DNA of 64,000 nucleotides from Rhizomicrobium sp. (GTDB taxonomy: Bacteria > Pseudomonadota > Alphaproteobacteria > Micropepsales > Micropepsaceae): contig JBBCGJ010000001.1 of the NCBI GenBank assembly GCA_037200985.1, positions 1,712,756 to 1,776,755 of the forward strand, in the 5' to 3' direction. Positions 1-64,000 of this stretch are shown in pieces; position 1 is the first letter of the stretch; the number at the start of each line of letters is the position of its first letter. Both the position numbers and the translations under genes were made by a program. Under the pieces are notes generated by a model. The model ran no database searches. It saw only the letters and a program-made list of their open reading frames with translations, and was not told where the DNA came from.

Positions 1-1343
1 GCGGACGACGGGTCGCCGCGCCAGTCGGCGCCGAGCTTGTCGATCTCGTCCAGCAGGAAGAGCGGATTGGCCGTCTTCGCCTTCTTCATCGACTGGATGA
101 CCTTGCCGGGCATCGAGCCGATATAGGTGCGGCGGTGACCGCGGATCTCCGCTTCGTCCCGGACGCCGCCGAGCGACATGCGGACATACTCACGGCCGGT
201 CGCCTTGGCGATCGACTTGGCGAGCGAGGTCTTGCCGACACCGGGCGGGCCGACGAGGCACAGGATCGGGCCCTTCATCTTGCCCGAACGCTGCTGCACC
301 GCGAGATATTCGAGGATGCGTTCCTTGACCTTTTCCAGACCGAAATGGTCCTCGTTCAACACGCGCTCGGCCTCGACGATGTCGCGCTTGACCTTGGAGC
401 GCTTGCCCCAGGGCAGCGAGAGGATCCAGTCCAGATAGTTGCGCACCACCGTGGCCTCGGCCGACATCGGTGACATCGATCGGAGCTTCTTCACCTCGGC
501 CTGCACCTTGTCGCGGGCCTCCTTGGAGAGCTTGGTCTTGCGGATGCGCTCTTCCAGCTCGTTCATCTCGTCGCGGCCGTCGTCGCCTTCGCCGAGCTCC
601 TTCTGGATCGCCTTGAGCTGTTCGTTGAGGTAGTACTCGCGCTGGGTCTTCTCCATCTGGCGCTTCACTCTGGAGCGGATCTTCCGCTCGACCTGAAGCA
701 CGCCGATCTCGGATTCGATCAGCGAGAGGACCTTCTCCAGCCGCTGGACGGTGCCCAGCGTCTCGAGCAAGGCCTGGCGGTCGGCGATCTTCACCGACAG
801 ATGCGAGGCGACGGTGTCGGCGAGCTTCGCCGGCTCGTCGATCTGCGCGACCATGGCGAGCTGCTCGGCCGGGACCTTCTTGTTCAGCTTGATGTACTGC
901 TCGAAGTTGGTCTTCACGGTGCGGACCAGCGCCTCGACTTCCTTGGCGTCGCTGACGCCGTCCGGAATGCGCTCGATGGTCGCCTGGAAGAAGTCGGTAC
1001 GGGCCACGAAGCCGGTGACGCGGGCGCGGCTCTTGCCTTCGACGAGGACGCGCACGGTCTGGTCGGGCAGCTTCAGGAGCTGAAGCACCGTCGCCAGCGT
1101 GCCGATCTGGTGCAGGCCGTCGGCGCCCGGATCGTCATCGTCCTTGTTCTTCTGGGTGAGCAGCAGAATCTGCTTTTCGTCGTTCATCACCTCTTCGAGG
1201 GCGCGCACGGACTTCTCGCGGCCGACGAAGAGCGGAACGATCATGTGGGGAAACACGACAATGTCGCGGAGCGGAAGAACCGGCGCCAGAAGGCCGCCAT
1301 TCTCGCTTTTTGGGGTACTGGGAATGCCTTCGAAATCGGACAT
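1..1343 (-). CDS. lon: ATP-dependent protease Lon, N-terminal part (runs off window start)
   Basis: This is the first ~447 residues of Lon, the cytoplasmic AAA+ serine protease that degrades misfolded and regulatory proteins. The frame opens with MSDFEGIPSTPKSENGG and then PVLPLRDIVVFPHMIVPLFVGR, the typical LON substrate-binding domain start. A long helical region follows, including REYYLNEQLKAIQKELGE. The Walker A motif GPPGVGKTS and the Walker B stretch LFLLDEIDK lie near the window edge. The protease domain with the Ser-Lys dyad lies outside the window. The start at 1343 has a good Shine-Dalgarno (GGAG). It is the last gene seen in the tig-clpP-clpX-lon run. Identification is very secure. 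Confidence 0.97.
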   Translation of the reverse strand, partial: MSDFEGIPSTPKSENGGLLAPVLPLRDIVVFPHMIVPLFVGREKSVRALEEVMNDEKQILLLTQKNKDDDDPGADGLHQIGTLATVLQLLKLPDQTVRVLVEGKSRARVTGFVARTDFFQATIERIPDGVSDAKEVEALVRTVKTNFEQYIKLNKKVPAEQLAMVAQIDEPAKLADTVASHLSVKIADRQALLETLGTVQRLEKVLSLIESEIGVLQVERKIRSRVKRQMEKTQREYYLNEQLKAIQKELGEGDDGRDEMNELEERIRKTKLSKEARDKVQAEVKKLRSMSPMSAEATVVRNYLDWILSLPWGKRSKVKRDIVEAERVLNEDHFGLEKVKERILEYLAVQQRSGKMKGPILCLVGPPGVGKTSLAKSIAKATGREYVRMSLGGVRDEAEIRGHRRTYIGSMPGKVIQSMKKAKTANPLFLLDEIDKLGADWRGDPSS

Positions 1344-1460
1344 TTTGTTCTCCTCGCCGCCCCACTATCCGTGGAACGGGTGCTGATCGGTGCCAGCCCC
1401 TTGCGATGGGCACCGGTACCGGGGTGATGGAGCCTCCCGATGGACGACTCCTTGGAAAGG

Positions 1461-1491
1461 TAAAGTGGCCCCCCGGTGGGGCGGTTTCAAG
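1461..1491 (-). promoter_or_regulatory. Candidate heat-shock (sigma32-like) promoter of lon
   Basis: Read on the minus strand, CTTGAAA (1485-1491) is followed after 14 bases by GGCCACTTTA (1461-1470). This resembles the sigma32 pattern CTTGAAA-N13/14-CCCCATnT in spacing and in the -35 box, although the -10 is imperfect. It lies about 120 bases upstream of the lon start. Heat-shock control of lon is well known, but here the assignment rests on the motif alone. Confidence 0.4.
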
Positions 1492-1602
1492 ATATTGATG
1501 CTAGCCGCATTTTTCCGAGCCCGAACCCTAGAGGATCAAGGTTTCCGCACTATTGCTTAGCGACATGTTGTCCGCCGATGACTCGGCGTCACGCAAAAAG
1601 GC

Positions 1603-2871
1603 TCAACTCGCCTTGTTTTCGCGGGCCTCGGCCTTGTCCGAGTAGGTGTACAGCGGACGCGCCTTGCCTTCGACGACGTCCGACGTGATCACCACTTCCT
1701 GCACGCCGTTGAGCGTCGGCAGTTCGAACATGGTCTCCAGCAGGAAGCCTTCCATGATCGAACGCAGGCCACGGGCGCCGGTACGGCGCGCGATCGCCTT
1801 GCGCGCGATCGAATGCATCGCCTCTTCCTGGAAGCGCAGCTTGACGCCTTCCATCTCGAACATGCGCTGATACTGCTTGGCCAGCGCGTTCTTCGGACGC
1901 GTCAGAATCTCGATCAGCGCCGGTTCCGACAGATCGCCCAGCGTCGCCAAAATGGGTAGGCGGCCGATGAATTCCGGGATCAGGCCGAACTTCAGCAAAT
2001 CTTCGGGTTCCACCTCGCGCAGAACCTCGCCGGTACCGCGCTCGTCGGGGGCGCGGACATTGGCGCCGAAGCCCATCGAGGAACCGTGGGTGCGCGACGA
2101 GATGATCTTGTCGAGACCGGCGAACGCGCCGCCGACGATGAAGAGGATGTTCGTCGTGTCGACCTGCAGGAACTCCTGCTGCGGATGCTTGCGGCCGCCC
2201 TGCGGCGGAACCGACGCGACCGTGCCTTCCATGATCTTGAGCAGGGCCTGCTGCACGCCCTCGCCCGAGACGTCGCGGGTGATCGAGGGGTTGTCCGACT
2301 TGCGGCTGATCTTGTCGACTTCGTCGATATAGACGATGCCGCGCTGCGCCCGCTCGACATTGTAGTCGGCGTTCTGGAGCAGCTTGAGGATGATGTTCTC
2401 GACGTCCTCGCCGACGTAACCGGCTTCGGTCAGCGTCGTGGCGTCGGCCATGGTGAAGGGAACGTCGAGGATGCGGGCGAGCGTCTGCGCGAGCAGAGTC
2501 TTGCCGCAGCCGGTCGGGCCGATCAGCATGATGTTGGACTTCGCCAACTCGACGTCGCCGTTCTTGCCGGACGAATTGATGCGCTTGTAGTGGTTGTGGA
2601 CCGCGACGCTCAGGACCTTCTTGGCGTGCTGCTGGCCGACCACATAGTCGTCGAGGACCTTGTAGATCTCCTGGGGCGTGGGGACGCCCTCCTTCGACTT
2701 CATGAAGGAGGTCTTGTTCTCCTCGCGGATGATCTCCATGCACAATTCGACGCATTCATCGCAGATGAAGACGGTCGGTCCGGCAATGAGCTTGCGGACC
2801 TCGTGCTGGCTCTTGCCGCAAAAGGAACAGTACAGCGTATTCTTGGATTCGCCGCCGCTCGCTTTACTCAT
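1603..2871 (-). CDS. clpX: ClpX, ATP-binding unfoldase subunit of ClpXP
   Basis: This 422-residue AAA+ unfoldase recognises, unfolds and feeds substrates to ClpP. The N-terminal zinc-binding domain has four cysteines (C15, C18, C37, C40). The Walker A GPTGCGKT is at about 118-125, followed by Walker [10 protein letters not shown] and the sensor/arginine-finger region [11 protein letters not shown]. The ATG at 2871 was preferred over an upstream in-frame start at 2931 because GGAGAAACA directly precedes it and the protein then starts [11 protein letters not shown], as in other alphaproteobacterial ClpX. It lies downstream of clpP on the same strand, separated by 182 bases. Confidence 0.98.
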
Positions 2872-3053
2872 TGTTTCTCCAAGGCTTTTTGCCCCGTTCG
2901 ATTCCGATGTGACCCTTGCGGGCCGACACATTCCACGTTTCGCGCCATTCGAAGCGGCACCGACATCCGTTCATTCGACCACGTTAGCGCCGGGCGGATC
3001 AAGAATTGTTTAATCGGGGTCAATTCCTTGAGAATCCGGCGCTTTTTGGAACT

Positions 3054-3683
3054 TCAGCCGCCGTCCGGGCCTTCCGGGCGCCGCGCCATGATATGATCGA
3101 TCAGGCCGAAGGCCTTCGCCTCCTCTGCCGTCATATATGTATCGCGATCGAGCGCTCTTTCAATCTCCGCCACCGTGCGGCCTGTGTGCCGGGCGTAAAT
3201 CTCGTTGAGACGGTGCTTCAGCTTGACCACTTCCTCGGCATGGCGGGCGATGTCCGCCGCCTGGCCATAATAAGAGGCGCTCGGCTGGTGCACCAGGACG
3301 CGGCTGTTGGGCAGCGCGAAACGCTCGCCCTTCTTGCCCGCCATGAGCAGCAGCGAGGCGGCGCTCGCCGCCTGCCCAACGCAGAAGGTCTGGATCGGCG
3401 GACGGATGAGCTGCATCGTGTCGTAGATCGCAAGTCCCGCCGTCACCACCCCGCCCGGCGAGTTGATGTACATGTGGACTTCCTTCTTCGGGTTCTCGGC
3501 TTCGAGAAACAGAAGCTGCGCGGTGATGAGGCTGGCGCCGTAATCCTCGATCGGGCCGGTGATGAAGATCACGCGCTCCTTCAGGAGGCGCGAATAGATG
3601 TCGTAGGCGCGCTCGCCGCGGGCGGTCTGCTCGACCACCATCGGTACCAGCGTATTCATATGGACGTCGCGCGGGTCTGCCAT
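3054..3683 (-). CDS. clpP: ClpP, proteolytic subunit of Clp protease
   Basis: This 209-residue serine peptidase (family S14) forms the barrel chamber that works with ClpX or ClpA. The triad is visible: Ser107 in GQAASAAS, His132 in [12 protein letters not shown] and Asp181 in [12 protein letters not shown]. The spacings of 25 and 49 residues equal those of the E. coli enzyme. Residues 1-10 probably form a short propeptide. It precedes clpX, as usual in alphaproteobacteria. The 170 bases upstream hold a TATATA-rich stretch (about 3749-3756), but no promoter can be assigned with confidence. Confidence 0.98.
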
Positions 3684-3854
3684 CGCTTCCAGCCTTTCGA
3701 ATCAGCGTTCCGAGAGTCTTACGCACCCGGTGACGCGTCAATGACACATATATAGCGCCGCAGAGGCAGATGCGACCCCGCGGTTCAAATGGTTATTGCC
3801 GCACGAATTGGGGCATTTCGCCGGCCCTTCCCGAGGCGAAGGCCGCTCGATCCG

Positions 3855-4538
3855 TCAGCAATGCGCAACTTTCGCGGCATCGCGCGCCAGCATGTTCGCA
3901 GCTGCGCGGTTCAAATGCGTACCATCGGACGTCACCCGGTTTTCGCGTGGCAGTTCGATCCAGCGGAATCGCGGCGCGGGAAATTCCGCCTGCAGCAGGT
4001 TCCGCGTCATGCGTGCGCGAACGGACCCGTCCAGCACAGGCTCGCGCGGGATGTCCATCAACGGGACGCAGCTGCCGTTTCGCACCAATGTCGCGAGATC
4101 GGCCCTGACGTCCGCCGCCGCCGTCTTCAAGGCGCGCACCTCGTCGTCAGACAACGGCTTCGCCTCCACGGCCGCGATGGCGCGAATTTGCCGATCGCGC
4201 AGCGACGCGACGATGAACTCGACGCGGACGTGATGCGTCACGGCCTCGGCGACCCGGATCGCGACGTCGATCGGTTTGTACTCCGTCTTGAACATCGGCA
4301 GCGCCCGACGCAGTCCCCTGCTCCAGGGATTGAATACCGAACCGAGGAGATCGGCGTCTTTCTCGCGCGCTATCACTCCGTTTATCTCGACCACGACCAC
4401 GCGGCTGGGCCGATGGGAAGCCTGGATCGCCGCCAGGCCCGTCCTGACGCTGCCGCCCGACATGCCGAGGTTCTGAGCGCCCGGCACGGCCGTCTCCCAG
4501 GGAATATTTGCGGTGAGCGAGCTGCCGACGGCGACCAA
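3855..4538 (-). pseudogene. SGNH-hydrolase-like O-acetyltransferase remnant, N-terminus lost
   Basis: The frame encodes an SGNH-fold domain of the AlgJ/AlgX type that works with MBOAT proteins in O-acetylating exported polysaccharide. Block I is seen as VAVGSSLT at the very start, block II as NLGMSGGSVRTG, block III as VVEING, and the Asp/His block as SDGTHLN near the C-terminus. No ATG precedes block I: the only starts are a TTG at 4538 and a few codons back to an in-frame stop near 4577. The membrane anchor expected before block I is missing. The preceding sequence belongs to the MBOAT gene in another frame, so this looks like the 3' half of a deletion fusion. Any translation would be cytoplasmic. 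Confidence 0.7.
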
Positions 4539-4556
4539 AGGTACCGGGGCCGCATC

Positions 4557-5148
4557 GTCGGCCGATCTGGGGAAAGAAGGACTGCGCCTTCAGGACCGGG
4601 CCCGCGATCAGGTGCGGAAAGAACGCGATGAACAGCGCGGTGTCGCGTAGATGATCGAGAAATCGCCCCTCCCGCACGACATAGGAGGTGACGGGTTTTG
4701 CGTTGTCGGGATCGCGGCCTCGGAAAACGTCGACCACGAGACTGATGCCCTCGAACGTATAGAACGAGATGCCGATCGGCAGCGGTAGAGCCGCCAGCGC
4801 AGCGACGCCGCTCGATGCGTTCCCCGCCCCGATCAGCCTTCGCGCCAGGTCCATGATGAGCACGTCGTATTTGAACAGGCCGAGCAGGAGGAGGTTGAAC
4901 ACGACGCCCCCGACCGCCCAGGCCCGCATCGCACCGGCGTCGCGGGATTTGGCGACGCGAAAACTGACGACAGCGTTGGTCAGGATCGAAAGCAGGAGCA
5001 GCGCCAGGAGCGCGGGCACGTTCCAGGCGTAGAATACGAAGCTTGCGCCGATCAGCAGCAGGACCTGCGCCCCTCCGCTCGGCAGAGCGTGGAACCCGAC
5101 AAAGGTCGCCAGGTAGAGGACGACAAATTCGACGCTGGTGAAAAGCAT
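4557..5148 (-). pseudogene. MBOAT-family membrane O-acyltransferase, truncated 5' part
   Basis: The first ~197 codons match the AlgI/DltB-like MBOAT family. There are several hydrophobic helices, the segment LPIGISFYTFEGISLVVDVFRG, and then FFPHLIAGPVLKAQSFFPQIGR. Family members run to about 480 residues with a catalytic histidine in the second half, which is absent. After about 4557 the frame continues to 4147, but only as an arginine-rich out-of-frame reading of the SGNH gene. The missing stretch would be about 1 kb, a deletion that is not a multiple of three across both genes. The start ATG at 5148 follows tig by 34 bases. An assembly join is an alternative explanation. Confidence 0.7.
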
Positions 5149-5182
5149 CGGCGCCCCCCGTGCTTTCGCCGAATGCGGCCGG

Positions 5183-6544
5183 TCAGCCGGCCTTCAGCTT
5201 CTCGACCGCCTCGTCGGGGTCCATGAATAGCGTGTCGCGGTCGACCTTGCGGTCGGTCACGTCCGCGAGCTCAGCGATGAAATCGACGACCTTGTCCTCG
5301 AAGATCGGGGCGCGCAGTTCGGCGGCGGCTTGCGCGTTCTGGGCGTAGAATTGCAGCACCTGCTGCTCCTGCCCGGGAAACTGGCGCGCCCGCGCCGCGG
5401 CGGCGCGCTGGACCTCTTCGGGGGCGACGGTGATGCCGTTCTGCTCGCCCAGACGCGCCAGCACCAGGCCGAGGCGCACGCGGCGCTCGGCGATTTCGCG
5501 GTATTCCTTCTTCAGCTCGTCCTCGGACTTGCCTTCGTCCTCGGCGGTCTTGCCCTCGCGCTTGAGTTCGGCCTCGACCTGTTTCCAGATGCCGTCGAAC
5601 TCGCTGTTCACCATGCCCTGCGGCAGGGCGAAGGAATGGGTCTCGTCGAGCGCATCGAGGATACGGCGCTTCATGTGCAGACGGCTGGCGCGGGCGAAAT
5701 CGGACTTGATCTGGTCGCGCACGCGATCCTTGAGCGTGGCGAGGTCTTCCATGCCGAGCTTCTTCGCAAGCTCGCCGTCGATGGCGACGGGGTCGGGCTT
5801 CTTGACCTCCTTCACCGTGACCTCGAACACCGCGTCCTTGCCCGCCAGCGTGGCTTCCGGATAGTCGGCGGGGAACGTCACCTTCACCTCGCGCGTCTCT
5901 TCCGGCTTGGCGCCGACGATCTGGTCCTCGAAGCCGGGGATGAGCTGGCCGGTGCCCAGGCCGAGATTGAAGTTCTCCGCCTTGCCGCCCGGGAATTCGA
6001 CGCCGTCGATCTTGCCGACGAAATCGATCACCACCGTGTCGCCGCTCTCAGCCGGTTCGCCCGGCTCGCGCGGCGAGAAGGTCTTGGCCTGCTCGGCCAG
6101 GCGCCCCAGCGCCTCGTCGACATCCGCATCGCCGACGTCGCCGACCAGACGCTCTATCTTGAGCTTGGACACGTCGGTCAGCTCGAAATCCGGCATCAGG
6201 TCGACCTGGACGGTGAATTCCAGATCGCTCTTGCCGTCGACCACCTGCTCGAACTGGCTGACGAGATCGACCTTGGGCGGCGCGGCCGGCTTCAGCGCGT
6301 TGTCGCTGACGGCCTTCTGGCTCGACTCGTTGACGGCGGCCTCGACGATCTCGCCCATCAGCGACTTGCCGAAGCTCTTCTTGAGGAACGAGACCGGCGC
6401 CTTGCCCGGGCGGAAGCCCTTGAGGTTCACGCGCGGCTTCATCTCTTCAAGACGGCCGGTGAGGCGCGAATCGAGATCGCTCTGCGCGATGACGACCTTG
6501 TATTCCCGGCGCAGGCCTTCGGAGACGGTCTCGGTGATTTGCAT
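5183..6544 (-). CDS. tig: Trigger factor, ribosome-associated chaperone and prolyl isomerase
   Basis: This 453-residue protein binds nascent chains at the ribosome exit. The N-terminal ribosome-binding domain carries the signature GFRPGKAP (about 43-50). The FKBP-type PPIase domain runs from about 160 to 245 (GDTVVIDFVGKIDG, LGTGQLIPGFEDQIVG). A helical C-terminal cradle follows. It heads the tig-(MBOAT/SGNH)-clpP-clpX-lon run. tRNA-Leu lies only 34 bases upstream on the same strand, so read-through from the tRNA promoter is possible. Confidence 0.98.
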   Translation of the reverse strand: MQITETVSEGLRREYKVVIAQSDLDSRLTGRLEEMKPRVNLKGFRPGKAPVSFLKKSFGKSLMGEIVEAAVNESSQKAVSDNALKPAAPPKVDLVSQFEQVVDGKSDLEFTVQVDLMPDFELTDVSKLKIERLVGDVGDADVDEALGRLAEQAKTFSPREPGEPAESGDTVVIDFVGKIDGVEFPGGKAENFNLGLGTGQLIPGFEDQIVGAKPEETREVKVTFPADYPEATLAGKDAVFEVTVKEVKKPDPVAIDGELAKKLGMEDLATLKDRVRDQIKSDFARASRLHMKRRILDALDETHSFALPQGMVNSEFDGIWKQVEAELKREGKTAEDEGKSEDELKKEYREIAERRVRLGLVLARLGEQNGITVAPEEVQRAAAARARQFPGQEQQVLQFYAQNAQAAAELRAPIFEDKVVDFIAELADVTDRKVDRDTLFMDPDEAVEKLKAG

Positions 6545-6578
6545 CGTTCTGCTTCCCTGAAAATACGCGTTCCCGAAG

Positions 6579-6663
6579 TGGTGCGGGCGGAGGGACTTGA
6601 ACCCCCATGACTTTCGCCGCTGGTACCTAAAACCAGTGCGTCTACCAGTTCCGCCACGCCCGC
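6579..6663 (-). tRNA. tRNA-Leu (anticodon UAG), CCA encoded
   Basis: The minus strand folds as a class II tRNA. The acceptor GCGGGCG pairs with CGCCCGC, followed by discriminator A and an encoded CCA. The D-arm contains AACTGGTAGACGC. The anticodon stem CTGGT/ACCAG encloses the loop TTTAGGT, with anticodon TAG and G37. A long variable arm and the T-loop TTCAAGT follow. The anticodon reads CUN leucine codons. Confidence 0.96.
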
Positions 6664-6766
6664 GCCGGGGCCTTGCCGAAAGCCCGGGTTTTCAAGCCCG
6701 ACCCGTCGGAAGGCGGGCCGTATAGCAGGGGTTTGGGGGGGTGGCTAGGGCCTTGCCGGAACGCCG

Positions 6767-8272
6767 TCAGGCGGGCGCCGCGCGCCCGCCAACGGCCGAA
6801 TTTCCGGCCGATCCCTCCAAAGCCTTCAGCACCGCCGGAAGATGTTCGGGCAGGTCTTCCGCGATCAGTCCCACGCCGTGGAGGCTCGCCGCTTCGCCGT
6901 GCAACCAGACGGCGCAGGCCGCCGCGTCGAAGGACGACAACCCCTGCGCCATCAGGCCGCCGATAAAGCCGGCGAGGACATCGCCGGAGCCGGCGGTCGC
7001 CAAGCTCGGCGGCGCGTTGGCGTTGACGACGGCGCGTCCGTCCGGCGCGGCCACGACGGTGTCCGCGCCCTTGAGCAGCACGGTGCATTTCGCGCGCGCG
7101 GCGGCGGTGCGTGCGGCTTCGATCCGGCTCTTCGACGACGCGAGAAGGCCGGGGAACAGGCGCTCGAATTCGCCTTCGTGCGGCGTCAGGACGGCCGGCT
7201 CGCGCAGCATGGCGAAGAGAACCTTCGGCTCCGCGCGAAAGGAGGTGAGCGCGTCGGCGTCGAGCACCGTCGCCGCGTTGCTGCGGAGCACGGCCACCAC
7301 GAGTTGCTGCGTCTCAGGCCCGACGCCGCAGCCGGGACCGATCACCACCGCGTTGAAGCGGGCGTCCTTCAGAAGGCCGGCAAGCCCGGACGCGCCGTCG
7401 AACGGCTTGACCATGATGGCGGTGAGCGCCGCAGCGTTGACCGCGACGGCGGACGACGGGCTGGCAACGCTGAGCAGGCCGGCACCGATGCGCAGCGCGC
7501 CCCGCGCCGCCAGCCGCGCCGCGCCGGTGGCGTGCGCGGGGCCGCTGACCACGATGCAATGGCCGCGGGCGTATTTGTGGCCCTGGGCCTTGGGCCAGGG
7601 ATAGGTCCAGAGCGCCGGACCGTTCTCGAACAGCTTGGGCGCGATCGCGTCGATGGCGGCTTCCGGGATGCCGATATCGGCGACGACGACCTCGCCGCAG
7701 CGTTCGCGGCCCGTCAGCAGAAGATGCGCCGGCTTCTTGCGGAAGAACGTAACGGTCAGGCCGGCGTCGAAGGCGATATCGCCCAGCGGCTTGCCGGTGT
7801 CGCCATGGACGCCGCTCGGAACGTCGATGGCGATGACGCGGTCCTTGTATTGCGGCGAGGCCAGCGCGAGGCGCTTCGCCTCGCCCTCCAGCGGCCGCGA
7901 CAGGCCGGCGCCGAACAACGCATCGACGAACAGGTCGGCCATGCGGTTGCTCTCGGCGATGGCGATGGTCTCGCCGGTCCAGCGCCGGGCCATCTCGGCG
8001 GCATCGCCCTTGAGGGTCCTTGGATCGACAAGGCTCTCCACCCAGACGTCCCAGCCGCGTTCGTTCAGATGGCGCGCCGCGACGAAGCCGTCGCCGCCAT
8101 TGTTGCCGGGGCCGCAGAACACGACGATGGGGCGCGGCGTCCAGCGCTTGGCGATCGCATCGGCGACGGCGCGGCCGGCTTGTTCCATGAGTTCCAGCGT
8201 CGCCACGCCATGCGCCGCCGCGTAGCGATCGGCGGCGTAGCATTCCTCGACGGTCAGGACTTCAGAGGTCAT
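6767..8272 (-). CDS. nnr: Bifunctional NAD(P)H-hydrate epimerase / ADP-dependent dehydratase
   Basis: This 501-residue fusion repairs NADHX and NADPHX. The N-terminal YjeF_N (epimerase, NnrE) domain spans about residues 1-215, with VFCGPGNNGGDGFVAARHL and AIDVPSGVHGDTG. The C-terminal ribokinase-like dehydratase domain (NnrD) spans about 225-490, with VVIGPGCGVG, VLTPHEGEF, LLKGADTVV and TAGSGDVLAGFIGGL. Its ATG overlaps the TGA of the upstream GNAT gene (ATGA), so the two are translationally coupled. Both halves look intact. Confidence 0.96.
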   Translation of the reverse strand: MTSEVLTVEECYAADRYAAAHGVATLELMEQAGRAVADAIAKRWTPRPIVVFCGPGNNGGDGFVAARHLNERGWDVWVESLVDPRTLKGDAAEMARRWTGETIAIAESNRMADLFVDALFGAGLSRPLEGEAKRLALASPQYKDRVIAIDVPSGVHGDTGKPLGDIAFDAGLTVTFFRKKPAHLLLTGRERCGEVVVADIGIPEAAIDAIAPKLFENGPALWTYPWPKAQGHKYARGHCIVVSGPAHATGAARLAARGALRIGAGLLSVASPSSAVAVNAAALTAIMVKPFDGASGLAGLLKDARFNAVVIGPGCGVGPETQQLVVAVLRSNAATVLDADALTSFRAEPKVLFAMLREPAVLTPHEGEFERLFPGLLASSKSRIEAARTAAARAKCTVLLKGADTVVAAPDGRAVVNANAPPSLATAGSGDVLAGFIGGLMAQGLSSFDAAACAVWLHGEAASLHGVGLIAEDLPEHLPAVLKALEGSAGNSAVGGRAAPA

Positions 8273-9030
8273 CGTACCCGATAGTGATAGCGGTAGAGCT
8301 CGTGGTTGAAGCCTAAACGCTCATAGAGGCGAATGGCAGCGTAATTGTTCGCCACCACCTGCAGGCAGGCGCCGGTGGCGCCGGCTTCCAGGCCGCGACG
8401 GAGCAGCGCGGAAAGCGCGGCGCGCGACAGGCCCTTGCGGCGCTGCGCCGGGTCGGTGACGACCCATTGCAGGCAGACCAGCTTGTCGTGGATCGCGCCG
8501 AACCCCACGGAGGCGATCTCGCCATCGTCGTCGCGGGCCTCGGCGAAGAAGGCCGGCACCGAAAGCTTGTCGAGCACATCGCGCCGGCCTTGCGCCTCGG
8601 CGTCCGTGCAGCGGGAATGCCGCTGATAAGCGGCGAGCCATTGGCGGGTGGGACGGCCTTCGAGGATGTCGACGGCGGCACCTTTGTTCGGCACCGGCGG
8701 ACGGTGCTTGCGGAAATTCATGTAGAGCGTCCTGGTTTCGTCCTCCTTGGCATAGCCGCGCGCCGCCAGCGCCGCGTCGAGATCGGGCGGCGCGGTCGAC
8801 AGGATGCGGAAATAGGTCGCCTGCGCATGGGCGCGGTAGACGCTTTCGCAATAAGCGATCTTGTCGCCGAGCGGCCGGCGGCCCGGCCCGATGACATTGA
8901 CGGAGTTGGTGCGGCGCGTGGCGCCGTTGGCGAGACGGATCAGCCAGCCGTCGTAAAAGACCTCTTTCAAGGCCGGCCAGGCGTTCATGCAGGTCTCTTC
9001 GACCTGTGCGTGAAGGTTGGGCATGTCCAT
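8269..9030 (-). CDS. GNAT-family N-acetyltransferase
   Basis: This 253-residue protein has a GNAT fold in its C-terminal half. VVTDPAQRRKGLSRAAL is the acetyl-CoA pyrophosphate-binding motif (Q/RxxGxG/A type), and NNYAAIRLYERLGF is the typical C-terminal motif. The N-terminal half (EVFYDGWLIRLANGATRRTNSVN) matches GNAT relatives that act on small molecules or peptides, but the substrate cannot be read from sequence. The ATG at 9030 has GGAG six bases upstream. It overlaps nnr by four bases. A terminator hairpin and a possible leader peptide lie immediately upstream. Confidence 0.85.
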   Translation of the reverse strand: MDMPNLHAQVEETCMNAWPALKEVFYDGWLIRLANGATRRTNSVNVIGPGRRPLGDKIAYCESVYRAHAQATYFRILSTAPPDLDAALAARGYAKEDETRTLYMNFRKHRPPVPNKGAAVDILEGRPTRQWLAAYQRHSRCTDAEAQGRRDVLDKLSVPAFFAEARDDDGEIASVGFGAIHDKLVCLQWVVTDPAQRRKGLSRAALSALLRRGLEAGATGACLQVVANNYAAIRLYERLGFNHELYRYHYRVR

Positions 9031-9073
9031 GGCGTTCTCCGGTCGAGGCCGGGACGCGAAGGGTGAGAAAACG

Positions 9074-9102
9074 AAAAAGCCCCGCGCGTTTCCGGCGGGG
9101 CT
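9074..9102 (-). terminator. Rho-independent terminator between amidase and GNAT genes
   Basis: On the minus strand AGCCCCGC (9095-9102) pairs with GCGGGGCT (9078-9085) around an eight- to nine-base loop, and a run of five T follows. It lies about 130 bases after the amidase stop and only about 45 bases before the GNAT start. It may simply end the amidase transcript or act as an attenuator of GNAT-nnr. Confidence 0.75.
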
Positions 9103-9135
9103 GTTTGAGATAACTCGCGGCTCAGGCGCGCGTGC

Positions 9136-9192
9136 TCATCCACCCCATCGGAGGGAGATACGGCGTCGCGAACGGGCAAGCATCGAGTTCAT
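9136..9192 (-). CDS. Possible 18-residue leader peptide before the GNAT-nnr terminator
   Basis: A short frame reads MNSMLARSRRRISLRWGG, with five arginines in 18 residues. It ends 34 bases before the terminator hairpin at 9074-9102. A candidate promoter, TTGCGC (9223-9228) and TATCGT (9201-9206) spaced by 16 bases, precedes it. The order promoter, short ORF, terminator, gene is that of an attenuator. There is no strong Shine-Dalgarno and no run of a single amino acid, so this is a hypothesis only. Confidence 0.25.
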   Translation of the reverse strand: MNSMLARSRRRISLRWGG

Positions 9193-9229
9193 GGGCGGGC
9201 ACGATACGGAAAATGCTCGCCGGCGCAAG

Positions 9230-10636
9230 TCAAAATCCCTTCGGCGTCTTGTCGAAATGCGGGTCGGTCATTTCGTAAGCATAAGACGCGGCGAGCACGC
9301 CGGCGTCGTCGAACATGCGGCCGACGACCTGCAAGCCGACCGGCAAGCCGTCGCGCGTGAAGCCGCAGGGCACCGACGCGGCGGGCTGCTGGGTCAGGTT
9401 GAACGGTACGGTGAAGGGCGTCCACGCCATCCAGGCATTGCCGTCATCGTCCAGCGGCGAGAGCTTGCCGACGTCGAAAGCGGCCGTCGCAAGCTGCGGC
9501 GTCAGGAGGAAATCGTAGGTCTCCATGAACCGGCGCATCGCGCTGCCATAGGCGCCGCGTGCCAGCGCGGCGTTCATGTAGTCCTTCTTGGAGATCGCCA
9601 TCCCCTCCTCCGCCATGCGGCGCAGGCCGGGATCGAGCTTGGCCATCTGTTCCGGCGTGTAGTCGCCGAGCAGGCTGCCGGCGCCGGACCACCATAGGGT
9701 GCGGAAGGTCGGGCCCGGATCGCCGCCGGGCGGATCCACCTGCTCGACATGCGCGCCAAGCTGTTCGAAACGCTTCGCGGCGGCCGCCACCAGCGTCTCG
9801 ATCTCCGGCAGGATGCGGGTGGCGAAGCCCATGCGCGGGCTGAAGGCGATGCGCTTGCCGGCGAGCGGGGATTCGATCTCGGCGGCGTAGTCGGTCGGGA
9901 AATACGGCAGAGAATACCAGTCGCGCGCATCGGGCCGCGCGATCACGTTCATCAGCATGGCGCTGTCGAGCACGGTGCGGCTCATCGGGCCGACATGGGC
10001 GAGCGTGCCGAACGGCGAGAGCGGATAGGCGGGGACGCGGCCGAAACTGGGTTTGAGGCCGTAGGTGTTGGTGAAGCTCGCCGGGATGCGGATCGAGCCG
10101 CCGCCATCGGTGCCGAGCGCGAGCGGACAGAACCGCGCGGCCAGCGCGGCGGACGAGCCGCCGGAAGAGCCCCCGGGCGTCTTGGCCTTGTTCCACGGAT
10201 TGCGCGTGATGCCGGTGAGCGGGCTGTCGGTCGAACCCTTCCAGCCGAATTCCGGCGTGGTGGTCTTGCCGATCAGCACGGCGCCGGCTTCGCGCAGGCG
10301 TGCGACGGTCGGGGCATCGGTGTCGATATAGGCGGATGGCTCGACGGTGTAGGAACCGCGCCGGGTCGGCCAGCCCTTGGTGACCAGCAAGTCCTTCACG
10401 GCCACCGGAACACCGTCCAGCGGCGACAGCGGCTCGCCGGCCAGCCAGCGCGCTTCCGACGCTTCGGCCATGGTCTGGCTGGCATGCGGATCGGAAAAGC
10501 AGAAAGCGTTGATCTCGGCATCGAGCGCCTCGATGCGGGTGAGGCAGGCTTCCGTCACCTCGACCGGCGATAGTTCGCGCGACGCGAACAGCGCGGACAT
10601 TTCCGAGGCGGTGAGTTCATGGGGTTCTTTGGACAT
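9230..10636 (-). CDS. Amidase (amidase-signature family)
   Basis: This 468-residue enzyme belongs to the amidase-signature superfamily, which hydrolyses amides with a Ser-cisSer-Lys triad. The triad is visible as Lys81 in VPVAVKDLL, Ser157 in TPGGSSGGSSAA and Ser181 in GTDGGGSIRIPAS. GatA-like proteins share this core, but no gatB or gatC is adjacent and the C-terminus is of the stand-alone type, so a catabolic or detoxifying amidase is more likely; the substrate is unknown. The ATG at 10636 (MSKEPHELTASEMSALF) is the natural start: the open frame runs upstream to 11323 through a repeat and the phosphatase gene, but that extension is out of frame with real coding sequence. Confidence 0.93.
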   Translation of the reverse strand: MSKEPHELTASEMSALFASRELSPVEVTEACLTRIEALDAEINAFCFSDPHASQTMAEASEARWLAGEPLSPLDGVPVAVKDLLVTKGWPTRRGSYTVEPSAYIDTDAPTVARLREAGAVLIGKTTTPEFGWKGSTDSPLTGITRNPWNKAKTPGGSSGGSSAALAARFCPLALGTDGGGSIRIPASFTNTYGLKPSFGRVPAYPLSPFGTLAHVGPMSRTVLDSAMLMNVIARPDARDWYSLPYFPTDYAAEIESPLAGKRIAFSPRMGFATRILPEIETLVAAAAKRFEQLGAHVEQVDPPGGDPGPTFRTLWWSGAGSLLGDYTPEQMAKLDPGLRRMAEEGMAISKKDYMNAALARGAYGSAMRRFMETYDFLLTPQLATAAFDVGKLSPLDDDGNAWMAWTPFTVPFNLTQQPAASVPCGFTRDGLPVGLQVVGRMFDDAGVLAASYAYEMTDPHFDKTPKGF

Positions 10637-10647
10637 GGTAACTCTCG

Positions 10648-10689
10648 GCGAGTAGCGAGTAGCGAGTAGCGAGTAGCGAGTAGCGAGTA
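10648..10689. repeat. Tandem 7-bp repeat, six copies of GCGAGTA
   Basis: Six perfect copies of GCGAGTA fill the gap between the phosphatase and the amidase. They are followed at 10696-10728 by inverted, slightly diverged units (ATTCGCTATTCGCTACTCC), so the block can also form a hairpin. It lies in the 5' leader of the amidase, 12 bases from its ATG, where copy-number change could alter the leader. No protein function is implied. Confidence 0.9.
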
Positions 10690-10728
10690 GTTTAGCCCCC
10701 CATTCGCTATTCGCTACTCCCCATTCGC

Positions 10729-11283
10729 TCAATTCACCTTCGTCAACGCCGCCTCGCTCCCCTTCTCCAACAATCGCAGCTTCGAGCCCGCGTTGTCGAA
10801 CACCGTGACGGAGCAGTTCTCCGGCGAGAAGACGACGACGCGGTCGTCCGCGACCGCTGAGCCCATCAGCACGTTGATCGCGACATAGTGCGAGAACACC
10901 ACCGCGTCCTGCTTCAGTGCGGCGACCGCCGCCACGCAGGCCTCGCGCCATCGCGCCAGGTCCGGCGGCACGTCGCGCCAAGACCCGGCCATCAGCGCGC
11001 GCAGCCAGACGACGCGCTCTTCCAGGCTCATGCCTTTCGGCGAGGGAATCTCCGCGACGGCGGATTCGATGACGGGCGTCGCGTTCCAGACCTTCGCGAG
11101 CGGCGCTGCGGTCTCCCGGGTGCGTCGGAGGGGACTGGACAGTATGAGACACGGGCCGATGTCCTTCAGCCGGTCGGCGACGGCCTCGGCCTGACCGCGA
11201 CCCAGATCGTCGAGGCCGGGGTCCATGTCCTCGCCGAAGCCGGCGGCGGCGCGGCCGTGGCGGACCATATAGATGCGTGGCAT
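10729..11283 (-). CDS. Histidine phosphatase superfamily protein (SixA/phosphoglycerate-mutase fold)
   Basis: This 184-residue protein starts MPRIYMVRHGRAAAG and carries the catalytic RHG motif at residues 8-10. LILSSPLRRTRETAAPL supplies the second arginine and FSHYVAINVL the second histidine region. The family includes SixA, CobC and small-molecule phosphatases, and the substrate cannot be told from the sequence. The middle region (PSPKGMSLEERVVWLRALM) resembles the GpmB/alpha-ribazole phosphatase side of the family. It is transcribed toward the amidase, with the tandem repeat between them. Confidence 0.88.
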   Translation of the reverse strand: MPRIYMVRHGRAAAGFGEDMDPGLDDLGRGQAEAVADRLKDIGPCLILSSPLRRTRETAAPLAKVWNATPVIESAVAEIPSPKGMSLEERVVWLRALMAGSWRDVPPDLARWREACVAAVAALKQDAVVFSHYVAINVLMGSAVADDRVVVFSPENCSVTVFDNAGSKLRLLEKGSEAALTKVN

Positions 11284-11480
11284 GGGCTGGATCCGTGATG
11301 TATGGCGGCCTTTCGTTTGTCATCCGGCGCCGGCGGCCGCCACCTCATTTTCTTGATTTCTCGACTTCGATTTCCTGGAATCTTCCTAAGCTATTGGGAA
11401 TAAAAGAGAATATTGAAAAACCGGGAGGCCAGCCCGGTGGTTCGGCACCGCGGCTGTCGGTTCGAAGGGCCGGAAGGAGG

Positions 11481-12755
11481 TCAGGCCCCCGCCGGCTTGA
11501 CGAGCTTGGGAAGGTCGTCGTCCTGCTTTTCGGTGGTCTCGAAGAAGGCCGAGGCCTTCTCGTTCAGCCATTGCAGAGCCCTTTCGGCCGCCACGCCCGC
11601 GAACACCCCCAGCGATGCCAGAGCCGGCGCGGAGAGGCTGTTCACCGCGTCGGTGGCGGAAGCGGCGCCTGGCTGAACCAGGAAGGCGGCCCCCGCCGAA
11701 ACCACGAAGAACACCATGAACCCCGCCATCGCGCCCAGAACCGGGCGCACGCCATAGGATATCCAGGCGCCGACGACGTCGATGCTGATGGTCTTGTTGA
11801 TCGCCTGCTGGAGCAGGGAAAACACGCAGGCACCGATGGAGCCCATCAACGCGGTGAAGAATGCGACGACGACGCCGGGCGGCAGGCGAAACAGGAACTC
11901 GAAGAACCACATCGACTGCATGTTGTTGTAGGACGTGGCTACCGAGCCGATGCTGTCGGTCGGCGTCGGGGCCTCGGACGCCTTGGCCGCCGTGGCCGGC
12001 GCCTGTGCGGCGGATTGGGAGCCTGGTGCCGTCGGTGCGGCGGAAACGTCGGACCGGTCGTCCAGGATGGTCGGATTGACGGCGATCACGACGGTGGTTC
12101 CGGTCACGCCGACCAGCGCGCGGTAGGCCGACGCGGCCGCCGCATAGTCCTGCTTGGCGGAGCGCGCGGCCGCGCCGGCGACGTAGAGCTCGCCCGCATA
12201 TTGCTCGAACAGGGACATGTCCTTGAGCAGGGGCGCGAGCAGATTGTTGACGAGCGCGCCATGCGCCGTCTCTTCCTTGCTGGCATCCAAGGCCACGCCC
12301 TTCTGCGTGATGGGCGCCGCCAGGCTGAGAAGCCTGCGGCCGCAATTGAGGACCGCATCGCGGTCGTAGCTCCCGTCGCCGGTCTGGCAGGTCTTGCTGT
12401 TGAACGTGGTGTCGGGAATGGCGGCGGCCAGGAACGTCTCGTCGTCGACGAATTTCTCCTGCAGCGCCGTCCATTTGGCGAAGAGCAGATCGTAGCTGTT
12501 CTGCGCCGCGCGGGCCGTCTTCGCGAAGCCCTCCAGCGTCGTGCCCATAGGGGCGATCTGCTTCGCCCGCGTGATGACGATGTAGGTCGCCAGCTTCGTG
12601 TTGCTGCCCGTCGCGGCCCTGGCCGCAGATTGCAGTTCGAGCACCGAATAGAGCAGCATGAAGAAATAAGGTACGACCACGAGCCAGAGCAAAAACAGCG
12701 GAAGATATTCGCCGATCACTTTTGCGCGCGAATAGAGCGATTTCAGGAAATCCAT
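11481..12755 (-). CDS. Membrane protein of unknown function
   Basis: I do not recognise this 424-residue protein. One strong helix lies at about residues 15-40 (EYLPLFLLWLVVVPYFFML). A soluble stretch of about 250 residues follows, with two cysteines (SKTCQTG, LNCGRR) that could form a disulphide, and a low-complexity A/P/S/T linker at about 235-275. A C-terminal membrane module has three helices (VVVAFFTALMGSIGACVF, PVLGAMAGFMVFFVVSAG, ALASLGVFAGVAAERALQ). The last helix ends in AGVAAERALQWLNEKAS, like membrane modules found behind varied sensor domains. No operon partner is obvious; the neighbours are a phosphatase and a beta-lactamase-fold hydrolase. It is clearly coding by length and codon use. 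Confidence 0.75.
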   Translation of the reverse strand: MDFLKSLYSRAKVIGEYLPLFLLWLVVVPYFFMLLYSVLELQSAARAATGSNTKLATYIVITRAKQIAPMGTTLEGFAKTARAAQNSYDLLFAKWTALQEKFVDDETFLAAAIPDTTFNSKTCQTGDGSYDRDAVLNCGRRLLSLAAPITQKGVALDASKEETAHGALVNNLLAPLLKDMSLFEQYAGELYVAGAAARSAKQDYAAAASAYRALVGVTGTTVVIAVNPTILDDRSDVSAAPTAPGSQSAAQAPATAAKASEAPTPTDSIGSVATSYNNMQSMWFFEFLFRLPPGVVVAFFTALMGSIGACVFSLLQQAINKTISIDVVGAWISYGVRPVLGAMAGFMVFFVVSAGAAFLVQPGAASATDAVNSLSAPALASLGVFAGVAAERALQWLNEKASAFFETTEKQDDDLPKLVKPAGA

Positions 12756-12821
12756 GCCGCACCCCCGAGCTCGACATGCGAATACTATCTCCTCGGGGCA
12801 GGCTGTACAATAAATGTTCTT

Positions 12822-13958
12822 TCAGTCCTTTATGGCCCGCCACATCGCGAAAGCGAGGCCAATGCCTCGCAAATCGCCGGTCGTGGTGCCCAGCATGCGG
12901 TTCATCGCGTAGCCGATGCTCATCTTGGCATCCATGTCGATGATGGCGAGCGAGCCGCCATAGCCGCCCCAGAACATCGCGTTGGGGTTGGGCAGCGGCA
13001 TCAACCCGCCGGGCAGCCCGAAGCCGAGGCCGAACTTCGCCGGCACGTTCATGATCAGGTCGGTGCCTTCGATCTGCGGCTCGAGCGCCTTGCGGGTGCC
13101 TTCCTGCGAGAGGAACCGTTTGCCCTGGGCGACGCCGTCATTGGCGAGGATGGCGTGGATCCGCGCGATGGAACGGGCGTTGCCGGTGCCGCCGGCGGCC
13201 GGGATTTCGGCACCGCGCCAGGCGCGCGTCCTGGTCTCCGCCACGTCGATGCCGGGATTGGTCGCCATGTTCGCCATGAGCTCGCTCATCGCCGGGCCGT
13301 CCGCCACGGCCTCGCCTTGCGGCGGCGCGAGCAGTTCGGCGACCCGATCGTCTTCCGAGGCCGGAAGGCCGATCCAGAAATCGGCGTCCAGCGGCTGGGC
13401 GATCTCCTCGCGGAAGACGGTGCCGACCGTCTTGCCGGTGATGCGGCGGATGACTTCGCCGACGAGATAGCCTTGCGTCAGCGCGTGATAGCCGGGCGCG
13501 GTGCCGGGCTCCCAGAAGGGCGCCTGGGCGGCAAGCAGCGCGGTCGCCTTCTCCCAATCGTAGATATCGGATTTGGAGACTTTCTCCTTCCAGCCCGAGA
13601 GGCCCGCGGAATGGCTCATCAGATGGCTGACCTTGATGTCGGCTTTGCCGTTGGCAGCGAATTCCGGCCAATAGCGCGCGACCGGCGCGTCGAAATCGAG
13701 GAGGCCGCGATCCGCCAGCAGCAGCGCGGTCAATGCCGTCATCGTCTTGGTCGTGGAATAGACGTTGACGATGGTGTCCTTCTCCCACGGCCGCGTCTTC
13801 GCCGGATCGGCATAGCCGCCCCAGAGATCGACCACGGTCTCGCCGTTCACGGTGGCCGAGAACGACGCGCCGATATCGGCGCCGCTGGCGATGTTCTCTT
13901 CGAACATCTTCTTGACCTCGGCGAACTTGTCGTGCGCGAAACCGTGGACTTCGGACAT
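12822..13958 (-). CDS. Serine hydrolase of the class C beta-lactamase / EstB esterase family
   Basis: This 378-residue protein has the Ser-x-x-Lys catalytic motif (Ser68-T-T-Lys71) in VYSTTKTMTAL and the Tyr157 of the YxN-equivalent in GYHALTQGYLVG. The third motif lies near WGGYGGSLAIIDMD. The family includes esterases (EstB), DD-peptidases and beta-lactamases. No signal peptide is visible (MSEVHGFAHDKFAEVKKMF), which favours a cytoplasmic esterase over a periplasmic beta-lactamase. It lies downstream of the thiolase-like gene with a 69-base gap holding a hairpin. Confidence 0.88.
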   Translation of the reverse strand: MSEVHGFAHDKFAEVKKMFEENIASGADIGASFSATVNGETVVDLWGGYADPAKTRPWEKDTIVNVYSTTKTMTALTALLLADRGLLDFDAPVARYWPEFAANGKADIKVSHLMSHSAGLSGWKEKVSKSDIYDWEKATALLAAQAPFWEPGTAPGYHALTQGYLVGEVIRRITGKTVGTVFREEIAQPLDADFWIGLPASEDDRVAELLAPPQGEAVADGPAMSELMANMATNPGIDVAETRTRAWRGAEIPAAGGTGNARSIARIHAILANDGVAQGKRFLSQEGTRKALEPQIEGTDLIMNVPAKFGLGFGLPGGLMPLPNPNAMFWGGYGGSLAIIDMDAKMSIGYAMNRMLGTTTGDLRGIGLAFAMWRAIKD

Positions 13959-13979
13959 GGTGTTTCCTCGCTCTTCCCT

Positions 13980-14006
13980 GTCATCCGCCGCATGCGCGGC
14001 GGGATG
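13980..14006. repeat. REP-like hairpin
   Basis: TCATCCGCCGC and GCGGCGGGATG form a stem around ATGC, preceded by GT and followed by GCTTTTC. It resembles one arm of the larger GTCAT-type palindromes found elsewhere in this window (43.4, 47.8, 53.3 and 54.7 kb). Confidence 0.55.
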
Positions 14007-14027
14007 GCTTTTCTTGTCGATGGCACG

Positions 14028-15584
14028 TCATGTGAATCTGAAAAGATTCGTCGGATTGCCCGCCGTCACCGTGCCGGGCTTGCCCAAGACTTCCTCGCGC
14101 ATCATCCAGTCGAGCGTCGCGTCGTTGTCCGGCGTGTGGGCGAGGAAACGGCCGCCATCGGCGAGGCGGCCGACGACGATCCCGAAACGCTTGCCGCGGC
14201 GATCGAGGACGACCGTGTAAGTCTCGACGGTGGCCGGGCCCTCCGGCTTCTCGACGACGGCGGGATGCGCCATGGCATCGATGTCTTTCTGATAGGACTT
14301 CGGATCCTCGCGCCGCCATTTTCCGCGGGTCGGCTTCGTCGAATAGATGCCGGCGGAGTGCTTGGTCACGTACCAGCCATTGCCGGTAACGAGACCGAAC
14401 TTGCCGGCGCTGCCCCGCAGCTTGTCGGCCATCTGCGCGATGGAATGCATGACGTAGTTATTGCCCGGACCGCCGAAATACGGAAGCCCGCCGGTGATGG
14501 TGAGGCCGCGCGGATCGTCCGTCGCGATGCCGAGCTCGAGGCAGCCGATCTCCACCGCGCTCGGGAAGCAGGAATACAGATCGATGAACGAGACGCCGCC
14601 GACGTCGAGGTCGGCCATGGCGAAAGCTTTCTTGCCGATGGTCCGGATCGCCGGCGAGGAATGGAAATTCACGCGCTCGGAGACGTTCCAGATGTCGGCG
14701 GCGTCGCCGCAGCCATGGAGGAAGACCCATTTGGATTCGGGGATGCCGAGTTCGCGCGCCTTGGCGACGGAGGTCATCACCACGGCGGCCGCCATGTCGA
14801 CCTCGATCACGGCGTTGAGATACTTCGTGTAAGGAAAGCCCACGAAGCGGTTCTTTTCGGTCGGCGTCGAGATTTCCGCCGGCGAGCGGTAGGTGGGAAA
14901 CCAGGAATGGGGATTCTCCGCCGCGACCTTGGTGAGGGGCGAGAAGAATTCGCCGAGCCATTTCAGATGCTCCGCCGGCGCGCGGCGCTTCATGCCGCGC
15001 AGGCCGTTCTCGAACAGGGGATAGACGTTGACCGGAAAGGCGAGGCCGTGGCGGCGCTCATAGTCCGTCGTGCCAGAGCGCATGTCGCCGATCTCTTCGG
15101 GGTCGGCGCCCGGATCGGCATCGGGGCCGTTCGCCCAGCCGAGATCGACGCCCTGCTTCATCGCGCCGAGCAGCGAGGCGATGTATTCCGCACCGGCCAG
15201 CAGCGCGACGTCGCATTCGCCGCCGGCTATCTCTTCCGCCGTGCGGTTGACCAGCCATTGCGGCGTGTTGCCTCCCGTCGCGGTGTAGAAGGCGCGGCGC
15301 GGCTTCGCGCCGATGCGGTTCGCAAGACTCAGCGGCGGATTGCGGAACATGCGCTTGGGCAGACGGCCCTGGTCGCCGGGCGAGTCGGCGGTGAAGCGGA
15401 CGACGGAAACGGTGTCGACCGCGGAAGCGAGGTCGCGCGCGCCGGTATCGGCGAGCGCCTCCGCCGAGACCTTCGCGAGCATCTCGATCGGGCTGAGACT
15501 GGCGCGGATGTCGCCCTTGGCCGTGCGCTGGGTGAGCTGCGCGCCGCCGACGAGGATGGGCGTGCGCGGATCGATGTCTGTCAT
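14028..15584 (-). CDS. Thiolase-like acetyl-CoA acetyltransferase family protein lacking the usual catalytic cysteines
   Basis: This 518-residue protein has a thiolase fold of the SCP-x-like branch, with MTDIDPRTPILVGGAQLTQR at the start, GGECDVALLAGAEYIAS, and FIDLYSCFPSAVEIG in the second half. GGPGNNYVMHSIAQMADKLR holds the conserved histidine. The position normally carrying the acylated cysteine reads ATGGNTPQWLVN, and the C-terminal CGGG is replaced by GNGWYVTKHSAG. Condensation or thiolysis by the classical mechanism is therefore unlikely; the role is unknown but probably acyl-CoA-linked. The ATG at 15584 was chosen over an upstream in-frame codon at 15626. Confidence 0.85.
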   Translation of the reverse strand: MTDIDPRTPILVGGAQLTQRTAKGDIRASLSPIEMLAKVSAEALADTGARDLASAVDTVSVVRFTADSPGDQGRLPKRMFRNPPLSLANRIGAKPRRAFYTATGGNTPQWLVNRTAEEIAGGECDVALLAGAEYIASLLGAMKQGVDLGWANGPDADPGADPEEIGDMRSGTTDYERRHGLAFPVNVYPLFENGLRGMKRRAPAEHLKWLGEFFSPLTKVAAENPHSWFPTYRSPAEISTPTEKNRFVGFPYTKYLNAVIEVDMAAAVVMTSVAKARELGIPESKWVFLHGCGDAADIWNVSERVNFHSSPAIRTIGKKAFAMADLDVGGVSFIDLYSCFPSAVEIGCLELGIATDDPRGLTITGGLPYFGGPGNNYVMHSIAQMADKLRGSAGKFGLVTGNGWYVTKHSAGIYSTKPTRGKWRREDPKSYQKDIDAMAHPAVVEKPEGPATVETYTVVLDRRGKRFGIVVGRLADGGRFLAHTPDNDATLDWMMREEVLGKPGTVTAGNPTNLFRFT

Positions 15585-15694
15585 GCTTCGTGCCCGGTGT
15601 TGTCGAGCGCGATGACAGCACGGCAACGCATCAATTTCAAAGCAATGACCTTCCGTTGCGGAAGAAGACTCGCGCGGAGTCGCGGAGAGGCCGG

Positions 15695-16888
15695 TTACAC
15701 TCTGCGGCTCCGCGGCTCCGCGTGAAAATACTTCGCCAGCCGCGCCAGCGCGTCGTCGATCACCGCGTGCTTCTTGCAGAAGGCGAAGCGCACCATGTGG
15801 TCGGGCTTGCCGTCGTCGAAGAAGACGCTGAGCGGGATCAGCGCCACGCCGGCTTCTTTCGCCAGCCGCTCGCAGAAGGCACGGTCGGGCTCGTTGGTGA
15901 GGTCGCGAATACCGGCTGTGAGGAAATAGGTGCCTTCGCAGGGCAGCACGTCGAAGCCCAATGTCGCGATGCCGGCGGCGAGCTTGTCGCGTTTGCCCTG
16001 AAGGTCCTTCGTCAGGTTCAAGGTGAAATCGATCTCGTTCTCGATGCCATGAGCGACGCCGAGCTGAAGCGCGGTCGGCGTGGTAAAGGTGATGAACTGG
16101 TGCGCCTTGGTCACGACCTCGACCAGCGGGCGGGGACCGGCGACCCAGCCGACCTTCCAGCCCGTCAGCGAGAACATCTTGCCGGCCGAACCGATGCGCA
16201 CGCAGCGCTCGCCCATGCCGGGGAGCGCGATCAGCGGCGGAACGGTCTTGCCGTCGAAGACGAGATGCTCATAAACCTCGTCGCAGATCGCCACGGCTTC
16301 GGTGTCCTTCACCACGCGCGCCAGCGTTTCGAGTTCCTCGCGGTCGAAGACGCGGCCGACCGGGTTGAGCGGGGTGTTGATCAGGATGGCGCGGGTCCTG
16401 GGCCCGACGACGGCGCGCAGGTCCTGTTCGGTGAGGCGGAAGCGCGGCGGCGACAGCTTCACGCTTTTCACCGTGGCACCGACGGCCAGCGCGATGGGGC
16501 GATAGGAATCGTAGGACGGCTCGATCAGCACGATCTCGTCGCCCTGCCCCACCAGGCCCATGATCGAGGCGGTCAGCGCCTCGGTGGCGCCGGAGGTGAT
16601 CAGCACCTGCGTCTCGGGATCGAAGTCCAGGCCGTGGAAGCGTTTGGCGTGGGCGGCGACGGCGCGGCGCAGCTCCACTCTGCCCTTCATCGGCGGATAC
16701 TGGTTGGGGCCCTCGATCAGCGCGCGCGCCGCGGCCTCGCGGACGGCGAGCGGGCCGTCCTCGTCCGGGAAGCCCTGGCCGAGATTGATCGCGCCATGCT
16801 CGACCGCCAGCGCCGACATGTGGGTGAAGATGGTGGTGGGGAGGGACGAGAAGACCGGGTTGAAGCGCATGTCGGCAGGATGCACCAA
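15695..16888 (-). CDS. Class I PLP-dependent aminotransferase
   Basis: This 397-residue fold-type I aminotransferase has AINLGQGFPDEDGP at the N-terminus, TSGATEALTASIMGLV, LINTPLNPVGRVFDREEL and ICDEVYEHLVFDG. The PLP lysine is in SAGKMFSLTGWKVGWV, and the C-terminal arginine lies near MVRFAFCKK. The pattern matches the YbdL / N-succinyl-diaminopimelate aminotransferase-like group with aromatic or methionine substrates, but specificity cannot be read. The start is taken as GTG at 16888, with GGAGG ten bases upstream; an ATG six codons in is the alternative. It is followed by the thiolase-like gene after a ~110-base gap. Confidence 0.92.
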   Translation of the reverse strand: MVHPADMRFNPVFSSLPTTIFTHMSALAVEHGAINLGQGFPDEDGPLAVREAAARALIEGPNQYPPMKGRVELRRAVAAHAKRFHGLDFDPETQVLITSGATEALTASIMGLVGQGDEIVLIEPSYDSYRPIALAVGATVKSVKLSPPRFRLTEQDLRAVVGPRTRAILINTPLNPVGRVFDREELETLARVVKDTEAVAICDEVYEHLVFDGKTVPPLIALPGMGERCVRIGSAGKMFSLTGWKVGWVAGPRPLVEVVTKAHQFITFTTPTALQLGVAHGIENEIDFTLNLTKDLQGKRDKLAAGIATLGFDVLPCEGTYFLTAGIRDLTNEPDRAFCERLAKEAGVALIPLSVFFDDGKPDHMVRFAFCKKHAVIDDALARLAKYFHAEPRSRRV

Positions 16889-16986
16889 AACGCGGCCTCC
16901 GTAGAACCCCTGATATGGGATTGGATTCAGGGTCCGTTGGCCGGCGCCCGACTAGTGACGCCTGAATTCTACATGGAAAATTTGAA

Positions 16987-17229
16987 ATGTATTTGAGCGA
17001 GGAAGAGGCCAAGGAGCGCTGGTGCCCGTTCGCACGGGTGGAAGGCAGCAATCGGATGTTCAACACCCTCAGCGACGGCTTCAAAGACTCGCCCGCGCCC
17101 TATCACTGCATCGCCGGCGAGTGCTTGGCGTGGCGCGAAGTTCATGTGACCTATTTGAAGGTCGGCACCGGTAAGGCGATGGCCAATCACGGCTATTACG
17201 GCTTGGCCGAGCGCCCCGAATTCGGTTGA
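16987..17229 (+). CDS. Small cysteine-containing protein of unknown function
   Basis: This 80-residue frame reads MYLSEEEAKERWCPFARVEG, with a second motif YHCIAGECLAWREV. The pattern CPFARV ... CI.(G/S).C.AWR recurs in short uncharacterised alphaproteobacterial and phage proteins and could bind a metal through its three cysteines; that is inference. The Shine-Dalgarno is weak. It sits alone between the divergent aminotransferase and glnB. The acidic N-terminus and absence of hydrophobic segments suggest a soluble protein. Confidence 0.65.
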   Translation: MYLSEEEAKERWCPFARVEGSNRMFNTLSDGFKDSPAPYHCIAGECLAWREVHVTYLKVGTGKAMANHGYYGLAERPEFG

Positions 17230-17334
17230 TTTGGTCTGGCTGTTTTTCAGGCCAATTGCCTAATTTTCGGTCTTTCTTATTTGCGCCCATCGCCGGCGCG
17301 CCGCTAAGCCATTGATTTTACAGATGGGACGGCT

Positions 17335-17350
17335 TGGCACAGACCCTGCT
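17335..17350 (+). promoter_or_regulatory. Sigma54-type promoter of glnB-glnA
   Basis: TGGCACAGACCCTGCT carries the -24 GG and -12 GC elements with the required ten bases between them (GG at 17336-17337, GC at 17348-17349). It lies 46 bases before the glnB ATG. Nitrogen-regulated sigma54 promoters on glnBA are known in alphaproteobacteria. I could not find a clear NtrC dyad upstream. Confidence 0.6.
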
Positions 17351-17395
17351 TCTTCGTTAACGACGCGGTGTATCCAAGCCGCACGGGAGAGATAA

Positions 17396-17734
<339 letters not shown>

Positions 17735-17794
17735 AGAGTCTCAAGAGTCTCGCGTTGGGTAAATTCAACTTCTTGAAGGGGAAGACGTACGACC

Positions 17795-19207
17795 ATGGCA
17801 AATAGTCCGGCAAGCATTCTGGCGATGATCAAGGCCAAGGAGGTCAAGTTCGTCGACGTGCGGTTCACCGATCCGCGCGGCAAGTGGCAACACGTGACCT
17901 TCGACCTTTCCATGGTCGACGAGGACTTCCTGACGAACGGAACGATGTTCGACGGGTCGTCCATCGCCGGATGGAAGGCGATCAACGAGTCGGACATGAC
18001 GCTGGTGCCCGACCTCGACACGGCGGTGATCGATCCGTTCTTCGCGCAGACCACGCTCGTCATCATCTGCGACGTGGTCGAGCCGACCACGGGCCAGCGC
18101 TATGGCCGCTGCCCGCGCTCGATCGCCAAGGCGGCGGAGAAATACGTCAACGCGTCGGGCGTCGGCGACACCACCTATTTCGGCCCGGAAGCGGAGTTCT
18201 TCATCTTCGACGACGTGCGTTTCGAAGTGGGCATGAACAAGGGCTATTATTATCTCGACGCCATGGAAGGCGCCTACAACACCGGCACGGAATACGAGCA
18301 GGGCAATCTCGGCCACCGTCCCGGCGTCAAGGGCGGCTATTTTCCGGTCCCGCCGGTGGATTCGGCCCAGGACATGCGCGGCGAGATGCTCGCCATCATG
18401 GGCGATATGGGCATCCAGCCGGAAAAGCACCATCACGAAGTCGCGACCGCGCAGCATGAGCTTGGCTTCAAGTTCAACACGCTGACCAAGTGCGGCGACT
18501 ACATGCAGATCTATAAGTACGTGATCCACCAGGTCGCCGCCGCCTATGGCAAGTCGGCGACCTTCATGCCCAAGCCGATCTACGGCGACAACGGTTCGGG
18601 CATGCACGTGCACCAGTCGATCTGGAAGGGCGGCAAGCCGCTCTTCGCCGGCTCGGGCTATGCCGATCTGTCGGACACCTGCCTCTACTATATCGGCGGC
18701 ATCATCAAGCATGCGAAAGCGATCAACGCCTTCACCAACCCGCTGACCAACTCCTACAAGCGCCTGATCCCGGGCTTCGAGGCGCCGGTGCTGCTCGCCT
18801 ATTCGTCGCGCAACCGCTCGGCGTCGTGCCGCATCCCGTTCAGCGCCTCGCCGAACGGCAAGCGCGTCGAAGTTCGCTTCCCCGATCCGGGCGCCAATCC
18901 CTATCTCGCCTATGCATCGATGCTGATGGCGGGCCTGGACGGCATCGAAAACAAGATCCACCCGGGCGACCCGATGGACAAGGATCTCTACGCCCTGCCG
19001 CCCGAGGAACTGAAGCTGGTGCCGACGGTTTGCGGCAGCCTGCGCGAAGCGCTGGAGAATCTCGACAAGGACCGCGGCTTCCTCAAGAAGGGCGGCGTGT
19101 TCAGCGACGACTTCATCGACGCCTATATCGAGCTGAAGATGGGCGACGTCTACGCCTTCGAGCACACGCCGCATCCGGTCGAGTTCAAGATGTACTACTC
19201 GGTCTGA
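17795..19207 (+). CDS. glnA: Glutamine synthetase type I
   Basis: This 470-residue dodecameric GSI makes glutamine from glutamate, ammonia and [29 protein letters not shown], the ATP-binding [16 protein letters not shown] and NRSASCRIP are all present. Tyr399 in DLYALPPEE is the adenylylation site (Tyr397 in enteric numbering), so control by GlnE through GlnB is expected. A 12-bp perfect hairpin (19231-19257) ends the transcript. Confidence 0.98.
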
Positions 19208-19230
19208 ACGGACCGAAACCCGGAATGGAA

Positions 19231-19257
19231 AAAGGGCGCGCCGGTGGCGCGCCCTTT
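19231..19257. terminator. Bidirectional terminator between glnA and the convergent kinase gene
   Basis: AAAGGGCGCGCC (19231-19242) and GGCGCGCCCTTT (19246-19257) form a 12-bp perfect stem with a three-base loop. It is flanked by A-rich sequence on the left and T-rich sequence on the right, so it can work for both converging transcripts. Confidence 0.85.
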
Positions 19258-19283
19258 GTCTTTTCGACACGTTGCGGGTCTCG

Positions 19284-20726
19284 CTACGCGGCGACGACTT
19301 CGCCGTCCTGCTTGGCGTCGGGCTGGACCGCGGGGAGCACGACATAGGCGCAGCAGCCCTTGCCCGGCTCGCTCTCGAGCCAGGCGCGGCCGCCATGCAG
19401 CTCGGCGAGGCCGCGCACCAGCGCAAGACCGAGGCCCGTGCCGCCGGCCTGGCGGTCGTAGCGGTTGTCGACCTGGCTGAACGGCGTGAAGATCTTGTCG
19501 AGCTTCTCGCGCGGGATGCCGGGGCCGTTGTCCTGCACGGAGATCTGGAAGCCGCCGCAGCGCGCGAGCTCGGCGCGCACCGTGATGCGACCGCCTTCGG
19601 GCGTGAACTTGACCGCGTTGGAGCAGAGGTTGATCAGGATCTGCTTGAGGGCGCGCTCGTCGGCGTAGAGCGGCGGGGCTGCGGGATCGACCTCGATGGC
19701 GAGCGTCTGCTGGCGCTCGCGCGCCTTGGCGCCGATCAGCTTGAGTGCGATGTCGAAGGTGCGGCGCGCGTCCAAGGGATGCGGCGCGATCTCCATCTTG
19801 CCGGCCTCGATCTTGGCGACGTCGAGCAGGTCGTTGATCAGGCTGAGCAGATGCGCGCCGGACGAATGGATGTCGCCGGCATATTCCTTGTAGCGCTGCG
19901 AGCCGACGGGCCCGAAGCATTCCTGCGCGATGATCTCCGAAAAGCCGAGGATGGCGTTCAGCGGCGTGCGCAGTTCATGGCTCATATTGGCGAGGAAAGC
20001 GGTCTTGGAGGCATTCGCGGTCTCGGCCTCGAAGCGCTTGCGCAGGGCCTCGTCGCGGGTCTCCTCCAGCTCGCGCGCCAGATCCTCGACCTGGAAGCGC
20101 AGGCGGGCGTCCTCGTCGACGCGGCGCGCGAGGCGACGGCCGTCGAAGAAGAGCTGCGCCGCGAAGGCCGGGATGACCAGCGCGGTGCCGTAGTCGAGCA
20201 TCGAATCGCCGAACGCGAAGCGCAGCGCCGCCACCGCCGAGATCGGCGCGAGGCAGGCGAGGAACATGTCCATGTGCGTGGCGCGGCTGACGATCAGCGT
20301 GGAGAGCATCGCGAGCGTGGCGCCGGCGAGGAAGATGTGGTTGAGCTGGCTCGCCGGGTCCCACAGGAGCCAGGGCACCAGGCCCCAAATCGTGCTGATG
20401 ACGACCTGAAGCACGGTCATGCGCGCGAACCACGGGCGCACCGCCTCGTAGTCGGTCTGGCCGGCCGTCGTCATCTGGTAGAACGAGACGATGTTGGAGG
20501 CGAGGAACATCGTGATCGACACGATGATGGGCAGGAGGATCGCCTGTTCGAACGGGCGGCTGCCGAGATAGCCGAAGCCGTCGGAGCCGAGCCAGGCCAG
20601 CGCCAGCGCCCAGAGCGGCGAGGTGAAGCGCGTCGTGCGCATTGCGCCGGCGACAAGATCGAGCTGCGCGTTCAGGACGCGCACATCGGCGCTGCGTCTG
20701 ACCCTCAGCTGCTGTCCGAAACCCAC
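19284..20726 (-). CDS. Membrane sensor histidine kinase (first of a tandem pair)
   Basis: This 480-residue kinase has about six hydrophobic segments in the first 195 residues, including WGLVPWLLWDPASQLNH at 114-130. A short coiled coil follows (VEDLARELEETRDEALRKRFEAETANASK, about 213-242). The HisKA domain carries His250 in NMSHELRTPLNAILGF. The HATPase domain has the N-box NAVKF, DNGPGIP and GGTGLGLALV. The core resembles PleC/PdhS/DivJ-like kinases of alphaproteobacteria. No response regulator is adjacent, so the partner is encoded elsewhere. It shares architecture and motifs with the next kinase and is probably a duplicate. It converges with glnA. Confidence 0.93.
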   Translation of the reverse strand: MGFGQQLRVRRSADVRVLNAQLDLVAGAMRTTRFTSPLWALALAWLGSDGFGYLGSRPFEQAILLPIIVSITMFLASNIVSFYQMTTAGQTDYEAVRPWFARMTVLQVVISTIWGLVPWLLWDPASQLNHIFLAGATLAMLSTLIVSRATHMDMFLACLAPISAVAALRFAFGDSMLDYGTALVIPAFAAQLFFDGRRLARRVDEDARLRFQVEDLARELEETRDEALRKRFEAETANASKTAFLANMSHELRTPLNAILGFSEIIAQECFGPVGSQRYKEYAGDIHSSGAHLLSLINDLLDVAKIEAGKMEIAPHPLDARRTFDIALKLIGAKARERQQTLAIEVDPAAPPLYADERALKQILINLCSNAVKFTPEGGRITVRAELARCGGFQISVQDNGPGIPREKLDKIFTPFSQVDNRYDRQAGGTGLGLALVRGLAELHGGRAWLESEPGKGCCAYVVLPAVQPDAKQDGEVVAA

Positions 20727-20812
20727 TGGGCCACCCCTGCCTTATGCCCCGACATGCGAGGCAGCGAAGATCGTACGCATGGGTTCTTAAAATTCTCTGA
20801 GACGCATAAAGG

Positions 20813-22225
20813 TTAGCCGCTCGCGACGGCGCGACCGCGCTCGTCTTCGATCGCTAACGGAAAGTAAACGAAAACCATCGTGCCGCGGCCGAGCGCGCTC
20901 TCGATCCAGCAGCGCCCGCCATGCAGGGCCGCGAGCCCTTTCACCAGGGCGAGGCCGAGGCCTGTGCCGCCGGCCTGCCGCCCATAGCGATTGTCGATCT
21001 GGTTGAACGGCTTGAAGAGGCTTTCGAGCTTCTCCGGCGGAATGCCCGGGCCGCTATCTTCCACCTTGAGCAGTGTTCCGCCCTCCGCCGCGCGGCGGAA
21101 CGCGACCGTGATACGGCCGCGCTCGGGCGTGAACTTGACGGCATTGGAGAGCAGATTGAGCACGATCTGCTTGAAGGCGCGCTCGTCGGCGAGGACGTGC
21201 GGCAGCCCGCTATCGACGTCGTAGCCGATCGTCTGGCCGCGCGCGGCAGCACGCGGCGCCATCAGGCGCTTGATCTCCGAGAAGACCCGCGCGGCTTCGA
21301 GCGGCTGCGGATCGATCTCCATCTTGCCCGCCTCGATCTTGGCGACGTCGAGCAGGTCGTTGATCAGACAGAGCAGATGCGTGCCGGACGCGTTGATATC
21401 GGCGGCGTAGTCGGAATAGCGCGCCATCTCTCCCGGTCCGAGCGCCTGGCGCGCGATGATGTCGGAGAAGCCGAGGATGGCGTTCAGCGGCGTGCGCAGT
21501 TCGTGGCTCATATTGGCGAGAAAGACGGTCTTTGCCGCGTTCGCGGTCTCCGCCTCGAAACGCTTGCGTTCGGCCTCGTTGTTGCTCTCGCGCAGGGCCA
21601 GAGTGAGGTCTTCCTTCGCGAAGCTCGTCCGGAAGGCCGCGTCGACGCGGACGCGCCCGCTGATGCCCAGCATCACGATATAGGTCGCCCAGATCGGCAG
21701 GAGCTGGGCCAGCACATAGGAGACGGAATCCGCCGCGGTCAGGGCGCGGACCCAGAACGCTACGACCATCGGCAAGACACCTGCGAGGAAGATCGGCGTG
21801 TGCGACATGCGCGTGAAGAGGACGTTCCACACCACCGTCACCATGATGAGCGCGACATAGAGGTGATTGACCGGCGAGACGGGGTCCCAGAACAGCCAGA
21901 TCGTCGCGCCCCAGGCGGAGCTGACGGCGAATTGCAGCACGATAAGCTGCTGTTCGAGACGGCTTGAATCGGCGATCGCGCCGCGATTGCGACTATACAG
22001 ACCGAACGCCCACAATGCCCCGACGATCTGAAGAGCCAAGGCAAAGACCAGATGGCTCCAGGGCAGACGGCCGAAGAGCGCCTGGGATTCGAGAAAGGGA
22101 ATAAAGGCAACCGCCGTGCCGATCGGATTGAGACCGGTCGACAGCGGCAGCGCGGCCAGTATCGTGCGCAGGCGCGCCTGCGTAAAGCGCGCTCCCTTCA
22201 GACCGAATGCGGAGTCCATGTGCAT
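20813..22225 (-). CDS. Membrane sensor histidine kinase (second of a tandem pair)
   Basis: This 470-residue kinase is paralogous to its downstream neighbour. It has an N-terminal membrane sensor of about 190 residues, with WGATIWLFWDPVSPVNH at about 105-121. The linker ERKRFEAETANAAKTVFLANMSH is almost identical to the neighbour's. HisKA has His241 in SHELRTPLNAILGF, and HATPase has DSGPGIP and GGTGLGLALVKGL. The sensor halves have diverged much more than the kinase cores, which suggests duplication followed by sensory divergence. There is an 86-base gap to the next kinase. MHMDSAF may start at the first or the third codon. Confidence 0.93.
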   Translation of the reverse strand: MHMDSAFGLKGARFTQARLRTILAALPLSTGLNPIGTAVAFIPFLESQALFGRLPWSHLVFALALQIVGALWAFGLYSRNRGAIADSSRLEQQLIVLQFAVSSAWGATIWLFWDPVSPVNHLYVALIMVTVVWNVLFTRMSHTPIFLAGVLPMVVAFWVRALTAADSVSYVLAQLLPIWATYIVMLGISGRVRVDAAFRTSFAKEDLTLALRESNNEAERKRFEAETANAAKTVFLANMSHELRTPLNAILGFSDIIARQALGPGEMARYSDYAADINASGTHLLCLINDLLDVAKIEAGKMEIDPQPLEAARVFSEIKRLMAPRAAARGQTIGYDVDSGLPHVLADERAFKQIVLNLLSNAVKFTPERGRITVAFRRAAEGGTLLKVEDSGPGIPPEKLESLFKPFNQIDNRYGRQAGGTGLGLALVKGLAALHGGRCWIESALGRGTMVFVYFPLAIEDERGRAVASG

Positions 22226-22391
22226 ATCATCGTGCCCGCGCGGCGATGATCTTCCGCGCGGCTTGCATTCACTGTAGGGAATGCAGCGTTAAAAAATGCT
22301 CAGCGGATACAGTACTTTCCTGGGAACTTAAGCTGGTATCATAAGCTCCCTCGCGAATCGCGAAGTTCCACAACCCCTCGTCAGCGCAGTC

Positions 22392-24374
22392 ATGGCCAAA
22401 CCACCCGATCTTTTCGACTCCGACGCCCCCCAGGGCAGAAGCTATACCGCCAAGGACATCGAGGTCCTGGAGGGCCTGGAACCCGTGCGCCGGCGGCCCG
22501 GCATGTATATCGGCGGCACCGACGAGCGGGCGCTGCACCATCTGGCGGCCGAAATCCTGGACAATGCGATGGACGAGGCGGTGGCCGGTTTCGCCAACCG
22601 GATCGAGGTGGAGCTCGAGGCCGGCGACGTCCTGACGATCCGCGACAACGGCCGCGGCATCCCGACCGATCCCCATCCCAAGTTCAAAGCCAAGTCGGCG
22701 CTCGAAGTGATCATGACGACTCTGCACGCGGGCGGAAAGTTCGGCGGCAAGGTCTACGACACCTCGGGCGGATTGCACGGCGTCGGGGCTTCGGTCGTGA
22801 ACGCGCTGTCGGAGTGGATGGAAGTCGACGTCGCCCGCGACAAGCACAGCCGCAAGATGCGGTTCGAGCGCGGCCACGCGGTCGGCAAGCTCAAAGACAT
22901 GGGGCCGGTCAACCGTCGCGGCACGATCGTCTCCTTCCATCCCGATCCGCAGATATTCGGCAAGGACTGTCACTTCTCGCCGGCGACCCTCTACCGGATG
23001 GTGAAGTCGAAGGCCTATCTGTTCCGCGGCGTCGAGATCCGCTGGAAATGCGATCCCGCGCTGATCAAGGGCGACACGCCGGCCGAGGACACGCTGAAAT
23101 TCCCCGGCGGCCTGCTCGATTTCCTCAAGAGCGAGGTTGGCTCCAGCAATACGGTCACCCAGCGCGAATTCTTCGGCCGCACCGAGAACAAGGACGGTGG
23201 TCAAAAGGGAATTGGGGGTGCCGTGGAATGGGCGGCGGTGTGGACGCCGCAGATCGATCCCTTCGTGCACTCCTATTGCAACACGATCCCGACCAGCCAA
23301 GGCGGCACGCACGAACAGGGCCTGCGCAACGCGCTCACGCGGGCGCTGCGCAGCCATGGCGAGCGGGTCAACCACCGCAAGACGGCGCTGGTGACGGCCG
23401 ACGACGTGATGAGCGCGTGTTGCGCCGTGCTTTCGGTCTTCATCCGCGAGCCGGAATTCCAGGGCCAGACCAAGGACAAGCTGTCCTCACCCGACGCGCA
23501 GCGCCTGGTCGAGACGGTGATGCGCGATCACTTCGACCATTGGCTGGCGGAGAGCCCGGCGGAAGCCGACAAGCTGCTCGATTTCGTCATCGAGCAGGCG
23601 GAAGACCGGCTGAAGAAGCGCCAGGAAAAGGAGACGCAGCGCAAATCGGCGACGCGCAAGCTCCGGCTGCCCGGCAAACTCGCCGACTGCACCCGCGACG
23701 GTCGCGGCGGCACGGAGATCTTCCTGGTCGAGGGCGACAGCGCCGGCGGCTCGGCCAAACAGGCGCGCGACCGCGCCACCCAGGCGGTGCTGCCGCTGCG
23801 CGGCAAGATCCTCAACGTGGCGAGCGCCGCGGCCGGCAAGCTGGCGCAGAACCAGGAGCTGAGCGATCTGGTGCAGGCGCTGGGCTGCGGCACGGGCGCG
23901 AAATACCGCGAGGGCGATCTGCGCTACGACCGCGTGATCGTGATGACCGACGCCGACGTCGACGGCGCCCATATCGCCTCGCTGCTGTTGACCTTCTTCT
24001 ATCGGGAAATCCCGCAGCTCGTGCGCGAGGGTCATCTCTATCTCGCCATGCCGCCGCTCTACCGCCTGACGCAAGGCGCCAAGACGGAATATGCGCGCGA
24101 CGAGAAGCATCGCGACCAATTGCTCAAGACGGTGTTCAAAGCCAATGCCAAGGTCGAGGTCGGCCGCTTCAAGGGCCTGGGCGAGATGATGCCGGCGCAG
24201 CTCAAGGAAACCACCATGAAGCCGGGCGCGCGCTCGCTGTTGCAGGTCGAGATCGCCGAGGACAATCGCAAGGACACGGAGAGCATCGTCGAGCGGCTGA
24301 TGGGCAAGAAGCCCGAGCTGCGCTTCCAATACATCCAGGAGAACGCCCAGTTCGCGACCGGCGTGGATGTTTGA
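22392..24374 (+). CDS. parE: DNA topoisomerase IV subunit B
   Basis: This 660-residue GHKL ATPase subunit of topoisomerase IV pairs with ParC to decatenate chromosomes. VLEGLEPVRRRPGMYIGGTDERALHHL at the start, EILDNAMDEAVAG and IRDNGRGIP are the ATPase motifs. GGLHGVGASVVNALS follows. The TOPRIM domain has EGDSAGGSAKQARDR and DADVDGAHI. The alphaproteobacterial YTAKDIEVLEGLEPVRRRPGMY opening favours ParE over GyrB, as does the length (GyrB is about 800 residues). No parC is adjacent. It converges with the M28 peptidase gene, six bases after the stop. Confidence 0.95.
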   Translation: MAKPPDLFDSDAPQGRSYTAKDIEVLEGLEPVRRRPGMYIGGTDERALHHLAAEILDNAMDEAVAGFANRIEVELEAGDVLTIRDNGRGIPTDPHPKFKAKSALEVIMTTLHAGGKFGGKVYDTSGGLHGVGASVVNALSEWMEVDVARDKHSRKMRFERGHAVGKLKDMGPVNRRGTIVSFHPDPQIFGKDCHFSPATLYRMVKSKAYLFRGVEIRWKCDPALIKGDTPAEDTLKFPGGLLDFLKSEVGSSNTVTQREFFGRTENKDGGQKGIGGAVEWAAVWTPQIDPFVHSYCNTIPTSQGGTHEQGLRNALTRALRSHGERVNHRKTALVTADDVMSACCAVLSVFIREPEFQGQTKDKLSSPDAQRLVETVMRDHFDHWLAESPAEADKLLDFVIEQAEDRLKKRQEKETQRKSATRKLRLPGKLADCTRDGRGGTEIFLVEGDSAGGSAKQARDRATQAVLPLRGKILNVASAAAGKLAQNQELSDLVQALGCGTGAKYREGDLRYDRVIVMTDADVDGAHIASLLLTFFYREIPQLVREGHLYLAMPPLYRLTQGAKTEYARDEKHRDQLLKTVFKANAKVEVGRFKGLGEMMPAQLKETTMKPGARSLLQVEIAEDNRKDTESIVERLMGKKPELRFQYIQENAQFATGVDV

Positions 24375-24380
24375 CGATCG

Positions 24381-26669
24381 CTAACGCATCAGCAGCCTGG
24401 TGAACACGATGGTCGTGTCGCCGCTCTGCGAGGCGACCGCCTCGGGCGGGCGGGCCGCCTGGAATTTTGCGCCGTCCGCCGGCAGGCCGAAATGCTGTTC
24501 GCCCAGGACGAGGTGCTTGGGGCCAGGGCGCCAGAAGACGAGCTTGACCGACTTGTCGCGGCAGTCCGCCGTCACACAGGCGATGATCGTGCCGACGGGG
24601 TTGAGGCTGCGCGCCGCCGGCAGGAAGACGTGGCCGTCGATCTCGGCGCGCAGGAGGCCTTCCTCCTTTGGCACCACCAGCACCATGCGATCTGCCAGCG
24701 GCGAGCCGTGGAACGTCAGCGTCATGGAGCGGCCGCCGGCGACGGGCTCCGCCGTCACGGCGACGCTCGGCTCGGGATAGCGCAGAGCCCCGGCGGGCGC
24801 GACATAGGATTTCTGAAAGGCTATCGGCGTCGCCGTGACCGCCTTGGTGCCGAAGGGCGCGACGGCCCGCAGCGCCTTGGGCAAGGGCGCGCCGGCATCG
24901 GCGGCCCAGAGCGCCCTGCCCGTTTCGTGATCGTCGACGAAATCGATGTTCAGCCGCTGCGGTGCGTAGGCGCTGTAGGCAGGAACCAGGCCGGCGACGA
25001 TCGCGAAGGCCAATGCGCCGCCGGCGAGCGCCGCCACGACGGCGTTTCTATCGAGCCGCCGAAGCGGACGCGCGGCCAGCAGCGGGAGCAGCGGCAGGAC
25101 GCCAAACGCCACGGAGACCGTGAACAGCGGATGCAGCGCGAGGCCTTGCACGGTCTCTGCCGTGCTCGCTAGCGAAAGCCAGACCACCATCATCGGGAGC
25201 GCGGCAATAAAGAGGGCGATCTCGCCGGCCGGCCCGGACCAGGCGCCGGTCAGGCGCGTCCGGGCGAGCAGGATGACCGCGCCGATCACGCCGGGAAAAA
25301 GGAAATACGGACTGATGCCGGGCAGCAGAATGGCCGTGAGAAGGCCCAGCCCGCCGATCCAGGTCCAGATGGACAGCGCCGTCATGCGCACGCTTGCCCA
25401 GCGCGAGAGCGGAAGCGTCACCGCGGCGATGCCCAGCGCGAGCGCGATGCGCAGCCAGATCGGATAGGCGTAGGACGGATCGGGCCCGCCCGAGACCGTC
25501 GCCGCGACGACATGCAGGAGCCAGCCGAGGACGGCACTGCCTACGATGGCTACCAGCGGGATGGAAAACGCCGCGAACCGCCGGCCGAGACCCAGCACCT
25601 CGCCGCGCGACGCCCAGGCCGCAGCAAAAAGAATCGCCAGCACCAGGATCGCGAGCGGCACCGCCCAGGACGCCGGAAGGCGGGGCAGAAGATGGCCGAA
25701 CACGGTGAGATAGATATCGTCGCCGCCCTTGAGCGCGGCGAAATCGGTCTGCATCAGACCGCTGGCGACGCCGAGCACGTTGTCGCCATGGCTCTGCAGC
25801 GTCGCCCGGCCGAGATTGGCGCGCCGGTCCTGCGCGGTGTGATAGTCGGCGACGTGGCCGAGGAAAGAAAAATTGTAGCCCGGCAAACCGTGGTCGAGGA
25901 ACACCGTCAGATCGGTGTCGTTGGGCAGCATCTTGTAGACCACCGGGAACAGCGAACCGGTCGCATAGGCCGGAACGTGCTTCGCGTAGAGATCGATCAG
26001 CCGTCCGTCGCCCGGACTGGTCTGGAAAAGAAGGCTCGGCCCCCGATTGCCCCGCCCCTCGACATTGATCGCGATGCCGACGCGGGCGCGGAAAGCGGGA
26101 TTATCGAGGAACGCATGCGCGCCGAGCAGTCCGGCCTCTTCGCCATCGGTGATCAACGCGACGACCGGGTGTTTCGTCTTCATCCCGCGCGCCTTCAGGG
26201 CGCGGACGGTCTCCAGGATCGTCGCGACGCCGGCTTGGTCGTCGCCGGCGCCGGGGCCTGCCGGAACGGAGTCGTAGTGCGCCACCAGGACGATGGCCTT
26301 GCCCTCGCCCGGCGCCACCTCGGCGATGATGTCCTCGGCCGTGCCGCAGGCGAAGAAGCCGTAATCCGCCCGGCTGGCGCAGCCCAAGGCGCGATAGAGG
26401 CTGGTCTTGACGCCGAGCGCGGCGAACTCGGCACGGATGCGGCCCTGCACCGCCTTGTTGGCGGGCGAGGAGACGGGATGCGGCACTTCGGGGCCGAGCA
26501 GCCGGCCGAGGGTCGCGTCGGCGCGCGCGGCGGAGAATTCCGCCACCGGGGCATCGGGGCCGAGCGGGCGCGGCAGCCCGTCGAAGGTGGCGCCGCAGAA
26601 CCAGATCGCGACCGCGACCAGCGCGAGCACAACGAGGCGCAGGCCTGCGCCGGACGATCTCGATTCCAT
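24381..26669 (-). CDS. M28-family zinc peptidase with a multi-helix membrane domain
   Basis: This 762-residue protein has an N-terminal anchor helix (LRLVVLALVAVAIWFCG). A periplasmic M28 aminopeptidase domain follows at about 50-310, with zinc ligands visible: His131 in LVAHYDS, Asp143 in GAGDDQAG, Glu177/178 in DGEEAG, Glu204 in NVEGRG and His277 in DYHTAQD. About eight membrane helices span 330-590, and a soluble C-terminal domain of about 150 residues ends the protein. This is the architecture of Fxna/ERMP1-like M28 proteins. The catalytic residues look complete, so an exported or membrane-associated aminopeptidase is likely. It is convergent with parE and upstream of the hydroxylase gene. 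Confidence 0.88.
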   Translation of the reverse strand: MESRSSGAGLRLVVLALVAVAIWFCGATFDGLPRPLGPDAPVAEFSAARADATLGRLLGPEVPHPVSSPANKAVQGRIRAEFAALGVKTSLYRALGCASRADYGFFACGTAEDIIAEVAPGEGKAIVLVAHYDSVPAGPGAGDDQAGVATILETVRALKARGMKTKHPVVALITDGEEAGLLGAHAFLDNPAFRARVGIAINVEGRGNRGPSLLFQTSPGDGRLIDLYAKHVPAYATGSLFPVVYKMLPNDTDLTVFLDHGLPGYNFSFLGHVADYHTAQDRRANLGRATLQSHGDNVLGVASGLMQTDFAALKGGDDIYLTVFGHLLPRLPASWAVPLAILVLAILFAAAWASRGEVLGLGRRFAAFSIPLVAIVGSAVLGWLLHVVAATVSGGPDPSYAYPIWLRIALALGIAAVTLPLSRWASVRMTALSIWTWIGGLGLLTAILLPGISPYFLFPGVIGAVILLARTRLTGAWSGPAGEIALFIAALPMMVVWLSLASTAETVQGLALHPLFTVSVAFGVLPLLPLLAARPLRRLDRNAVVAALAGGALAFAIVAGLVPAYSAYAPQRLNIDFVDDHETGRALWAADAGAPLPKALRAVAPFGTKAVTATPIAFQKSYVAPAGALRYPEPSVAVTAEPVAGGRSMTLTFHGSPLADRMVLVVPKEEGLLRAEIDGHVFLPAARSLNPVGTIIACVTADCRDKSVKLVFWRPGPKHLVLGEQHFGLPADGAKFQAARPPEAVASQSGDTTIVFTRLLMR

Positions 26670-26716
26670 GGAACACCCTCCCGCTGCCGCGACTGTATCG
26701 CGGAAACGCGGGCACG

Positions 26717-27550
26717 TCAGGCCGCGGGCTCGGCGCCGAGCGCCGCAGCGGCGCGCCGACGGAAGGGCTGGAGCATCTGGCCGAAGAAACCCCCGGGCAT
26801 CGGATCGGCGATGCCGAACGCAGTCGGCTGGCGGCGCGGCATGTAATAGGTGCCGAAGAGAATGTCCCAGACGGGAAAGGCCCCGGCGAAGTTCTTGTCC
26901 AGTCCCTCATCGGCCTTGGTGTGGTGCCAGCGATGGAAGGCAGGGCTGACGAAGACGGCGCGGAACGGGCCGAGGTCCCAGTTCAGATTGGCGTGGACCA
27001 TGATGGCATAGAAGGTGGCGACCGGTGCGTAGAGCGCGACCGTCGTCAGGTTGAAGCCGAGCGCGACCAGCGGCACCGCCTGGATCAGCTTGGCACCGAT
27101 ATCGTTGACCGGATGCAGGCGGACGGAGGACAGCCAATCCAACTCGGTGGAGGAATGGTGGACGGCATGAAACGGCCATAGCCGCGCCTGATGGAACAGC
27201 CGGTGCTGCCAATAGCCGAAGAAATCGCCGATCAGGAAAATCTCGCCGGCCTGGAGCCAGAGCGGCTGGCGGCTGACCACGCCATGGCCCTGCGCCAGCG
27301 TCTGATAGTGAAGCCCGAAGAGCAGGACGAGCGGAAATACGACGATGCCGATGGCGAGCGGCGTGACGGCCTTGGTGATGATCGGCGTCCACAGCCAGTA
27401 GACGCAGTCGGTCCAAAAGCCTTTGCGGAAGACCTTTTGCCCCGGCACCGACGGCCACAGCCTTGCCAAGCCCCAGTAGAGGACCGTTAGCACACCGAAG
27501 GCGATGATGAGGCCGACGATTTGGCGAAGCAGTTCCTTGTCATGGCCCAC
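26717..27550 (-). CDS. Sterol desaturase / fatty acid hydroxylase family membrane protein
   Basis: This 277-residue di-iron membrane oxygenase has the histidine clusters HRLFHQ, HAVHHSS and HRWHHT. Four to five hydrophobic segments surround them (IVGLIIAFGVLTVLYWG, PLAIGIVVFPLVLLFG, LVALGFNLTTVALYAP). The substrate is a membrane lipid, sterol or carotenoid; it cannot be told which. The only sensible in-frame start is GTG at 27550 (GTGGGCCATGACAAGG); the ATG inside that string is out of frame. It diverges from the helicase gene. Confidence 0.87.
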   Translation of the reverse strand: MGHDKELLRQIVGLIIAFGVLTVLYWGLARLWPSVPGQKVFRKGFWTDCVYWLWTPIITKAVTPLAIGIVVFPLVLLFGLHYQTLAQGHGVVSRQPLWLQAGEIFLIGDFFGYWQHRLFHQARLWPFHAVHHSSTELDWLSSVRLHPVNDIGAKLIQAVPLVALGFNLTTVALYAPVATFYAIMVHANLNWDLGPFRAVFVSPAFHRWHHTKADEGLDKNFAGAFPVWDILFGTYYMPRRQPTAFGIADPMPGGFFGQMLQPFRRRAAAALGAEPAA

Positions 27551-27635
27551 GCCGGAGGTTCCCGTTCTCGACGACGGTCAAACGCACCCGCCGGCGGCGG
27601 TCCGTCGACGGAACTCCCCGCGAAATCGACACGAG

Positions 27636-29390
27636 TTGAAAAGTAAGAAAATTACGCTTATATCCAATCCCACACACGAGTCGGGCCGATACGGGCCGGC
27701 GACTTCGGGCGCTCGAAATGCGCCCCATCAGGAGCGTAAGACGAGCATCGAGACGACCGCCGGCGCGGAAGCCGGCATTGCAGAAGTACTTGAATCCCCT
27801 GTTTCTTCTGTCGAGCCTAGCCCCCCTGCCCCCGCCGAAGCGAACGGCTTCGAGAGCCTTGGCCTGTCGGCCGACGTGCTGAAGGCGGTCGCGGCGAGCG
27901 GCTATACCGTTCCCACCCCGATCCAGGCGCAGGGCATCCCCCATGTGCTGCAGCGGCGCGACATCATCGGCATCGCCCAGACCGGCACCGGCAAGACGGC
28001 GTCGTTCACCCTGCCGATGATCGAGATGCTGGCGCGCGGCCGCGCCAAGGCGCGCATGCCGCGCTCGCTGATCCTGGAGCCGACCCGCGAGCTCGCGGCG
28101 CAGGTCGCCGAGAGCTTCGAGAAATACGGCAAGTACAACAAGCTTTCGATGGCGCTTCTGATCGGCGGCACCTCGTTCGACGACCAGGAGAAGAAGCTGG
28201 ATCGCGGCGTTGACGTCCTGATCGCCACGCCCGGCCGCCTGCTCGATCATTTCGAGCGCGGCAAGCTGATGCTGAGCCAGGTGCAGATCCTCGTCATCGA
28301 CGAGGCGGACCGCATGCTCGACATGGGCTTCATCCCGGACGTCGAGCGCATCTGCAAGCTCATCCCCTTCACGCGCCAGACCCTGTTCTATTCGGCGACC
28401 ATGCCGCCGGAGATCCAGCGGCTGACCGACCAGTTCCTGCACAATCCGGTGCGCGTCGAAGTCGCCCGCCCGGCGACCGCGGCGTCGAACATCACGCAGG
28501 AAATCGTCAACATCCCGGCGAACGACTGGGCCAAGCGCGAGGCGCTGCGCCGCCTGATCCGCGAGGCGGAGCCGACGCTCAACAACGCCATCGTGTTCTG
28601 CAACAGGAAGCGCGACGTCGATGTGGTGTCCAAGTCGCTGGTCAAACACGGCTTCGACGCGGCGCCCCTGCACGGCGATCTCGACCAGTCGCTGCGCACC
28701 AAGACGCTGGATCGCTTCCGTGCCGGGGATCTCAAGATCCTCGTTGCCAGCGACGTCGCGGCACGCGGCCTCGACATCCCGGCCGTCAGCCACGTATTCA
28801 ATTTCGACGTGCCGTTCCATCCCGACGACTATGTCCATCGCATCGGCCGCACCGGCCGCGCCGGGCGTAGCGGAGCGGCCTATATGCTCGCGACGCCGCG
28901 CGACGAACGCCAGGTCGAGGCCATCGAGAAGCTCACCAAGACCACGATCCCGCGCAAGACGATGGAGAACATCGAAGTGCGCGAGGACCGCAAGCCGCGC
29001 CGCGACGAAGAGCGCCGCGGCGGGCAAAAAGGCGGCGGACGGGGACGCGGCGATCGCCGCGACCGGTTCCGTCCCGATAAATTCCACGACCATGTGGCGC
29101 CGATGGAGCCGGCGCCCGCGGTCGAGGCCCAGCCCGTTCCGGCGCCGGTCGAGCAGCCCGCGGCGCGGGCGCCCGAACCGCCGCGTGCGCCGCGGCCCGA
29201 GAAGAAGCATGAGCCGCGCCGCGAGCATCGCGAACCGCAGGCGCAAGCACCCGCGCAGCCCAAGCGCGAGCGGCCGCACAAGGCGCATCAGGACCGCAAG
29301 AACGACGCGGCGCCGGTGAAGCCGGAGAAGCACGAATTGCCGGCCTTCCTGCTGCGGCCCGTGAACCTGCCGAAAAAGGCCGACGCGTAG
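27636..29390 (+). CDS. DEAD-box RNA helicase, RhlE-like
   Basis: The core is a DEAD-box helicase: the Q motif YTVPTPIQAQGIP, Walker A AQTGTGKT, PTRELAAQ, DEAD variant IDEADRML, SAT, and HRIGRTGRAGRSG in domain 2. The C-terminal ~110 residues are a basic, proline-rich tail (EPRREHREPQ, KHELPAFLLRPVN), as in RhlE proteins that act on rRNA or cold-shock mRNA. The start is uncertain: no ATG lies in frame just upstream of the core. I chose TTG at 27636. The ATG at 27504 would overlap the divergent hydroxylase gene. About 70 low-complexity residues (AEAGIAEVLESPVSSVEPSPPAPAEA) precede the core. Confidence 0.92.
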   Translation: MKSKKITLISNPTHESGRYGPATSGARNAPHQERKTSIETTAGAEAGIAEVLESPVSSVEPSPPAPAEANGFESLGLSADVLKAVAASGYTVPTPIQAQGIPHVLQRRDIIGIAQTGTGKTASFTLPMIEMLARGRAKARMPRSLILEPTRELAAQVAESFEKYGKYNKLSMALLIGGTSFDDQEKKLDRGVDVLIATPGRLLDHFERGKLMLSQVQILVIDEADRMLDMGFIPDVERICKLIPFTRQTLFYSATMPPEIQRLTDQFLHNPVRVEVARPATAASNITQEIVNIPANDWAKREALRRLIREAEPTLNNAIVFCNRKRDVDVVSKSLVKHGFDAAPLHGDLDQSLRTKTLDRFRAGDLKILVASDVAARGLDIPAVSHVFNFDVPFHPDDYVHRIGRTGRAGRSGAAYMLATPRDERQVEAIEKLTKTTIPRKTMENIEVREDRKPRRDEERRGGQKGGGRGRGDRRDRFRPDKFHDHVAPMEPAPAVEAQPVPAPVEQPAARAPEPPRAPRPEKKHEPRREHREPQAQAPAQPKRERPHKAHQDRKNDAAPVKPEKHELPAFLLRPVNLPKKADA

Positions 29391-29396
29391 GGTTTC

Positions 29397-30236
29397 GTGG
29401 CGCCGTTGCCCGACCCTCCTCTGCGCGAGCACATTGAGCGATGGGGCCTGGCGCCGGACGGCGCGCCGTTCGAGACGCATTCGTCGTGGCTCGTTTTCGT
29501 AACGCGTGGGCGCGAACGCGCGGTTCTCAAAGTATTCAAGCCGGACAGCGATGAGGCGCCGAGCGCGCGCTATCTCGCGCTGCATAACGGGCATGGCACG
29601 GCGCGGGTGCTCGAAAGCGGCGACCGCGCCATCCTGGTTGAACGCATCGTGCCGGGCATGATGCTCAAGACCTGTCCGCTGGCGGGCCGCGACGACGAGG
29701 CAACGCACATCGTCTGCGACACGATCGAAAAGCTGCAAAGCGCCAAGGCCGATCCGGCAGCCTGGCCCGGGCATGACGAGCAGAAAGCCGAATACGCCCG
29801 CCACGTCGAACATCCGCCGCTGACCAGGAGTATCGTCGATCGCGCCCGGGCGCTGTTCTTCGAGCTTGATGCCTCGCAGCAGGCGCCCGTGCTGCTCCAT
29901 GGCGATCTGCATCACGAGAACATCCTGTTCGACGAAGCGCGCGGCTGGCTGGCGATCGATCCGAAAGGCACTCGCGGCGAACTGGCCTTCGAGCTCGCCG
30001 CGCCGCTGCGCAATCCGCTGGAGCGGCCCGACATCTTCGCGTCGAAAACGCAGATGGACCGCCGGGTGCGGATCTATTGCGAGCGGCTGGGGCTGGACCG
30101 CCAGCGGGTGCTGGGCTGGTGCTTTGCGCGCAATTGCATCGCCGCGCTGTGGAACGCCCGGCACCGGCCGCAATCCGCCGGCGGCGCGGCCTGGGCGGCC
30201 GCGACGCTGACCGCGCTGGAACTTCTCGGCGGCTGA
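29397..30236 (+). CDS. Aminoglycoside/hydroxyurea phosphotransferase-like kinase (APH(6) type)
   Basis: This 279-residue protein is related to the streptomycin 6-kinase / hydroxyurea-resistance family. The catalytic loop is VLLHGDLHHENILF and the metal-binding segment AIDPKGTRGE, both typical of that family. The N-terminal lobe has AVLKVFKPDSDE. The start is GTG at 29397, seven bases after the helicase stop, so the two are probably cotranscribed. In environmental bacteria such genes are usually intrinsic kinases of unknown substrate; resistance cannot be claimed from sequence. Confidence 0.85.
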   Translation: MAPLPDPPLREHIERWGLAPDGAPFETHSSWLVFVTRGRERAVLKVFKPDSDEAPSARYLALHNGHGTARVLESGDRAILVERIVPGMMLKTCPLAGRDDEATHIVCDTIEKLQSAKADPAAWPGHDEQKAEYARHVEHPPLTRSIVDRARALFFELDASQQAPVLLHGDLHHENILFDEARGWLAIDPKGTRGELAFELAAPLRNPLERPDIFASKTQMDRRVRIYCERLGLDRQRVLGWCFARNCIAALWNARHRPQSAGGAAWAAATLTALELLGG

Positions 30237-30320
30237 AACCGAACAAAAGTTTCACCTTGGACTGGTGTACTTCCGGGGCGGCAGCCTATATTTGCTGCGG
30301 TGCAATATAAGGCGCGCGGG

Positions 30321-31454
30321 ATGGATTCGGTCACGACCCAGGCTCCCCGAACCGGCGACGGGGCGCGGCGCGTCCTGGTGCTCCAGGGCGGCGGGGCGCT
30401 GGGCTCCTACCAGGCCGGCGTCTATGAGGGTCTCGCGGAGGCCGATTTCCGGCCCGAATGGATCGCGGGCATCTCCATCGGCGCGATCAATGCGGCGCTC
30501 ATCGCCGGCAACAAGCGCGAGGACCGCCTGCCCCGCCTGCGTGCGTTCTGGGAGACATCGAGCGTCGGCGTGCCGTTTGCCGCCGACGTTTCCAACGCCA
30601 CGGCCCGTTCGTTCCTGAATGAGGCCGCGGCCGCCTGGACGGCAGCGGCGGGCGTCGCGGGCTTCTTCCGTCCGCGCATGCCGCCCGCCATGTTCTATCC
30701 GCCCGGCGCGCCAGAGGCGCTCAGCTATTACGATACCGGGCCGCTGCGCGAGACGCTGAGCCGGCTCGTCGATTTCGACCGCATCAACGCCAAGGAGATG
30801 CGCCTCAGCCTTGGCGCGGTGAACGTGCGCACCGGGCAGCTCGTCTATTTCGACAACACCGAGCGCAAGATCGGGCCGGAGCACGTGATGGCGTCGGGTG
30901 CGCTGCCGCCGGGCTTTCCACCGATCGAGATCGACGGCGAGCATTATTGGGACGGCGGCGTCGTCTCCAACACGCCGCTGCAATACGTCATGCAGACTGT
31001 GACGAAGGACGATCTGATCATCCTCCAGGTCGATCTGTTCAACGCCTTCGGCCGGCTGCCGCGGACCCTGCTGGAGGTCGCCGAGCGGGAGAAGGACATC
31101 CGCTATGCGAGCCGCACGGCGCACAACCTCGAACTCGGGCTGAAGGTCCACGAGGCCAAGGTCGCGCTGCGGGCGCTGCTGGATTCGCTGCCGCCCGAGC
31201 TGCGCAGCACGCCGAACGCCGAGATGCTCGGCGATCTGACCTACGAGAACGCGGTGACCGTGGTGAAGCTGATCTACCGCCGCAAGCCCTATGAGGGCCC
31301 GTCCAAGGACTTCGAATTCTCGCGCCAGACCATGCTGGAGCATTGGGCGGCCGGCCTCGCGGACCTGCGCAAGGCGATGGAGAAGCGCGGCGAGATGGTG
31401 TGCGAGCGCCGCAAGGCCACGACGAGGCTGATCGAAATGGAGCCCATCAAGTGA
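30321..31454 (+). CDS. Patatin-like phospholipase
   Basis: This ~377-residue protein has the patatin dyad, Ser52 in GISIG and the aspartate in DGGVVSNTP, with the oxyanion loop QGGGALGSYQ. The C-terminal portion (LEVAEREKDIRYASRTAHN... KLIYRRKPYEGPSKDFEFSR) matches the domain seen in patatins associated with polyhydroxybutyrate metabolism. The ATG at 30321 was preferred over an in-frame GTG at 30300. The stop overlaps the GTG of the acetoacetate decarboxylase gene (GTGA), so the three genes form an operon. A role in releasing or handling PHB-granule or membrane lipid is inferred from context. Confidence 0.9.
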   Translation: MDSVTTQAPRTGDGARRVLVLQGGGALGSYQAGVYEGLAEADFRPEWIAGISIGAINAALIAGNKREDRLPRLRAFWETSSVGVPFAADVSNATARSFLNEAAAAWTAAAGVAGFFRPRMPPAMFYPPGAPEALSYYDTGPLRETLSRLVDFDRINAKEMRLSLGAVNVRTGQLVYFDNTERKIGPEHVMASGALPPGFPPIEIDGEHYWDGGVVSNTPLQYVMQTVTKDDLIILQVDLFNAFGRLPRTLLEVAEREKDIRYASRTAHNLELGLKVHEAKVALRALLDSLPPELRSTPNAEMLGDLTYENAVTVVKLIYRRKPYEGPSKDFEFSRQTMLEHWAAGLADLRKAMEKRGEMVCERRKATTRLIEMEPIK

Positions 31455-32197
31455 CCCGCGACGACATCCTGGCGGCCTCCTCGATGCCGCTGTTCAGCCC
31501 CAGCTATCCTCCGGGTCCGTTCCGCTTCGTGCGGCGGGAATATCTGATCATCACCTACCGGACCGACCCGGCCGCGATCCGCGCCGCCCTGCCCGAGCCG
31601 CTGGCGCCTGCCGGCGGCGATCTCGTCTATTACGAGTGGATGAAGATGCCAGACGCCTCGGGCTTCGGCGACTACGAAGAGAGCGGCACCGGCATCTTCG
31701 CCACCTATAACGGCGAGCCGTGCAATTTCTCGGTGCAGATGTATCTGGACGACGAGCCGCCGATCACCGGCGGGCGCGAGATCTGGGGCTTTCCCAAGAA
31801 ATACGGCGTGCCGCGGCTGAAGGTCATCAAGGACACGCTGACCGGCACGCTGCACTACGACGAGGAGCGCGTGGCGTTCGGCACGATGAGCTACAAGCCC
31901 GTCAGCCTCGCCGGCAAGCTCGACCAGGTGAAGGCCGGCATCGCCAAGCTGAACGTCAACCTCAAATGGATTCCCGACGTCGACGGCAAGCCGAAGATCG
32001 CCCAGCTCGTCGGCTACAATCTCGAAGACATCGTGGTGCATGAGGCGTGGGATGGGCCGGCGCGGCTGCACCTGATTCCGCATGTCAATTGCCGCGTCGC
32101 CGACTTGCCGGTGCTGGAGATCGTCGGCGGTCGGCACCAGATCGTGGACTTCGTGTTGCCTTACGGTCGTGTGCTGCACGACTACCTCGCCCCATAA
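31451..32197 (+). CDS. Acetoacetate decarboxylase
   Basis: This 248-residue protein converts acetoacetate to acetone and CO2 through a Schiff base on lysine. GREIWGFPKKYG carries the twin-lysine motif of the family. PCNFSVQMYLDDEPP and the C-terminal CRVADLPVLEIVGGRHQIVDFVLPYG are conserved. It starts at GTG 31451, overlapping the patatin stop, so translation is coupled. The next gene oxidises 3-hydroxybutyrate to acetoacetate, its substrate. Related beta-keto acid decarboxylases share the fold, but the genomic pairing supports acetoacetate. Confidence 0.92.
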   Translation: MTRDDILAASSMPLFSPSYPPGPFRFVRREYLIITYRTDPAAIRAALPEPLAPAGGDLVYYEWMKMPDASGFGDYEESGTGIFATYNGEPCNFSVQMYLDDEPPITGGREIWGFPKKYGVPRLKVIKDTLTGTLHYDEERVAFGTMSYKPVSLAGKLDQVKAGIAKLNVNLKWIPDVDGKPKIAQLVGYNLEDIVVHEAWDGPARLHLIPHVNCRVADLPVLEIVGGRHQIVDFVLPYGRVLHDYLAP

Positions 32198-32207
32198 GGA
32201 GATCGCC

Positions 32208-32993
32208 ATGTCGCTCAAGGGAAAATCCGCCGTCGTCACCGGTTCCACCAGCGGCATCGGCCTCGCCTATGCCCGCGCCTTCGCCAAGGAAGGCGCCAAT
32301 ATCACGCTGAACGGCTTCGGCGCCGCCGCCGACATCGAGAGGGAGCGCGCGAGCATCGAAGCCGATTTCGGCGTCAAGGCGATCTACTCGCCGGCCGACA
32401 TGACCAAGCCCGACGAGGTCTCGGCCATGGTCGCGCTGGCGGAGACGACCTTCGGCGCCTGCGACGTGCTGGTGTGCAATGCCGGCATCCAGTTCGTGGC
32501 GCCGGTCGAGGAGTTTCCGGTCGACAAATGGCAGCAGATCATCGCCATCAATCTGGTCTCGGCGTTCCTGTGCATGCGCGCGGCGGTGCCGGGCATGAAG
32601 AAGCGCGGCTGGGGACGCATCATCTCGACCGCGTCGGCGCATTCGCTGGTCGCCTCGCCGTTCAAGTCTGCCTATGTCGCGGCCAAGCACGGCATCGCCG
32701 GCCTGACCAAGACCATAGCGCTGGAGACCGCGACCCACGGCATCACGGTCAACTGCATCAGCCCCGGCTATGTGTGGACGCCGCTGGTGGAAAAGCAGAT
32801 CCCCGACACGATGAAGGCACGCAACATGACCAAGGAGCAGGTCATCAACGATGTCTTGCTGGACGCCCAGCCGACCAAAGAGTTCGTGACGGTCGAGGAA
32901 GTCGCGGGGATCGCGGTGTTCCTGTGCTCCGACGCGGCAAAGAACATCACCGGGGCGAATATCTCGGTCGATGGTGGGTGGACGGCGGAGTAA
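32208..32993 (+). CDS. 3-hydroxybutyrate dehydrogenase (SDR)
   Basis: This 261-residue short-chain dehydrogenase has the Rossmann motif TGSTSGIGLAYA, NAG in CNAGIQFVAPVE, and the catalytic Ser in ASAHSLVASPFKSAYVAAKHG (YxxxK). NCISPGYVWTPLVEKQIPD and TGANISVDGGWTAE are typical of D-3-hydroxybutyrate dehydrogenases. AAGGAG precedes the ATG at 32208. It is the last gene of the patatin-decarboxylase operon and is followed by a strong terminator. Together with the decarboxylase it links PHB/ketone-body carbon to acetone or acetoacetyl-CoA. Confidence 0.93.
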   Translation: MSLKGKSAVVTGSTSGIGLAYARAFAKEGANITLNGFGAAADIERERASIEADFGVKAIYSPADMTKPDEVSAMVALAETTFGACDVLVCNAGIQFVAPVEEFPVDKWQQIIAINLVSAFLCMRAAVPGMKKRGWGRIISTASAHSLVASPFKSAYVAAKHGIAGLTKTIALETATHGITVNCISPGYVWTPLVEKQIPDTMKARNMTKEQVINDVLLDAQPTKEFVTVEEVAGIAVFLCSDAAKNITGANISVDGGWTAE

Positions 32994-33003
32994 ATCCACG
33001 CGT

Positions 33004-33041
33004 CGTCATCGCCCGGCTTGTCCAGGCGATGACGTTTTTTT
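33004..33041 (+). terminator. Rho-independent terminator of the hydroxybutyrate operon, built from a REP-like palindrome
   Basis: CGTCATCGCC (33004-33013) and GGCGATGACG (33025-33034) form a ten-base perfect stem followed by seven T. The stem and loop (CGGCTTGTCC) are nearly the same as the first arm of the repeat at 53291, so a REP arm seems to have been adopted as a terminator. Confidence 0.9.
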
Positions 33042-33052
33042 GGGGACGTGGC

Positions 33053-34498
33053 TTACGCCTTGATGCTTCCCGCCAGCATCTTGCGGATGCCGGGGCCATA
33101 GGGCGGGCGGAGCATCGCTGTCAGGTCGCGGCCGGTCTGCTGGAACACGGCCTTGGCGTGGCTGAAGGTCCGGAACCCGTCGATGCCGTGATAGGCGCCC
33201 ATGCCCGACGGGCCGATACCGCCGAACGGCAGGTCCTCCATCGCGACATGCATCACCACGTCGTTGACCGACACGCCGCCGGAGGTCGTGCGCGCCAGCA
33301 CCTTCTCCTGCTCGGCATTGTCGCTGCCGAAATAGTAGAGACCGAGCGGGCGGCTGTGCGCGTTGACGTAACCGATGGCCTCGTCGACCGCGCCATAGGT
33401 TTTCACCGGAAGCAGCGGGCCGAAGATCTCGTCCTGCATGATCTTCATGTCGTCGGTCGGGTTCAGCACCAGCGTCGGCGGAATCTTGTGATAGGGCTGC
33501 TGCCGGAAATCCTCCTTCGCCGGGTTGAGCTCGACGATCTCGGCGCCCTTGGCGCGGGCATCGTCCAGATAGCCCTGCAGCCGGTCATAGTGCCGCTGGT
33601 TGATCACCGAGGTGTAGTCGGAATTGTCCTTCAGGGTCGGGAACATGGCGCTGACGGCGTCGGCGGCCTGCTTCACGAACTCGCCCGACTTCGCCTTCGG
33701 CACCATCACATAGTCGGGCGCGAGACAGATCTGGCCGGCGTTCATCGTCTTGCCGAACATCACGCGCCTGGCGGCGAGCGTCATGTCGGCGCTGTCGCCA
33801 ACGATCACCGGAGACTTGCCGCCGAGCTCCAGCGTGGTCGGCACGAGGTTTTCGGCCGCCGCCTTCATCACGTGATAGGCGATCGAGGTCGCGCCGGTGA
33901 ACAGGAGGTGATCGAAGGCGAGCCGCGAGAAGGCCGCGCCGACATCCGCGCCGCCGGTGAAGACGGCGACCTCGCTCTCGTCGAAGGCGGAACGGAACAT
34001 GCGCGCCATGAGCTCCGACGAACGCGGCGTGAACTCGGACGGCTTGATCATGGTGCGGTTGCCGGCGGCGAAGACGCCGGCCAGCGGCGTGAAGGTGAGG
34101 TTGAACGGGAAATTCCACGGGCTGATCACGCCCACCACGCCCTTGGGCTGATAGTCGATATGGGCCCTGGCGCCGAACAGGCCGAGGATCGAAGGCGTCA
34201 CCTTGCGCTTCTCGCGCCTCATCCAGGTCTTCAGATGCGCTTTGGCGTGCTTCAGCGGGCCGATGGAGCCGGAGACGTCGGTGAAGAGCGAGGATTCGAC
34301 CGAACGGTGGCCGAAATCCTCCCGGAGCGCGTCGGCGATGGCGTCCTTGTGGCCGACCAGGAGCGCGATGGCGCGGTCGATCCATTCGATGCGTTTTTCG
34401 GCGCTGGGGGCGCCGTCCTTGAGATGGGCCTTCTTTTGCAGCTCCAGGACGCGGCGCATCTCGGCGGCCGGATCGGGTCTCGCTTCAGCAGCGCTCAT
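33053..34498 (-). CDS. Coniferyl-aldehyde-dehydrogenase-like ALDH
   Basis: This 481-residue NAD(P)-dependent aldehyde dehydrogenase has VISPWNFPFNLT, the cofactor motif FTGATSIAYHV, the catalytic glutamate in ELGGKSPVIV and the catalytic cysteine in NAGQICLAPDYV. The C-terminal third (GGVSVNDVVMHVAMEDLPFGGIGPSGMGAYHG) is characteristic of the CALDH subgroup, which oxidises coniferyl and other aromatic or long-chain aldehydes. The true substrate is unknown. TTGACA lies about 35 bases upstream of the start, but no good -10 follows. It diverges from the GGDEF gene. Confidence 0.93.
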   Translation of the reverse strand: MSAAEARPDPAAEMRRVLELQKKAHLKDGAPSAEKRIEWIDRAIALLVGHKDAIADALREDFGHRSVESSLFTDVSGSIGPLKHAKAHLKTWMRREKRKVTPSILGLFGARAHIDYQPKGVVGVISPWNFPFNLTFTPLAGVFAAGNRTMIKPSEFTPRSSELMARMFRSAFDESEVAVFTGGADVGAAFSRLAFDHLLFTGATSIAYHVMKAAAENLVPTTLELGGKSPVIVGDSADMTLAARRVMFGKTMNAGQICLAPDYVMVPKAKSGEFVKQAADAVSAMFPTLKDNSDYTSVINQRHYDRLQGYLDDARAKGAEIVELNPAKEDFRQQPYHKIPPTLVLNPTDDMKIMQDEIFGPLLPVKTYGAVDEAIGYVNAHSRPLGLYYFGSDNAEQEKVLARTTSGGVSVNDVVMHVAMEDLPFGGIGPSGMGAYHGIDGFRTFSHAKAVFQQTGRDLTAMLRPPYGPGIRKMLAGSIKA

Positions 34499-34564
34499 AT
34501 CGTGTCTCTTTCCCTGGATTTTTCTGATATTTTGTCAATCTAGTCGCTGCGCCGCACCGCCTCA

Positions 34565-35698
34565 ATGGCGCCCTTAAGAGTTTTTTACGAACCCTCGGCC
34601 ACACTCGCCGGACGCTCGAATGGCGGGCCTCGGCGGTGGAGTGGGGAGTTGCGTAGCGAACGCGAACTGGCGCTGGCCAAGACGACGCTCGCCCTGATGG
34701 GCGAGTGCGATGTCTCGCCGACGCCCGACAATTACGAATTGTTCTACACCTATGCCGCCGGCGAATCGCCGGCGGTCGGCCGCATCATCGGCGACATGAT
34801 CGCGGCGCGGCATGCCTTCACGCCGTCGCTGCTCAAGGAACTGCGCGAGCGTTGTTTCGCGCGCGACCGCGCCGAACGCGCGGTCGAGGCGATCGGCGAA
34901 ACCGTGACCGTCTCGCTGGACGACGCCATCGCGAAAATGGAATCGGCGGCGAATTTCGCGGGCGAATACGGCAACGCGCTGTCGGCGGCGAGCGGCGAGC
35001 TCGGCGACGACCAGTCGCCGGAAGCCGTCCGCAAGCTGGTCGGGAGCCTGGTCGCCGCGACCAAGTCGATGGAGACGCGCACCCGCTCGCTCGAGCAGGA
35101 ATTGCAGAAATCCTCCCATCAGGTCGGCGATCTGCGCGCGCAGCTCGAAAATGTGCGTCGCGAGAGCCTGACCGATCCCTTGACCGGCATCGCCAACCGC
35201 AAGGCCTTCGACAACGAGCTCGCCACCGCCATCGCGGAGGCGCGGCAGAGCGGCGAGCCGTTGGCGCTCTTCATGTGCGACATCGACCGGTTCAAGCTGT
35301 TCAACGACACCTGGGGCCACCAGACGGGCGATCACGTGCTCAAGCTCGTCGCGGCCTGCATCTCGGAGAACGTCAAGGGCCGCGACACCGCGGCGCGCTT
35401 CGGCGGCGAGGAGTTCGCGGTCATCGTGCGGAAGGCCGACCTCGCCTCGGCCAGGAAGCTTGCCGAGCAGATCCGCTCCAGCGTGCAGAACAAGAAGCTG
35501 GTCAAAAAGTCGACCGGCGACATCCTGGGCTCGATCACCGTTTCCATCGGCGTGGCCGAGCTTTCGAGCGGCGAGGACGGCACGATGCTGATCCAGCGTG
35601 CCGACATGTGCCTCTATCGCGCCAAGCACGCCGGCCGCAATCGTGTGATCGCCCAGGAAATTCCGCGGACCGCCGATCTCGAAATCGACGCTGCTTAG
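34565..35698 (+). CDS. Diguanylate cyclase (GGDEF domain)
   Basis: This protein of up to 377 residues makes cyclic di-GMP. A helical N-terminal region (DNYELFYTYAAGESPAVGR, then a coiled coil around TRSLEQELQKSSHQVGDLRAQLENV) precedes the GGDEF domain, with DPLTGIANRKAFD, CDIDRFKLFNDTWGHQ and the active-site motif FGGEEF. The I-site position reads KGRD instead of RxxD, so product inhibition may be weak. No membrane helix is present. The start is uncertain: the ATG at 34565 has no Shine-Dalgarno, and TTG at 34649 with GGAG upstream is the alternative, removing 28 unconserved residues. Confidence 0.92.
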   Translation: MAPLRVFYEPSATLAGRSNGGPRRWSGELRSERELALAKTTLALMGECDVSPTPDNYELFYTYAAGESPAVGRIIGDMIAARHAFTPSLLKELRERCFARDRAERAVEAIGETVTVSLDDAIAKMESAANFAGEYGNALSAASGELGDDQSPEAVRKLVGSLVAATKSMETRTRSLEQELQKSSHQVGDLRAQLENVRRESLTDPLTGIANRKAFDNELATAIAEARQSGEPLALFMCDIDRFKLFNDTWGHQTGDHVLKLVAACISENVKGRDTAARFGGEEFAVIVRKADLASARKLAEQIRSSVQNKKLVKKSTGDILGSITVSIGVAELSSGEDGTMLIQRADMCLYRAKHAGRNRVIAQEIPRTADLEIDAA

Positions 35699-35803
35699 CC
35701 GAAATTGACGCGGCGTAGCCTTACGCACCGACACCCCCTTCAAGGGGAGTGATATTTCGCGCCGACACCGCTTATGCTTCGCGCGGCAAACAGGGAGAGC
35801 CGC

Positions 35804-36589
35804 ATGCGGACGGAATTCGATCGGGCTTATGTGACGGCGCACGGCAAGGTCGCGGTGCTGACGCTGAACCACCCCGAGGCGATGAACGCCGCCGGCGTCA
35901 AGCTGGTGCGCGGCGCGGCGGCTGCGCTCAGCTTCGTCGAGAGCAAGGAGAACGGTTTCCGCGCCATGATCCTTACCGGCGAAGGCCGTGGCTTCTGCTC
36001 GGGCGCCAACCTCTCGGAGCGCGGCGGCGAGGATACCGGCGTGGGTCATGCGCTGGAGACCGTCTATCATCCCTTCCTGCGCCGGCTGCGCGACCTTTCC
36101 ATTCCCTTCGTCACCGCGGTGAACGGCGCGGCGGCCGGTGTCGGGATGAGCCTCGCGCTGATGGGCGATCTCGTCGTTGCGGCGCGCTCGGCCTATTTCC
36201 TCCAGGCGTTCACGCGCATCGGCCTGGTGCCGGACGGCGGCTCGACCTGGCTGCTGCCGCGGCTCATCGGGCTGGCCCGCGCCAAGGAGCTATCGCTGCT
36301 GGCGGAGCGCCTGCCGGCGGAGAAGGCGCTGGAGTGGGGTCTGATCAATCGTGTTGTCGATGACAACGCGCTGATGGAAGAGGCGCTGCGGCTGGCGGGC
36401 CAGCTCGCGGACGGGCCGTCTTCGCTCGCCATCACGCGCAGCCTGTACTGGCAGAGCCCGCTCAACACTTACGAGGAGCAGCTCGACCTCGAACGCATAA
36501 GCCAGGAACGAGCCGGAAAGACACAAGATTTCGTCGAAGGCGTCTCGGCCTTTCTGCAAAAGCGCCCGGCGAAGTTCCAAGGGAAATAA
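35804..36589 (+). CDS. Enoyl-CoA hydratase/isomerase family protein
   Basis: This 261-residue crotonase-fold protein has ILTGEGRGFCSGANLSE (oxyanion-hole GAN) and VNGAAAGVGMSLALMGDLVVA. FTRIGLVPDGGSTWLLPRLIGLARAKEL carries the family's second-half signature. It may hydrate or isomerise an enoyl-CoA; PaaB/PaaG-like members look similar. The ATG at 35804 (MRTEFDRAYVTAHG) was preferred over an in-frame ATG at 35774. GGGAGA lies upstream. No other fatty-acid or phenylacetate gene is adjacent. Confidence 0.9.
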   Translation: MRTEFDRAYVTAHGKVAVLTLNHPEAMNAAGVKLVRGAAAALSFVESKENGFRAMILTGEGRGFCSGANLSERGGEDTGVGHALETVYHPFLRRLRDLSIPFVTAVNGAAAGVGMSLALMGDLVVAARSAYFLQAFTRIGLVPDGGSTWLLPRLIGLARAKELSLLAERLPAEKALEWGLINRVVDDNALMEEALRLAGQLADGPSSLAITRSLYWQSPLNTYEEQLDLERISQERAGKTQDFVEGVSAFLQKRPAKFQGK

Positions 36590-36722
36590 CCTGCCGCGTC
36601 GATTCCGGCGGTCAACTCGCGCGTCCGTGACTTGCGCGCGGCCGGTCAGTTCTGACCTATTGGTGACGGATTCCTGACAGGCCGGCGCTCCGCCGCGCCT
36701 CCTTCCCTTGGAGACATCGGCG

Positions 36723-38765
36723 ATGCGACGCAGCCTTATCCTATTGGCCGGAGCCTTGAGCGTGAGCTGCGCACTCGCCGCCGACACCGCCGGAAAGCCC
36801 GAACTCGGGGCATGGGGCGTCGACCTCACGGCGATGGATACGACCGTCAAGCCCGGCGACGATTTCTTCGCCTATGCCAACGGTGCCTGGATCAAGAAGA
36901 CCGAGATCCCGCCGGAGCGCAGCGGCATCGGCGCGTTCCAGAACCTGCGCATCCTGAGCGAAACGCGAATGAGGGACATCGTCGCCGAACTGCAGACCAA
37001 GCCCGCGCTGACGACGGAAGAGAAGAAGCTCGTCGATCTCTATGACGCCTTCGTCGACCAGAAGGCCATCGACGCCCAGGGGCTGGCGCCGGCCAAGGCC
37101 GACCTCGACCGCATCGCGGGCGCCAAGACGCTGGACGACGTAGCGCGACTGATGTCGTCGCCCAGGCTGGCCGCTTCCAGCGTGTTCAACATGTATATCG
37201 GCGTCGACGAGAAGGACCCCAAGGCCTATTCGATCGTGCTGAGCCAAGGCGGGCTGGGCATGCCGGACCGCGAATATTATCTGGGCACCGAAGCCGGCGA
37301 AGTCGCGGCACGCGAAGCCTACAAGAAATACCTCACCTCCATCCTGACGCTGGCCGGCTTCACCGACGCCGACAAGCGCGCCCAGGCAATCTACGATGTC
37401 GAGGCGAAGATCGCCCAGCTCCACTGGTCGCGCGCCGACAACCGCAACGAGGACAAGACCTACAATCCGATGCCGGTGTCCGAGCTTAAGAGCTTCGCGC
37501 CGGATTTCCGCTGGGACGCGTTCTTCGCCGAGCCCGGGGTGCCGATGACCGGACCCAAGGGCGAGCGCGTTGTCGTGGTGACGCAGAAGTCGGCCTTCCC
37601 GGGCCTGGCCAAGGTGTTCGCCGAGACCCCGGTTTCGGTGTGGCGCGACTATCTGACGGTGCATTACCTGCACGCCTTCTCGGCCTATCTGCCCAAGGCG
37701 TTCGACGACGTGGATTTCGCCTTCTACGGCACGGTGCTCGGCGGACAGCCGCAGCAGCTCGACCGCGCGACGCGCGGCGTGCACCTGCTCGACAACATCC
37801 TGGGCGACGCGCTGGGCAAGATCTATGTCGCGAAATATTTCCCGCCCATCGCCAAGGAGAAGGCAAAGGAACTCGTCGACAACCTGATGAAGACCTATGA
37901 GGCCGACATCCGCACTCTCACCTGGATGTCGGACGCGACCAAGCAGAAGGCGCTCGACAAGCTGCACAAGTTCACGCCCTATGTCGGCTACACCGACAAA
38001 TGGCTCGATTATTCGACGTACAACATCGTTCCGGGCGCGCTTCTGGCGGACGTGCAGGCGGGCGCCGTCTTCGAATGGAATCGAGAGCTCAAGCGCCTCG
38101 ACGATCCGGTCGACAAGGCCGAATGGGGCATGACCCCGCAAACGGTGAACGCCTATTACGATCCCTCGGCGAACAAGATCGTGTTCCCGGCGGCGATCCT
38201 GCAGCCGCCCTTCTTCGACCCTTACGCCGACGACGCGGTGAATTATGGCGGCATCGGTGCGGTGATCGGCCACGAGATGAGCCACGGCTATGACGACCAG
38301 GGCGCGAAATACGACGGCGACGGCGCCCTGCGCGACTGGTGGACGGCGGAGGACTTCAAGGACTTCAAGGCGCGTACCCAAGCGCTGTCCGACCAGTTCG
38401 ACGCCTATGAAGCGCTGCCGGGCCTGCACGTGATCGGCCCCAACACGCTGGGCGAGGACATCGCCGATCTCGCCGGTATCACCATCGCGCTCAAGGCCTA
38501 TCATCTGTCGCTCGACGGCAAGCCGGCGCCGTTGATCGGCGGCTATACCGGCGATCAGCGCTTCTTCCTGTCCTTCGCTCAGATCTGGCGTTCGAAGACG
38601 CGGGACGCGGCGCTGCGCACGCAGGTGCTGTCGAACGAGCATGCGCCGGCCAAGTTCCGCGCCATCAGCGCGACGCGCAACACCGACGCCTGGTACGACG
38701 CGTTCGGCGCCAAGCCGGGCGATAAGTACTACCTGCCGCCGGACCAGCGGGTTCATCTTTGGTAG
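36723..38765 (+). CDS. M13-family zinc metallopeptidase (neprilysin/PepO-like), copy 1
   Basis: This 680-residue protein starts with a signal peptide (MRRSLILLAGALSVSCALAA). WGVDLTAMDTTVKPGDDFFAYANGAW marks the M13 N-terminal domain. The zinc site HEMSH begins at His517, preceded by FPAAILQPPFFDP, and the third ligand lies in LGEDIADLAG. The C-terminal half ends in YYLPPDQRVHLW. It is exported and probably cleaves short peptides in the periplasm or outside. The ATG at 36723 is preferred over a TTG-initiated frame at 36708. It is the first of three tandem paralogues. Confidence 0.95.
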   Translation: MRRSLILLAGALSVSCALAADTAGKPELGAWGVDLTAMDTTVKPGDDFFAYANGAWIKKTEIPPERSGIGAFQNLRILSETRMRDIVAELQTKPALTTEEKKLVDLYDAFVDQKAIDAQGLAPAKADLDRIAGAKTLDDVARLMSSPRLAASSVFNMYIGVDEKDPKAYSIVLSQGGLGMPDREYYLGTEAGEVAAREAYKKYLTSILTLAGFTDADKRAQAIYDVEAKIAQLHWSRADNRNEDKTYNPMPVSELKSFAPDFRWDAFFAEPGVPMTGPKGERVVVVTQKSAFPGLAKVFAETPVSVWRDYLTVHYLHAFSAYLPKAFDDVDFAFYGTVLGGQPQQLDRATRGVHLLDNILGDALGKIYVAKYFPPIAKEKAKELVDNLMKTYEADIRTLTWMSDATKQKALDKLHKFTPYVGYTDKWLDYSTYNIVPGALLADVQAGAVFEWNRELKRLDDPVDKAEWGMTPQTVNAYYDPSANKIVFPAAILQPPFFDPYADDAVNYGGIGAVIGHEMSHGYDDQGAKYDGDGALRDWWTAEDFKDFKARTQALSDQFDAYEALPGLHVIGPNTLGEDIADLAGITIALKAYHLSLDGKPAPLIGGYTGDQRFFLSFAQIWRSKTRDAALRTQVLSNEHAPAKFRAISATRNTDAWYDAFGAKPGDKYYLPPDQRVHLW

Positions 38766-38775
38766 CCGATATCGT

Positions 38776-38805
38776 GCCGCCGGGCCTCAGCCCGGCGGCA
38801 TTTTT
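38776..38805 (+). terminator. Rho-independent terminator between M13 copies 1 and 2
   Basis: GCCGCCGGGC (38776-38785) and GCCCGGCGGC (38790-38799) form a ten-base perfect stem with loop CTCA, followed by ATTTTT. It implies that copy 2 has its own promoter or receives only read-through. Confidence 0.85.
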
Positions 38806-38828
38806 CTTGATTGGATGAGGACGGTCTC

Positions 38829-40859
38829 ATGAAACGCAGTCTCGTTGTTCTGTGCGCGCTCGCCTTCGCCGGCACGGCCTTTGCCGCCGAGCCGCAGGTC
38901 AAGCCCTGGGGCGTCGATCTTTCCTATATCGACAAGACCGTGAAGCCGGGCGACGACTTTTTCGCCTATGCCAACGGCAACTGGATCAAACACGACACGA
39001 TCCCGGCCGACCGCACCTATTCGGGCGTCAACCTGGAACTCGATCTCAACAATGAGGCGCGGCTGAAGGGCCTCGTCGCCGATCTTTCCAAGACGCCGGA
39101 CGACAAGCTGACGCCCGAAGGGCGCAAGCTGCGCGACCTTTACAACGCCTATATGGACACAAAGCAGATCGAGGCCAACGGCCTTGCGCCCGCGAAGGCC
39201 GATCTCGCGGCGATCGCGCACTACACGTCACTCAAGGAGGTCGCCGGCGCCATCGGCGATCCGCGACTGGGCGTGGACGGACCCTTCGGGTTCTATATCG
39301 GCGTCGACGACAAGAATTCCGACGTCTATTCGATCAACCTCTACCAGTCCGGCCTCGGCATGCCGGACCGCGACTACTACCTGAAGACCGACAAGGAAAT
39401 CCTCGACACACAGGCGGCGTACAAGAAATACCTCGCCGACATGCTGACCATCGCGGGCGCGACGGACGCGGCGGCGCGAGCGCAGAAGGTCTACGAGCTC
39501 GAAGCAGCCCTCGCGCAGGTGAGCTGGCCGGCCGCCGACCGCCGCGACGCGGACAAGATCTACAATCCGATGACGATCGCCGAGCTGAAGGCTCTGGCGC
39601 CGGGCTTCGACTGGGACGCGCTGTTCACGGCGGGCGGCATTCCGGAGAACGGCGGCGCGCGCAAGGTGATCGTGTCGGAGAAATCCGCCTTTCCGAAACT
39701 CGCCGAGGTGTTCGCCGCAACGCCGGTCGCGGTGTGGCGCGACTATCTGACGACGCGCTATCTGCACCGCTGGGCTGCCTATCTGCCGAAGACGGTCGAC
39801 GATACCGATTTCGCGTTCTACGGCACGGCGCTGGCGGGCAAGAGCGCACAGCTCGAGCGGCCGACGCGCGGCATCCGCCTGCTCGACAACGCGATGGGCG
39901 AGGCGCTGGGCAAGCTCTATGTCGAGCGTTATTTCGGCGGCGACGCCAAGTCCAAGGCGCTCGACCTCGTGCACAACCTCATCAAGGCCTATGAGGCGGA
40001 CATCCAGACACTGGCCTGGATGACGCCGGCGACTCGCGCCAAGGCGCTCGAGAAGCTGCACGCCACGGCGCTGAAGATCGGCTACCCCGACAAGTTCCGC
40101 GACTATACCGCGCTCGCGATCGACCGCGGCACGCTGCTCGCCGACGTACAGGCGGCCGGGGTGTTCGAGTGGAACCGCGAGCTCAAGCGGATCGACGATC
40201 CGGTCGACCGCACCGAATGGGGCATGACGCCGCCGACCAACAACGCCTACAACAATCCGAATCTCAACGAGGTGGTGTTCCCGGCCGGCATCCTGCAGCC
40301 GCCCTATTTCGATCCCAATGCCGACGACGCGGTGAACTATGGCGAGATCGGCGCCACGATCGGCCACGAGATCAGCCATTCCTTCGACGACCAGGGCGCC
40401 AAGTACGATGCGCGCGGCGTGCTGGAGAATTGGTTCACGCCCGACGATCTGAAGGCATTCCAGGCGCGGGGCGACGCCATCGCGGCGCAATACGACCTGT
40501 ATGAGCCCCTGCCCGGCCTGCACATCAATGGCCGGCTAACGCTGGGCGAGAACATCGCCGACATCGCGGGACTGGCGATCGCGTTCAAGGCCTATCATAT
40601 CTCGCTCGGCGGCAAGCCGGCGCCGGTGCTCGACGGGCTGACGGGCGACCAGCGCTTCTACATCGCCTATGCGCAGAGCTGGCGCGAGCGGCACCGCGAC
40701 GCGGCGATCCGCAGCCAGGTGCTGTCCAACCCGCACAGCCCGTCGGAATTCCGCGTCAACGGCGTGGTGCGCAACATGGACGGCTGGTACGCCGCGTTCG
40801 ACGTTCAGCCGGGCGACAAGCTCTATCTGCCGCCGGACAAGCGCGTGCCGGTATGGTGA
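38829..40859 (+). CDS. M13-family zinc metallopeptidase, copy 2
   Basis: This 676-residue paralogue has a signal peptide (MKRSLVVLCALAFAGTAFAA) and the same layout as copies 1 and 3. Its zinc site HEISH begins at His513 in ATIGHEISHSFDDQGAKY, preceded by FPAGILQPPYFDP. LGENIADIAG holds the third ligand, and YLPPDKRVPVW ends the protein. WGVDLSYIDKTVKPGDDFF at the mature N-terminus shows close relationship to its neighbours. The ATG at 38829 is preferred to an upstream in-frame codon because the signal peptide then starts correctly. Only 27 bases separate it from copy 3. Confidence 0.95.
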   Translation: MKRSLVVLCALAFAGTAFAAEPQVKPWGVDLSYIDKTVKPGDDFFAYANGNWIKHDTIPADRTYSGVNLELDLNNEARLKGLVADLSKTPDDKLTPEGRKLRDLYNAYMDTKQIEANGLAPAKADLAAIAHYTSLKEVAGAIGDPRLGVDGPFGFYIGVDDKNSDVYSINLYQSGLGMPDRDYYLKTDKEILDTQAAYKKYLADMLTIAGATDAAARAQKVYELEAALAQVSWPAADRRDADKIYNPMTIAELKALAPGFDWDALFTAGGIPENGGARKVIVSEKSAFPKLAEVFAATPVAVWRDYLTTRYLHRWAAYLPKTVDDTDFAFYGTALAGKSAQLERPTRGIRLLDNAMGEALGKLYVERYFGGDAKSKALDLVHNLIKAYEADIQTLAWMTPATRAKALEKLHATALKIGYPDKFRDYTALAIDRGTLLADVQAAGVFEWNRELKRIDDPVDRTEWGMTPPTNNAYNNPNLNEVVFPAGILQPPYFDPNADDAVNYGEIGATIGHEISHSFDDQGAKYDARGVLENWFTPDDLKAFQARGDAIAAQYDLYEPLPGLHINGRLTLGENIADIAGLAIAFKAYHISLGGKPAPVLDGLTGDQRFYIAYAQSWRERHRDAAIRSQVLSNPHSPSEFRVNGVVRNMDGWYAAFDVQPGDKLYLPPDKRVPVW

Positions 40860-40886
40860 GTTCGAATTGGTAACAAGGACATCGTC

Positions 40887-42941
40887 ATGAAGAAGTTGGC
40901 TTTCGCTCTTGCCGGCCTGGCCGGCGTCGCCTGCATCGCTGTCGCCGCGACGCCACCGGCGCAGAAGCCGGAGTTCGGCGCCTGGGGCGTCGACCTCACC
41001 GGCATGGACAAGACCGTGAAGCCGGGCGACGATTTCTTCGACTACGCCAACGGCGCCTGGTTCAAGCGTACCGAAATCCCCGCCGACCGCACCAGCACCG
41101 GCTCGTTCCAGAACCTGCAGATTCTGAGCGAGAACCGCATGAAGGAGCTGATCGCGGGGCTGGAGGCGCGGGACTACGCCACGCTGTCGCCGGAAGAGAA
41201 ACAGATCCGCGATCTCTACGACGCCTTCACCGACACGGCGGATATCGAAAAGCGGGGCCTGGATCCGGTGAAGCCCGATCTGGCGCGCATCGCGGCGCTT
41301 CAAACGCCGGAAGACATCGCCAAGCTGATGGGCGAGCGGGCGTTCCCTTCCTCGTCCGACGGCTACAGCATCGTCGCCGACGGCATCGCGCCGGATGCGA
41401 AGAATTCCAACGTCTATGTCGTGACCGTCGGACAGTCCGGCCTCGGCATGCCGAACCGGGACTATTATCTGAAGGACGACCCGGCGCTGGCCCAGACGCG
41501 CGACGCCTACAAGAAATATCTCGCGACGATGCTGACGCTGGCTGGCGAGACCAAGGACGTCGAGGCGCGCGCCGCCGCCGTCTATGCGCTGGAAAACGGC
41601 ATCGCCACCGCGCAGTGGCCGGCGGCCGACCGGCGCAACGCCGAGAAGGTCTACAACCCGATGACGGTCGCGGACCTGGCGACCTTCGCGCCGGGCTTCG
41701 ACTGGACGGATTTCTTCCAGGTCCAGGGCATCGCGCCGACGCGCAAGGTGATCGTGCGCGAGAACACGGCGTTCCCGGTGCTGGCGCAGACCTTTGCCAA
41801 GACGCCGGTCTCGGTGTGGCGCGACTATCTGACGGTCCACTACCTGCACGCGATGGCGCCATTCCTGCCCAAGGTGATCGACGATGCGGATTTCGACTTC
41901 AACGGCAAGGTGCTGGGCGGACAGACCCAGCAATTGCCGCGCGAAACGCGCGCTGTGCGCCTGATCGACCAGACGCTGCCGCATCCCTTCGGCAAGCTCT
42001 ATGTCGCCAAATATTTCCCGCCGGCGACCAAGGCGAAGGCCGAGACGCTGGTCGCCAACCTGCTCAAGGCCTATGACGCCGACATCCGCAAGATCACGTG
42101 GATGACCGACGTGACCAGGCAGAAGGCGCTGGAGAAGCTGCACGCCTTCACGCCGCATATCGGCTATCCCGACAAGTGGCGCGATTTCTCGGGCCTCATC
42201 GTCAAGCGCGACGACCTGACTGGCGATGTCGCGCGCGCCAACGCGTTCGAGTGGCAGTATCGCCTCGCCCGCATCGACCAGCCGGTCGACCGCAACGAAT
42301 GGAACATGACGCCGCCGACGATCAACGCCTACTACACGCAGCTCTTCAACTCGATCTTCTTCCCGGCGGCGATCCTGCAGCCGCCCTTCTTCGATCCGAA
42401 CGCCGACGACGCGGTGAACTATGGCGGCATCGGGGCGGTGATCGGGCACGAGATCAGCCACGGCTTCGACGACCAGGGCAGCAAATACACCGGCGGCGGC
42501 ATCCTGGAGAGCTGGTGGACCGACGACGACCGCAAGGCGTTCGAGGCCCGCGTCTCCATGCTCGGCTCGCAGTTCGATTCCTATGAGGGTCTGCCGGGCC
42601 TGCACGTCAACGGCAAGCTGACGATGGGCGAGAATATCGGCGACCTGTCGGGCATCACCATCGCGCTGCAGGCCTATCACGCTTCGCTCGGGGCCAAGAA
42701 GGCGCCGGTGCTCGGCGGCTATACCGGCGATCAGCGCTTCTTCCTCGCCTTCGCGCAGGTCTGGCGCGCCAAGTACCGCGACGGACAGATGCGCCAGCAG
42801 ATCCTGTCCAACCCGCACAGCCCACCGCGTTTCCGCGTGATCGGGCCGCTGCGCAATGTGGATGGGTGGTACGCGGCGTTCGGCGTGAAGCCGGGCGACA
42901 AAATGTATCTGGCGCCCGATCAGCGCGTGAAGCTCTGGTAG
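40887..42941 (+). CDS. M13-family zinc metallopeptidase, copy 3
   Basis: This 684-residue paralogue has a signal peptide (MKKLAFALAGLAGVACIAVAAT) and the mature start EFGAWGVDLTGMDKTVKPGDD. Its zinc site HEISH begins at His521 in AVIGHEISHGFDDQGSKY. MGENIGDLSG holds the third ligand, and YLAPDQRVKLW ends the protein. ANAFEWQYRLARIDQPVDRNEW shows divergence in the substrate-facing part compared with the ELKR of copies 1 and 2. It lies 27 bases after copy 2 and is probably cotranscribed with it. It converges with the TfoX-like gene, four bases after its stop. Confidence 0.95.
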   Translation: MKKLAFALAGLAGVACIAVAATPPAQKPEFGAWGVDLTGMDKTVKPGDDFFDYANGAWFKRTEIPADRTSTGSFQNLQILSENRMKELIAGLEARDYATLSPEEKQIRDLYDAFTDTADIEKRGLDPVKPDLARIAALQTPEDIAKLMGERAFPSSSDGYSIVADGIAPDAKNSNVYVVTVGQSGLGMPNRDYYLKDDPALAQTRDAYKKYLATMLTLAGETKDVEARAAAVYALENGIATAQWPAADRRNAEKVYNPMTVADLATFAPGFDWTDFFQVQGIAPTRKVIVRENTAFPVLAQTFAKTPVSVWRDYLTVHYLHAMAPFLPKVIDDADFDFNGKVLGGQTQQLPRETRAVRLIDQTLPHPFGKLYVAKYFPPATKAKAETLVANLLKAYDADIRKITWMTDVTRQKALEKLHAFTPHIGYPDKWRDFSGLIVKRDDLTGDVARANAFEWQYRLARIDQPVDRNEWNMTPPTINAYYTQLFNSIFFPAAILQPPFFDPNADDAVNYGGIGAVIGHEISHGFDDQGSKYTGGGILESWWTDDDRKAFEARVSMLGSQFDSYEGLPGLHVNGKLTMGENIGDLSGITIALQAYHASLGAKKAPVLGGYTGDQRFFLAFAQVWRAKYRDGQMRQQILSNPHSPPRFRVIGPLRNVDGWYAAFGVKPGDKMYLAPDQRVKLW

Positions 42942-42945
42942 TCTT

Positions 42946-43323
42946 TCAGCGCGTCTTGCGCGGGCGCGCGGGCCTGACGGCCTTGCGCGCCCTTTTCTTT
43001 GCCGTCGGCGAAACTTCGGCAACAGCGAGAGCTGCGCGGGCCCATCGTGCGAGTTCGTCCGGATCATCGTAGAGCCGGTCGGGAATGGCGAGCCAGGTCG
43101 TGGTCACCAGTTCCTTGCCCTTCATAAAGGTAAAGGGCTTGCACCCTTCCGCATCGAACGGCTTGCGGCTTTCCGCATCAGTCTTGAAATAGAGCGTGTC
43201 CCGGAAGATCGAGCCGATCATCGTCGCGCCGGCATAGATACCCTCGCCGCCGAAGAACCGGCGCAGCACGATGGGGCCGAATTCGGCGAAGAGATCGTCG
43301 TAGCGGTGCGGGTCGGTCGCCAT
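42946..43323 (-). CDS. TfoX N-terminal-domain protein
   Basis: This 125-residue protein contains the TfoX/Sxy N-terminal fold: LFAEFGPIVLRRFFGGEGIYAGATMIGSI, then DTLYFKTDAESRKPFDAEGCKPFTF. A lysine/arginine-rich tail (KKRARKAVRPARPRK) follows and could bind nucleic acid. The C-terminal TfoX domain is absent. In gammaproteobacteria TfoX controls competence with CRP; in alphaproteobacteria single-domain members have no proven function. It converges with M13 copy 3. Confidence 0.85.
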   Translation of the reverse strand: MATDPHRYDDLFAEFGPIVLRRFFGGEGIYAGATMIGSIFRDTLYFKTDAESRKPFDAEGCKPFTFMKGKELVTTTWLAIPDRLYDDPDELARWARAALAVAEVSPTAKKRARKAVRPARPRKTR

Positions 43324-43363
43324 AGCTAAGGCAAGAGGGTTGGTGGAGGTCTCAATTCCAGAT

Positions 43364-43440
43364 TGTCATTCCCGCGTAGGCGCGAATCCAGTCTTGGCAA
43401 TCCGCCCAGTCGCCGGATGCCCGCCTTCGCGGGCATGACA
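43364..43440. repeat. REP-like inverted repeat downstream of sufA
   Basis: TGTCATTCCCGCG at the left end and CGCGGGCATGACA at the right end form an imperfect outer stem, with a TAGGCGCGAATCCAG arm and a GATGCCCGCC arm inside. It lies between the ends of the TfoX-like gene and sufA and shares the TGTCAT...ATGACA frame with the other repeats. It may also stop suf transcripts. Confidence 0.75.
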
Positions 43441-43469
43441 TGACTGTTTTTCTCGATGACGATCATGCA

Positions 43470-43871
43470 CTAATTGGCGGCATCCGCCGCGGGCGTGATC
43501 GAGACGCTTTCGCCGCAGCCGCAGGCCGCCGTCTGGTTCGGATTGTTGAACACGAAACGGGCGCCGAGCTTCTCGGTCACGAAATCCATTTCGGTTCCGA
43601 TAAGAAACAGGATCGCCTTGGGCTCGATGAATATCTTGACGCCCTTGTCTTCGACCACCTCGTCGAGCGGCCTCACCTCTTCGGCATAGTCCATGGTGTA
43701 GCTCATGCCGGCGCAGCCGCCATTGGTCACGCCGACGCGCACGCCCTGATACTTGCCTTCGGCATCCGCCATGATGTCGCGAATGCGCGCGGCGGCGGAA
43801 TCCGTCAGGCGGACAGCTTTGGGGCGTTCGCGACGCGGCTTCGAGGGTATCGACGTCTGGGGCGTGGTCAT
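43470..43871 (-). CDS. sufA: A-type iron-sulfur carrier SufA/IscA-like
   Basis: This 133-residue HesB/IscA-fold protein carries Fe-S clusters to apoproteins. The three cluster-binding cysteines are in GGCAGMSY and ACGCGES. A 20-residue N-terminal extension rich in basic residues and prolines (SIPSKPRRERPKAV) precedes VRLTDSAAARIRDIM. It is the last gene of the suf operon, two bases after sufT. ErpA-like members look similar; position in the operon supports SufA. Confidence 0.94.
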   Translation of the reverse strand: MTTPQTSIPSKPRRERPKAVRLTDSAAARIRDIMADAEGKYQGVRVGVTNGGCAGMSYTMDYAEEVRPLDEVVEDKGVKIFIEPKAILFLIGTEMDFVTEKLGARFVFNNPNQTAACGCGESVSITPAADAAN

Positions 43872-43873
43872 GG

Positions 43874-44236
43874 TCAGTACATGTTCAGTTCGAGTTTGGC
43901 TTCTTCGCTCATCCGCTCCGGCGTCCAGGGCGGATCGAAGGTCATGTTCACGGTGACTTCGCCGATGCCTTCGACGCCTTCCAGCGCCGACTTCACCATG
44001 CCCGGCATCTCGCCGGCGACGGGGCAGCCCGGCGCGGTCAGCGTCATGTCCACCGTCGTGTCCTTGTTGTCCGCGACATCAACCTTATAGATAAGCCCGA
44101 GTTCGTAGATGTCCACCGGGATCTCCGGATCGTAGACGGTCTTGAGCGCCGTCACGAGCTTCTCGGTGAAATCGGCCAGTTCCGTCTCGCTGAGCGCGGA
44201 AGAGGCGATATCGGCCTGGTTGGGTTGCGCGTTCAT
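43874..44236 (-). CDS. sufT: SufT / DUF59 (MIP18-like) Fe-S assembly protein
   Basis: This 120-residue protein contains the DUF59 fold: VYDPEIPVDIYELGLIYKVDV, then MTLTAPGCPVAGEMPG with the conserved cysteine, and VTVNMTFDPPWTPERMSEEAKLEL. It assists Fe-S maturation under high demand. The ATG at 44236 (MNAQPNQADIASSA) overlaps the sufU stop by four bases (ATGA), which fixes the start over an upstream in-frame codon at 44302. Confidence 0.93.
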   Translation of the reverse strand: MNAQPNQADIASSALSETELADFTEKLVTALKTVYDPEIPVDIYELGLIYKVDVADNKDTTVDMTLTAPGCPVAGEMPGMVKSALEGVEGIGEVTVNMTFDPPWTPERMSEEAKLELNMY

Positions 44237-44688
44237 TCCGATTTGGCGGCCCCGCCGCCCTCCAGAGCTGATTTCATGGTGTGCCAGGCCAGGGTCGCGC
44301 ATTTGACCCGCATGGGGAAGGCCGACACGCCGGCCATGACGTCGAGCCGCTCGCGATCGTCCTCGTCCAGACCCTCGACCTCTTCGCCCTTCACGAGGTT
44401 GAGGAAGCCGCCCATCAACTTTTCCGCTTCCGCGACGGTGCGTCCGACGATCATGTCCGTCATCAGCGAGGCGCTGGCCTGGGAGATCGCGCAGCCCTTG
44501 CCCTCGAACATGACGTCGGCGATGCGGTCGCTCGCATCGACCAGCAACTGCACCGTGACGCGGTCGCCGCAGAGCGGATTGTGGCCCTGAGCCGTGTTGG
44601 TCGCGCCTTCCAACTTGCCGAAATGGCGCGGATGCTTGGAGTGATCGAGGATCACGTCCTGGTAGAGCTCGCGGAGGGAATCGTCCAT
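44233..44688 (-). CDS. sufU: SufU-type scaffold / sulfur-transfer protein
   Basis: This 151-residue IscU-fold protein has the three conserved cysteines in NPLCGDRV, GKGCAISQASASLM and RVKCATLAWHT. The insertion between the second and third cysteine (about 60 residues) is of the SufU type. SufU shuttles sulfur from SufS, and the partner gene lies three bases upstream. A sufE is not needed if SufU has this role and none is seen here. It overlaps sufT by four bases. Confidence 0.94.
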   Translation of the reverse strand: MDDSLRELYQDVILDHSKHPRHFGKLEGATNTAQGHNPLCGDRVTVQLLVDASDRIADVMFEGKGCAISQASASLMTDMIVGRTVAEAEKLMGGFLNLVKGEEVEGLDEDDRERLDVMAGVSAFPMRVKCATLAWHTMKSALEGGGAAKSE

Positions 44689-44691
44689 GGC

Positions 44692-45936
44692 CTAACTCAA
44701 TATCTTCCGCGCCTTGGCGAGCGCTTCGATGAGCACGTCGACCTCGGAACGGGTGTTGTAGAGCGCAAAACTCGCGCGGGTGGTGGAGGCGACGCCGAAG
44801 CGCTCCATCAGCGGCTGGGCGCAGTGATGGCCGGCGCGCACCGCGACGCCTTCGCGGTCGAGGATGGTGGCGAGGTCGTGGGCATGCATGCCGTCGGCCT
44901 CGAAAGAGAGGATCGATGCCTTGCCCGGCGCGTCGCCGATCACGCGCAGCCAGTTGAACTGGCGCACGCCGTCGCGGGCATAGGTGAGCAGGTCGTGCTC
45001 ATGCGCCTTCACCGCGACGCGATCGAAGGAATTCATGTAGTCGAGCGCGGCGGCGAGACCGACGCTTTCGATGATCGGGGGCGTGCCGGCTTCGAACCGC
45101 GCCGGCGGATCGGCATAGGTGACGATGTCGCGGGTGACCTCGCGGATCATCTCGCCGCCGCCGTTGAACGGGCGCATCTGCTTGAGCAGCGCCCGCTTGC
45201 CGTAAAGCGCGCCGATGCCGGTGGGGCCGTAGAGCTTGTGGCCGGTCAGCACGTAGAAATCGATATCGAGGTCGCGGACATCGACGATCTCGTGCACCGC
45301 ACCCTGGCAGCCATCGGCCAGCACCGGCGCGCCCTTGGCGTGGGCGCGGGCGGCGATCTCCTTCAGCGGCGTCGTGGTGCCCAGCACGTTGGAGATGTGC
45401 GTCACGGCGACGAGCTTGGTCTTCGGACCGATGGCGGCGTCGAGCGCCTCGACATCGAGGCTGCCGTCGTCGCGCACGTCCACCCATTTGAGCACGGCGC
45501 CCTGGCGCTCGCGCAGGAAATGCCAGGGGACGATGTTGGAGTGATGCTCCATCACCGTCAGCACGATCTCGTCGCCCAGCTGGATGCGGGGCGCAAGATA
45601 GGAATAGGCGACAAGGTTGATCGCCTCGGTGCCGCCCTTGGTGAAGACGATCTCGTCTTCGTGGGCCGCGTTCAGGAATTTCTGCACCGTGCGGCGCGCG
45701 GCCTCGTAGGCATCGGTCGCCTTGGCGGAAAGATAGTGCACGCCGCGATGGACGTTGGCGTAGTCGCGGCTCGCGAAATCGCGCATGGCGTCAAGCACTT
45801 GGCGCGGCTTCTGGGCGCTGGCACCGTTGTCGAGATAGACCAGCGGCTTGCCGTAGATGGTTTTCGACAGGATCTCGAAATCGGCGCGGGCAGCGACCGG
45901 ATCGAAGGCGGTGTCGATCTTGCCTTGCGCGGTCAT
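44692..45936 (-). CDS. sufS: Cysteine desulfurase SufS (group II)
   Basis: This 414-residue PLP enzyme takes sulfur from cysteine for cluster assembly. The PLP lysine is in LTGHKLYGPTGIGALYG. The catalytic Cys372 lies in RAGHHCAQPLMERFG, matching the group II motif RxGHHCA. LVYLDNGASAQKP opens the protein. The start ATG at 45936 overlaps the sufD stop, and an open upstream extension in the same frame is noncoding. This is the fully equipped desulfurase of the operon, unlike the NifS-like gene near its front. Confidence 0.96.
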   Translation of the reverse strand: MTAQGKIDTAFDPVAARADFEILSKTIYGKPLVYLDNGASAQKPRQVLDAMRDFASRDYANVHRGVHYLSAKATDAYEAARRTVQKFLNAAHEDEIVFTKGGTEAINLVAYSYLAPRIQLGDEIVLTVMEHHSNIVPWHFLRERQGAVLKWVDVRDDGSLDVEALDAAIGPKTKLVAVTHISNVLGTTTPLKEIAARAHAKGAPVLADGCQGAVHEIVDVRDLDIDFYVLTGHKLYGPTGIGALYGKRALLKQMRPFNGGGEMIREVTRDIVTYADPPARFEAGTPPIIESVGLAAALDYMNSFDRVAVKAHEHDLLTYARDGVRQFNWLRVIGDAPGKASILSFEADGMHAHDLATILDREGVAVRAGHHCAQPLMERFGVASTTRASFALYNTRSEVDVLIEALAKARKILS

Positions 45937-47051
45937 GGCTGCATCGCTCCCGGGAGCGCGTCTTCCACCGCCTGCCAGACCGTCGCGCGGATGGCTTCGT
46001 CGGCGACCTCGTCGACGGCTTCCTCCAGGAAGGCGCGGACCAGCATGTTGCGGGCTTCGGCCTCGGGGATGCCGCGGGCGCGCAGGTAGAACAGCGAATT
46101 GGCGTCGAGATCGCCGACCGCGGCGCCATGGGCGCATTTCACATCGTCGGCGAAGATCTCGAGCTCGGGTTTGAGGTCGGCCTCGGCGCGTTCGCCCATG
46201 AGCAGCGCCTTGGCTGTCTGGCGGGAGTCCGACTTGTCGGCGCCCTGCTCCACCGTGATGCGGCCCTGATAGACCGCGCGGCTCTTGCCGCCGGCGATGT
46301 GCTTGAAGAGCTGGGTGCTCGTCGTCTGGCCGACGGCGTGCGTGATGTGGGTCGTGATGTCGGCATGGGCCGCGCCGCCCAGGACCGAGACGCCGGAAAG
46401 ATGGGCGGCGGAGTTTGCGCCCGCGAGCGCGATCTGGAATTCGGCTCTGGCGAGCTTCGCGCCGCCGTTGAACAGATGCGCCCGGTAAACGCCGTCGCGG
46501 GCCACACGAACGGCGTATTCCTCAACCTGCACCGCATCGACCGCCTGCGGCGCCATGCGGATGTGGGTGAGCTGGGCATTGGCGCCGACGACGAATTCGA
46601 GGCCGAGATTGGAATAGCCGTCGGTATTCTGCGTCTCGCACAGGGTCAGCGCGGCGCCGTCTTCCAGCACGATCAGCGCGCGGACACTGCCGGCCTGCGC
46701 GAAGGCGACGTGCAGCGGCCCGGCCGCCTTGTTGCGCGGGACGCGAACCGCGAAGCCGGTGCGGGCATGAGCGAAGGAGGACGATGCCATGGCGTTCTGC
46801 GGCAGTGTGCCGAGATGGGTCTTGACCCAGTCGGGCGCGGCATCGGCGTTCGCGAGATCGAAGAGTTCGACGCCTTCGGGCAAAGCACCGACTGTCCATG
46901 CCGCAGCGGTATCGTCATTCGCGCCGTCGATCGCGGATTTCAGGTCGGAGTACTTCCAATCCTCGATCCGGCGATGCGGCACACCAAGCGCGGCGAAGCG
47001 GTTCGCGGCTTCGGCGCGGCGTTCGTCCAGCCAATGCGCGGTCACGTTCAT
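45933..47051 (-). CDS. sufD: Fe-S assembly scaffold subunit SufD
   Basis: This 372-residue beta-helical protein forms the SufBC2D complex. GVPHRRIEDWKYSDL near the start and KCAHGAAVGDLDANSLFYLRARGIPEAEARNML near the C-terminus are SufD signatures; the latter contains the conserved histidine used in de novo cluster formation. It overlaps sufS and sufC by four bases on each side (ATGA), so sufC-D-S are tightly coupled. Confidence 0.95.
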   Translation of the reverse strand: MNVTAHWLDERRAEAANRFAALGVPHRRIEDWKYSDLKSAIDGANDDTAAAWTVGALPEGVELFDLANADAAPDWVKTHLGTLPQNAMASSSFAHARTGFAVRVPRNKAAGPLHVAFAQAGSVRALIVLEDGAALTLCETQNTDGYSNLGLEFVVGANAQLTHIRMAPQAVDAVQVEEYAVRVARDGVYRAHLFNGGAKLARAEFQIALAGANSAAHLSGVSVLGGAAHADITTHITHAVGQTTSTQLFKHIAGGKSRAVYQGRITVEQGADKSDSRQTAKALLMGERAEADLKPELEIFADDVKCAHGAAVGDLDANSLFYLRARGIPEAEARNMLVRAFLEEAVDEVADEAIRATVWQAVEDALPGAMQP

Positions 47052-47797
47052 GCCGCCTTGCCTATGATGTGCTCATAGCCCTTGGCTTCGAGCTCGTGCG
47101 CCAGCTCCTTGCCGCCCTCGGCGACGATGCGGCCGCCAGCCAGCACATGGATGCGGTCGGGCACGATGTAGTCCAGCAGGCGCTGGTAATGCGTGATGAC
47201 CAGCATGGCGCGCTCAGGCGCGCGCAGCGCGTTGACGCCTTCTGCGACGAGCTTTAGCGCATCGATGTCGAGGCCGGAATCGGTCTCGTCGAGGATCGCC
47301 AGCTTGGGCTCGAACAGGGCCATCTGAAGAATTTCGAGGCGCTTTTTCTCCCCGCCGGAAAACCCGACATTGAGGGCGCGCTTGAGCATCTCTTCACTGA
47401 CCTTCAGCGCCGCGGCGCGCTTGCGCACGGTCTTGAGCACCGTCATGGCGTCGACTTCCTTTTCGCCCCGGGCGCGGCGCTGCGCGTTCAGCGCGGTCTT
47501 GAGGAAGGTGAGTGTGGTGACGCCGGGAATCTCGACCGGATATTGCATGGCGAGGAACACACCCTTGGCGGCGCGCGCTTCAGGCGCAAGCGCATTGAGG
47601 TCTTCGTCGTTGTAGAGGATCGAGCCGGAGGTGATCTCGTAGCCGGCGCGGCCCGCCAGCACATAGGACAGCGTCGACTTGCCCGAGCCGTTCGGACCCA
47701 TGATGGCATGCACCTGCCCCGCCGCGATGGAGAGCGTCAGCCCCTTGAGGATTTCTTTGCCGTCGACGGCAACGTGAAGGTCTTTGATCTCGAGCAT
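47048..47797 (-). CDS. sufC: Fe-S assembly ATPase SufC
   Basis: This 249-residue ABC-type ATPase powers the SufBCD scaffold. Walker A is GPNGSGKST, the signature FSGGEKKRLEI, Walker B LAILDETDSGLD, and the switch His lies in LVITHYQRLLDYI. The start at 47797 (MLEIKDLHVAVDGKEIL) was preferred over an upstream in-frame codon because homologues begin there. A 148-base gap holding a large palindrome separates it from sufB, unlike the overlapping joins of the rest of the operon. Confidence 0.96.
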   Translation of the reverse strand: MLEIKDLHVAVDGKEILKGLTLSIAAGQVHAIMGPNGSGKSTLSYVLAGRAGYEITSGSILYNDEDLNALAPEARAAKGVFLAMQYPVEIPGVTTLTFLKTALNAQRRARGEKEVDAMTVLKTVRKRAAALKVSEEMLKRALNVGFSGGEKKRLEILQMALFEPKLAILDETDSGLDIDALKLVAEGVNALRAPERAMLVITHYQRLLDYIVPDRIHVLAGGRIVAEGGKELAHELEAKGYEHIIGKAA

Positions 47798-47828
47798 GAC
47801 TAACCGACGCTGCCTTCCAAACCCCAAT

Positions 47829-47938
47829 TGTCATGGCCCGCGACTGCGGGCCATCCAGTTGGAGAGCCAAAACTGCAAATGACGACGCGGGGCGTCACCT
47901 GGGTGGCCCGCAGTCGCGGGCCATGACACGCGGGGAGT
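47829..47938. repeat. REP-like palindrome with 25-bp perfect outer arms between sufB and sufC
   Basis: The left arm (47829-47853) and right arm (47914-47938) are exact reverse complements over 25 bases, each starting from TGTCATGG and each containing its own small hairpin (GGCCCGCGACTGCGGGCC). About 60 bases lie between them. The element shares its TGTCAT...ATGACA ends with the repeats at 43.4 and 53.3 kb. It lies inside the suf transcript and could affect the sufB/sufC ratio. Confidence 0.9.
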
Positions 47939-47945
47939 TGGCGGA

Positions 47946-49397
47946 TCATCCCACACTCCCTTCCAGCGATATGCCGACGAGCTTCTGCGCTTCGACCGCG
48001 AACTCCATCGGGAGCTGCTGCAGGACTTCCTTGCAGAAGCCGTTGACGATCAGCGCCACCGCCTCTTCCTGCGGGATGCCGCGCTGCAGGCAGTAGAAAA
48101 GCTGGTCCTCGGCGATCTTCGACGTCGTCGCTTCGTGCTCGATGCGCGCGGTGGGGTTGCGGCTTTCGATATAGGGCACGGTGTGGGCGCCGCACTTGCC
48201 GCCGATCAGAAGCGAATCGCACTGCGTGTAGTTGCGCGCGTTCGACGCCTTGGGATGCACGCTGACGAGGCCGCGATAGGTATTCTGCGCCTTGCCCGCC
48301 GAAATGCCCTTGGAGATGATCCGCGAGCGTGTGTTCTTGCCCAGATGGATCATCTTGGTGCCGGTATCGGCCTGCTGGAAATTGTTGGCGATGGCGATGG
48401 AGTAGAATTCGCCCACCGTGTCGTCGCCGCGCAGGATGCAGCTTGGATATTTCCAGGTAATCGCCGAGCCGGTCTCGACCTGAGTCCAGGAGATCTTCGA
48501 GCGGTCGCCGCGGCAATCGCCGCGCTTGGTGACGAAGTTGAAGATGCCGCCCAGCCCGTTCTCGTCGCCGGGGTACCAGTTCTGCACCGTGGAGTATTTG
48601 ATCTCGGCGCCTTCCAGCGCCACGAGCTCGACCACGGCGGCGTGAAGCTGGTTCTCGTCGCGCTTGGGCGCGGTGCAGCCTTCGAGATAGGAGACGTAGG
48701 AGCCTTCGTCGGCGACGATCAAGGTGCGCTCGAACTGGCCGGTCTCCGACGCATTGATGCGGAAATAGGTCGAGAGCTCCATCGGGCAGCGCACGCCCTT
48801 GGGCACATAGACGAAGGTGCCGTCGGAGAACACCGCCGAATTCAGCGTCGCGAAGAAATTGTCGGTCACCGGCACGACGGTGCCGAGGTACTTGCGCACC
48901 AGATCGGGATAATCGCGGATCGCTTCGGAGATCGGGCAGAAGATCACGCCCGCCTCGTTGAGCTTGGCCTTGAAGGTCGTGGCGACCGAGACGCTGTCGA
49001 ACACCGCATCGACCGCAACGCCGGCCAGCGCCATCTGCTCGTGCAGCGGGATGCCGAGCTTCTTGTAGGTCTCCAGGAGCTTGGGATCGACCTCATCCAG
49101 GCTCTGCTTCAGCGGCGTGCTCTTGGGCGCCGCGTAGTAATAGGCGTTCTGGTAGTCGATCTTGAGATAGTGAACGCGCGCCCAGTTCGGCTCGCGCATT
49201 TCCTTCCAGCGCGCGAAGGCGGCCTGGCGCCATTCGAGCATCCATGCCGGCTCGGACTTCTTGGCCGAGATATAGCGCACCGTGTCTTCCGACAGGCCCT
49301 TGGGCGCGCGCTCCATCTCGATGTCGGTGACGAAGCCGTATTTGTACTTCTCGCCGATTTCGGCGACCTGTTTCCTGGTATCGGGCGCGGCGGACAT
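47946..49397 (-). CDS. sufB: Fe-S assembly scaffold SufB
   Basis: This 483-residue protein is the main scaffold subunit of SufBC2[62 protein letters not shown] and [20 protein letters not shown] are conserved. The cysteine in TQCDSLL corresponds to the sulfur-accepting cysteine of E. coli SufB, and [12 protein letters not shown] is the partner glutamate region. The ATG at 49397 shares a base with the stop of the NifS-like gene (TGATG). Downstream lies the palindrome before sufC. Confidence 0.96.
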
Positions 49398-50545
49398 CAG
49401 GCGACTCCTCCGGCCAGAGCCAGTTTGCGGCCGAGCAAGCCCTTCAACGCGGCTAGGAATTCGCTCGTCTCCTTGAGGCCCGTGTCGGGACCGAAGCTGA
49501 CGCGCAGGGCGCAGCGCGCGAGGCTGTCCGGAACGCCCATCGCGGCCAGGACATGGGGGGACGCCACCGAGGCGATGCAGAAGCCGTCGCGGTCGAGCGC
49601 GGTCAGTGCGTTTTCCGCCTGCAATTGCGGGATGGCGAAAGAGGAAACGTTCTTCTGACGCAGCTCCTCGGAGGCGAAGATCACCGCATTGGGCGCCAGA
49701 TGGCGCAGCGCGCGCTCGAAATTCTCGCGGATGGAGGCAACCGCCTCGCATTCGGAATCGAAATTGGCCTGGAGCGCGCGGGCGGCGGCGCCGAAACCGG
49801 CGATGCCGGGAATGTTCTGCGTGCCGCCGCGGCGCCCGCCTTCCTCGGCACCGTCGAACAGCGGCGCCAGCGGCACGCTCTCGCGCAGGATGAGCGCGCC
49901 GGCGCCCTGCGGACCGCCGATCTTGTGGGAGGCGAGCGACAGATAGTCCGCGCCCCAGGCGGAAAAGCGGATCGGGCTGTAGCCGCTAGACACCGCATCG
50001 ATGTGCAGCAGCGAATCCGTTCCGCCCTCGGTGCGCAGGATCGCGGCGAGCGGCGCGATATCCTCGATCGTGCCGATTTCGTTGTTCGCGAACAGCAGCG
50101 AGACCAATGCCCGGCCCTTGCCGTTCATCAGAAGGGAGCGGAACTGTTCCGGTTCGATGCGGCCGTTCTCGTTGACGGGGATCTCGGTCAGCTTCAGGCC
50201 CGGCGTCGTCTCGGCGAGCGCGGCGGCTGTGGCGCGGACGCTGTCATGCGCGGTCGCCACGACGAAGAGCCGGATGATGCGCTCGCCCGACGCCAGAGCG
50301 CCGGCCGCCGCGCCGCGCAGCGCGAGCGCGTTGGCTTCGGTGCCGCCGCTGGTGAACACGACTTCGCTTGCCTTGGCGCCGGCGAAGGCCGCCACCTGCT
50401 CGCGCGCTTCCGTGACGAGGGCCGCCACGGCACGGCCGGCGGCATGGCCCGAGGAGGGGCTACCGCAAAGGTCGAGCGCCTTCAGCACCGAAGCCTTCGC
50501 TTCCGGACGCAGCGGCGACGTCGCGTTGTGATCCCAATAGAGCAT
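49397..50545 (-). CDS. NifS/IscS-like class V aminotransferase-fold protein without the usual catalytic cysteine loop
   Basis: This 382-residue protein lies between iscR and sufB. The fold is clearly NifS/Isc[16 protein letters not shown] at the start, [24 protein letters not shown], and PLP Lys208 in [16 protein letters not shown]. In desulfurases the segment before the C-terminal helix reads like SGSACSSG-x-x-x-SHVL; here it reads [17 protein letters not shown], about seven residues shorter. The SxSAC motif is missing, and one cysteine (Cys323) is shifted upstream. Cysteine desulfurase activity is therefore doubtful, especially as sufS is complete in the same operon. The start at 50545 is chosen by homology. 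A frameshift was looked for and not seen. Confidence 0.88.
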
Positions 50546-50555
50546 GATGAAACGA

Positions 50556-51035
50556 TCAGGCCGCTTCTTCGTGCGGCGGTTCGCTGTTCGCGGCCACGGT
50601 GCAAGGCTGGGTGCGCCCGAGCACGCGCTTCTCCACCACATCGGCGAGCGACACGGAGGAGAGGAAGACATGGATCTGGCGGCCAAGCTCTTCCCAGAGG
50701 TCGTGGGTCACGCAGCGGGCGCCCTGGCCGGTGCAGCCCTTGGCGCTGCCCGGCTTGCAGCGGGTGGCGGCGATCGGCTCGTCCACCGCGACGATGACGT
50801 CGGCGATGCGCAGCTCGCTGGCCGGCCGGGAGAGGCGGTAACCGCCGCCGGGGCCGCGCACGCTCTTCACCAGGCCGCCGCGGCGGAGCTTGGCGAACAA
50901 TTGTTCCAGATAGGAGAGCGAAATCTCCTGCCGCTGGGCGATATCGGCCAGCGAAACCGGCTTGTTGGCCGCCTCGTGCTGGGCCAGATCGGCCATCGCC
51001 ATCACGGCGTAACGTCCTTTGGTGCTGAGCCGCAT
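50556..51035 (-). CDS. iscR: Fe-S cluster-responsive repressor IscR (Rrf2 family)
   Basis: This 159-residue winged-helix regulator starts MRLSTKGRYAVMAMADLA, and LADIAQRQEISLSYLEQLFAKLRRGGLVKSVRGPGGGY forms the DNA-binding domain. Three cysteines for a [2Fe-2S] cluster are at 93, 101 and 108 (TRCKPGSAKGCTGQGARC). It represses its own operon when cluster supply is enough. It heads the suf operon, ten bases before the NifS-like gene. The start at 51035 was chosen over an in-frame codon at 51089 by homology. Confidence 0.96.
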   Translation of the reverse strand: MRLSTKGRYAVMAMADLAQHEAANKPVSLADIAQRQEISLSYLEQLFAKLRRGGLVKSVRGPGGGYRLSRPASELRIADVIVAVDEPIAATRCKPGSAKGCTGQGARCVTHDLWEELGRQIHVFLSSVSLADVVEKRVLGRTQPCTVAANSEPPHEEAA

Positions 51036-51130
51036 GACGGTTCTCCTTTGTCGTCCAGCGCGATTTGCCTTGCTTTCGAGGGGCCTCACCGGTGTAAGAA
51101 CAGGCCCGCCGCGCTGGAATCTTCCAGCCG

Positions 51131-51163
51131 GATATAGATATCCCCACTAGGACGGTCAAGTAT
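51131..51163 (-). promoter_or_regulatory. suf operon promoter with overlapping IscR type 1 site
   Basis: On the minus strand TTGACC (51154-51159) and TATATC (51131-51136) are spaced by exactly 17 bases. The overlapping segment 51138-51163 reads ATACTTGAC, six bases, then AGTGGGGATAT. It closely follows the enterobacterial IscR type 1 consensus (ATASYYGAC...AGTCRRSTAT). The site covers the -35 and spacer, so IscR binding would block polymerase. It lies about 95 bases upstream of iscR. Confidence 0.75.
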
Positions 51164-51279
51164 TAGCGTGATCCTCTCGCCGCATAGCTGCATTTCGTTG
51201 GATTTCTGGCTGTTTCCCAGGCTTTCGCGGCGCGGCAAAGCCGAGTTATCCGCTACCAAATCGTCGCACGGAAAGCCCC

Positions 51280-51936
51280 ATGCCTGATATCATCCTGCCC
51301 GGCCCCGCCGGCCGCATCGAAGCCCGGTACCAGCGCCAGAAGGCCCCCGGCGCCCCCATGGCCCTGGTCCTGCACTCCCATCCGCAGTTCGGCGGGACGA
51401 TGAACAATCCGCTGGTCTATGACCTGTTCCACATGTTCCACAAGCTGGGCTGCACGGCGGTCCGGTTCAATTTCCGCGGCGTGGGGCGGAGCCAGGGGAC
51501 CTTCGATTCCGGCGCGGGCGAGCTGTCGGATGCGGCCGCGGTGCTCGACTGGATGAACACGCTTTATCCGAACCCGACGAATGTGTGGGTGTGCGGCATC
51601 TCCTTCGGCGCCTGGATCGGCATGCAGCTTCTGATGCGCCGGCCGGAGATCACCGGCTTTGTCTCCATCGCCCCGCCGGCCTCGATGTACGACTTCGCGT
51701 TCCTGGCGCCCTGCCCGGCCTCGGGCCTGATCGTGCACGGCACCAAGGACCAGGTCGTACCGGAGCCCGATGTGCAGAAGCTGGTCGACCGGCTGACGGC
51801 GCAGAAGGGCATCAAGATTACCTACGATAAGATCGAAGGCGCCAACCACTTCTTCGACAAGAAGGAAGCCGAGGTCGTGGAAGCCGTCGAAACCTATGTC
51901 AAAGAGATGATGAGCAAGCCGCGCGAGGGGCGCTGA
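51280..51936 (+). CDS. Alpha/beta hydrolase (dienelactone-hydrolase-like)
   Basis: This 218-residue alpha/beta hydrolase has the nucleophile elbow CGISFGAW (GxSxG) and an HSHPQFGGTMNNPLVYDL oxyanion region. The acid lies in IVHGTKDQVVPEPD and the catalytic histidine in GANHFFDKK. FRGVGRSQGTFDSGAGELSDA is typical of the YpfH/COG2945 group, whose natural substrates are unknown. It diverges from iscR across a ~240-base gap that holds the suf promoter. Confidence 0.88.
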   Translation: MPDIILPGPAGRIEARYQRQKAPGAPMALVLHSHPQFGGTMNNPLVYDLFHMFHKLGCTAVRFNFRGVGRSQGTFDSGAGELSDAAAVLDWMNTLYPNPTNVWVCGISFGAWIGMQLLMRRPEITGFVSIAPPASMYDFAFLAPCPASGLIVHGTKDQVVPEPDVQKLVDRLTAQKGIKITYDKIEGANHFFDKKEAEVVEAVETYVKEMMSKPREGR

Positions 51937-51943
51937 GACGGAC

Positions 51944-52156
51944 ATGTGGACTATCGCAATCGTGTTGGTCGGCATGCTGACGGGACCGCAGGTCTTCGTC
52001 GTGCCCGAGGCCGGAACGTTCAAGGACAAGGCGGCATGCCAGGCCGGCATCGCGGCCTCGGTCCCCGCCAAGCTGGAGCCCGGCGCCAAGAAGGAGTGGC
52101 AGGACGGCTATCGCCAATATGTCTGCGTGCGCGTCCACGGAGTCCCCGCCCACTAA
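51944..52156 (+). CDS. Small putative secreted protein
   Basis: This 70-residue frame starts MWTIAIVLVGMLTG, a short hydrophobic N-terminus that could be a signal peptide or anchor. The rest is hydrophilic with two cysteines (AACQAG, QYVCVRV) that might pair. I do not recognise a family. It starts seven bases after the hydrolase stop and is probably cotranscribed. Its TAA overlaps the TAG of the convergent anmK gene on the other strand. Confidence 0.6.
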   Translation: MWTIAIVLVGMLTGPQVFVVPEAGTFKDKAACQAGIAASVPAKLEPGAKKEWQDGYRQYVCVRVHGVPAH

Positions 52157-53262
52157 GGGGCGCCGTGCAGCTTTCCACCCGTCATCGGCGCCTTCACGCC
52201 GGTCGTCGTGGGCAGGCTGAGCGGCAGTCCCTTCACGGAGCGCGCGGCGAGATAGGCGAAGGCTTCGGCCTCTATGAAATCGCCGTTCCAGCCGGCGTCT
52301 TCGGCGGCCAGCACCGGCGCGTTCACGCGGGCGCGCAGACTATCCATCAGCGTTCGGTTGTGACGGCCGCCGCCCATCACGATCCAGGCATTCGGCGTGT
52401 CGGCGAAATGTTCGCGCGCCTTGGCGATGGAGGCGGCGGTGAAGGCGGTGAGCGTCGCCGCGCCATCCTGGGGCGACAGGCCCTCGACGGCACCGGTCCC
52501 GAAATCGAGGCGGTCGAGCGATTTGGGGGGCACGGCGTCGAAGAACGTGTTCGCGAGCATCTTGTTCAGCGCGGCGGCGTCGACCTTGCCGGTGCGGGCG
52601 AAGTCGCCGTTCTCGTCGACCGGGCGGCCGGAGTGACGGTGCATCCAGTCGTCGATAGGCGCGTTGCCGGGGCCGGTGTCGAAGGCGAGCACGCCGTCCC
52701 TGCCGATATAGGTGACGTTGGCGACGCCGCCGATATTCACCAGGACGACGGGAAGGTCGTAGTGGCCGGCCTTGCGCACCAGGGCCGCATGGTACAGCGG
52801 CACCAGCGGTGCCCCCTGCCCGCCCGCCTTGACGTCGGCGGAGCGGAAATCGTTGACCACGTCGATGCCGGTCAGCCGCGCCAACAGCGCGCCGTCGCCG
52901 ATCTGCCAAGTCCAGCGCTGCGCCGGGCGGTGCAGGATGGTCTGACCGTGGAAACCGATGAGCGCCACCTGGCGGGCGTGCAGGCCCGCCTTCGCGAGCA
53001 GCGCCTTGACCGCATCTGCATGAGCCTCGGTCAGGCGGCGCTCGGCGTCGCGAATGGAATACGGTACCGGCGCGCCGGCAGCGACGGTCTGCGCGTCGTC
53101 CAGCGCCTGGCGCAGCAGGGCGCGCATTTCGGGATCGTAGGGCAGGCCGAGCGCCGGGCCGGGGACGGCGATGTCCTCGCCGTCGGTCTCCACCAGCGCC
53201 GCATCGACGCCGTCGAGCGACGTTCCGCTCATGAGACCTATGATTTTCTGAACATCGGCCAT
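52153..53262 (-). CDS. anmK: Anhydro-N-acetylmuramic acid kinase
   Basis: This 369-residue sugar kinase phosphorylates and opens 1,6-anhydro-MurNAc during peptidoglycan recycling. The N-terminal phosphate loop GLMSGTSLDGVDAALV and GFHGQTILHRP are family signatures. DFRSADVKAGGQGAPLVPLYH, NIGGVANVTYIG and DTGPGNAPIDDWM follow. VMGGGRHNRTLM lies near the C-terminus. The ATG at 53262 is preferred to one four codons upstream. No murQ or other recycling gene is adjacent. Confidence 0.95.
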   Translation of the reverse strand: MADVQKIIGLMSGTSLDGVDAALVETDGEDIAVPGPALGLPYDPEMRALLRQALDDAQTVAAGAPVPYSIRDAERRLTEAHADAVKALLAKAGLHARQVALIGFHGQTILHRPAQRWTWQIGDGALLARLTGIDVVNDFRSADVKAGGQGAPLVPLYHAALVRKAGHYDLPVVLVNIGGVANVTYIGRDGVLAFDTGPGNAPIDDWMHRHSGRPVDENGDFARTGKVDAAALNKMLANTFFDAVPPKSLDRLDFGTGAVEGLSPQDGAATLTAFTAASIAKAREHFADTPNAWIVMGGGRHNRTLMDSLRARVNAPVLAAEDAGWNGDFIEAEAFAYLAARSVKGLPLSLPTTTGVKAPMTGGKLHGAP

Positions 53263-53290
53263 TGTGCTACACACCCTGCCCTTCCAAGCC

Positions 53291-53368
53291 CGTCATCGCC
53301 CGGCTTGTCCGGGCGACCCATTTTTCCGGTAAGAAAATTGGGTCGCCCGCATAAAGCGGGCGATGACG
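53291..53368. repeat. REP-like cloverleaf palindrome between anmK and tyrS
   Basis: The outer arms CGTCATC and GATGACG enclose three internal hairpins: GCCCGG-CTTG-TCCGGGC, a central CGACCCA...TGGGTCG with an AT-rich interior, and GCCCGC-ATAAA-GCGGGC. The whole can fold like a cloverleaf. The first arm is almost identical to the terminator at 33004. It lies in the divergent gap between anmK and tyrS, where it would be in the 5' leader of one or both transcripts. Confidence 0.9.
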
Positions 53369-53412
53369 AGATGGAGGAATAACACGACAACCCCCTGCAT
53401 CGAGTAATTTCC

Positions 53413-54660
53413 ATGCCGCCCGCGCCCGCGTTCCGCTCCGACTTCCTCCGCACCTTCGTGGAGCGCGGCGCCTATTACGACTGCTCGGCGCCGGAGGACC
53501 TCGACGCCCTGTTCCTGAAGGAGCGGGTCACCGCCTATATCGGCTTCGACTGCACCGCCAAGTCGATGCATATCGGCAACCTCGTGCAGCTCATGACCCT
53601 GCGGCGGCTGCAGCAGGCGGGGCACCGGCCGATCCTGTTGATGGGCGGCGGCACGACCAAGGCCGGCGATCCCTCCGGCAAGGACGAGACCCGGCTGATC
53701 CTGACGCCGGAGCAGATCGAGGAGAACAAGCAGAGCATGCTGTCGGGCGTGCGGCACCTGCTCAAATTCGGCGACGGCCCGAGCGACGCGATCATGGTCG
53801 ACAATGCCGAATGGCTCGACAAGCTCGAATACATCCCGTTCCTGCGCGAGGTCGGCAGGCATTTCTCGGTCAACCGGATGCTGACCATGGACAGCGTGAA
53901 GCTGCGCCTCGACCGCGAGCAGCCGATGAGCTTCCTGGAATTCAACTACTCGATCATGCAGGCCTACGACTATGTCGAGCTCTACAAGCGCTTCGGCTGC
54001 CGGCTGCAGTCGAGCGGCTCGGACCAGTGGGGCAATGTCGTGTCGGGCATCGATCTCGGGCGGCGGATGGAGAACGTCCAGCTCTTCGGGCTGACGACGC
54101 CGCTGATCACCACCTCGTCGGGCGCAAAGATGGGCAAATCGGTGTCGGGCGCGGTGTGGCTGAACAAGGAGATGCTGAGCGTCTACGACTACTGGCAGTT
54201 CTGGCGCAACACCGAGGACGGCGATGTCGGCCGCTTCCTGCGCATCTTCACCGATATGCCGCTCGCCGAGATCGCGCGGCTGGAGGCGCTTCAGGGCGCG
54301 GAGCTGAACAACGCCAAGAAGATCCTGGCGACGGAAGCGACGGCGGTGCTGCACGGCCGCGCCGCCGCCGACGCGGCGGCGGCGACGGCGCGGCGGACTT
54401 TCGAGGAAGGCGCGCTGGCGGAGGGCTTGCCGACGGTCACGGCGAAACTGCCGGAGGGCATCTTGAACCTCGCGGTGGCGACGGGGCTGGCAGCGTCGAA
54501 TTCCGAGGCGCGCAAGCTGATCGCGAACAACGGCCTTAAGCTGAACGACGTTGCGGTGAGCGATCCCAGGCTGATCGTCGAGCCGTCGGCGCTGACCGCG
54601 GACGGCGTGCTGAAGCTGTCGAGCGGCAAGAAGAAGCATGTGCTGGTGAGGCCGATCTAA
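53413..54660 (+). CDS. tyrS: Tyrosyl-tRNA synthetase
   Basis: This 415-residue class I aminoacyl-tRNA synthetase charges tRNA-Tyr. The HIGH-equivalent is MHIGNLV and the KMSKS-equivalent KMGKSVSG. The tyrosine pocket has [28 protein letters not shown] and GSDQWGN. The C-terminal S4 domain spans about 350-415 ([22 protein letters not shown]). Length and motifs fit the TyrRS form common in alphaproteobacteria. It diverges from anmK and converges with the AsmA-like gene. Confidence 0.97.
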
Positions 54661-54749
54661 ATCGTCACCGCCGCCCTCGTGCCGGCGACCCATACGCACG
54701 ATCGGCGGGCGTGTTAATGGGTGGCCGCCACAAGGGCGCCCATGACGAT
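54661..54749. repeat. REP-like inverted repeat between convergent tyrS and AsmA-like gene
   Basis: ATCGTCA at the left end pairs with TGACGAT at the right. Inside are CGGCGACCCAT and ATGGGTGGCCG arms with GCGCCC/GGGCGC partners. The layout is the same as in the 53.3-kb element, with a diverged sequence. Its place between convergent stops suggests it also works as a bidirectional terminator. Confidence 0.75.
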
Positions 54750-54754
54750 AGAAG

Positions 54755-57700
54755 TTAGTGCGGCGGCTTTTCCTGCGGCGGTGCCGGCGCCGCGTTCGAC
54801 GGGGCGTTCGCGGCGCTGGGCATGTCGCCTTCGAAGATGCGACGGAAGAAGCCGGGCGTCACCATCGACAGGGGATTGATGCTGACCTGCGGCTCGTCGG
54901 CATTGCCCTCGACGCTGTAGACCATGCCGATGATGCCCTCGCCCGGCTTGGAGACCAGCAGATCGCCGAGCAGCGGGATGACGCCGAGTGCGCTGTTGAT
55001 GCCGAACAGCGGCACCAGCGTACCCTTGAGCGCGATCTCGTTCTTGGGCCGGTCGATATAGCCTTCGGCGCTGACGCCGATCGCCGGGCCGGTGGCGCGC
55101 GCGTTGAGGATGCCCCAGACGCCGTTCCTGGCGGTGAACGGAACCTTCAGGTCGTCGACCTCGATGCCGCCGCCCTGCATCAAGTTGCCGAATCCGACGA
55201 GCGAGCCGGCGCTGAACAGCCGCGCCAGGAAGGGCTGGTTGAGCAGGCGGAAATCCTTGAGGCGCACCGTGCCCTCATAGTCGTTCGCAGGGTCGGTCGC
55301 CGTCGCCGGCGACGCCGCGGCGGGACCGTGCAACGTAGCCTGAAGGTCGAGCTTGCCGCCCTTGATGCTCGCGAAGCCGAACAGGCCGTGGGCCAGCGTG
55401 CCGAAATCGTTGGTCTGCAGCGTCAGCCGGCGGTCATTGCCGGACGGCGCGATGCTGCCGTTGAGCGTTCCGGTCTTTCCGATCCGGCCCGACAGCGTCA
55501 TCGCCGCGGGACGCTCCGCCGTACCGCTGACGTCGAGCGCGAAAGGCGCGATGGCGACGCCGCTGCGCAGCGCGAGGCGGTCGAGCTTCGCATTGATGTG
55601 AAAAGGCTCGTCGAAGGTGGTCTTGGCGGCCGGCGATGCCGGATCCTTGGCGGCACCGCTGCCGCGGCGCGCGATCTGCGTGCCGTCCAGGGAGCGGCCA
55701 TGGACAGCGATGTCGAGCCCGGCCAGGCCGCGGGCCAGGCCGAAGGCAAAGTCGTTGGCGGCACCCGATTTTATCGACGGCGCGTTTAGCGAGACCAGCC
55801 TTCCGTTGTCGTCGAAGGCGGCGGTCATCGCGGCCTGGAGGCTGGGGCCGGCGATGGTGACGTTCGCGCTGCGCAGCATGCTGCCCGCCCCGAAGGCCAG
55901 CAGCGCGTGCGCCGAAGCCGGAAAGCCCATGGGCTTGCTGATGCCCAGGAGATCGAGCGAGAGCGTCGAAGGCGTGAGATCGAGCGCGAGATCGCCGGCG
56001 ACGAGCTGCCCGCGCTTGCCGGTCAGCGTGCCGGCGACGCCCACAGGGCCTTTCAGATAGTCGACAGCGTGGAAGCCCAGCGCGTCGCGGCCGGCCTGGT
56101 CGAGCAGGCCTTTGATGCCGACCACGGTGGTGACGGCACCGGCGGACTTGAAGTCTTCCACCCAGTCGATGGCGAGGCGCGACGTCGCGAGGCCGGCGCT
56201 GCCATAGGCGTGCAGGTGCGTGTTGTCGATATCGAAGGTCACCGCGCCGTCGCTCAGCCGCGTGTTCTTGCCGAGCGAAATGCCGAAGCCGGTCGAGACG
56301 GCTTTGATCCCGATTGCGATGTCGTCGATGCTCAGGTCCTTGCGCATCGGCAGATGGACCGTGAGGTCGATCGCGGCCTTGCCCTCCGTCGCGTCGGGGT
56401 CGATGCCGAAGCGCGTGGCGTAGTTCAGCGGCTTCAGGTCGGTCAGCTTGAGGATGTCGGTCATCGAGCCGTCGATATGGGCCGAGATGTCGCCGGGCGA
56501 GCCGGGGGCGCTGAGATCGGGAATGGCGGCGCGGCCTTTGGACAGCAGAAGCGGGCCGATGCGCGCGCGCAGGATGTCCGCGCCGAAGGAGTTTCCCGTC
56601 AGCTTCGCATTGGCGTTGACGCCCGTCATATGCGTCAGGCCCTGGACGTAGTTCAGCTCGGCATTGGTGATCGGAAAGGTCATCAGCAGCGCGCCGTCGG
56701 GAAGCACCGGAAGATCGAGCGCGCCGGCCGGCAGATGGGTCTCGAACACGACGGGACCGAGCGTTCCGGCGAAGATATTGCCCGCGATCCAGTCGCGGGC
56801 GCCGCCGCCGATGTCGAGGGGCCAGTAGTGCAGCATGTCGCGAATGGCGAGCGGTTCGATGCGGCCCTTCAGGTCCATCACAGGCGATTGCTTGTCCACC
56901 AGCGTGATCCGGCCCGACGCGGCGAGCACCAGCGCGCCGCCCGTCGTGCTCAACCGATCGATCAGGACATCGTGCGTCGCCGGGACATAGCTGCCCTTGA
57001 TCTGCGCCAACGGCACGAAGACGGGCTGCGCGAAGGTCCCGGGTATCTGAAGCGCGGTCTTGTCGGCGGTGAGATCGACGCCGAGGCGCGAGATCGCGCC
57101 GCTCGAATCATAGATAAGGTCCATGCCGCCCACGAGATGGGCGCGCAGCCGGTCCGAGACGAGCGAGGCGTCGGCGAGCGAGAGACGCGCCGTGGAGCGG
57201 TCGTAGCGTCCGGACAGATGGAGCGAGGTCACGCGGACCGGTCCGCGCACACCGACCATCGAGGCGGTGCCCGAACCGTCGAGCGAGAAATCGGCGTTCA
57301 GCAGATGCGAGCCCGAAACGGCGAAGTCGGACGAGAAGTCGGCCGTCATCGCGACGCTGGAAAGGAAGGCGAACATCTTGGCGTTGCGCCCCAGCGCCGC
57401 GACGTCGAGATGATGCACTTCGATTCGGCCCCTGACCGGCCCGGTGCTCGGCGGCAGGCGCAGCTCGCCCGCGATATGCGCGGCGCGGCCCGAGACCTCG
57501 ATATCGGCCTCGATCGAGGCGACCAGATCGGGCCCGGAATTCGCGATGCGGACGTCGGCCTTGGGCGCCACGAGGAAAAGCCCGGTGGTCTCGTCGAGGA
57601 AGGCAACGCGCGCGTCGCGCACCGCGAAGGATTCGAGCGAGGAGGCGCTGGAGCTGTTCTTGTTGATGGCGTCGGTGATGCGGCTGATGATGTCCTTCTG

Positions 57701-58219
57701 GCTGTCGTCATGGTCGACGCCGAGGCGCAGCGTGCCGTCGGCGTTGCGCACCATCGTGAGCTGCACGCCGACCAGCGTAATGCGTGTGACGACGACGTCG
57801 CCCTTCAGGAAGGGCTGGGCCGCGAGATCGATGTCAGCCTGCGGCGCCTGGGCGATGATGCGGCCCTTGGAGTCGAAGACCCGTGCACCCAGGACGACGA
57901 GATTGACCCGGCCCTGGTCGCGCGACCATTCGACGGCCGCCTGGTCGTATTTGACCGTGATGCCCGGCAGCGCGTGGGCCAGGGCGTCGGAAATCTGTCC
58001 CGAGAGCGGGCCGAGCGAGATCGGGCCGACCAGAAGGCGCAGCGCCGCACCCACCGCGAAGAACAGGACGGCAACACCCAGCGCCGACACGATCAGGGCC
58101 GTGCGGCTGATATGGTGCGACTTCACGTAGCGGCCGACAAAAGAGGCGTTCCAGGCCTCCGCCAGGGTCGCCCGGACGGCAGCACCACGATCAGCGCCAA
58201 CGGGGTGGTCTTGGGTCAA
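54755..58219 (-). CDS. Large AsmA-superfamily (YhdP/DUF3971-like) envelope protein
   Basis: This protein of about 1154 residues has one N-terminal membrane helix (TALIVSALGVAVLFFAVGAALRLL), then about 1050 residues of beta-rich repeats, as in AsmA-like bridges thought to carry phospholipid between membranes. GPLSGQISDALAHALPGITVKYDQAAVEWSRDQG matches the DUF3971 start. NDYEGTVRLKDFRLLNQPFLARLFS and GNLMQGGGIEVDDLKVPF match the conserved C-terminal AsmA region. The end is proline-rich. I chose TTG at 58219 because AGAGGAAGG lies just upstream; ATG at 58309 in the same frame is the alternative and would overlap the divergent bcp promoter region. Confidence 0.85.
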   Translation of the reverse strand: MTQDHPVGADRGAAVRATLAEAWNASFVGRYVKSHHISRTALIVSALGVAVLFFAVGAALRLLVGPISLGPLSGQISDALAHALPGITVKYDQAAVEWSRDQGRVNLVVLGARVFDSKGRIIAQAPQADIDLAAQPFLKGDVVVTRITLVGVQLTMVRNADGTLRLGVDHDDSQKDIISRITDAINKNSSSASSLESFAVRDARVAFLDETTGLFLVAPKADVRIANSGPDLVASIEADIEVSGRAAHIAGELRLPPSTGPVRGRIEVHHLDVAALGRNAKMFAFLSSVAMTADFSSDFAVSGSHLLNADFSLDGSGTASMVGVRGPVRVTSLHLSGRYDRSTARLSLADASLVSDRLRAHLVGGMDLIYDSSGAISRLGVDLTADKTALQIPGTFAQPVFVPLAQIKGSYVPATHDVLIDRLSTTGGALVLAASGRITLVDKQSPVMDLKGRIEPLAIRDMLHYWPLDIGGGARDWIAGNIFAGTLGPVVFETHLPAGALDLPVLPDGALLMTFPITNAELNYVQGLTHMTGVNANAKLTGNSFGADILRARIGPLLLSKGRAAIPDLSAPGSPGDISAHIDGSMTDILKLTDLKPLNYATRFGIDPDATEGKAAIDLTVHLPMRKDLSIDDIAIGIKAVSTGFGISLGKNTRLSDGAVTFDIDNTHLHAYGSAGLATSRLAIDWVEDFKSAGAVTTVVGIKGLLDQAGRDALGFHAVDYLKGPVGVAGTLTGKRGQLVAGDLALDLTPSTLSLDLLGISKPMGFPASAHALLAFGAGSMLRSANVTIAGPSLQAAMTAAFDDNGRLVSLNAPSIKSGAANDFAFGLARGLAGLDIAVHGRSLDGTQIARRGSGAAKDPASPAAKTTFDEPFHINAKLDRLALRSGVAIAPFALDVSGTAERPAAMTLSGRIGKTGTLNGSIAPSGNDRRLTLQTNDFGTLAHGLFGFASIKGGKLDLQATLHGPAAASPATATDPANDYEGTVRLKDFRLLNQPFLARLFSAGSLVGFGNLMQGGGIEVDDLKVPFTARNGVWGILNARATGPAIGVSAEGYIDRPKNEIALKGTLVPLFGINSALGVIPLLGDLLVSKPGEGIIGMVYSVEGNADEPQVSINPLSMVTPGFFRRIFEGDMPSAANAPSNAAPAPPQEKPPH

Positions 58220-58352
58220 CGGACCTTCCTCTAACCCCCGGAAAATTGCGGATAAAGCAGGCCCTCGCTTGGCCCGCGATCTCAATTCAGGTATCAGCTT
58301 ATGGCCCATAGTTAAGGGCCGGGTAAACGCCTCATCTCACCGACGAGACACC

Positions 58353-58820
58353 ATGGACCTCAAACCCGGCGACAAGGCCCCGAAGTTCCGCCTTGCGGCC
58401 GACGCCGGCGGGGAAATATCGACCGCCAGTCTGAAAGGAAAGCCCTTCGTCCTTTACTTCTATCCCAAGGACGACACGGCGGGCTGCACCAAGGAGGCGA
58501 TCGGGTTTTCCGAGAGTCTCAAGACGTTCGAAAAGCTGGGCGTTTCGGTGATCGGCGTGTCGAAGGACACGGTGGCCAGCCACGACCGGTTCAAGGCCAA
58601 ATACAAGCTGAAAACCGCCCTGGCGTCCGATCCGGAGACCCAGACGGCCGCCGATTACGGGGTCTGGGTGGAGAAGAGCATGTACGGCCGTAAATACATG
58701 GGCATGGAACGGGCGACCTTCCTGGTCGACGCCAAGGGCGTCATCCGCCATATCTGGCGCAAGGTGAAGGTCGCGGGCCATGTCGCGGACGTGCTGGCGG
58801 AGGCGAAAAAGCTCGCATGA
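58353..58820 (+). CDS. bcp: Thioredoxin-dependent peroxiredoxin Bcp/PrxQ, apparently one-cysteine type
   Basis: This 155-residue peroxiredoxin reduces hydroperoxides. LYFYPKDDTAGCTKEAIGFSE contains the peroxidatic cysteine. The resolving cysteine found five residues later in many Bcp proteins (CTxxxC) is isoleucine here, and no other cysteine is visible, so resolution must use an outside thiol. GVSKDTVASHDRFKAKYKL and ATFLVDAKGVIRHIWRKV are family signatures. The ATG at 58353 (MDLKPGDKAPKFRL) is the natural start. It diverges from the AsmA-like gene and is followed by the M23 gene. Confidence 0.93.
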   Translation: MDLKPGDKAPKFRLAADAGGEISTASLKGKPFVLYFYPKDDTAGCTKEAIGFSESLKTFEKLGVSVIGVSKDTVASHDRFKAKYKLKTALASDPETQTAADYGVWVEKSMYGRKYMGMERATFLVDAKGVIRHIWRKVKVAGHVADVLAEAKKLA

Positions 58821-58966
58821 AACCGCACGAGCCGCGCCGGGGGATCGGCCCAAGGTTAACCTCAAGGTCGTTTTTCTGGGGTAAGAGCTTGATTCGACGC
58901 CGACACTTAAGTGAAATGCGCCCGGTCGGGTTTGGCGCAAAAGACGCAAGCAAGGGAAATGAAGGC

Positions 58967-60412
58967 ATGGCGGGGACGCTCGTCGAGCGCGTCTGGGCTT
59001 GGCTCCATGAGACGTTTCCGGAGCGGCAGGTCTACATCCGCAGCGATGGGCGGGTGCAATTCTTCACCTTCGGGCCGACGCTTCAGGCCACGCTTGCCGG
59101 CCTCTCCCTGATCTTCCTTGGCTGGGTCGCATTCGCCACCGTCAACGTCATCTTCAAGGACCGGATCATCGCGGCGAAGGATCGTCGCGCCCAGCAGATG
59201 CAGCTGGCCTATGAGAATCGGCTGTCCGACCTCCAGCTTTCCTACGACGAGCTGAACGGCGCCGTGGTCGGCGCGGAGGATCGCTTCACCGCGGTCGCCA
59301 GCGAGCTGCAGACCAAGCAGAACACCATCATGAAGTTCCTCGACCGCCGCCGGCAGGTCGACGCCACGATCGCCAGCCTGAACGGCAACGGCGTGCGCAT
59401 CGGGGCCGCCACGGCACCCCCCGCCGACGCCGGCGACAACGGCGCACCCAGCGACAGCATCGAAGGGATGCCGCCGCCGCCCGGCGCAGCGCCGATCGAC
59501 GCCAGCGGCTCGTCCGAACTTTCCGTCATGCCGCAGCCGCCGGCGCCGCAGCCGCGCACCGCCAAGCCGACCAAGGCGAGCTTCCTGGATTTCGGCGGCG
59601 CCGTGGATCACATCAAGGGCCTTCTGTTCGGTTCCAGACCGTCATCACCGACGGCGCCTTCGTCGGCGACCTTCGCCCAGCACCCGGCCTTGCGCGTGCT
59701 CGCCGAGCAGACGACCCGCGTGGCGCAGATCGGCCTGGTCGAGACTCAGTTGATGGCGCGGACGCAGAACGAGGTCGCCGAGGGCGTCGCGCGCATTCAG
59801 AACGTCATCCGCCACACCGGCATCAATCCCGACGACTACACCCGCCGCCTGGCGGCCGTCGAAGGCGTCGGCGGACCGGAAATGCCGCTCTCCGACGTGC
59901 GCGTCGACGGAATTGCCGATCAGGCCTTCACCAATGCCTATCTGCGCGCCTCCGCCGTGCTCGACCAGATGAATTCGCTGCTGGGCGCGATGCGCCACAT
60001 CCCCCTGACCACGCCGGTCGCCGGCCCGCAATTCGAGCGCACCAGCGGATTCGGCGCCCGCATCGATCCGTTTACCGGGCGTTATTCCTTCCATCCCGGC
60101 GTCGATTTCGCTGGCCCGTGGGGCTCGATCATCGAATCGACGGCGCCGGGCACCGTGGTGTTCGCGGGCGACCGCGGCGGATATGGAAACATGGTTGAAA
60201 TTGACCATGGTTTCGGAATCCATACACGCTACGGCCATATGTCATCGATTCTTGTGCACGTAGGGTCTAAGGTCGCCAAAGGATCGCCCATCGGCAGACT
60301 CGGATCGACGGGGCGCAGTACCGGACCGCATGTTCACTACGAGGTCTGGTACGACAACGTGATGAGAAACCCGAGCACCTTTATCGAGGCAGGTCGCCAT
60401 GTTTTCGAGTAA
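58967..60412 (+). CDS. M23-family peptidoglycan endopeptidase with membrane anchor and coiled coil
   Basis: This ~481-residue protein (from MAGTLVERVWAWLHE) has one helix at about 41-63 (LQATLAGLSLIFLGWVAFATV), a periplasmic coiled coil (about 70-125), a proline-rich linker and a C-terminal LytM domain. The zinc ligands are in YSFHPGVDFAG and GPHVHYEVW. RYGHMSSILVHVGSKVAKG is typical of active enzymes. ATG 58967, with GAAGG just before it, was chosen; an in-frame ATG at 58817 overlapping the bcp stop would add 50 unconserved residues. The stop lies 14 bases inside the bactofilin gene, an overlap that supports a joint cell-shape role. Confidence 0.93.
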   Translation: MAGTLVERVWAWLHETFPERQVYIRSDGRVQFFTFGPTLQATLAGLSLIFLGWVAFATVNVIFKDRIIAAKDRRAQQMQLAYENRLSDLQLSYDELNGAVVGAEDRFTAVASELQTKQNTIMKFLDRRRQVDATIASLNGNGVRIGAATAPPADAGDNGAPSDSIEGMPPPPGAAPIDASGSSELSVMPQPPAPQPRTAKPTKASFLDFGGAVDHIKGLLFGSRPSSPTAPSSATFAQHPALRVLAEQTTRVAQIGLVETQLMARTQNEVAEGVARIQNVIRHTGINPDDYTRRLAAVEGVGGPEMPLSDVRVDGIADQAFTNAYLRASAVLDQMNSLLGAMRHIPLTTPVAGPQFERTSGFGARIDPFTGRYSFHPGVDFAGPWGSIIESTAPGTVVFAGDRGGYGNMVEIDHGFGIHTRYGHMSSILVHVGSKVAKGSPIGRLGSTGRSTGPHVHYEVWYDNVMRNPSTFIEAGRHVFE

Positions 60413-60947
60413 GAAGGACAAAGACGCCGCTCCCCCGCCCGTACCGATGAACGTTCCGCCCGCCAAGCGCGCGGCCCGTTCCTCGGCGCCGTCGATCATC
60501 AGCGCCGACCTGGTCGTGAACGGCACGCTGATCTCGACCGGCGACATCCAGATCGACGGCCGCGTCGAGGGCGATGTGCGCTCCGCCGGTCTCGTGATCG
60601 GCGACAAGGCCTTCATCCATGGCGAGATCCTCGCCGAGGAATTGACCGTCCGCGGCCGCGTGCAGGGCTCCATCCGCGCGCGCAAGGTCTTGCTCTGCGC
60701 CACCAGCCATGTCGAAGGCAACATCCTGCACGAGGCCTTCGCGGTCGAGACCGGCGCCTTTTTCGAGGGCAATTGCCGTCACGCCGACAATCCGCTGGCC
60801 GACGATGCCGTCAACAAGAAACCGACCGAATTCCGTTCCACGCCGGCCGCCGCGCCCGCGAGCGCGCCGTCCGCCGTCTCCTCGATGGTTTCGCGTCCGA
60901 TGACCAACGCGCCGGCCGCCGCCGGATTGGCGACCGCGAAGCCGTAG
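60399..60947 (+). CDS. Bactofilin
   Basis: This 182-residue bactofilin polymerises into filaments that position wall enzymes. The core beta-helix spans about 30-130, with repeats such as GTLISTGDIQIDGRVEGDV, GEILAEELTVRGRVQGSIRARKV and GNILHEAFAVETGAFFEGNC. The N-terminal tail (KKDKDAAPPPVPMNVPPAKRAA) and the C-terminal A/P/S-rich tail are unordered, as usual. Its start overlaps the upstream M23 gene by 14 bases, the classical bactofilin-M23 pair. A hairpin at 60974-61003 ends the transcript. Confidence 0.95.
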   Translation: MFSSKKDKDAAPPPVPMNVPPAKRAARSSAPSIISADLVVNGTLISTGDIQIDGRVEGDVRSAGLVIGDKAFIHGEILAEELTVRGRVQGSIRARKVLLCATSHVEGNILHEAFAVETGAFFEGNCRHADNPLADDAVNKKPTEFRSTPAAAPASAPSAVSSMVSRPMTNAPAAAGLATAKP

Positions 60948-60973
60948 TCGCCCGACATCACGGATTGGTTTTC

Positions 60974-61006
60974 AACCCCGCTTCGAGCGATCGCGGCGGG
61001 GTTTTC
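60974..61006 (+). terminator. Terminator after the bactofilin gene
   Basis: AACCCCGC (60974-60981) and GCGGGGTT (60996-61003) form an eight-base stem around a 14-base loop, and the run continues TTCATTT. It separates the bactofilin operon from the opposite-strand small peptide gene. Confidence 0.75.
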
Positions 61007-61018
61007 ATTTGCGGACCG

Positions 61019-61099
61019 TCACGCGTGGCCGGTGATCAGCCACAAGATGATGATGATCGGAATCGGAATGCCGATCAGCCACAGCAGCAAGGAGCGCAT
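61019..61099 (-). CDS. 26-residue hydrophobic membrane peptide
   Basis: A short frame of 26 residues begins MRSLLLWLIGIPIPIII and ends LWLITGHA. It is a single membrane-spanning segment with a central GIPIPI turn. AGGGGA lies five bases before the ATG, a strong Shine-Dalgarno for so short a gene. I know similar short peptides from alphaproteobacterial genomes only as uncharacterised proteins. It diverges from the stress-type membrane protein gene at 61230 and may share regulation. Confidence 0.6.
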   Translation of the reverse strand: MRSLLLWLIGIPIPIIIILWLITGHA

Positions 61100-61177
61100 G
61101 TAAATCCCCTGATAAACTCGGCGAGGTAATCCCCAACGTCCCCATGAGTTCCGCCTGCTCATTCGTGCGGCAGCGGC

Positions 61178-61202
61178 GGAACGGGTTCCTCGGCCGGACG
61201 TT
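61178..61202 (+). promoter_or_regulatory. EcfG-type general stress promoter
   Basis: GGAAC (61178-61182) and CGTT (61199-61202) are separated by exactly 16 bases, the published alphaproteobacterial EcfG consensus (GGAAC-N16/17-CGTT). The gene at 61230 starts 27 bases downstream, with GGGGATC as its Shine-Dalgarno. It is the only such match I found in the intergenic gaps of this window. Confidence 0.7.
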
Positions 61203-61229
61203 GACGCGCTGCCACCAGCGGGGATCAGT

Positions 61230-62351
61230 ATGTCCACCACCACCGTCGTCGACGAAGGCCCCGACCACACCACCATCGTCAGCGAGACCGCAGAGCCGCT
61301 TCGCTTTTCCTGGAGCGCGGCTTTCGCCGGCGCGTTCGTCGCCGCGGGCGTCACCTTTCTTCTCGTGACGCTCGGCTCCGGTGTCGGGCTCTCGCTCGTG
61401 ACGGTGCGCCATGCGACGGCGGGCGGCACGACCACCTTTCTGACGCTGGGCGCTGTATATTTCCTTGCTGCGCAGGCCTTCGGTTTCGCCGCGGGTGGAC
61501 ACATCGTCGGCCGCCTGATCGGTCCGGCCGTCGAGACAAGCCGCGAAGAGGACTTCCGCGCCGGCACGCACGGCCTCGTCGCCTGGGCTATTGCCGTGGT
61601 CGCGACGGCAGCGGTCGTCGGACTGTCAGCACTGGTCGCCGGCACGGCGACCACGACCAGCGCCGTAAACGGCGCCCTGGCGACGGCCACGGCGAACGGC
61701 ACGCGCGGCGACGCGGGCCAGCCCGCGGCCACGTCCTATTGGGTCGACAGGCTGTTCCGTCCCGCGACCGCGCAATCGGCGTCCTTGGCCGGACGGCAAT
61801 ATGCCCAGGCGGACACCGGCACGACGACGGATATGCCTCCCGCGGGCGAGCCGGTGCCGCTTTCGCCCAGCGACACGCAAATGACGCCCGACGCGACGCC
61901 GGTCCGCAACAACGGCAATCCCGTGTTTCTCGGCGACGGACCTTCAACCGCGCCAGTGACGCCGGTGACGACGGTATCGTTGCCGGCGTCACGGCCGCTC
62001 GGCGCCGACAAGGCGGAGGCGGGTCGCATCCTCACGGTCGGCATGGCCGATGGCGAACAATTGTCCGGCGAGGACCGGATGCGCCTTGCGATGCTGGTCG
62101 CCAGCGATACCGGCCTGACGGCCGGAGCGGCGGAGCGGCGCGTAGACGACGTGACGCGACGCATCCATGACGGCGAGGTGGCCGCCGCCGAGGCGGCACG
62201 CAAGACGGCGGCGATGGCGAGCCTGTGGACGGCGTTCGCGCTTCTGTTCGGCGCGGTGGTGGCAGTGTTTGCCGCCCTGTCGGCCCGCTGGGAAGACGAC
62301 CGCGAAGCCGGTCTGCTTCCGGGAACCCGGGTGAGCGAGACGCGCTTTTGA
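61230..62351 (+). CDS. Predicted stress-induced inner-membrane protein (PhnA-like family label, function unknown)
   Basis: This 373-residue protein has three N-terminal membrane helices (FSWSAAFAGAFVAAGVTFLLVTLG, FLTLGAVYFLAAQAFGFAAGG, LVAWAIAVVATAAVVGLSALVAG), a long disordered A/T/P-rich loop (about 150-260) and a last helix near the C-terminus (ASLWTAFALLFGAVVAVFAALSARWEDD). A helical segment before the last helix (GEDRMRLAMLVASDTGLTAGAAERRVDDV) may face the cytoplasm. Similar proteins are often annotated PhnA-like without support. The EcfG-type promoter just upstream suggests general stress control. Confidence 0.75.
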   Translation: MSTTTVVDEGPDHTTIVSETAEPLRFSWSAAFAGAFVAAGVTFLLVTLGSGVGLSLVTVRHATAGGTTTFLTLGAVYFLAAQAFGFAAGGHIVGRLIGPAVETSREEDFRAGTHGLVAWAIAVVATAAVVGLSALVAGTATTTSAVNGALATATANGTRGDAGQPAATSYWVDRLFRPATAQSASLAGRQYAQADTGTTTDMPPAGEPVPLSPSDTQMTPDATPVRNNGNPVFLGDGPSTAPVTPVTTVSLPASRPLGADKAEAGRILTVGMADGEQLSGEDRMRLAMLVASDTGLTAGAAERRVDDVTRRIHDGEVAAAEAARKTAAMASLWTAFALLFGAVVAVFAALSARWEDDREAGLLPGTRVSETRF

Positions 62352-62491
62352 TTGTCTGGCGCCTCGTCTGAAAAAAAAACTGCCTATAAAATAGGCGGCT
62401 GACGCCGGCGAGATCGTGCTTTTCGCCTACAGGATTGGGAACAGTTGGTATAGTTCACTCCCGCCGCACTCCTGGAGCGTTGAGGCGAGAG

Positions 62492-64000
62492 TTGGCCGAG
62501 ACTGCGTTAACCTTTGGACCGTTCCGGCTATTGCCGCAGAGCCGGTTGCTGCTGCAATCCGGCAAGTCGCTCCGGATCAGCAGCCGCGCGCTCGACATCC
62601 TGATCCTCCTGACCAGACGCGCCGGCGAAGTCGTTCCCAAGGACGAGATCATCGCCCACACCTGGCCGAGCGTATTCGTCGAGGAGTCCAACCTTCGCGT
62701 GCACATGGTCACGCTGCGCAAGGTCCTGAACGAGGGCAAGGACGCCATACGCTACATCGCCAACGTGCCCGGCCGAGGCTACAGCTTCGTGGCGCCGCTG
62801 GCGCATATCGAGGTGGAAGACGAACCGGTCGAGCACGCCGAGGGTCCGCCCGCTGCGTCCGACAACATTGTCGGTCGCGCGGAATTCATCGAGTCCGTCG
62901 TGCGCCAGTTGCCGAAGCGCCGGCTGGTGACCATCGTCGGACCGGGCGGAATCGGAAAGACCACCGTTGCCCGCGCCCTGGCCGGCCGGCTCGGCGGCGC
63001 TTACGGCGACGGCGCCGGCTTCGTCGATCTCTCCTCGCTCGATAAACCGGAATTCGTCGCGAACGCCGTCGCGTCGACCCTATCCTATCCCGTTGCGGAC
63101 TACTCGACCGCGAGCCTCGTGCGCGTCCTGAAGGACCGCCACCTTCTGCTGGTGCTCGACAATTGCGAGCATCTCATCGATGCGGCCGCCCAGATCGTGG
63201 TCGCCATCATGAGAGGCGCACCGCGCGTGCATATCCTGGCGACCAGCCGCGAGCCGCTTCGGGTCGACGGCGAATGGCTCCGCCGCCTGCCGGGCCTGGA
63301 GACGGCGCCGCTCTCGGAGACGATGACGGCGTCCCAGGCCCTCGCCTATCCGGCCGTTCAGCTCTTCGTCGAGCGCGCGACCCAGACGATGGATTCCTTC
63401 GAATTCACCGATGCGGACGCGCCCTCCGTCGCGACCATATGCAAACGGCTGGACGGCATACCCCTTGCCATCGAGCTTGCGGCCGCGACGATCGAATCGC
63501 TCGGCGTGCGCGGTCTCGCCGCCCAGCTCGACAATCTTTTCGACGTGCTGACGCGGGGCCATCGCGGGGCTTTTCCCCGCCACCGCACCCTGCGAGCGGC
63601 GATCGACTGGAGCTACGGGCTTCTCACACCGCGCGAGGCCACGATCCTCAACCGCCTGTCCGTCTTCCGCTGGCGTTTCACGCTCGAGGCCGCGCAGTCC
63701 GTCGTCGCCGACGACGAGATCCGGCGCGCCAATGTCGTCGCCGGCCTGGCGGAGCTGACCTCCAAATCGCTGGTTGCGGCGGATATCAGCCAGAGCGTCG
63801 TGCAATACCGTCTGCTCGAGGTCACGCGTGCCTACGCGGCGGAAAAGCTGAAGGAGACGGACAGCGCCGCCGACGTGCAAAGGCGCCATGCGCAGTCCCT
63901 GCGCAAGCTCCTGGAAGCGGCCGAACGGGCGTGGACGGGCGAGAACGGGATCGTCTGGATCGCGGAATACGGCAAATGGGCCGACGACGTGAGTGCCGCC
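62492..64000 (+). CDS. wHTH-STAND ATPase transcriptional regulator (partial, runs off window end)
   Basis: The visible ~503 residues begin with an OmpR-type winged helix (about 5-105: FGPFRLLPQSRLLLQ, FVEESNLRVHMVTLRKVL, NVPGRGYSFVAPL). A STAND/NB-ARC-like ATPase follows, with NIVGRAEFIESVV, Walker A VGPGGIGKTT (about 149-158), Walker B LLLVLDNCEHLID, and the LATSREPLRVDGEWLRRLPGL and GIPLAIELAAA motifs. A C-terminal helical effector/sensor region is cut by the window. No ATG is in frame; TTG at 62492 with GAGG six bases upstream is the best start. Such regulators usually respond to an unknown ligand through their C-terminus. An A9 tract and a GCCTAT/ATAGGC dyad lie upstream. Confidence 0.88.
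   Translation, partial: MAETALTFGPFRLLPQSRLLLQSGKSLRISSRALDILILLTRRAGEVVPKDEIIAHTWPSVFVEESNLRVHMVTLRKVLNEGKDAIRYIANVPGRGYSFVAPLAHIEVEDEPVEHAEGPPAASDNIVGRAEFIESVVRQLPKRRLVTIVGPGGIGKTTVARALAGRLGGAYGDGAGFVDLSSLDKPEFVANAVASTLSYPVADYSTASLVRVLKDRHLLLVLDNCEHLIDAAAQIVVAIMRGAPRVHILATSREPLRVDGEWLRRLPGLETAPLSETMTASQALAYPAVQLFVERATQTMDSFEFTDADAPSVATICKRLDGIPLAIELAAATIESLGVRGLAAQLDNLFDVLTRGHRGAFPRHRTLRAAIDWSYGLLTPREATILNRLSVFRWRFTLEAAQSVVADDEIRRANVVAGLAELTSKSLVAADISQSVVQYRLLEVTRAYAAEKLKETDSAADVQRRHAQSLRKLLEAAERAWTGENGIVWIAEYGKWADDVSAA

Follow-up and report, generated by a model that had tools for sequence, protein, structure and literature searches.

The window, a 64,000-nucleotide stretch of a Rhizomicrobium sp. 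genome, carries three consecutive M13 metallopeptidase genes. The genes, two short non-coding features associated with the first of them, a hairpin and the conserved neighbours are given below by window position, with the evidence used to define them in brackets where applicable.

34565–35698, + strand: GGDEF protein, conserved upstream neighbour
35774–36589, + strand: enoyl-CoA hydratase family protein, conserved upstream neighbour
36617–36636, + strand: TCGCG-N4-CGTGACTTGCG, putative operator or promoter-upstream element before the leading array gene (exact match)
36656–36661, + strand: CCTATT, putative -10-like block, weakly conserved, at a fixed distance from the element (column counts)
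36723–38765, + strand: copy 1, M13 metallopeptidase, clade A, 680 aa (ORF, Pfam, tree)
38774–38801, + strand: terminator-like hairpin of 12 pairs (10 G-C), with a T-run to 38805
38829–40859, + strand: copy 2, M13 metallopeptidase, clade B, 676 aa, residues mapped to S1'/S2' altered (ORF, Pfam, tree, alignment, model)
40887–42941, + strand: copy 3, M13 metallopeptidase, clade C, 684 aa (ORF, Pfam, tree)
44233–44688, - strand: NifU_N-type Fe-S scaffold of the suf cluster, conserved downstream neighbour
44692–46137, - strand: class-V aminotransferase (SufS-like), conserved downstream neighbour

The original prediction described three M13 paralogues of 676–684 aa on one strand. Both the ORFs, all intact, and the Pfam domains bore this out: PF05649 (E-value about 1e-114) and PF01431 (about 1e-67) were above cut-off in every copy and matched over nearly the full length. 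The HExSH and GE(N/D)I(A/G)D motifs were likewise found in all three, as HEMSH/GEDIAD (copy 1), HEISH/GENIAD (copy 2) and HEISH/GENIGD (copy 3); in GEDIAD, Asn is replaced by Asp beside the zinc ligand, with the ligand and the motif's Asp retained. On alignment, the zinc ligands, the catalytic Glu and the other catalytic residues were intact in copies 1, 2 and 3. N542-A543 of the substrate-orienting VNAxx motif was also retained throughout, with the V replaced by N in copy 2 and by I in copy 3. All three N-termini are basic-hydrophobic and signal-peptide-like, as judged by eye and with a simple lipobox pattern. Pairwise identity among the copies was 56–58%, and dN/dS against the G028 orthologues (0.158, 0.137 and 0.141 for copies 1, 2 and 3, respectively) indicated purifying selection.

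The closest solved sequence was Zmp1 of Mycobacterium tuberculosis (PDB 3zuk, 6xly, 7k1v; phmmer E 4e-161 for copy 1), which has the HExxH and GENxxD motifs in common with the three copies. The predicted structure of copy 2, the one copy modelled (pLDDT 90.9), has the M13 fold. Its nearest fold was again Zmp1 (TM 0.92, 43% identity), from which it differs at the mapped S1'/S2' positions, altered in copy 2. PepO of Porphyromonas gingivalis and Tannerella forsythia (9fma, 9kn2, 9eyg) belongs to the same family and fold, with TM 0.92 and 36% identity between copy 2 and 9fma and 9kn2. Neprilysin and ECE-1 share the fold of copy 2 (TM 0.89 and 0.88) and the mechanism residues of all three copies but are eukaryotic and 28–30% identical. 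By motif and fold, then, copies 1–3 are ordinary M13 enzymes of the neprilysin/PepO/Zmp1 type, and zinc-dependent, phosphoramidon-sensitive peptide cleavage is the predicted family property.

The genome of the window (one contig, 4.64 Mb) holds four M13 genes: copies 1–3 and a distant one that is 42% identical. Across the class Alphaproteobacteria, M13 was present in 18 of 192 genomes. The initial view of bacterial M13 genes as usually scattered held in part: 12 of the 15 M13-bearing class genomes outside the genus had a single copy, but all three with more than one had a tandem pair. Alphaproteobacterial tandems include Sphingomonas pairs, conserved between species, and a set of three in a Hyphomonadaceae MAG; because these lie in clades separate from the Rhizomicrobium array, they represent separate duplications.

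The age of the array was assessed by phylogeny. Identical rows and rows with alignments under 450 aa were left out of the sequence set, and 179 rows were kept. All array copies formed one clade restricted to Rhizomicrobium (support 100/99), branching next to homologues from the sister genus g168. Sub-clades A, B, C and D were each supported at 100/100, and A grouped with its sister A2 at 98/94. Copies 1, 2 and 3 fell into the separate orthologous clades A, B and C, whose members in other species occupy the same site. Constraining the three copies to one clade was rejected (p-AU 2.5e-65), and by identity, tree and AU test they were not closer to each other than to their orthologues in other species. 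The five g168 genomes examined by locus carried single copies at other sites, outside the genus clade. The deep order of lineages A–E differed between trees, with B early in one (84/45) and G058 and E early in the other. Gene conversion was dismissed, as there was no long identical tract (the longest identical run between copies was 35 bases); synonymous differences between paralogues were 0.44–0.46.

The local triplication proposed at the outset thus stands as duplication in place, given one clade, one syntenic site and a sister genus with single copies elsewhere. As a recent, strain-level event it was rejected by the tree and the AU test; each copy has orthologues of its own in other species, and array content and gene order vary across species. 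The identity of 56–58% might indicate separate origins, that is, three genes from different sources brought side by side. No copy was placed in a distant M13 clade, however, and the single genus-restricted clade beside the sister-genus homologues, at one conserved site, makes such independent gains highly improbable. As read from the sequences, the duplications are local in position yet old, within the genus. Duplication in place, repeated after the split from the sister genus, gave rise to lineages A to E, whose members were afterwards retained, lost and reordered between species.

We surveyed 50 loci, comprising 29 at the site and 11 off it; left out were two of other M13 lineages, six short loci without upstream DNA, and G023 and G050 (four and two element mismatches), where the upstream flank was not reached. 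GGDEF and/or enoyl-CoA hydratase genes lay upstream at the 29 leading-gene loci, and suf genes lay downstream in the 14 loci whose DNA stretch reached them. At this fixed site the array read A-B-C, C-D-B, D-B, D-C, A-C, E-E or a single gene; many of the genomes are fragmented MAGs, and some arrays may be cut.

The element TCGCG-N4-CGTGACTTGCG had a single match in its own genome at ≤1 mismatch. The 11-mer CGTGACTTGCG matched at one further place in that genome, within an unrelated coding frame, and this match was attributed to chance. All 14 exact element matches in 69 genomes of the genus were located directly before an M13 gene. Allowing ≤3 mismatches, the element preceded 25 of 29 leading genes, compared to two of 25 internal genes and none of 11 genes off the site; at the other four site loci (G025, G048, G037 and CRAIB_MAG71) it was missing (4–5 mismatches). 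The element is therefore tied to the site and not to any particular paralogue, and precedes whichever one leads. Of 22 one-mismatch matches, 13 lay away from M13, approximately the level of the reversed-pattern control, and they were not read as a regulon. No sigma-70 promoter pattern was found by pattern scan. To our knowledge, the spacing between the element and CCTATT matches no promoter consensus, and readings of the element as a site for other sigma factors were dropped because the spacing did not match.

An element so specific, and conserved at a single site, could also be the operator of a sensing regulator, with the enzymes cutting particular peptides such as signals, bacteriocins or the antimicrobial peptides of competitors. 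Leading-slot specificities that are gained, lost and reordered are what changing targets would be expected to produce. Among the neighbours scanned, however, there were no transporter, peptide, immunity or sensor genes, and M13 enzymes are reported to be broad in specificity (PMC4701951), so we regard specific processing or defence as unlikely.

As originally predicted, a hairpin plus T-run follows copy 1 (38774–38801), and copies 2 and 3 are separated by 27 bases. The hairpin pattern alone proves nothing, because the terminator scan returned six sites in total, fewer than the shuffle mean of 7.4. This hairpin was nevertheless the strongest of them, and the intergenic region holding it folds at -31.3 kcal/mol (z -3.9). 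With a strict script, a hairpin with T-run was detected before nine of 11 internal B genes versus one of eight internal C genes; as exceptions, G049 has no hairpin before B and G023 has one before C. It precedes B genes regardless of the gene upstream, and the G-C-rich stem with its T-run, a predicted intrinsic terminator, is conserved between species. Single folds of individual sequences indicated that the stem sequences differ while pairing persists; as the stems were, by eye, not all in register in the MAFFT alignment, we claim no covariation count. The T-run ends 23 bases before the ATG of copy 2. If termination there were complete, copies 2 and 3 would need a promoter within copy 1 or the hairpin to be expressed at all; alternatively, the hairpin may stabilise the mRNA.

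Clade B, the lineage of copy 2, is marked by a signature of eight fixed residues that map to the S1'/S2' region. N at NEP 106 occurred in 10/10 B proteins versus 1/169 others, and T at NEP 580 in 9/9 versus 7/168. Both B proteins held out, from two genomes, carried the full signature, which was absent from all 30 other rows, among which the G032, G058, G045 and G029 rows repeat clade-defining proteins. The signature was present even in a B protein whose closest relative in the clade is just 60% identical. An earlier study describes S1' as relatively invariant and interprets Tyr/Ser in place of Phe/Val as making the pocket polar (PMC2259306). The diversification of the copies that had been predicted is supported, most clearly in copy 2.

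Dosage is commonly raised by tandem copies that share one promoter. The array could accordingly consist of redundant copies retained to raise total M13 output, their sequence differences reflecting drift, and the conservation of all catalytic residues in copies 1–3 would fit. We nonetheless find this quite improbable: the copies are little more than half identical, their orthologues remain distinct across species, the B pocket signature is fixed even in the 60%-identical protein, and the hairpin would decrease, not increase, expression of copies 2 and 3.

The reading we favour, and consider reasonably probable, is that a tandem array ancestral to the genus encodes, at a fixed site, exported M13 zinc endopeptidases with complementary specificities and is expressed as a graded operon. 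One regulated promoter would drive the whole array, and the hairpin would end part of the transcription, so that output is highest for the leading gene and lower for B-C. Sec would export the three enzymes to the periplasm or cell surface, where they would cut short peptides (the family limit is about 40 residues) into importable fragments. Copies 1 and 3 would favour bulky hydrophobic P1' residues, and copy 2, with a more polar pocket, would cut bonds that these miss; through such complementary cleavage, the set would widen the range of peptides degraded. Judged from sequence, the most likely role is short-peptide degradation in the periplasm, and the peptide scavenging or processing suggested originally is plausible by analogy with the M13 family. 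Among the neighbours scanned, no gene pointed towards uptake of peptides. PepS of Shewanella sp. E525-6 is likewise a Gram-negative M13 peptidase with a signal peptide; it prefers hydrophobic P1' residues and was discussed for peptide nutrition. The available part of that report characterises one enzyme and does not report tandem paralogues, compared to three genes here (PMC4701951).

More tentatively, the locus may be a position-anchored expression cassette, in which the element sets the leading slot, paralogues (A, C, D, E and others) swap, and the polar-pocket paralogue B, where it shares an array, sits behind a conserved attenuating hairpin. If so, species would adjust the balance of cleavage specificities through gene order, with the promoter unchanged.

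Our literature search, covering titles and abstract starts, found no paper on tandem bacterial M13 arrays or Rhizomicrobium peptidases; the conserved leading element, the hairpin conserved before B and the signature of the copy 2 lineage are new here. M13 enzymes have been studied extensively in animals and a few pathogens; some free-living bacteria keep several of the genes side by side. The orthologous sets, fixed site, element, hairpin and sharply defined pocket change provide a small natural series for joint tests of gene order, expression ratio and cleavage specificity, with single-copy relatives as controls.

Copies 1, 2 and 3, the M13 metallopeptidase genes of the window, form an array that is preceded by a conserved DNA element and contains a terminator-like hairpin.

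36617-36636, element TCGCG-N4-CGTGACTTGCG, upstream of copy 1 (sequence match)
36723-38765, + strand, copy 1, M13 peptidase of 680 residues (ORF and both M13 domains)
38774-38805, 12-pair hairpin and T-run, after copy 1 (terminator scan)
38829-40859, + strand, copy 2, M13 peptidase of 676 residues (ORF and both M13 domains)
40887-42941, + strand, copy 3, M13 peptidase of 684 residues (ORF and both M13 domains)

The facts reported in the original prediction held: there are three M13 genes, their motifs are intact, a hairpin follows copy 1, and 27 bases separate copy 2 from copy 3. Zinc and catalytic residues are intact in all three (alignment), pairwise identity is 56–58%, and the fourth and last M13 gene of the genome (one contig, 4.64 Mb) is distant from the array and 42% identical. 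The dN/dS relative to the orthologues in genome G028 was 0.14–0.16 for all three copies alike; between copies it was ~0.47–0.51, with synonymous differences of 0.44–0.46. For copy 2, the AlphaFold2 model (20 sequences; pLDDT 90.9, pTM 0.89) had Zmp1 as its top match in a fold search (TM 0.92), followed by PepO and neprilysin. The enzymes themselves are ordinary M13 peptidases. Judged by eye, the N-termini of all three resemble those of Sec substrates and end in the manner of signal peptidase I sites, although a Cys is retained in the signal region of copies 1 and 3. Unlike the window copies, most proteins of E, another paralogue lineage of the genus array, have both a lipobox and a linker rich in proline (L039, L040, L044, L048 and L049), so anchoring varies too within this gene family. 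Open frames on the - strand opposite the M13 genes (36741-38756, 671 codons; 40536-43067, 843 codons) were dismissed as genes and taken for mirror frames of G+C-rich coding DNA.

In a careful tree of 69 proteins, the array copies and the single genes of the genus formed one clade (support 100/99), and the M13 protein of Rhizomicrobium sp. CRAIB_MAG71 (L075, Micropepsaceae) grouped with the array copies. Clade A contains copy 1, clade B copy 2 and clade C copy 3 (each 100/100); support was 100/100 for clade D and 98/94 for A joined to its sister A2. The order in which A to E branched differed between two trees. The array had been attributed to local triplication. The single genus clade and the single site agree with a local origin, but the window copies do not form a group of their own, as a constraint uniting them was rejected (p-AU 2.5e-65). 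The sister genus g168 has M13 homologues 52–55% identical to copy 1, and those from five of its genomes fell outside the genus clade (SH-aLRT 99). Since the clades inside it are common to several species, the duplications took place after the split from g168 and before those species diverged. Neither the array neighbours (in the fetched stretches) nor the element (at least four mismatches) was found at the g168 homologues of these five genomes.

GGDEF and enoyl-CoA hydratase genes recur upstream of the array, and suf genes downstream on the opposite strand. At this site, the order A-B-C occurs in five genomes (G000, G028, G022, G046 and G062), C-D-B at two loci, D-B at two, E-E at four, and D-C in G004 and G023, the latter showing the downstream flank only. 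Other contents are A2-C, X-B and an A-B truncated by the contig end, and single genes resembling A, A2, B, D, E or X also occur. C precedes D in G034 and G054 but follows it in G004 and G023, and B precedes C in one group of arrays but follows it in another. Losses from a single ancestral order are therefore insufficient, and these gene orders would require at least one reordering, or duplication with reciprocal loss. G032 has apparently lost its second E gene by deletion, leaving an orphan element (L191 3992-4011) followed by a 23-residue C-terminal M13 remnant (L191 3967-3899), together spanning L191 3899-4011.

The element occurs once in its own genome at up to one mismatch. Exact matches were found once each in 14 of 69 genus genomes, all 14 sitting immediately before an M13 gene, in its orientation and 1.49–1.55 kb ahead of the M13 domain; 9 of 22 one-mismatch matches in these genomes were placed likewise. 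With up to three mismatches allowed, the element precedes 25 of 29 leading genes at the site, regardless of which paralogue leads, two of 25 internal genes (D in G054, after a 144-base gap, and E in G038, after a 929-base gap) and none of 11 M13 genes located away from the site. Chance at this threshold would give 3.2 matches in the 64-kb window on both strands and ~0.01 in each upstream stretch that was searched. Across 28 element sites, column counts showed no variation in GTGA and TTGC, and a C(C/A)TATT-like block, less strongly conserved, lay 20 bases beyond the element. Its TCGCG-N4-CGTGA part is an imperfect dyad. We regard the element as a putative operator or activator site coupled to the array promoter.

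A strict script found a stem-loop with a T-run before 9 of 11 internal B genes, following A, D or X, and before just one of eight internal C genes. It found none before B in G049 or G054, yet the G054 stretch folds at -32.5 kcal/mol (z -3.8). In the window, the 23 bases from the T-run end to the copy 2 ATG leave no room for a separate promoter downstream of the T-run. Partial termination at the hairpin is the simplest reading, and the array may be an attenuated operon.

M13 genes are present in 50 of the 51 genus genomes with a completeness of 90% or more; three are consecutive in seven genomes and two in eight, counting the G004 pair, which is truncated by a contig end. Across the class, 18 of 192 genomes have M13, with a tandem pair in three of the 15 outside the genus. 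Of 80 named loci, chosen by similarity and hence no random sample, 21 have arrays: three in the genus group, 17 Sphingomonas pairs and one Hyphomonadaceae triple. Tandem M13 genes are thus not unique to the genus. The Sphingomonas pairs form clades of their own; the pair (L082, L085, L091 and 14 other loci) is conserved across species with its members in separate clades and is an independent, old tandem duplication. The triple, from a Hyphomonadaceae MAG (L109 3207-9842), belongs to a clade different from the window's. In the sister genus g171, G271 has seven M13 matches and G273 a tandem pair in another clade. The M13 gene of L097, titled 'Microvirga sp. SRT01', groups among Sphingomonas sequences, and the record name may be wrong.

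Clade B differs at positions corresponding to neprilysin pocket residues. For N-terminal positions we assume an offset of 34, taken from the HMMER alignment start and neprilysin numbering and less certain than the C-terminal register. The latter adds 66 to copy 1 numbering, matching N476, H517 and H521 to N542, H583 and H587, as named for neprilysin in PMC2259306. Aligned clade B proteins have Tyr for R102 (9/10), Asn for F106 (10/10), Leu for D107 (10/10), Asn for V541 (10/10), Gly at 557 (10/10, versus Ala in most other M13 rows), Tyr for F563 (7/10), Thr for V580 (9/9) and Ser for V692 (9/9). Asn106 occurs in 1 of 169 non-B rows and Thr580 in 7 of 168. Two held-out B proteins, from G062 (79%) and G025 (60% to the nearest B), had all eight signature residues; neither Asn106 nor Thr580 occurred in the 30 other rows of this check, four of which repeat earlier proteins. 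Changing F563, which belongs to S1', alters cleavage in neprilysin (PMC3285688), and R102, F106, R110 and W693 shape the pockets (PMC4121237). S1' is called relatively invariant and hydrophobic, a Tyr/Ser exchange there being read as making the pocket more open to polar residues (PMC2259306). As its changes fall at mapped pocket positions, copy 2 is predicted to differ in substrate specificity. The evolutionary claims, of an unusual, old array whose order changes, are well supported, and its middle gene may be specialised.
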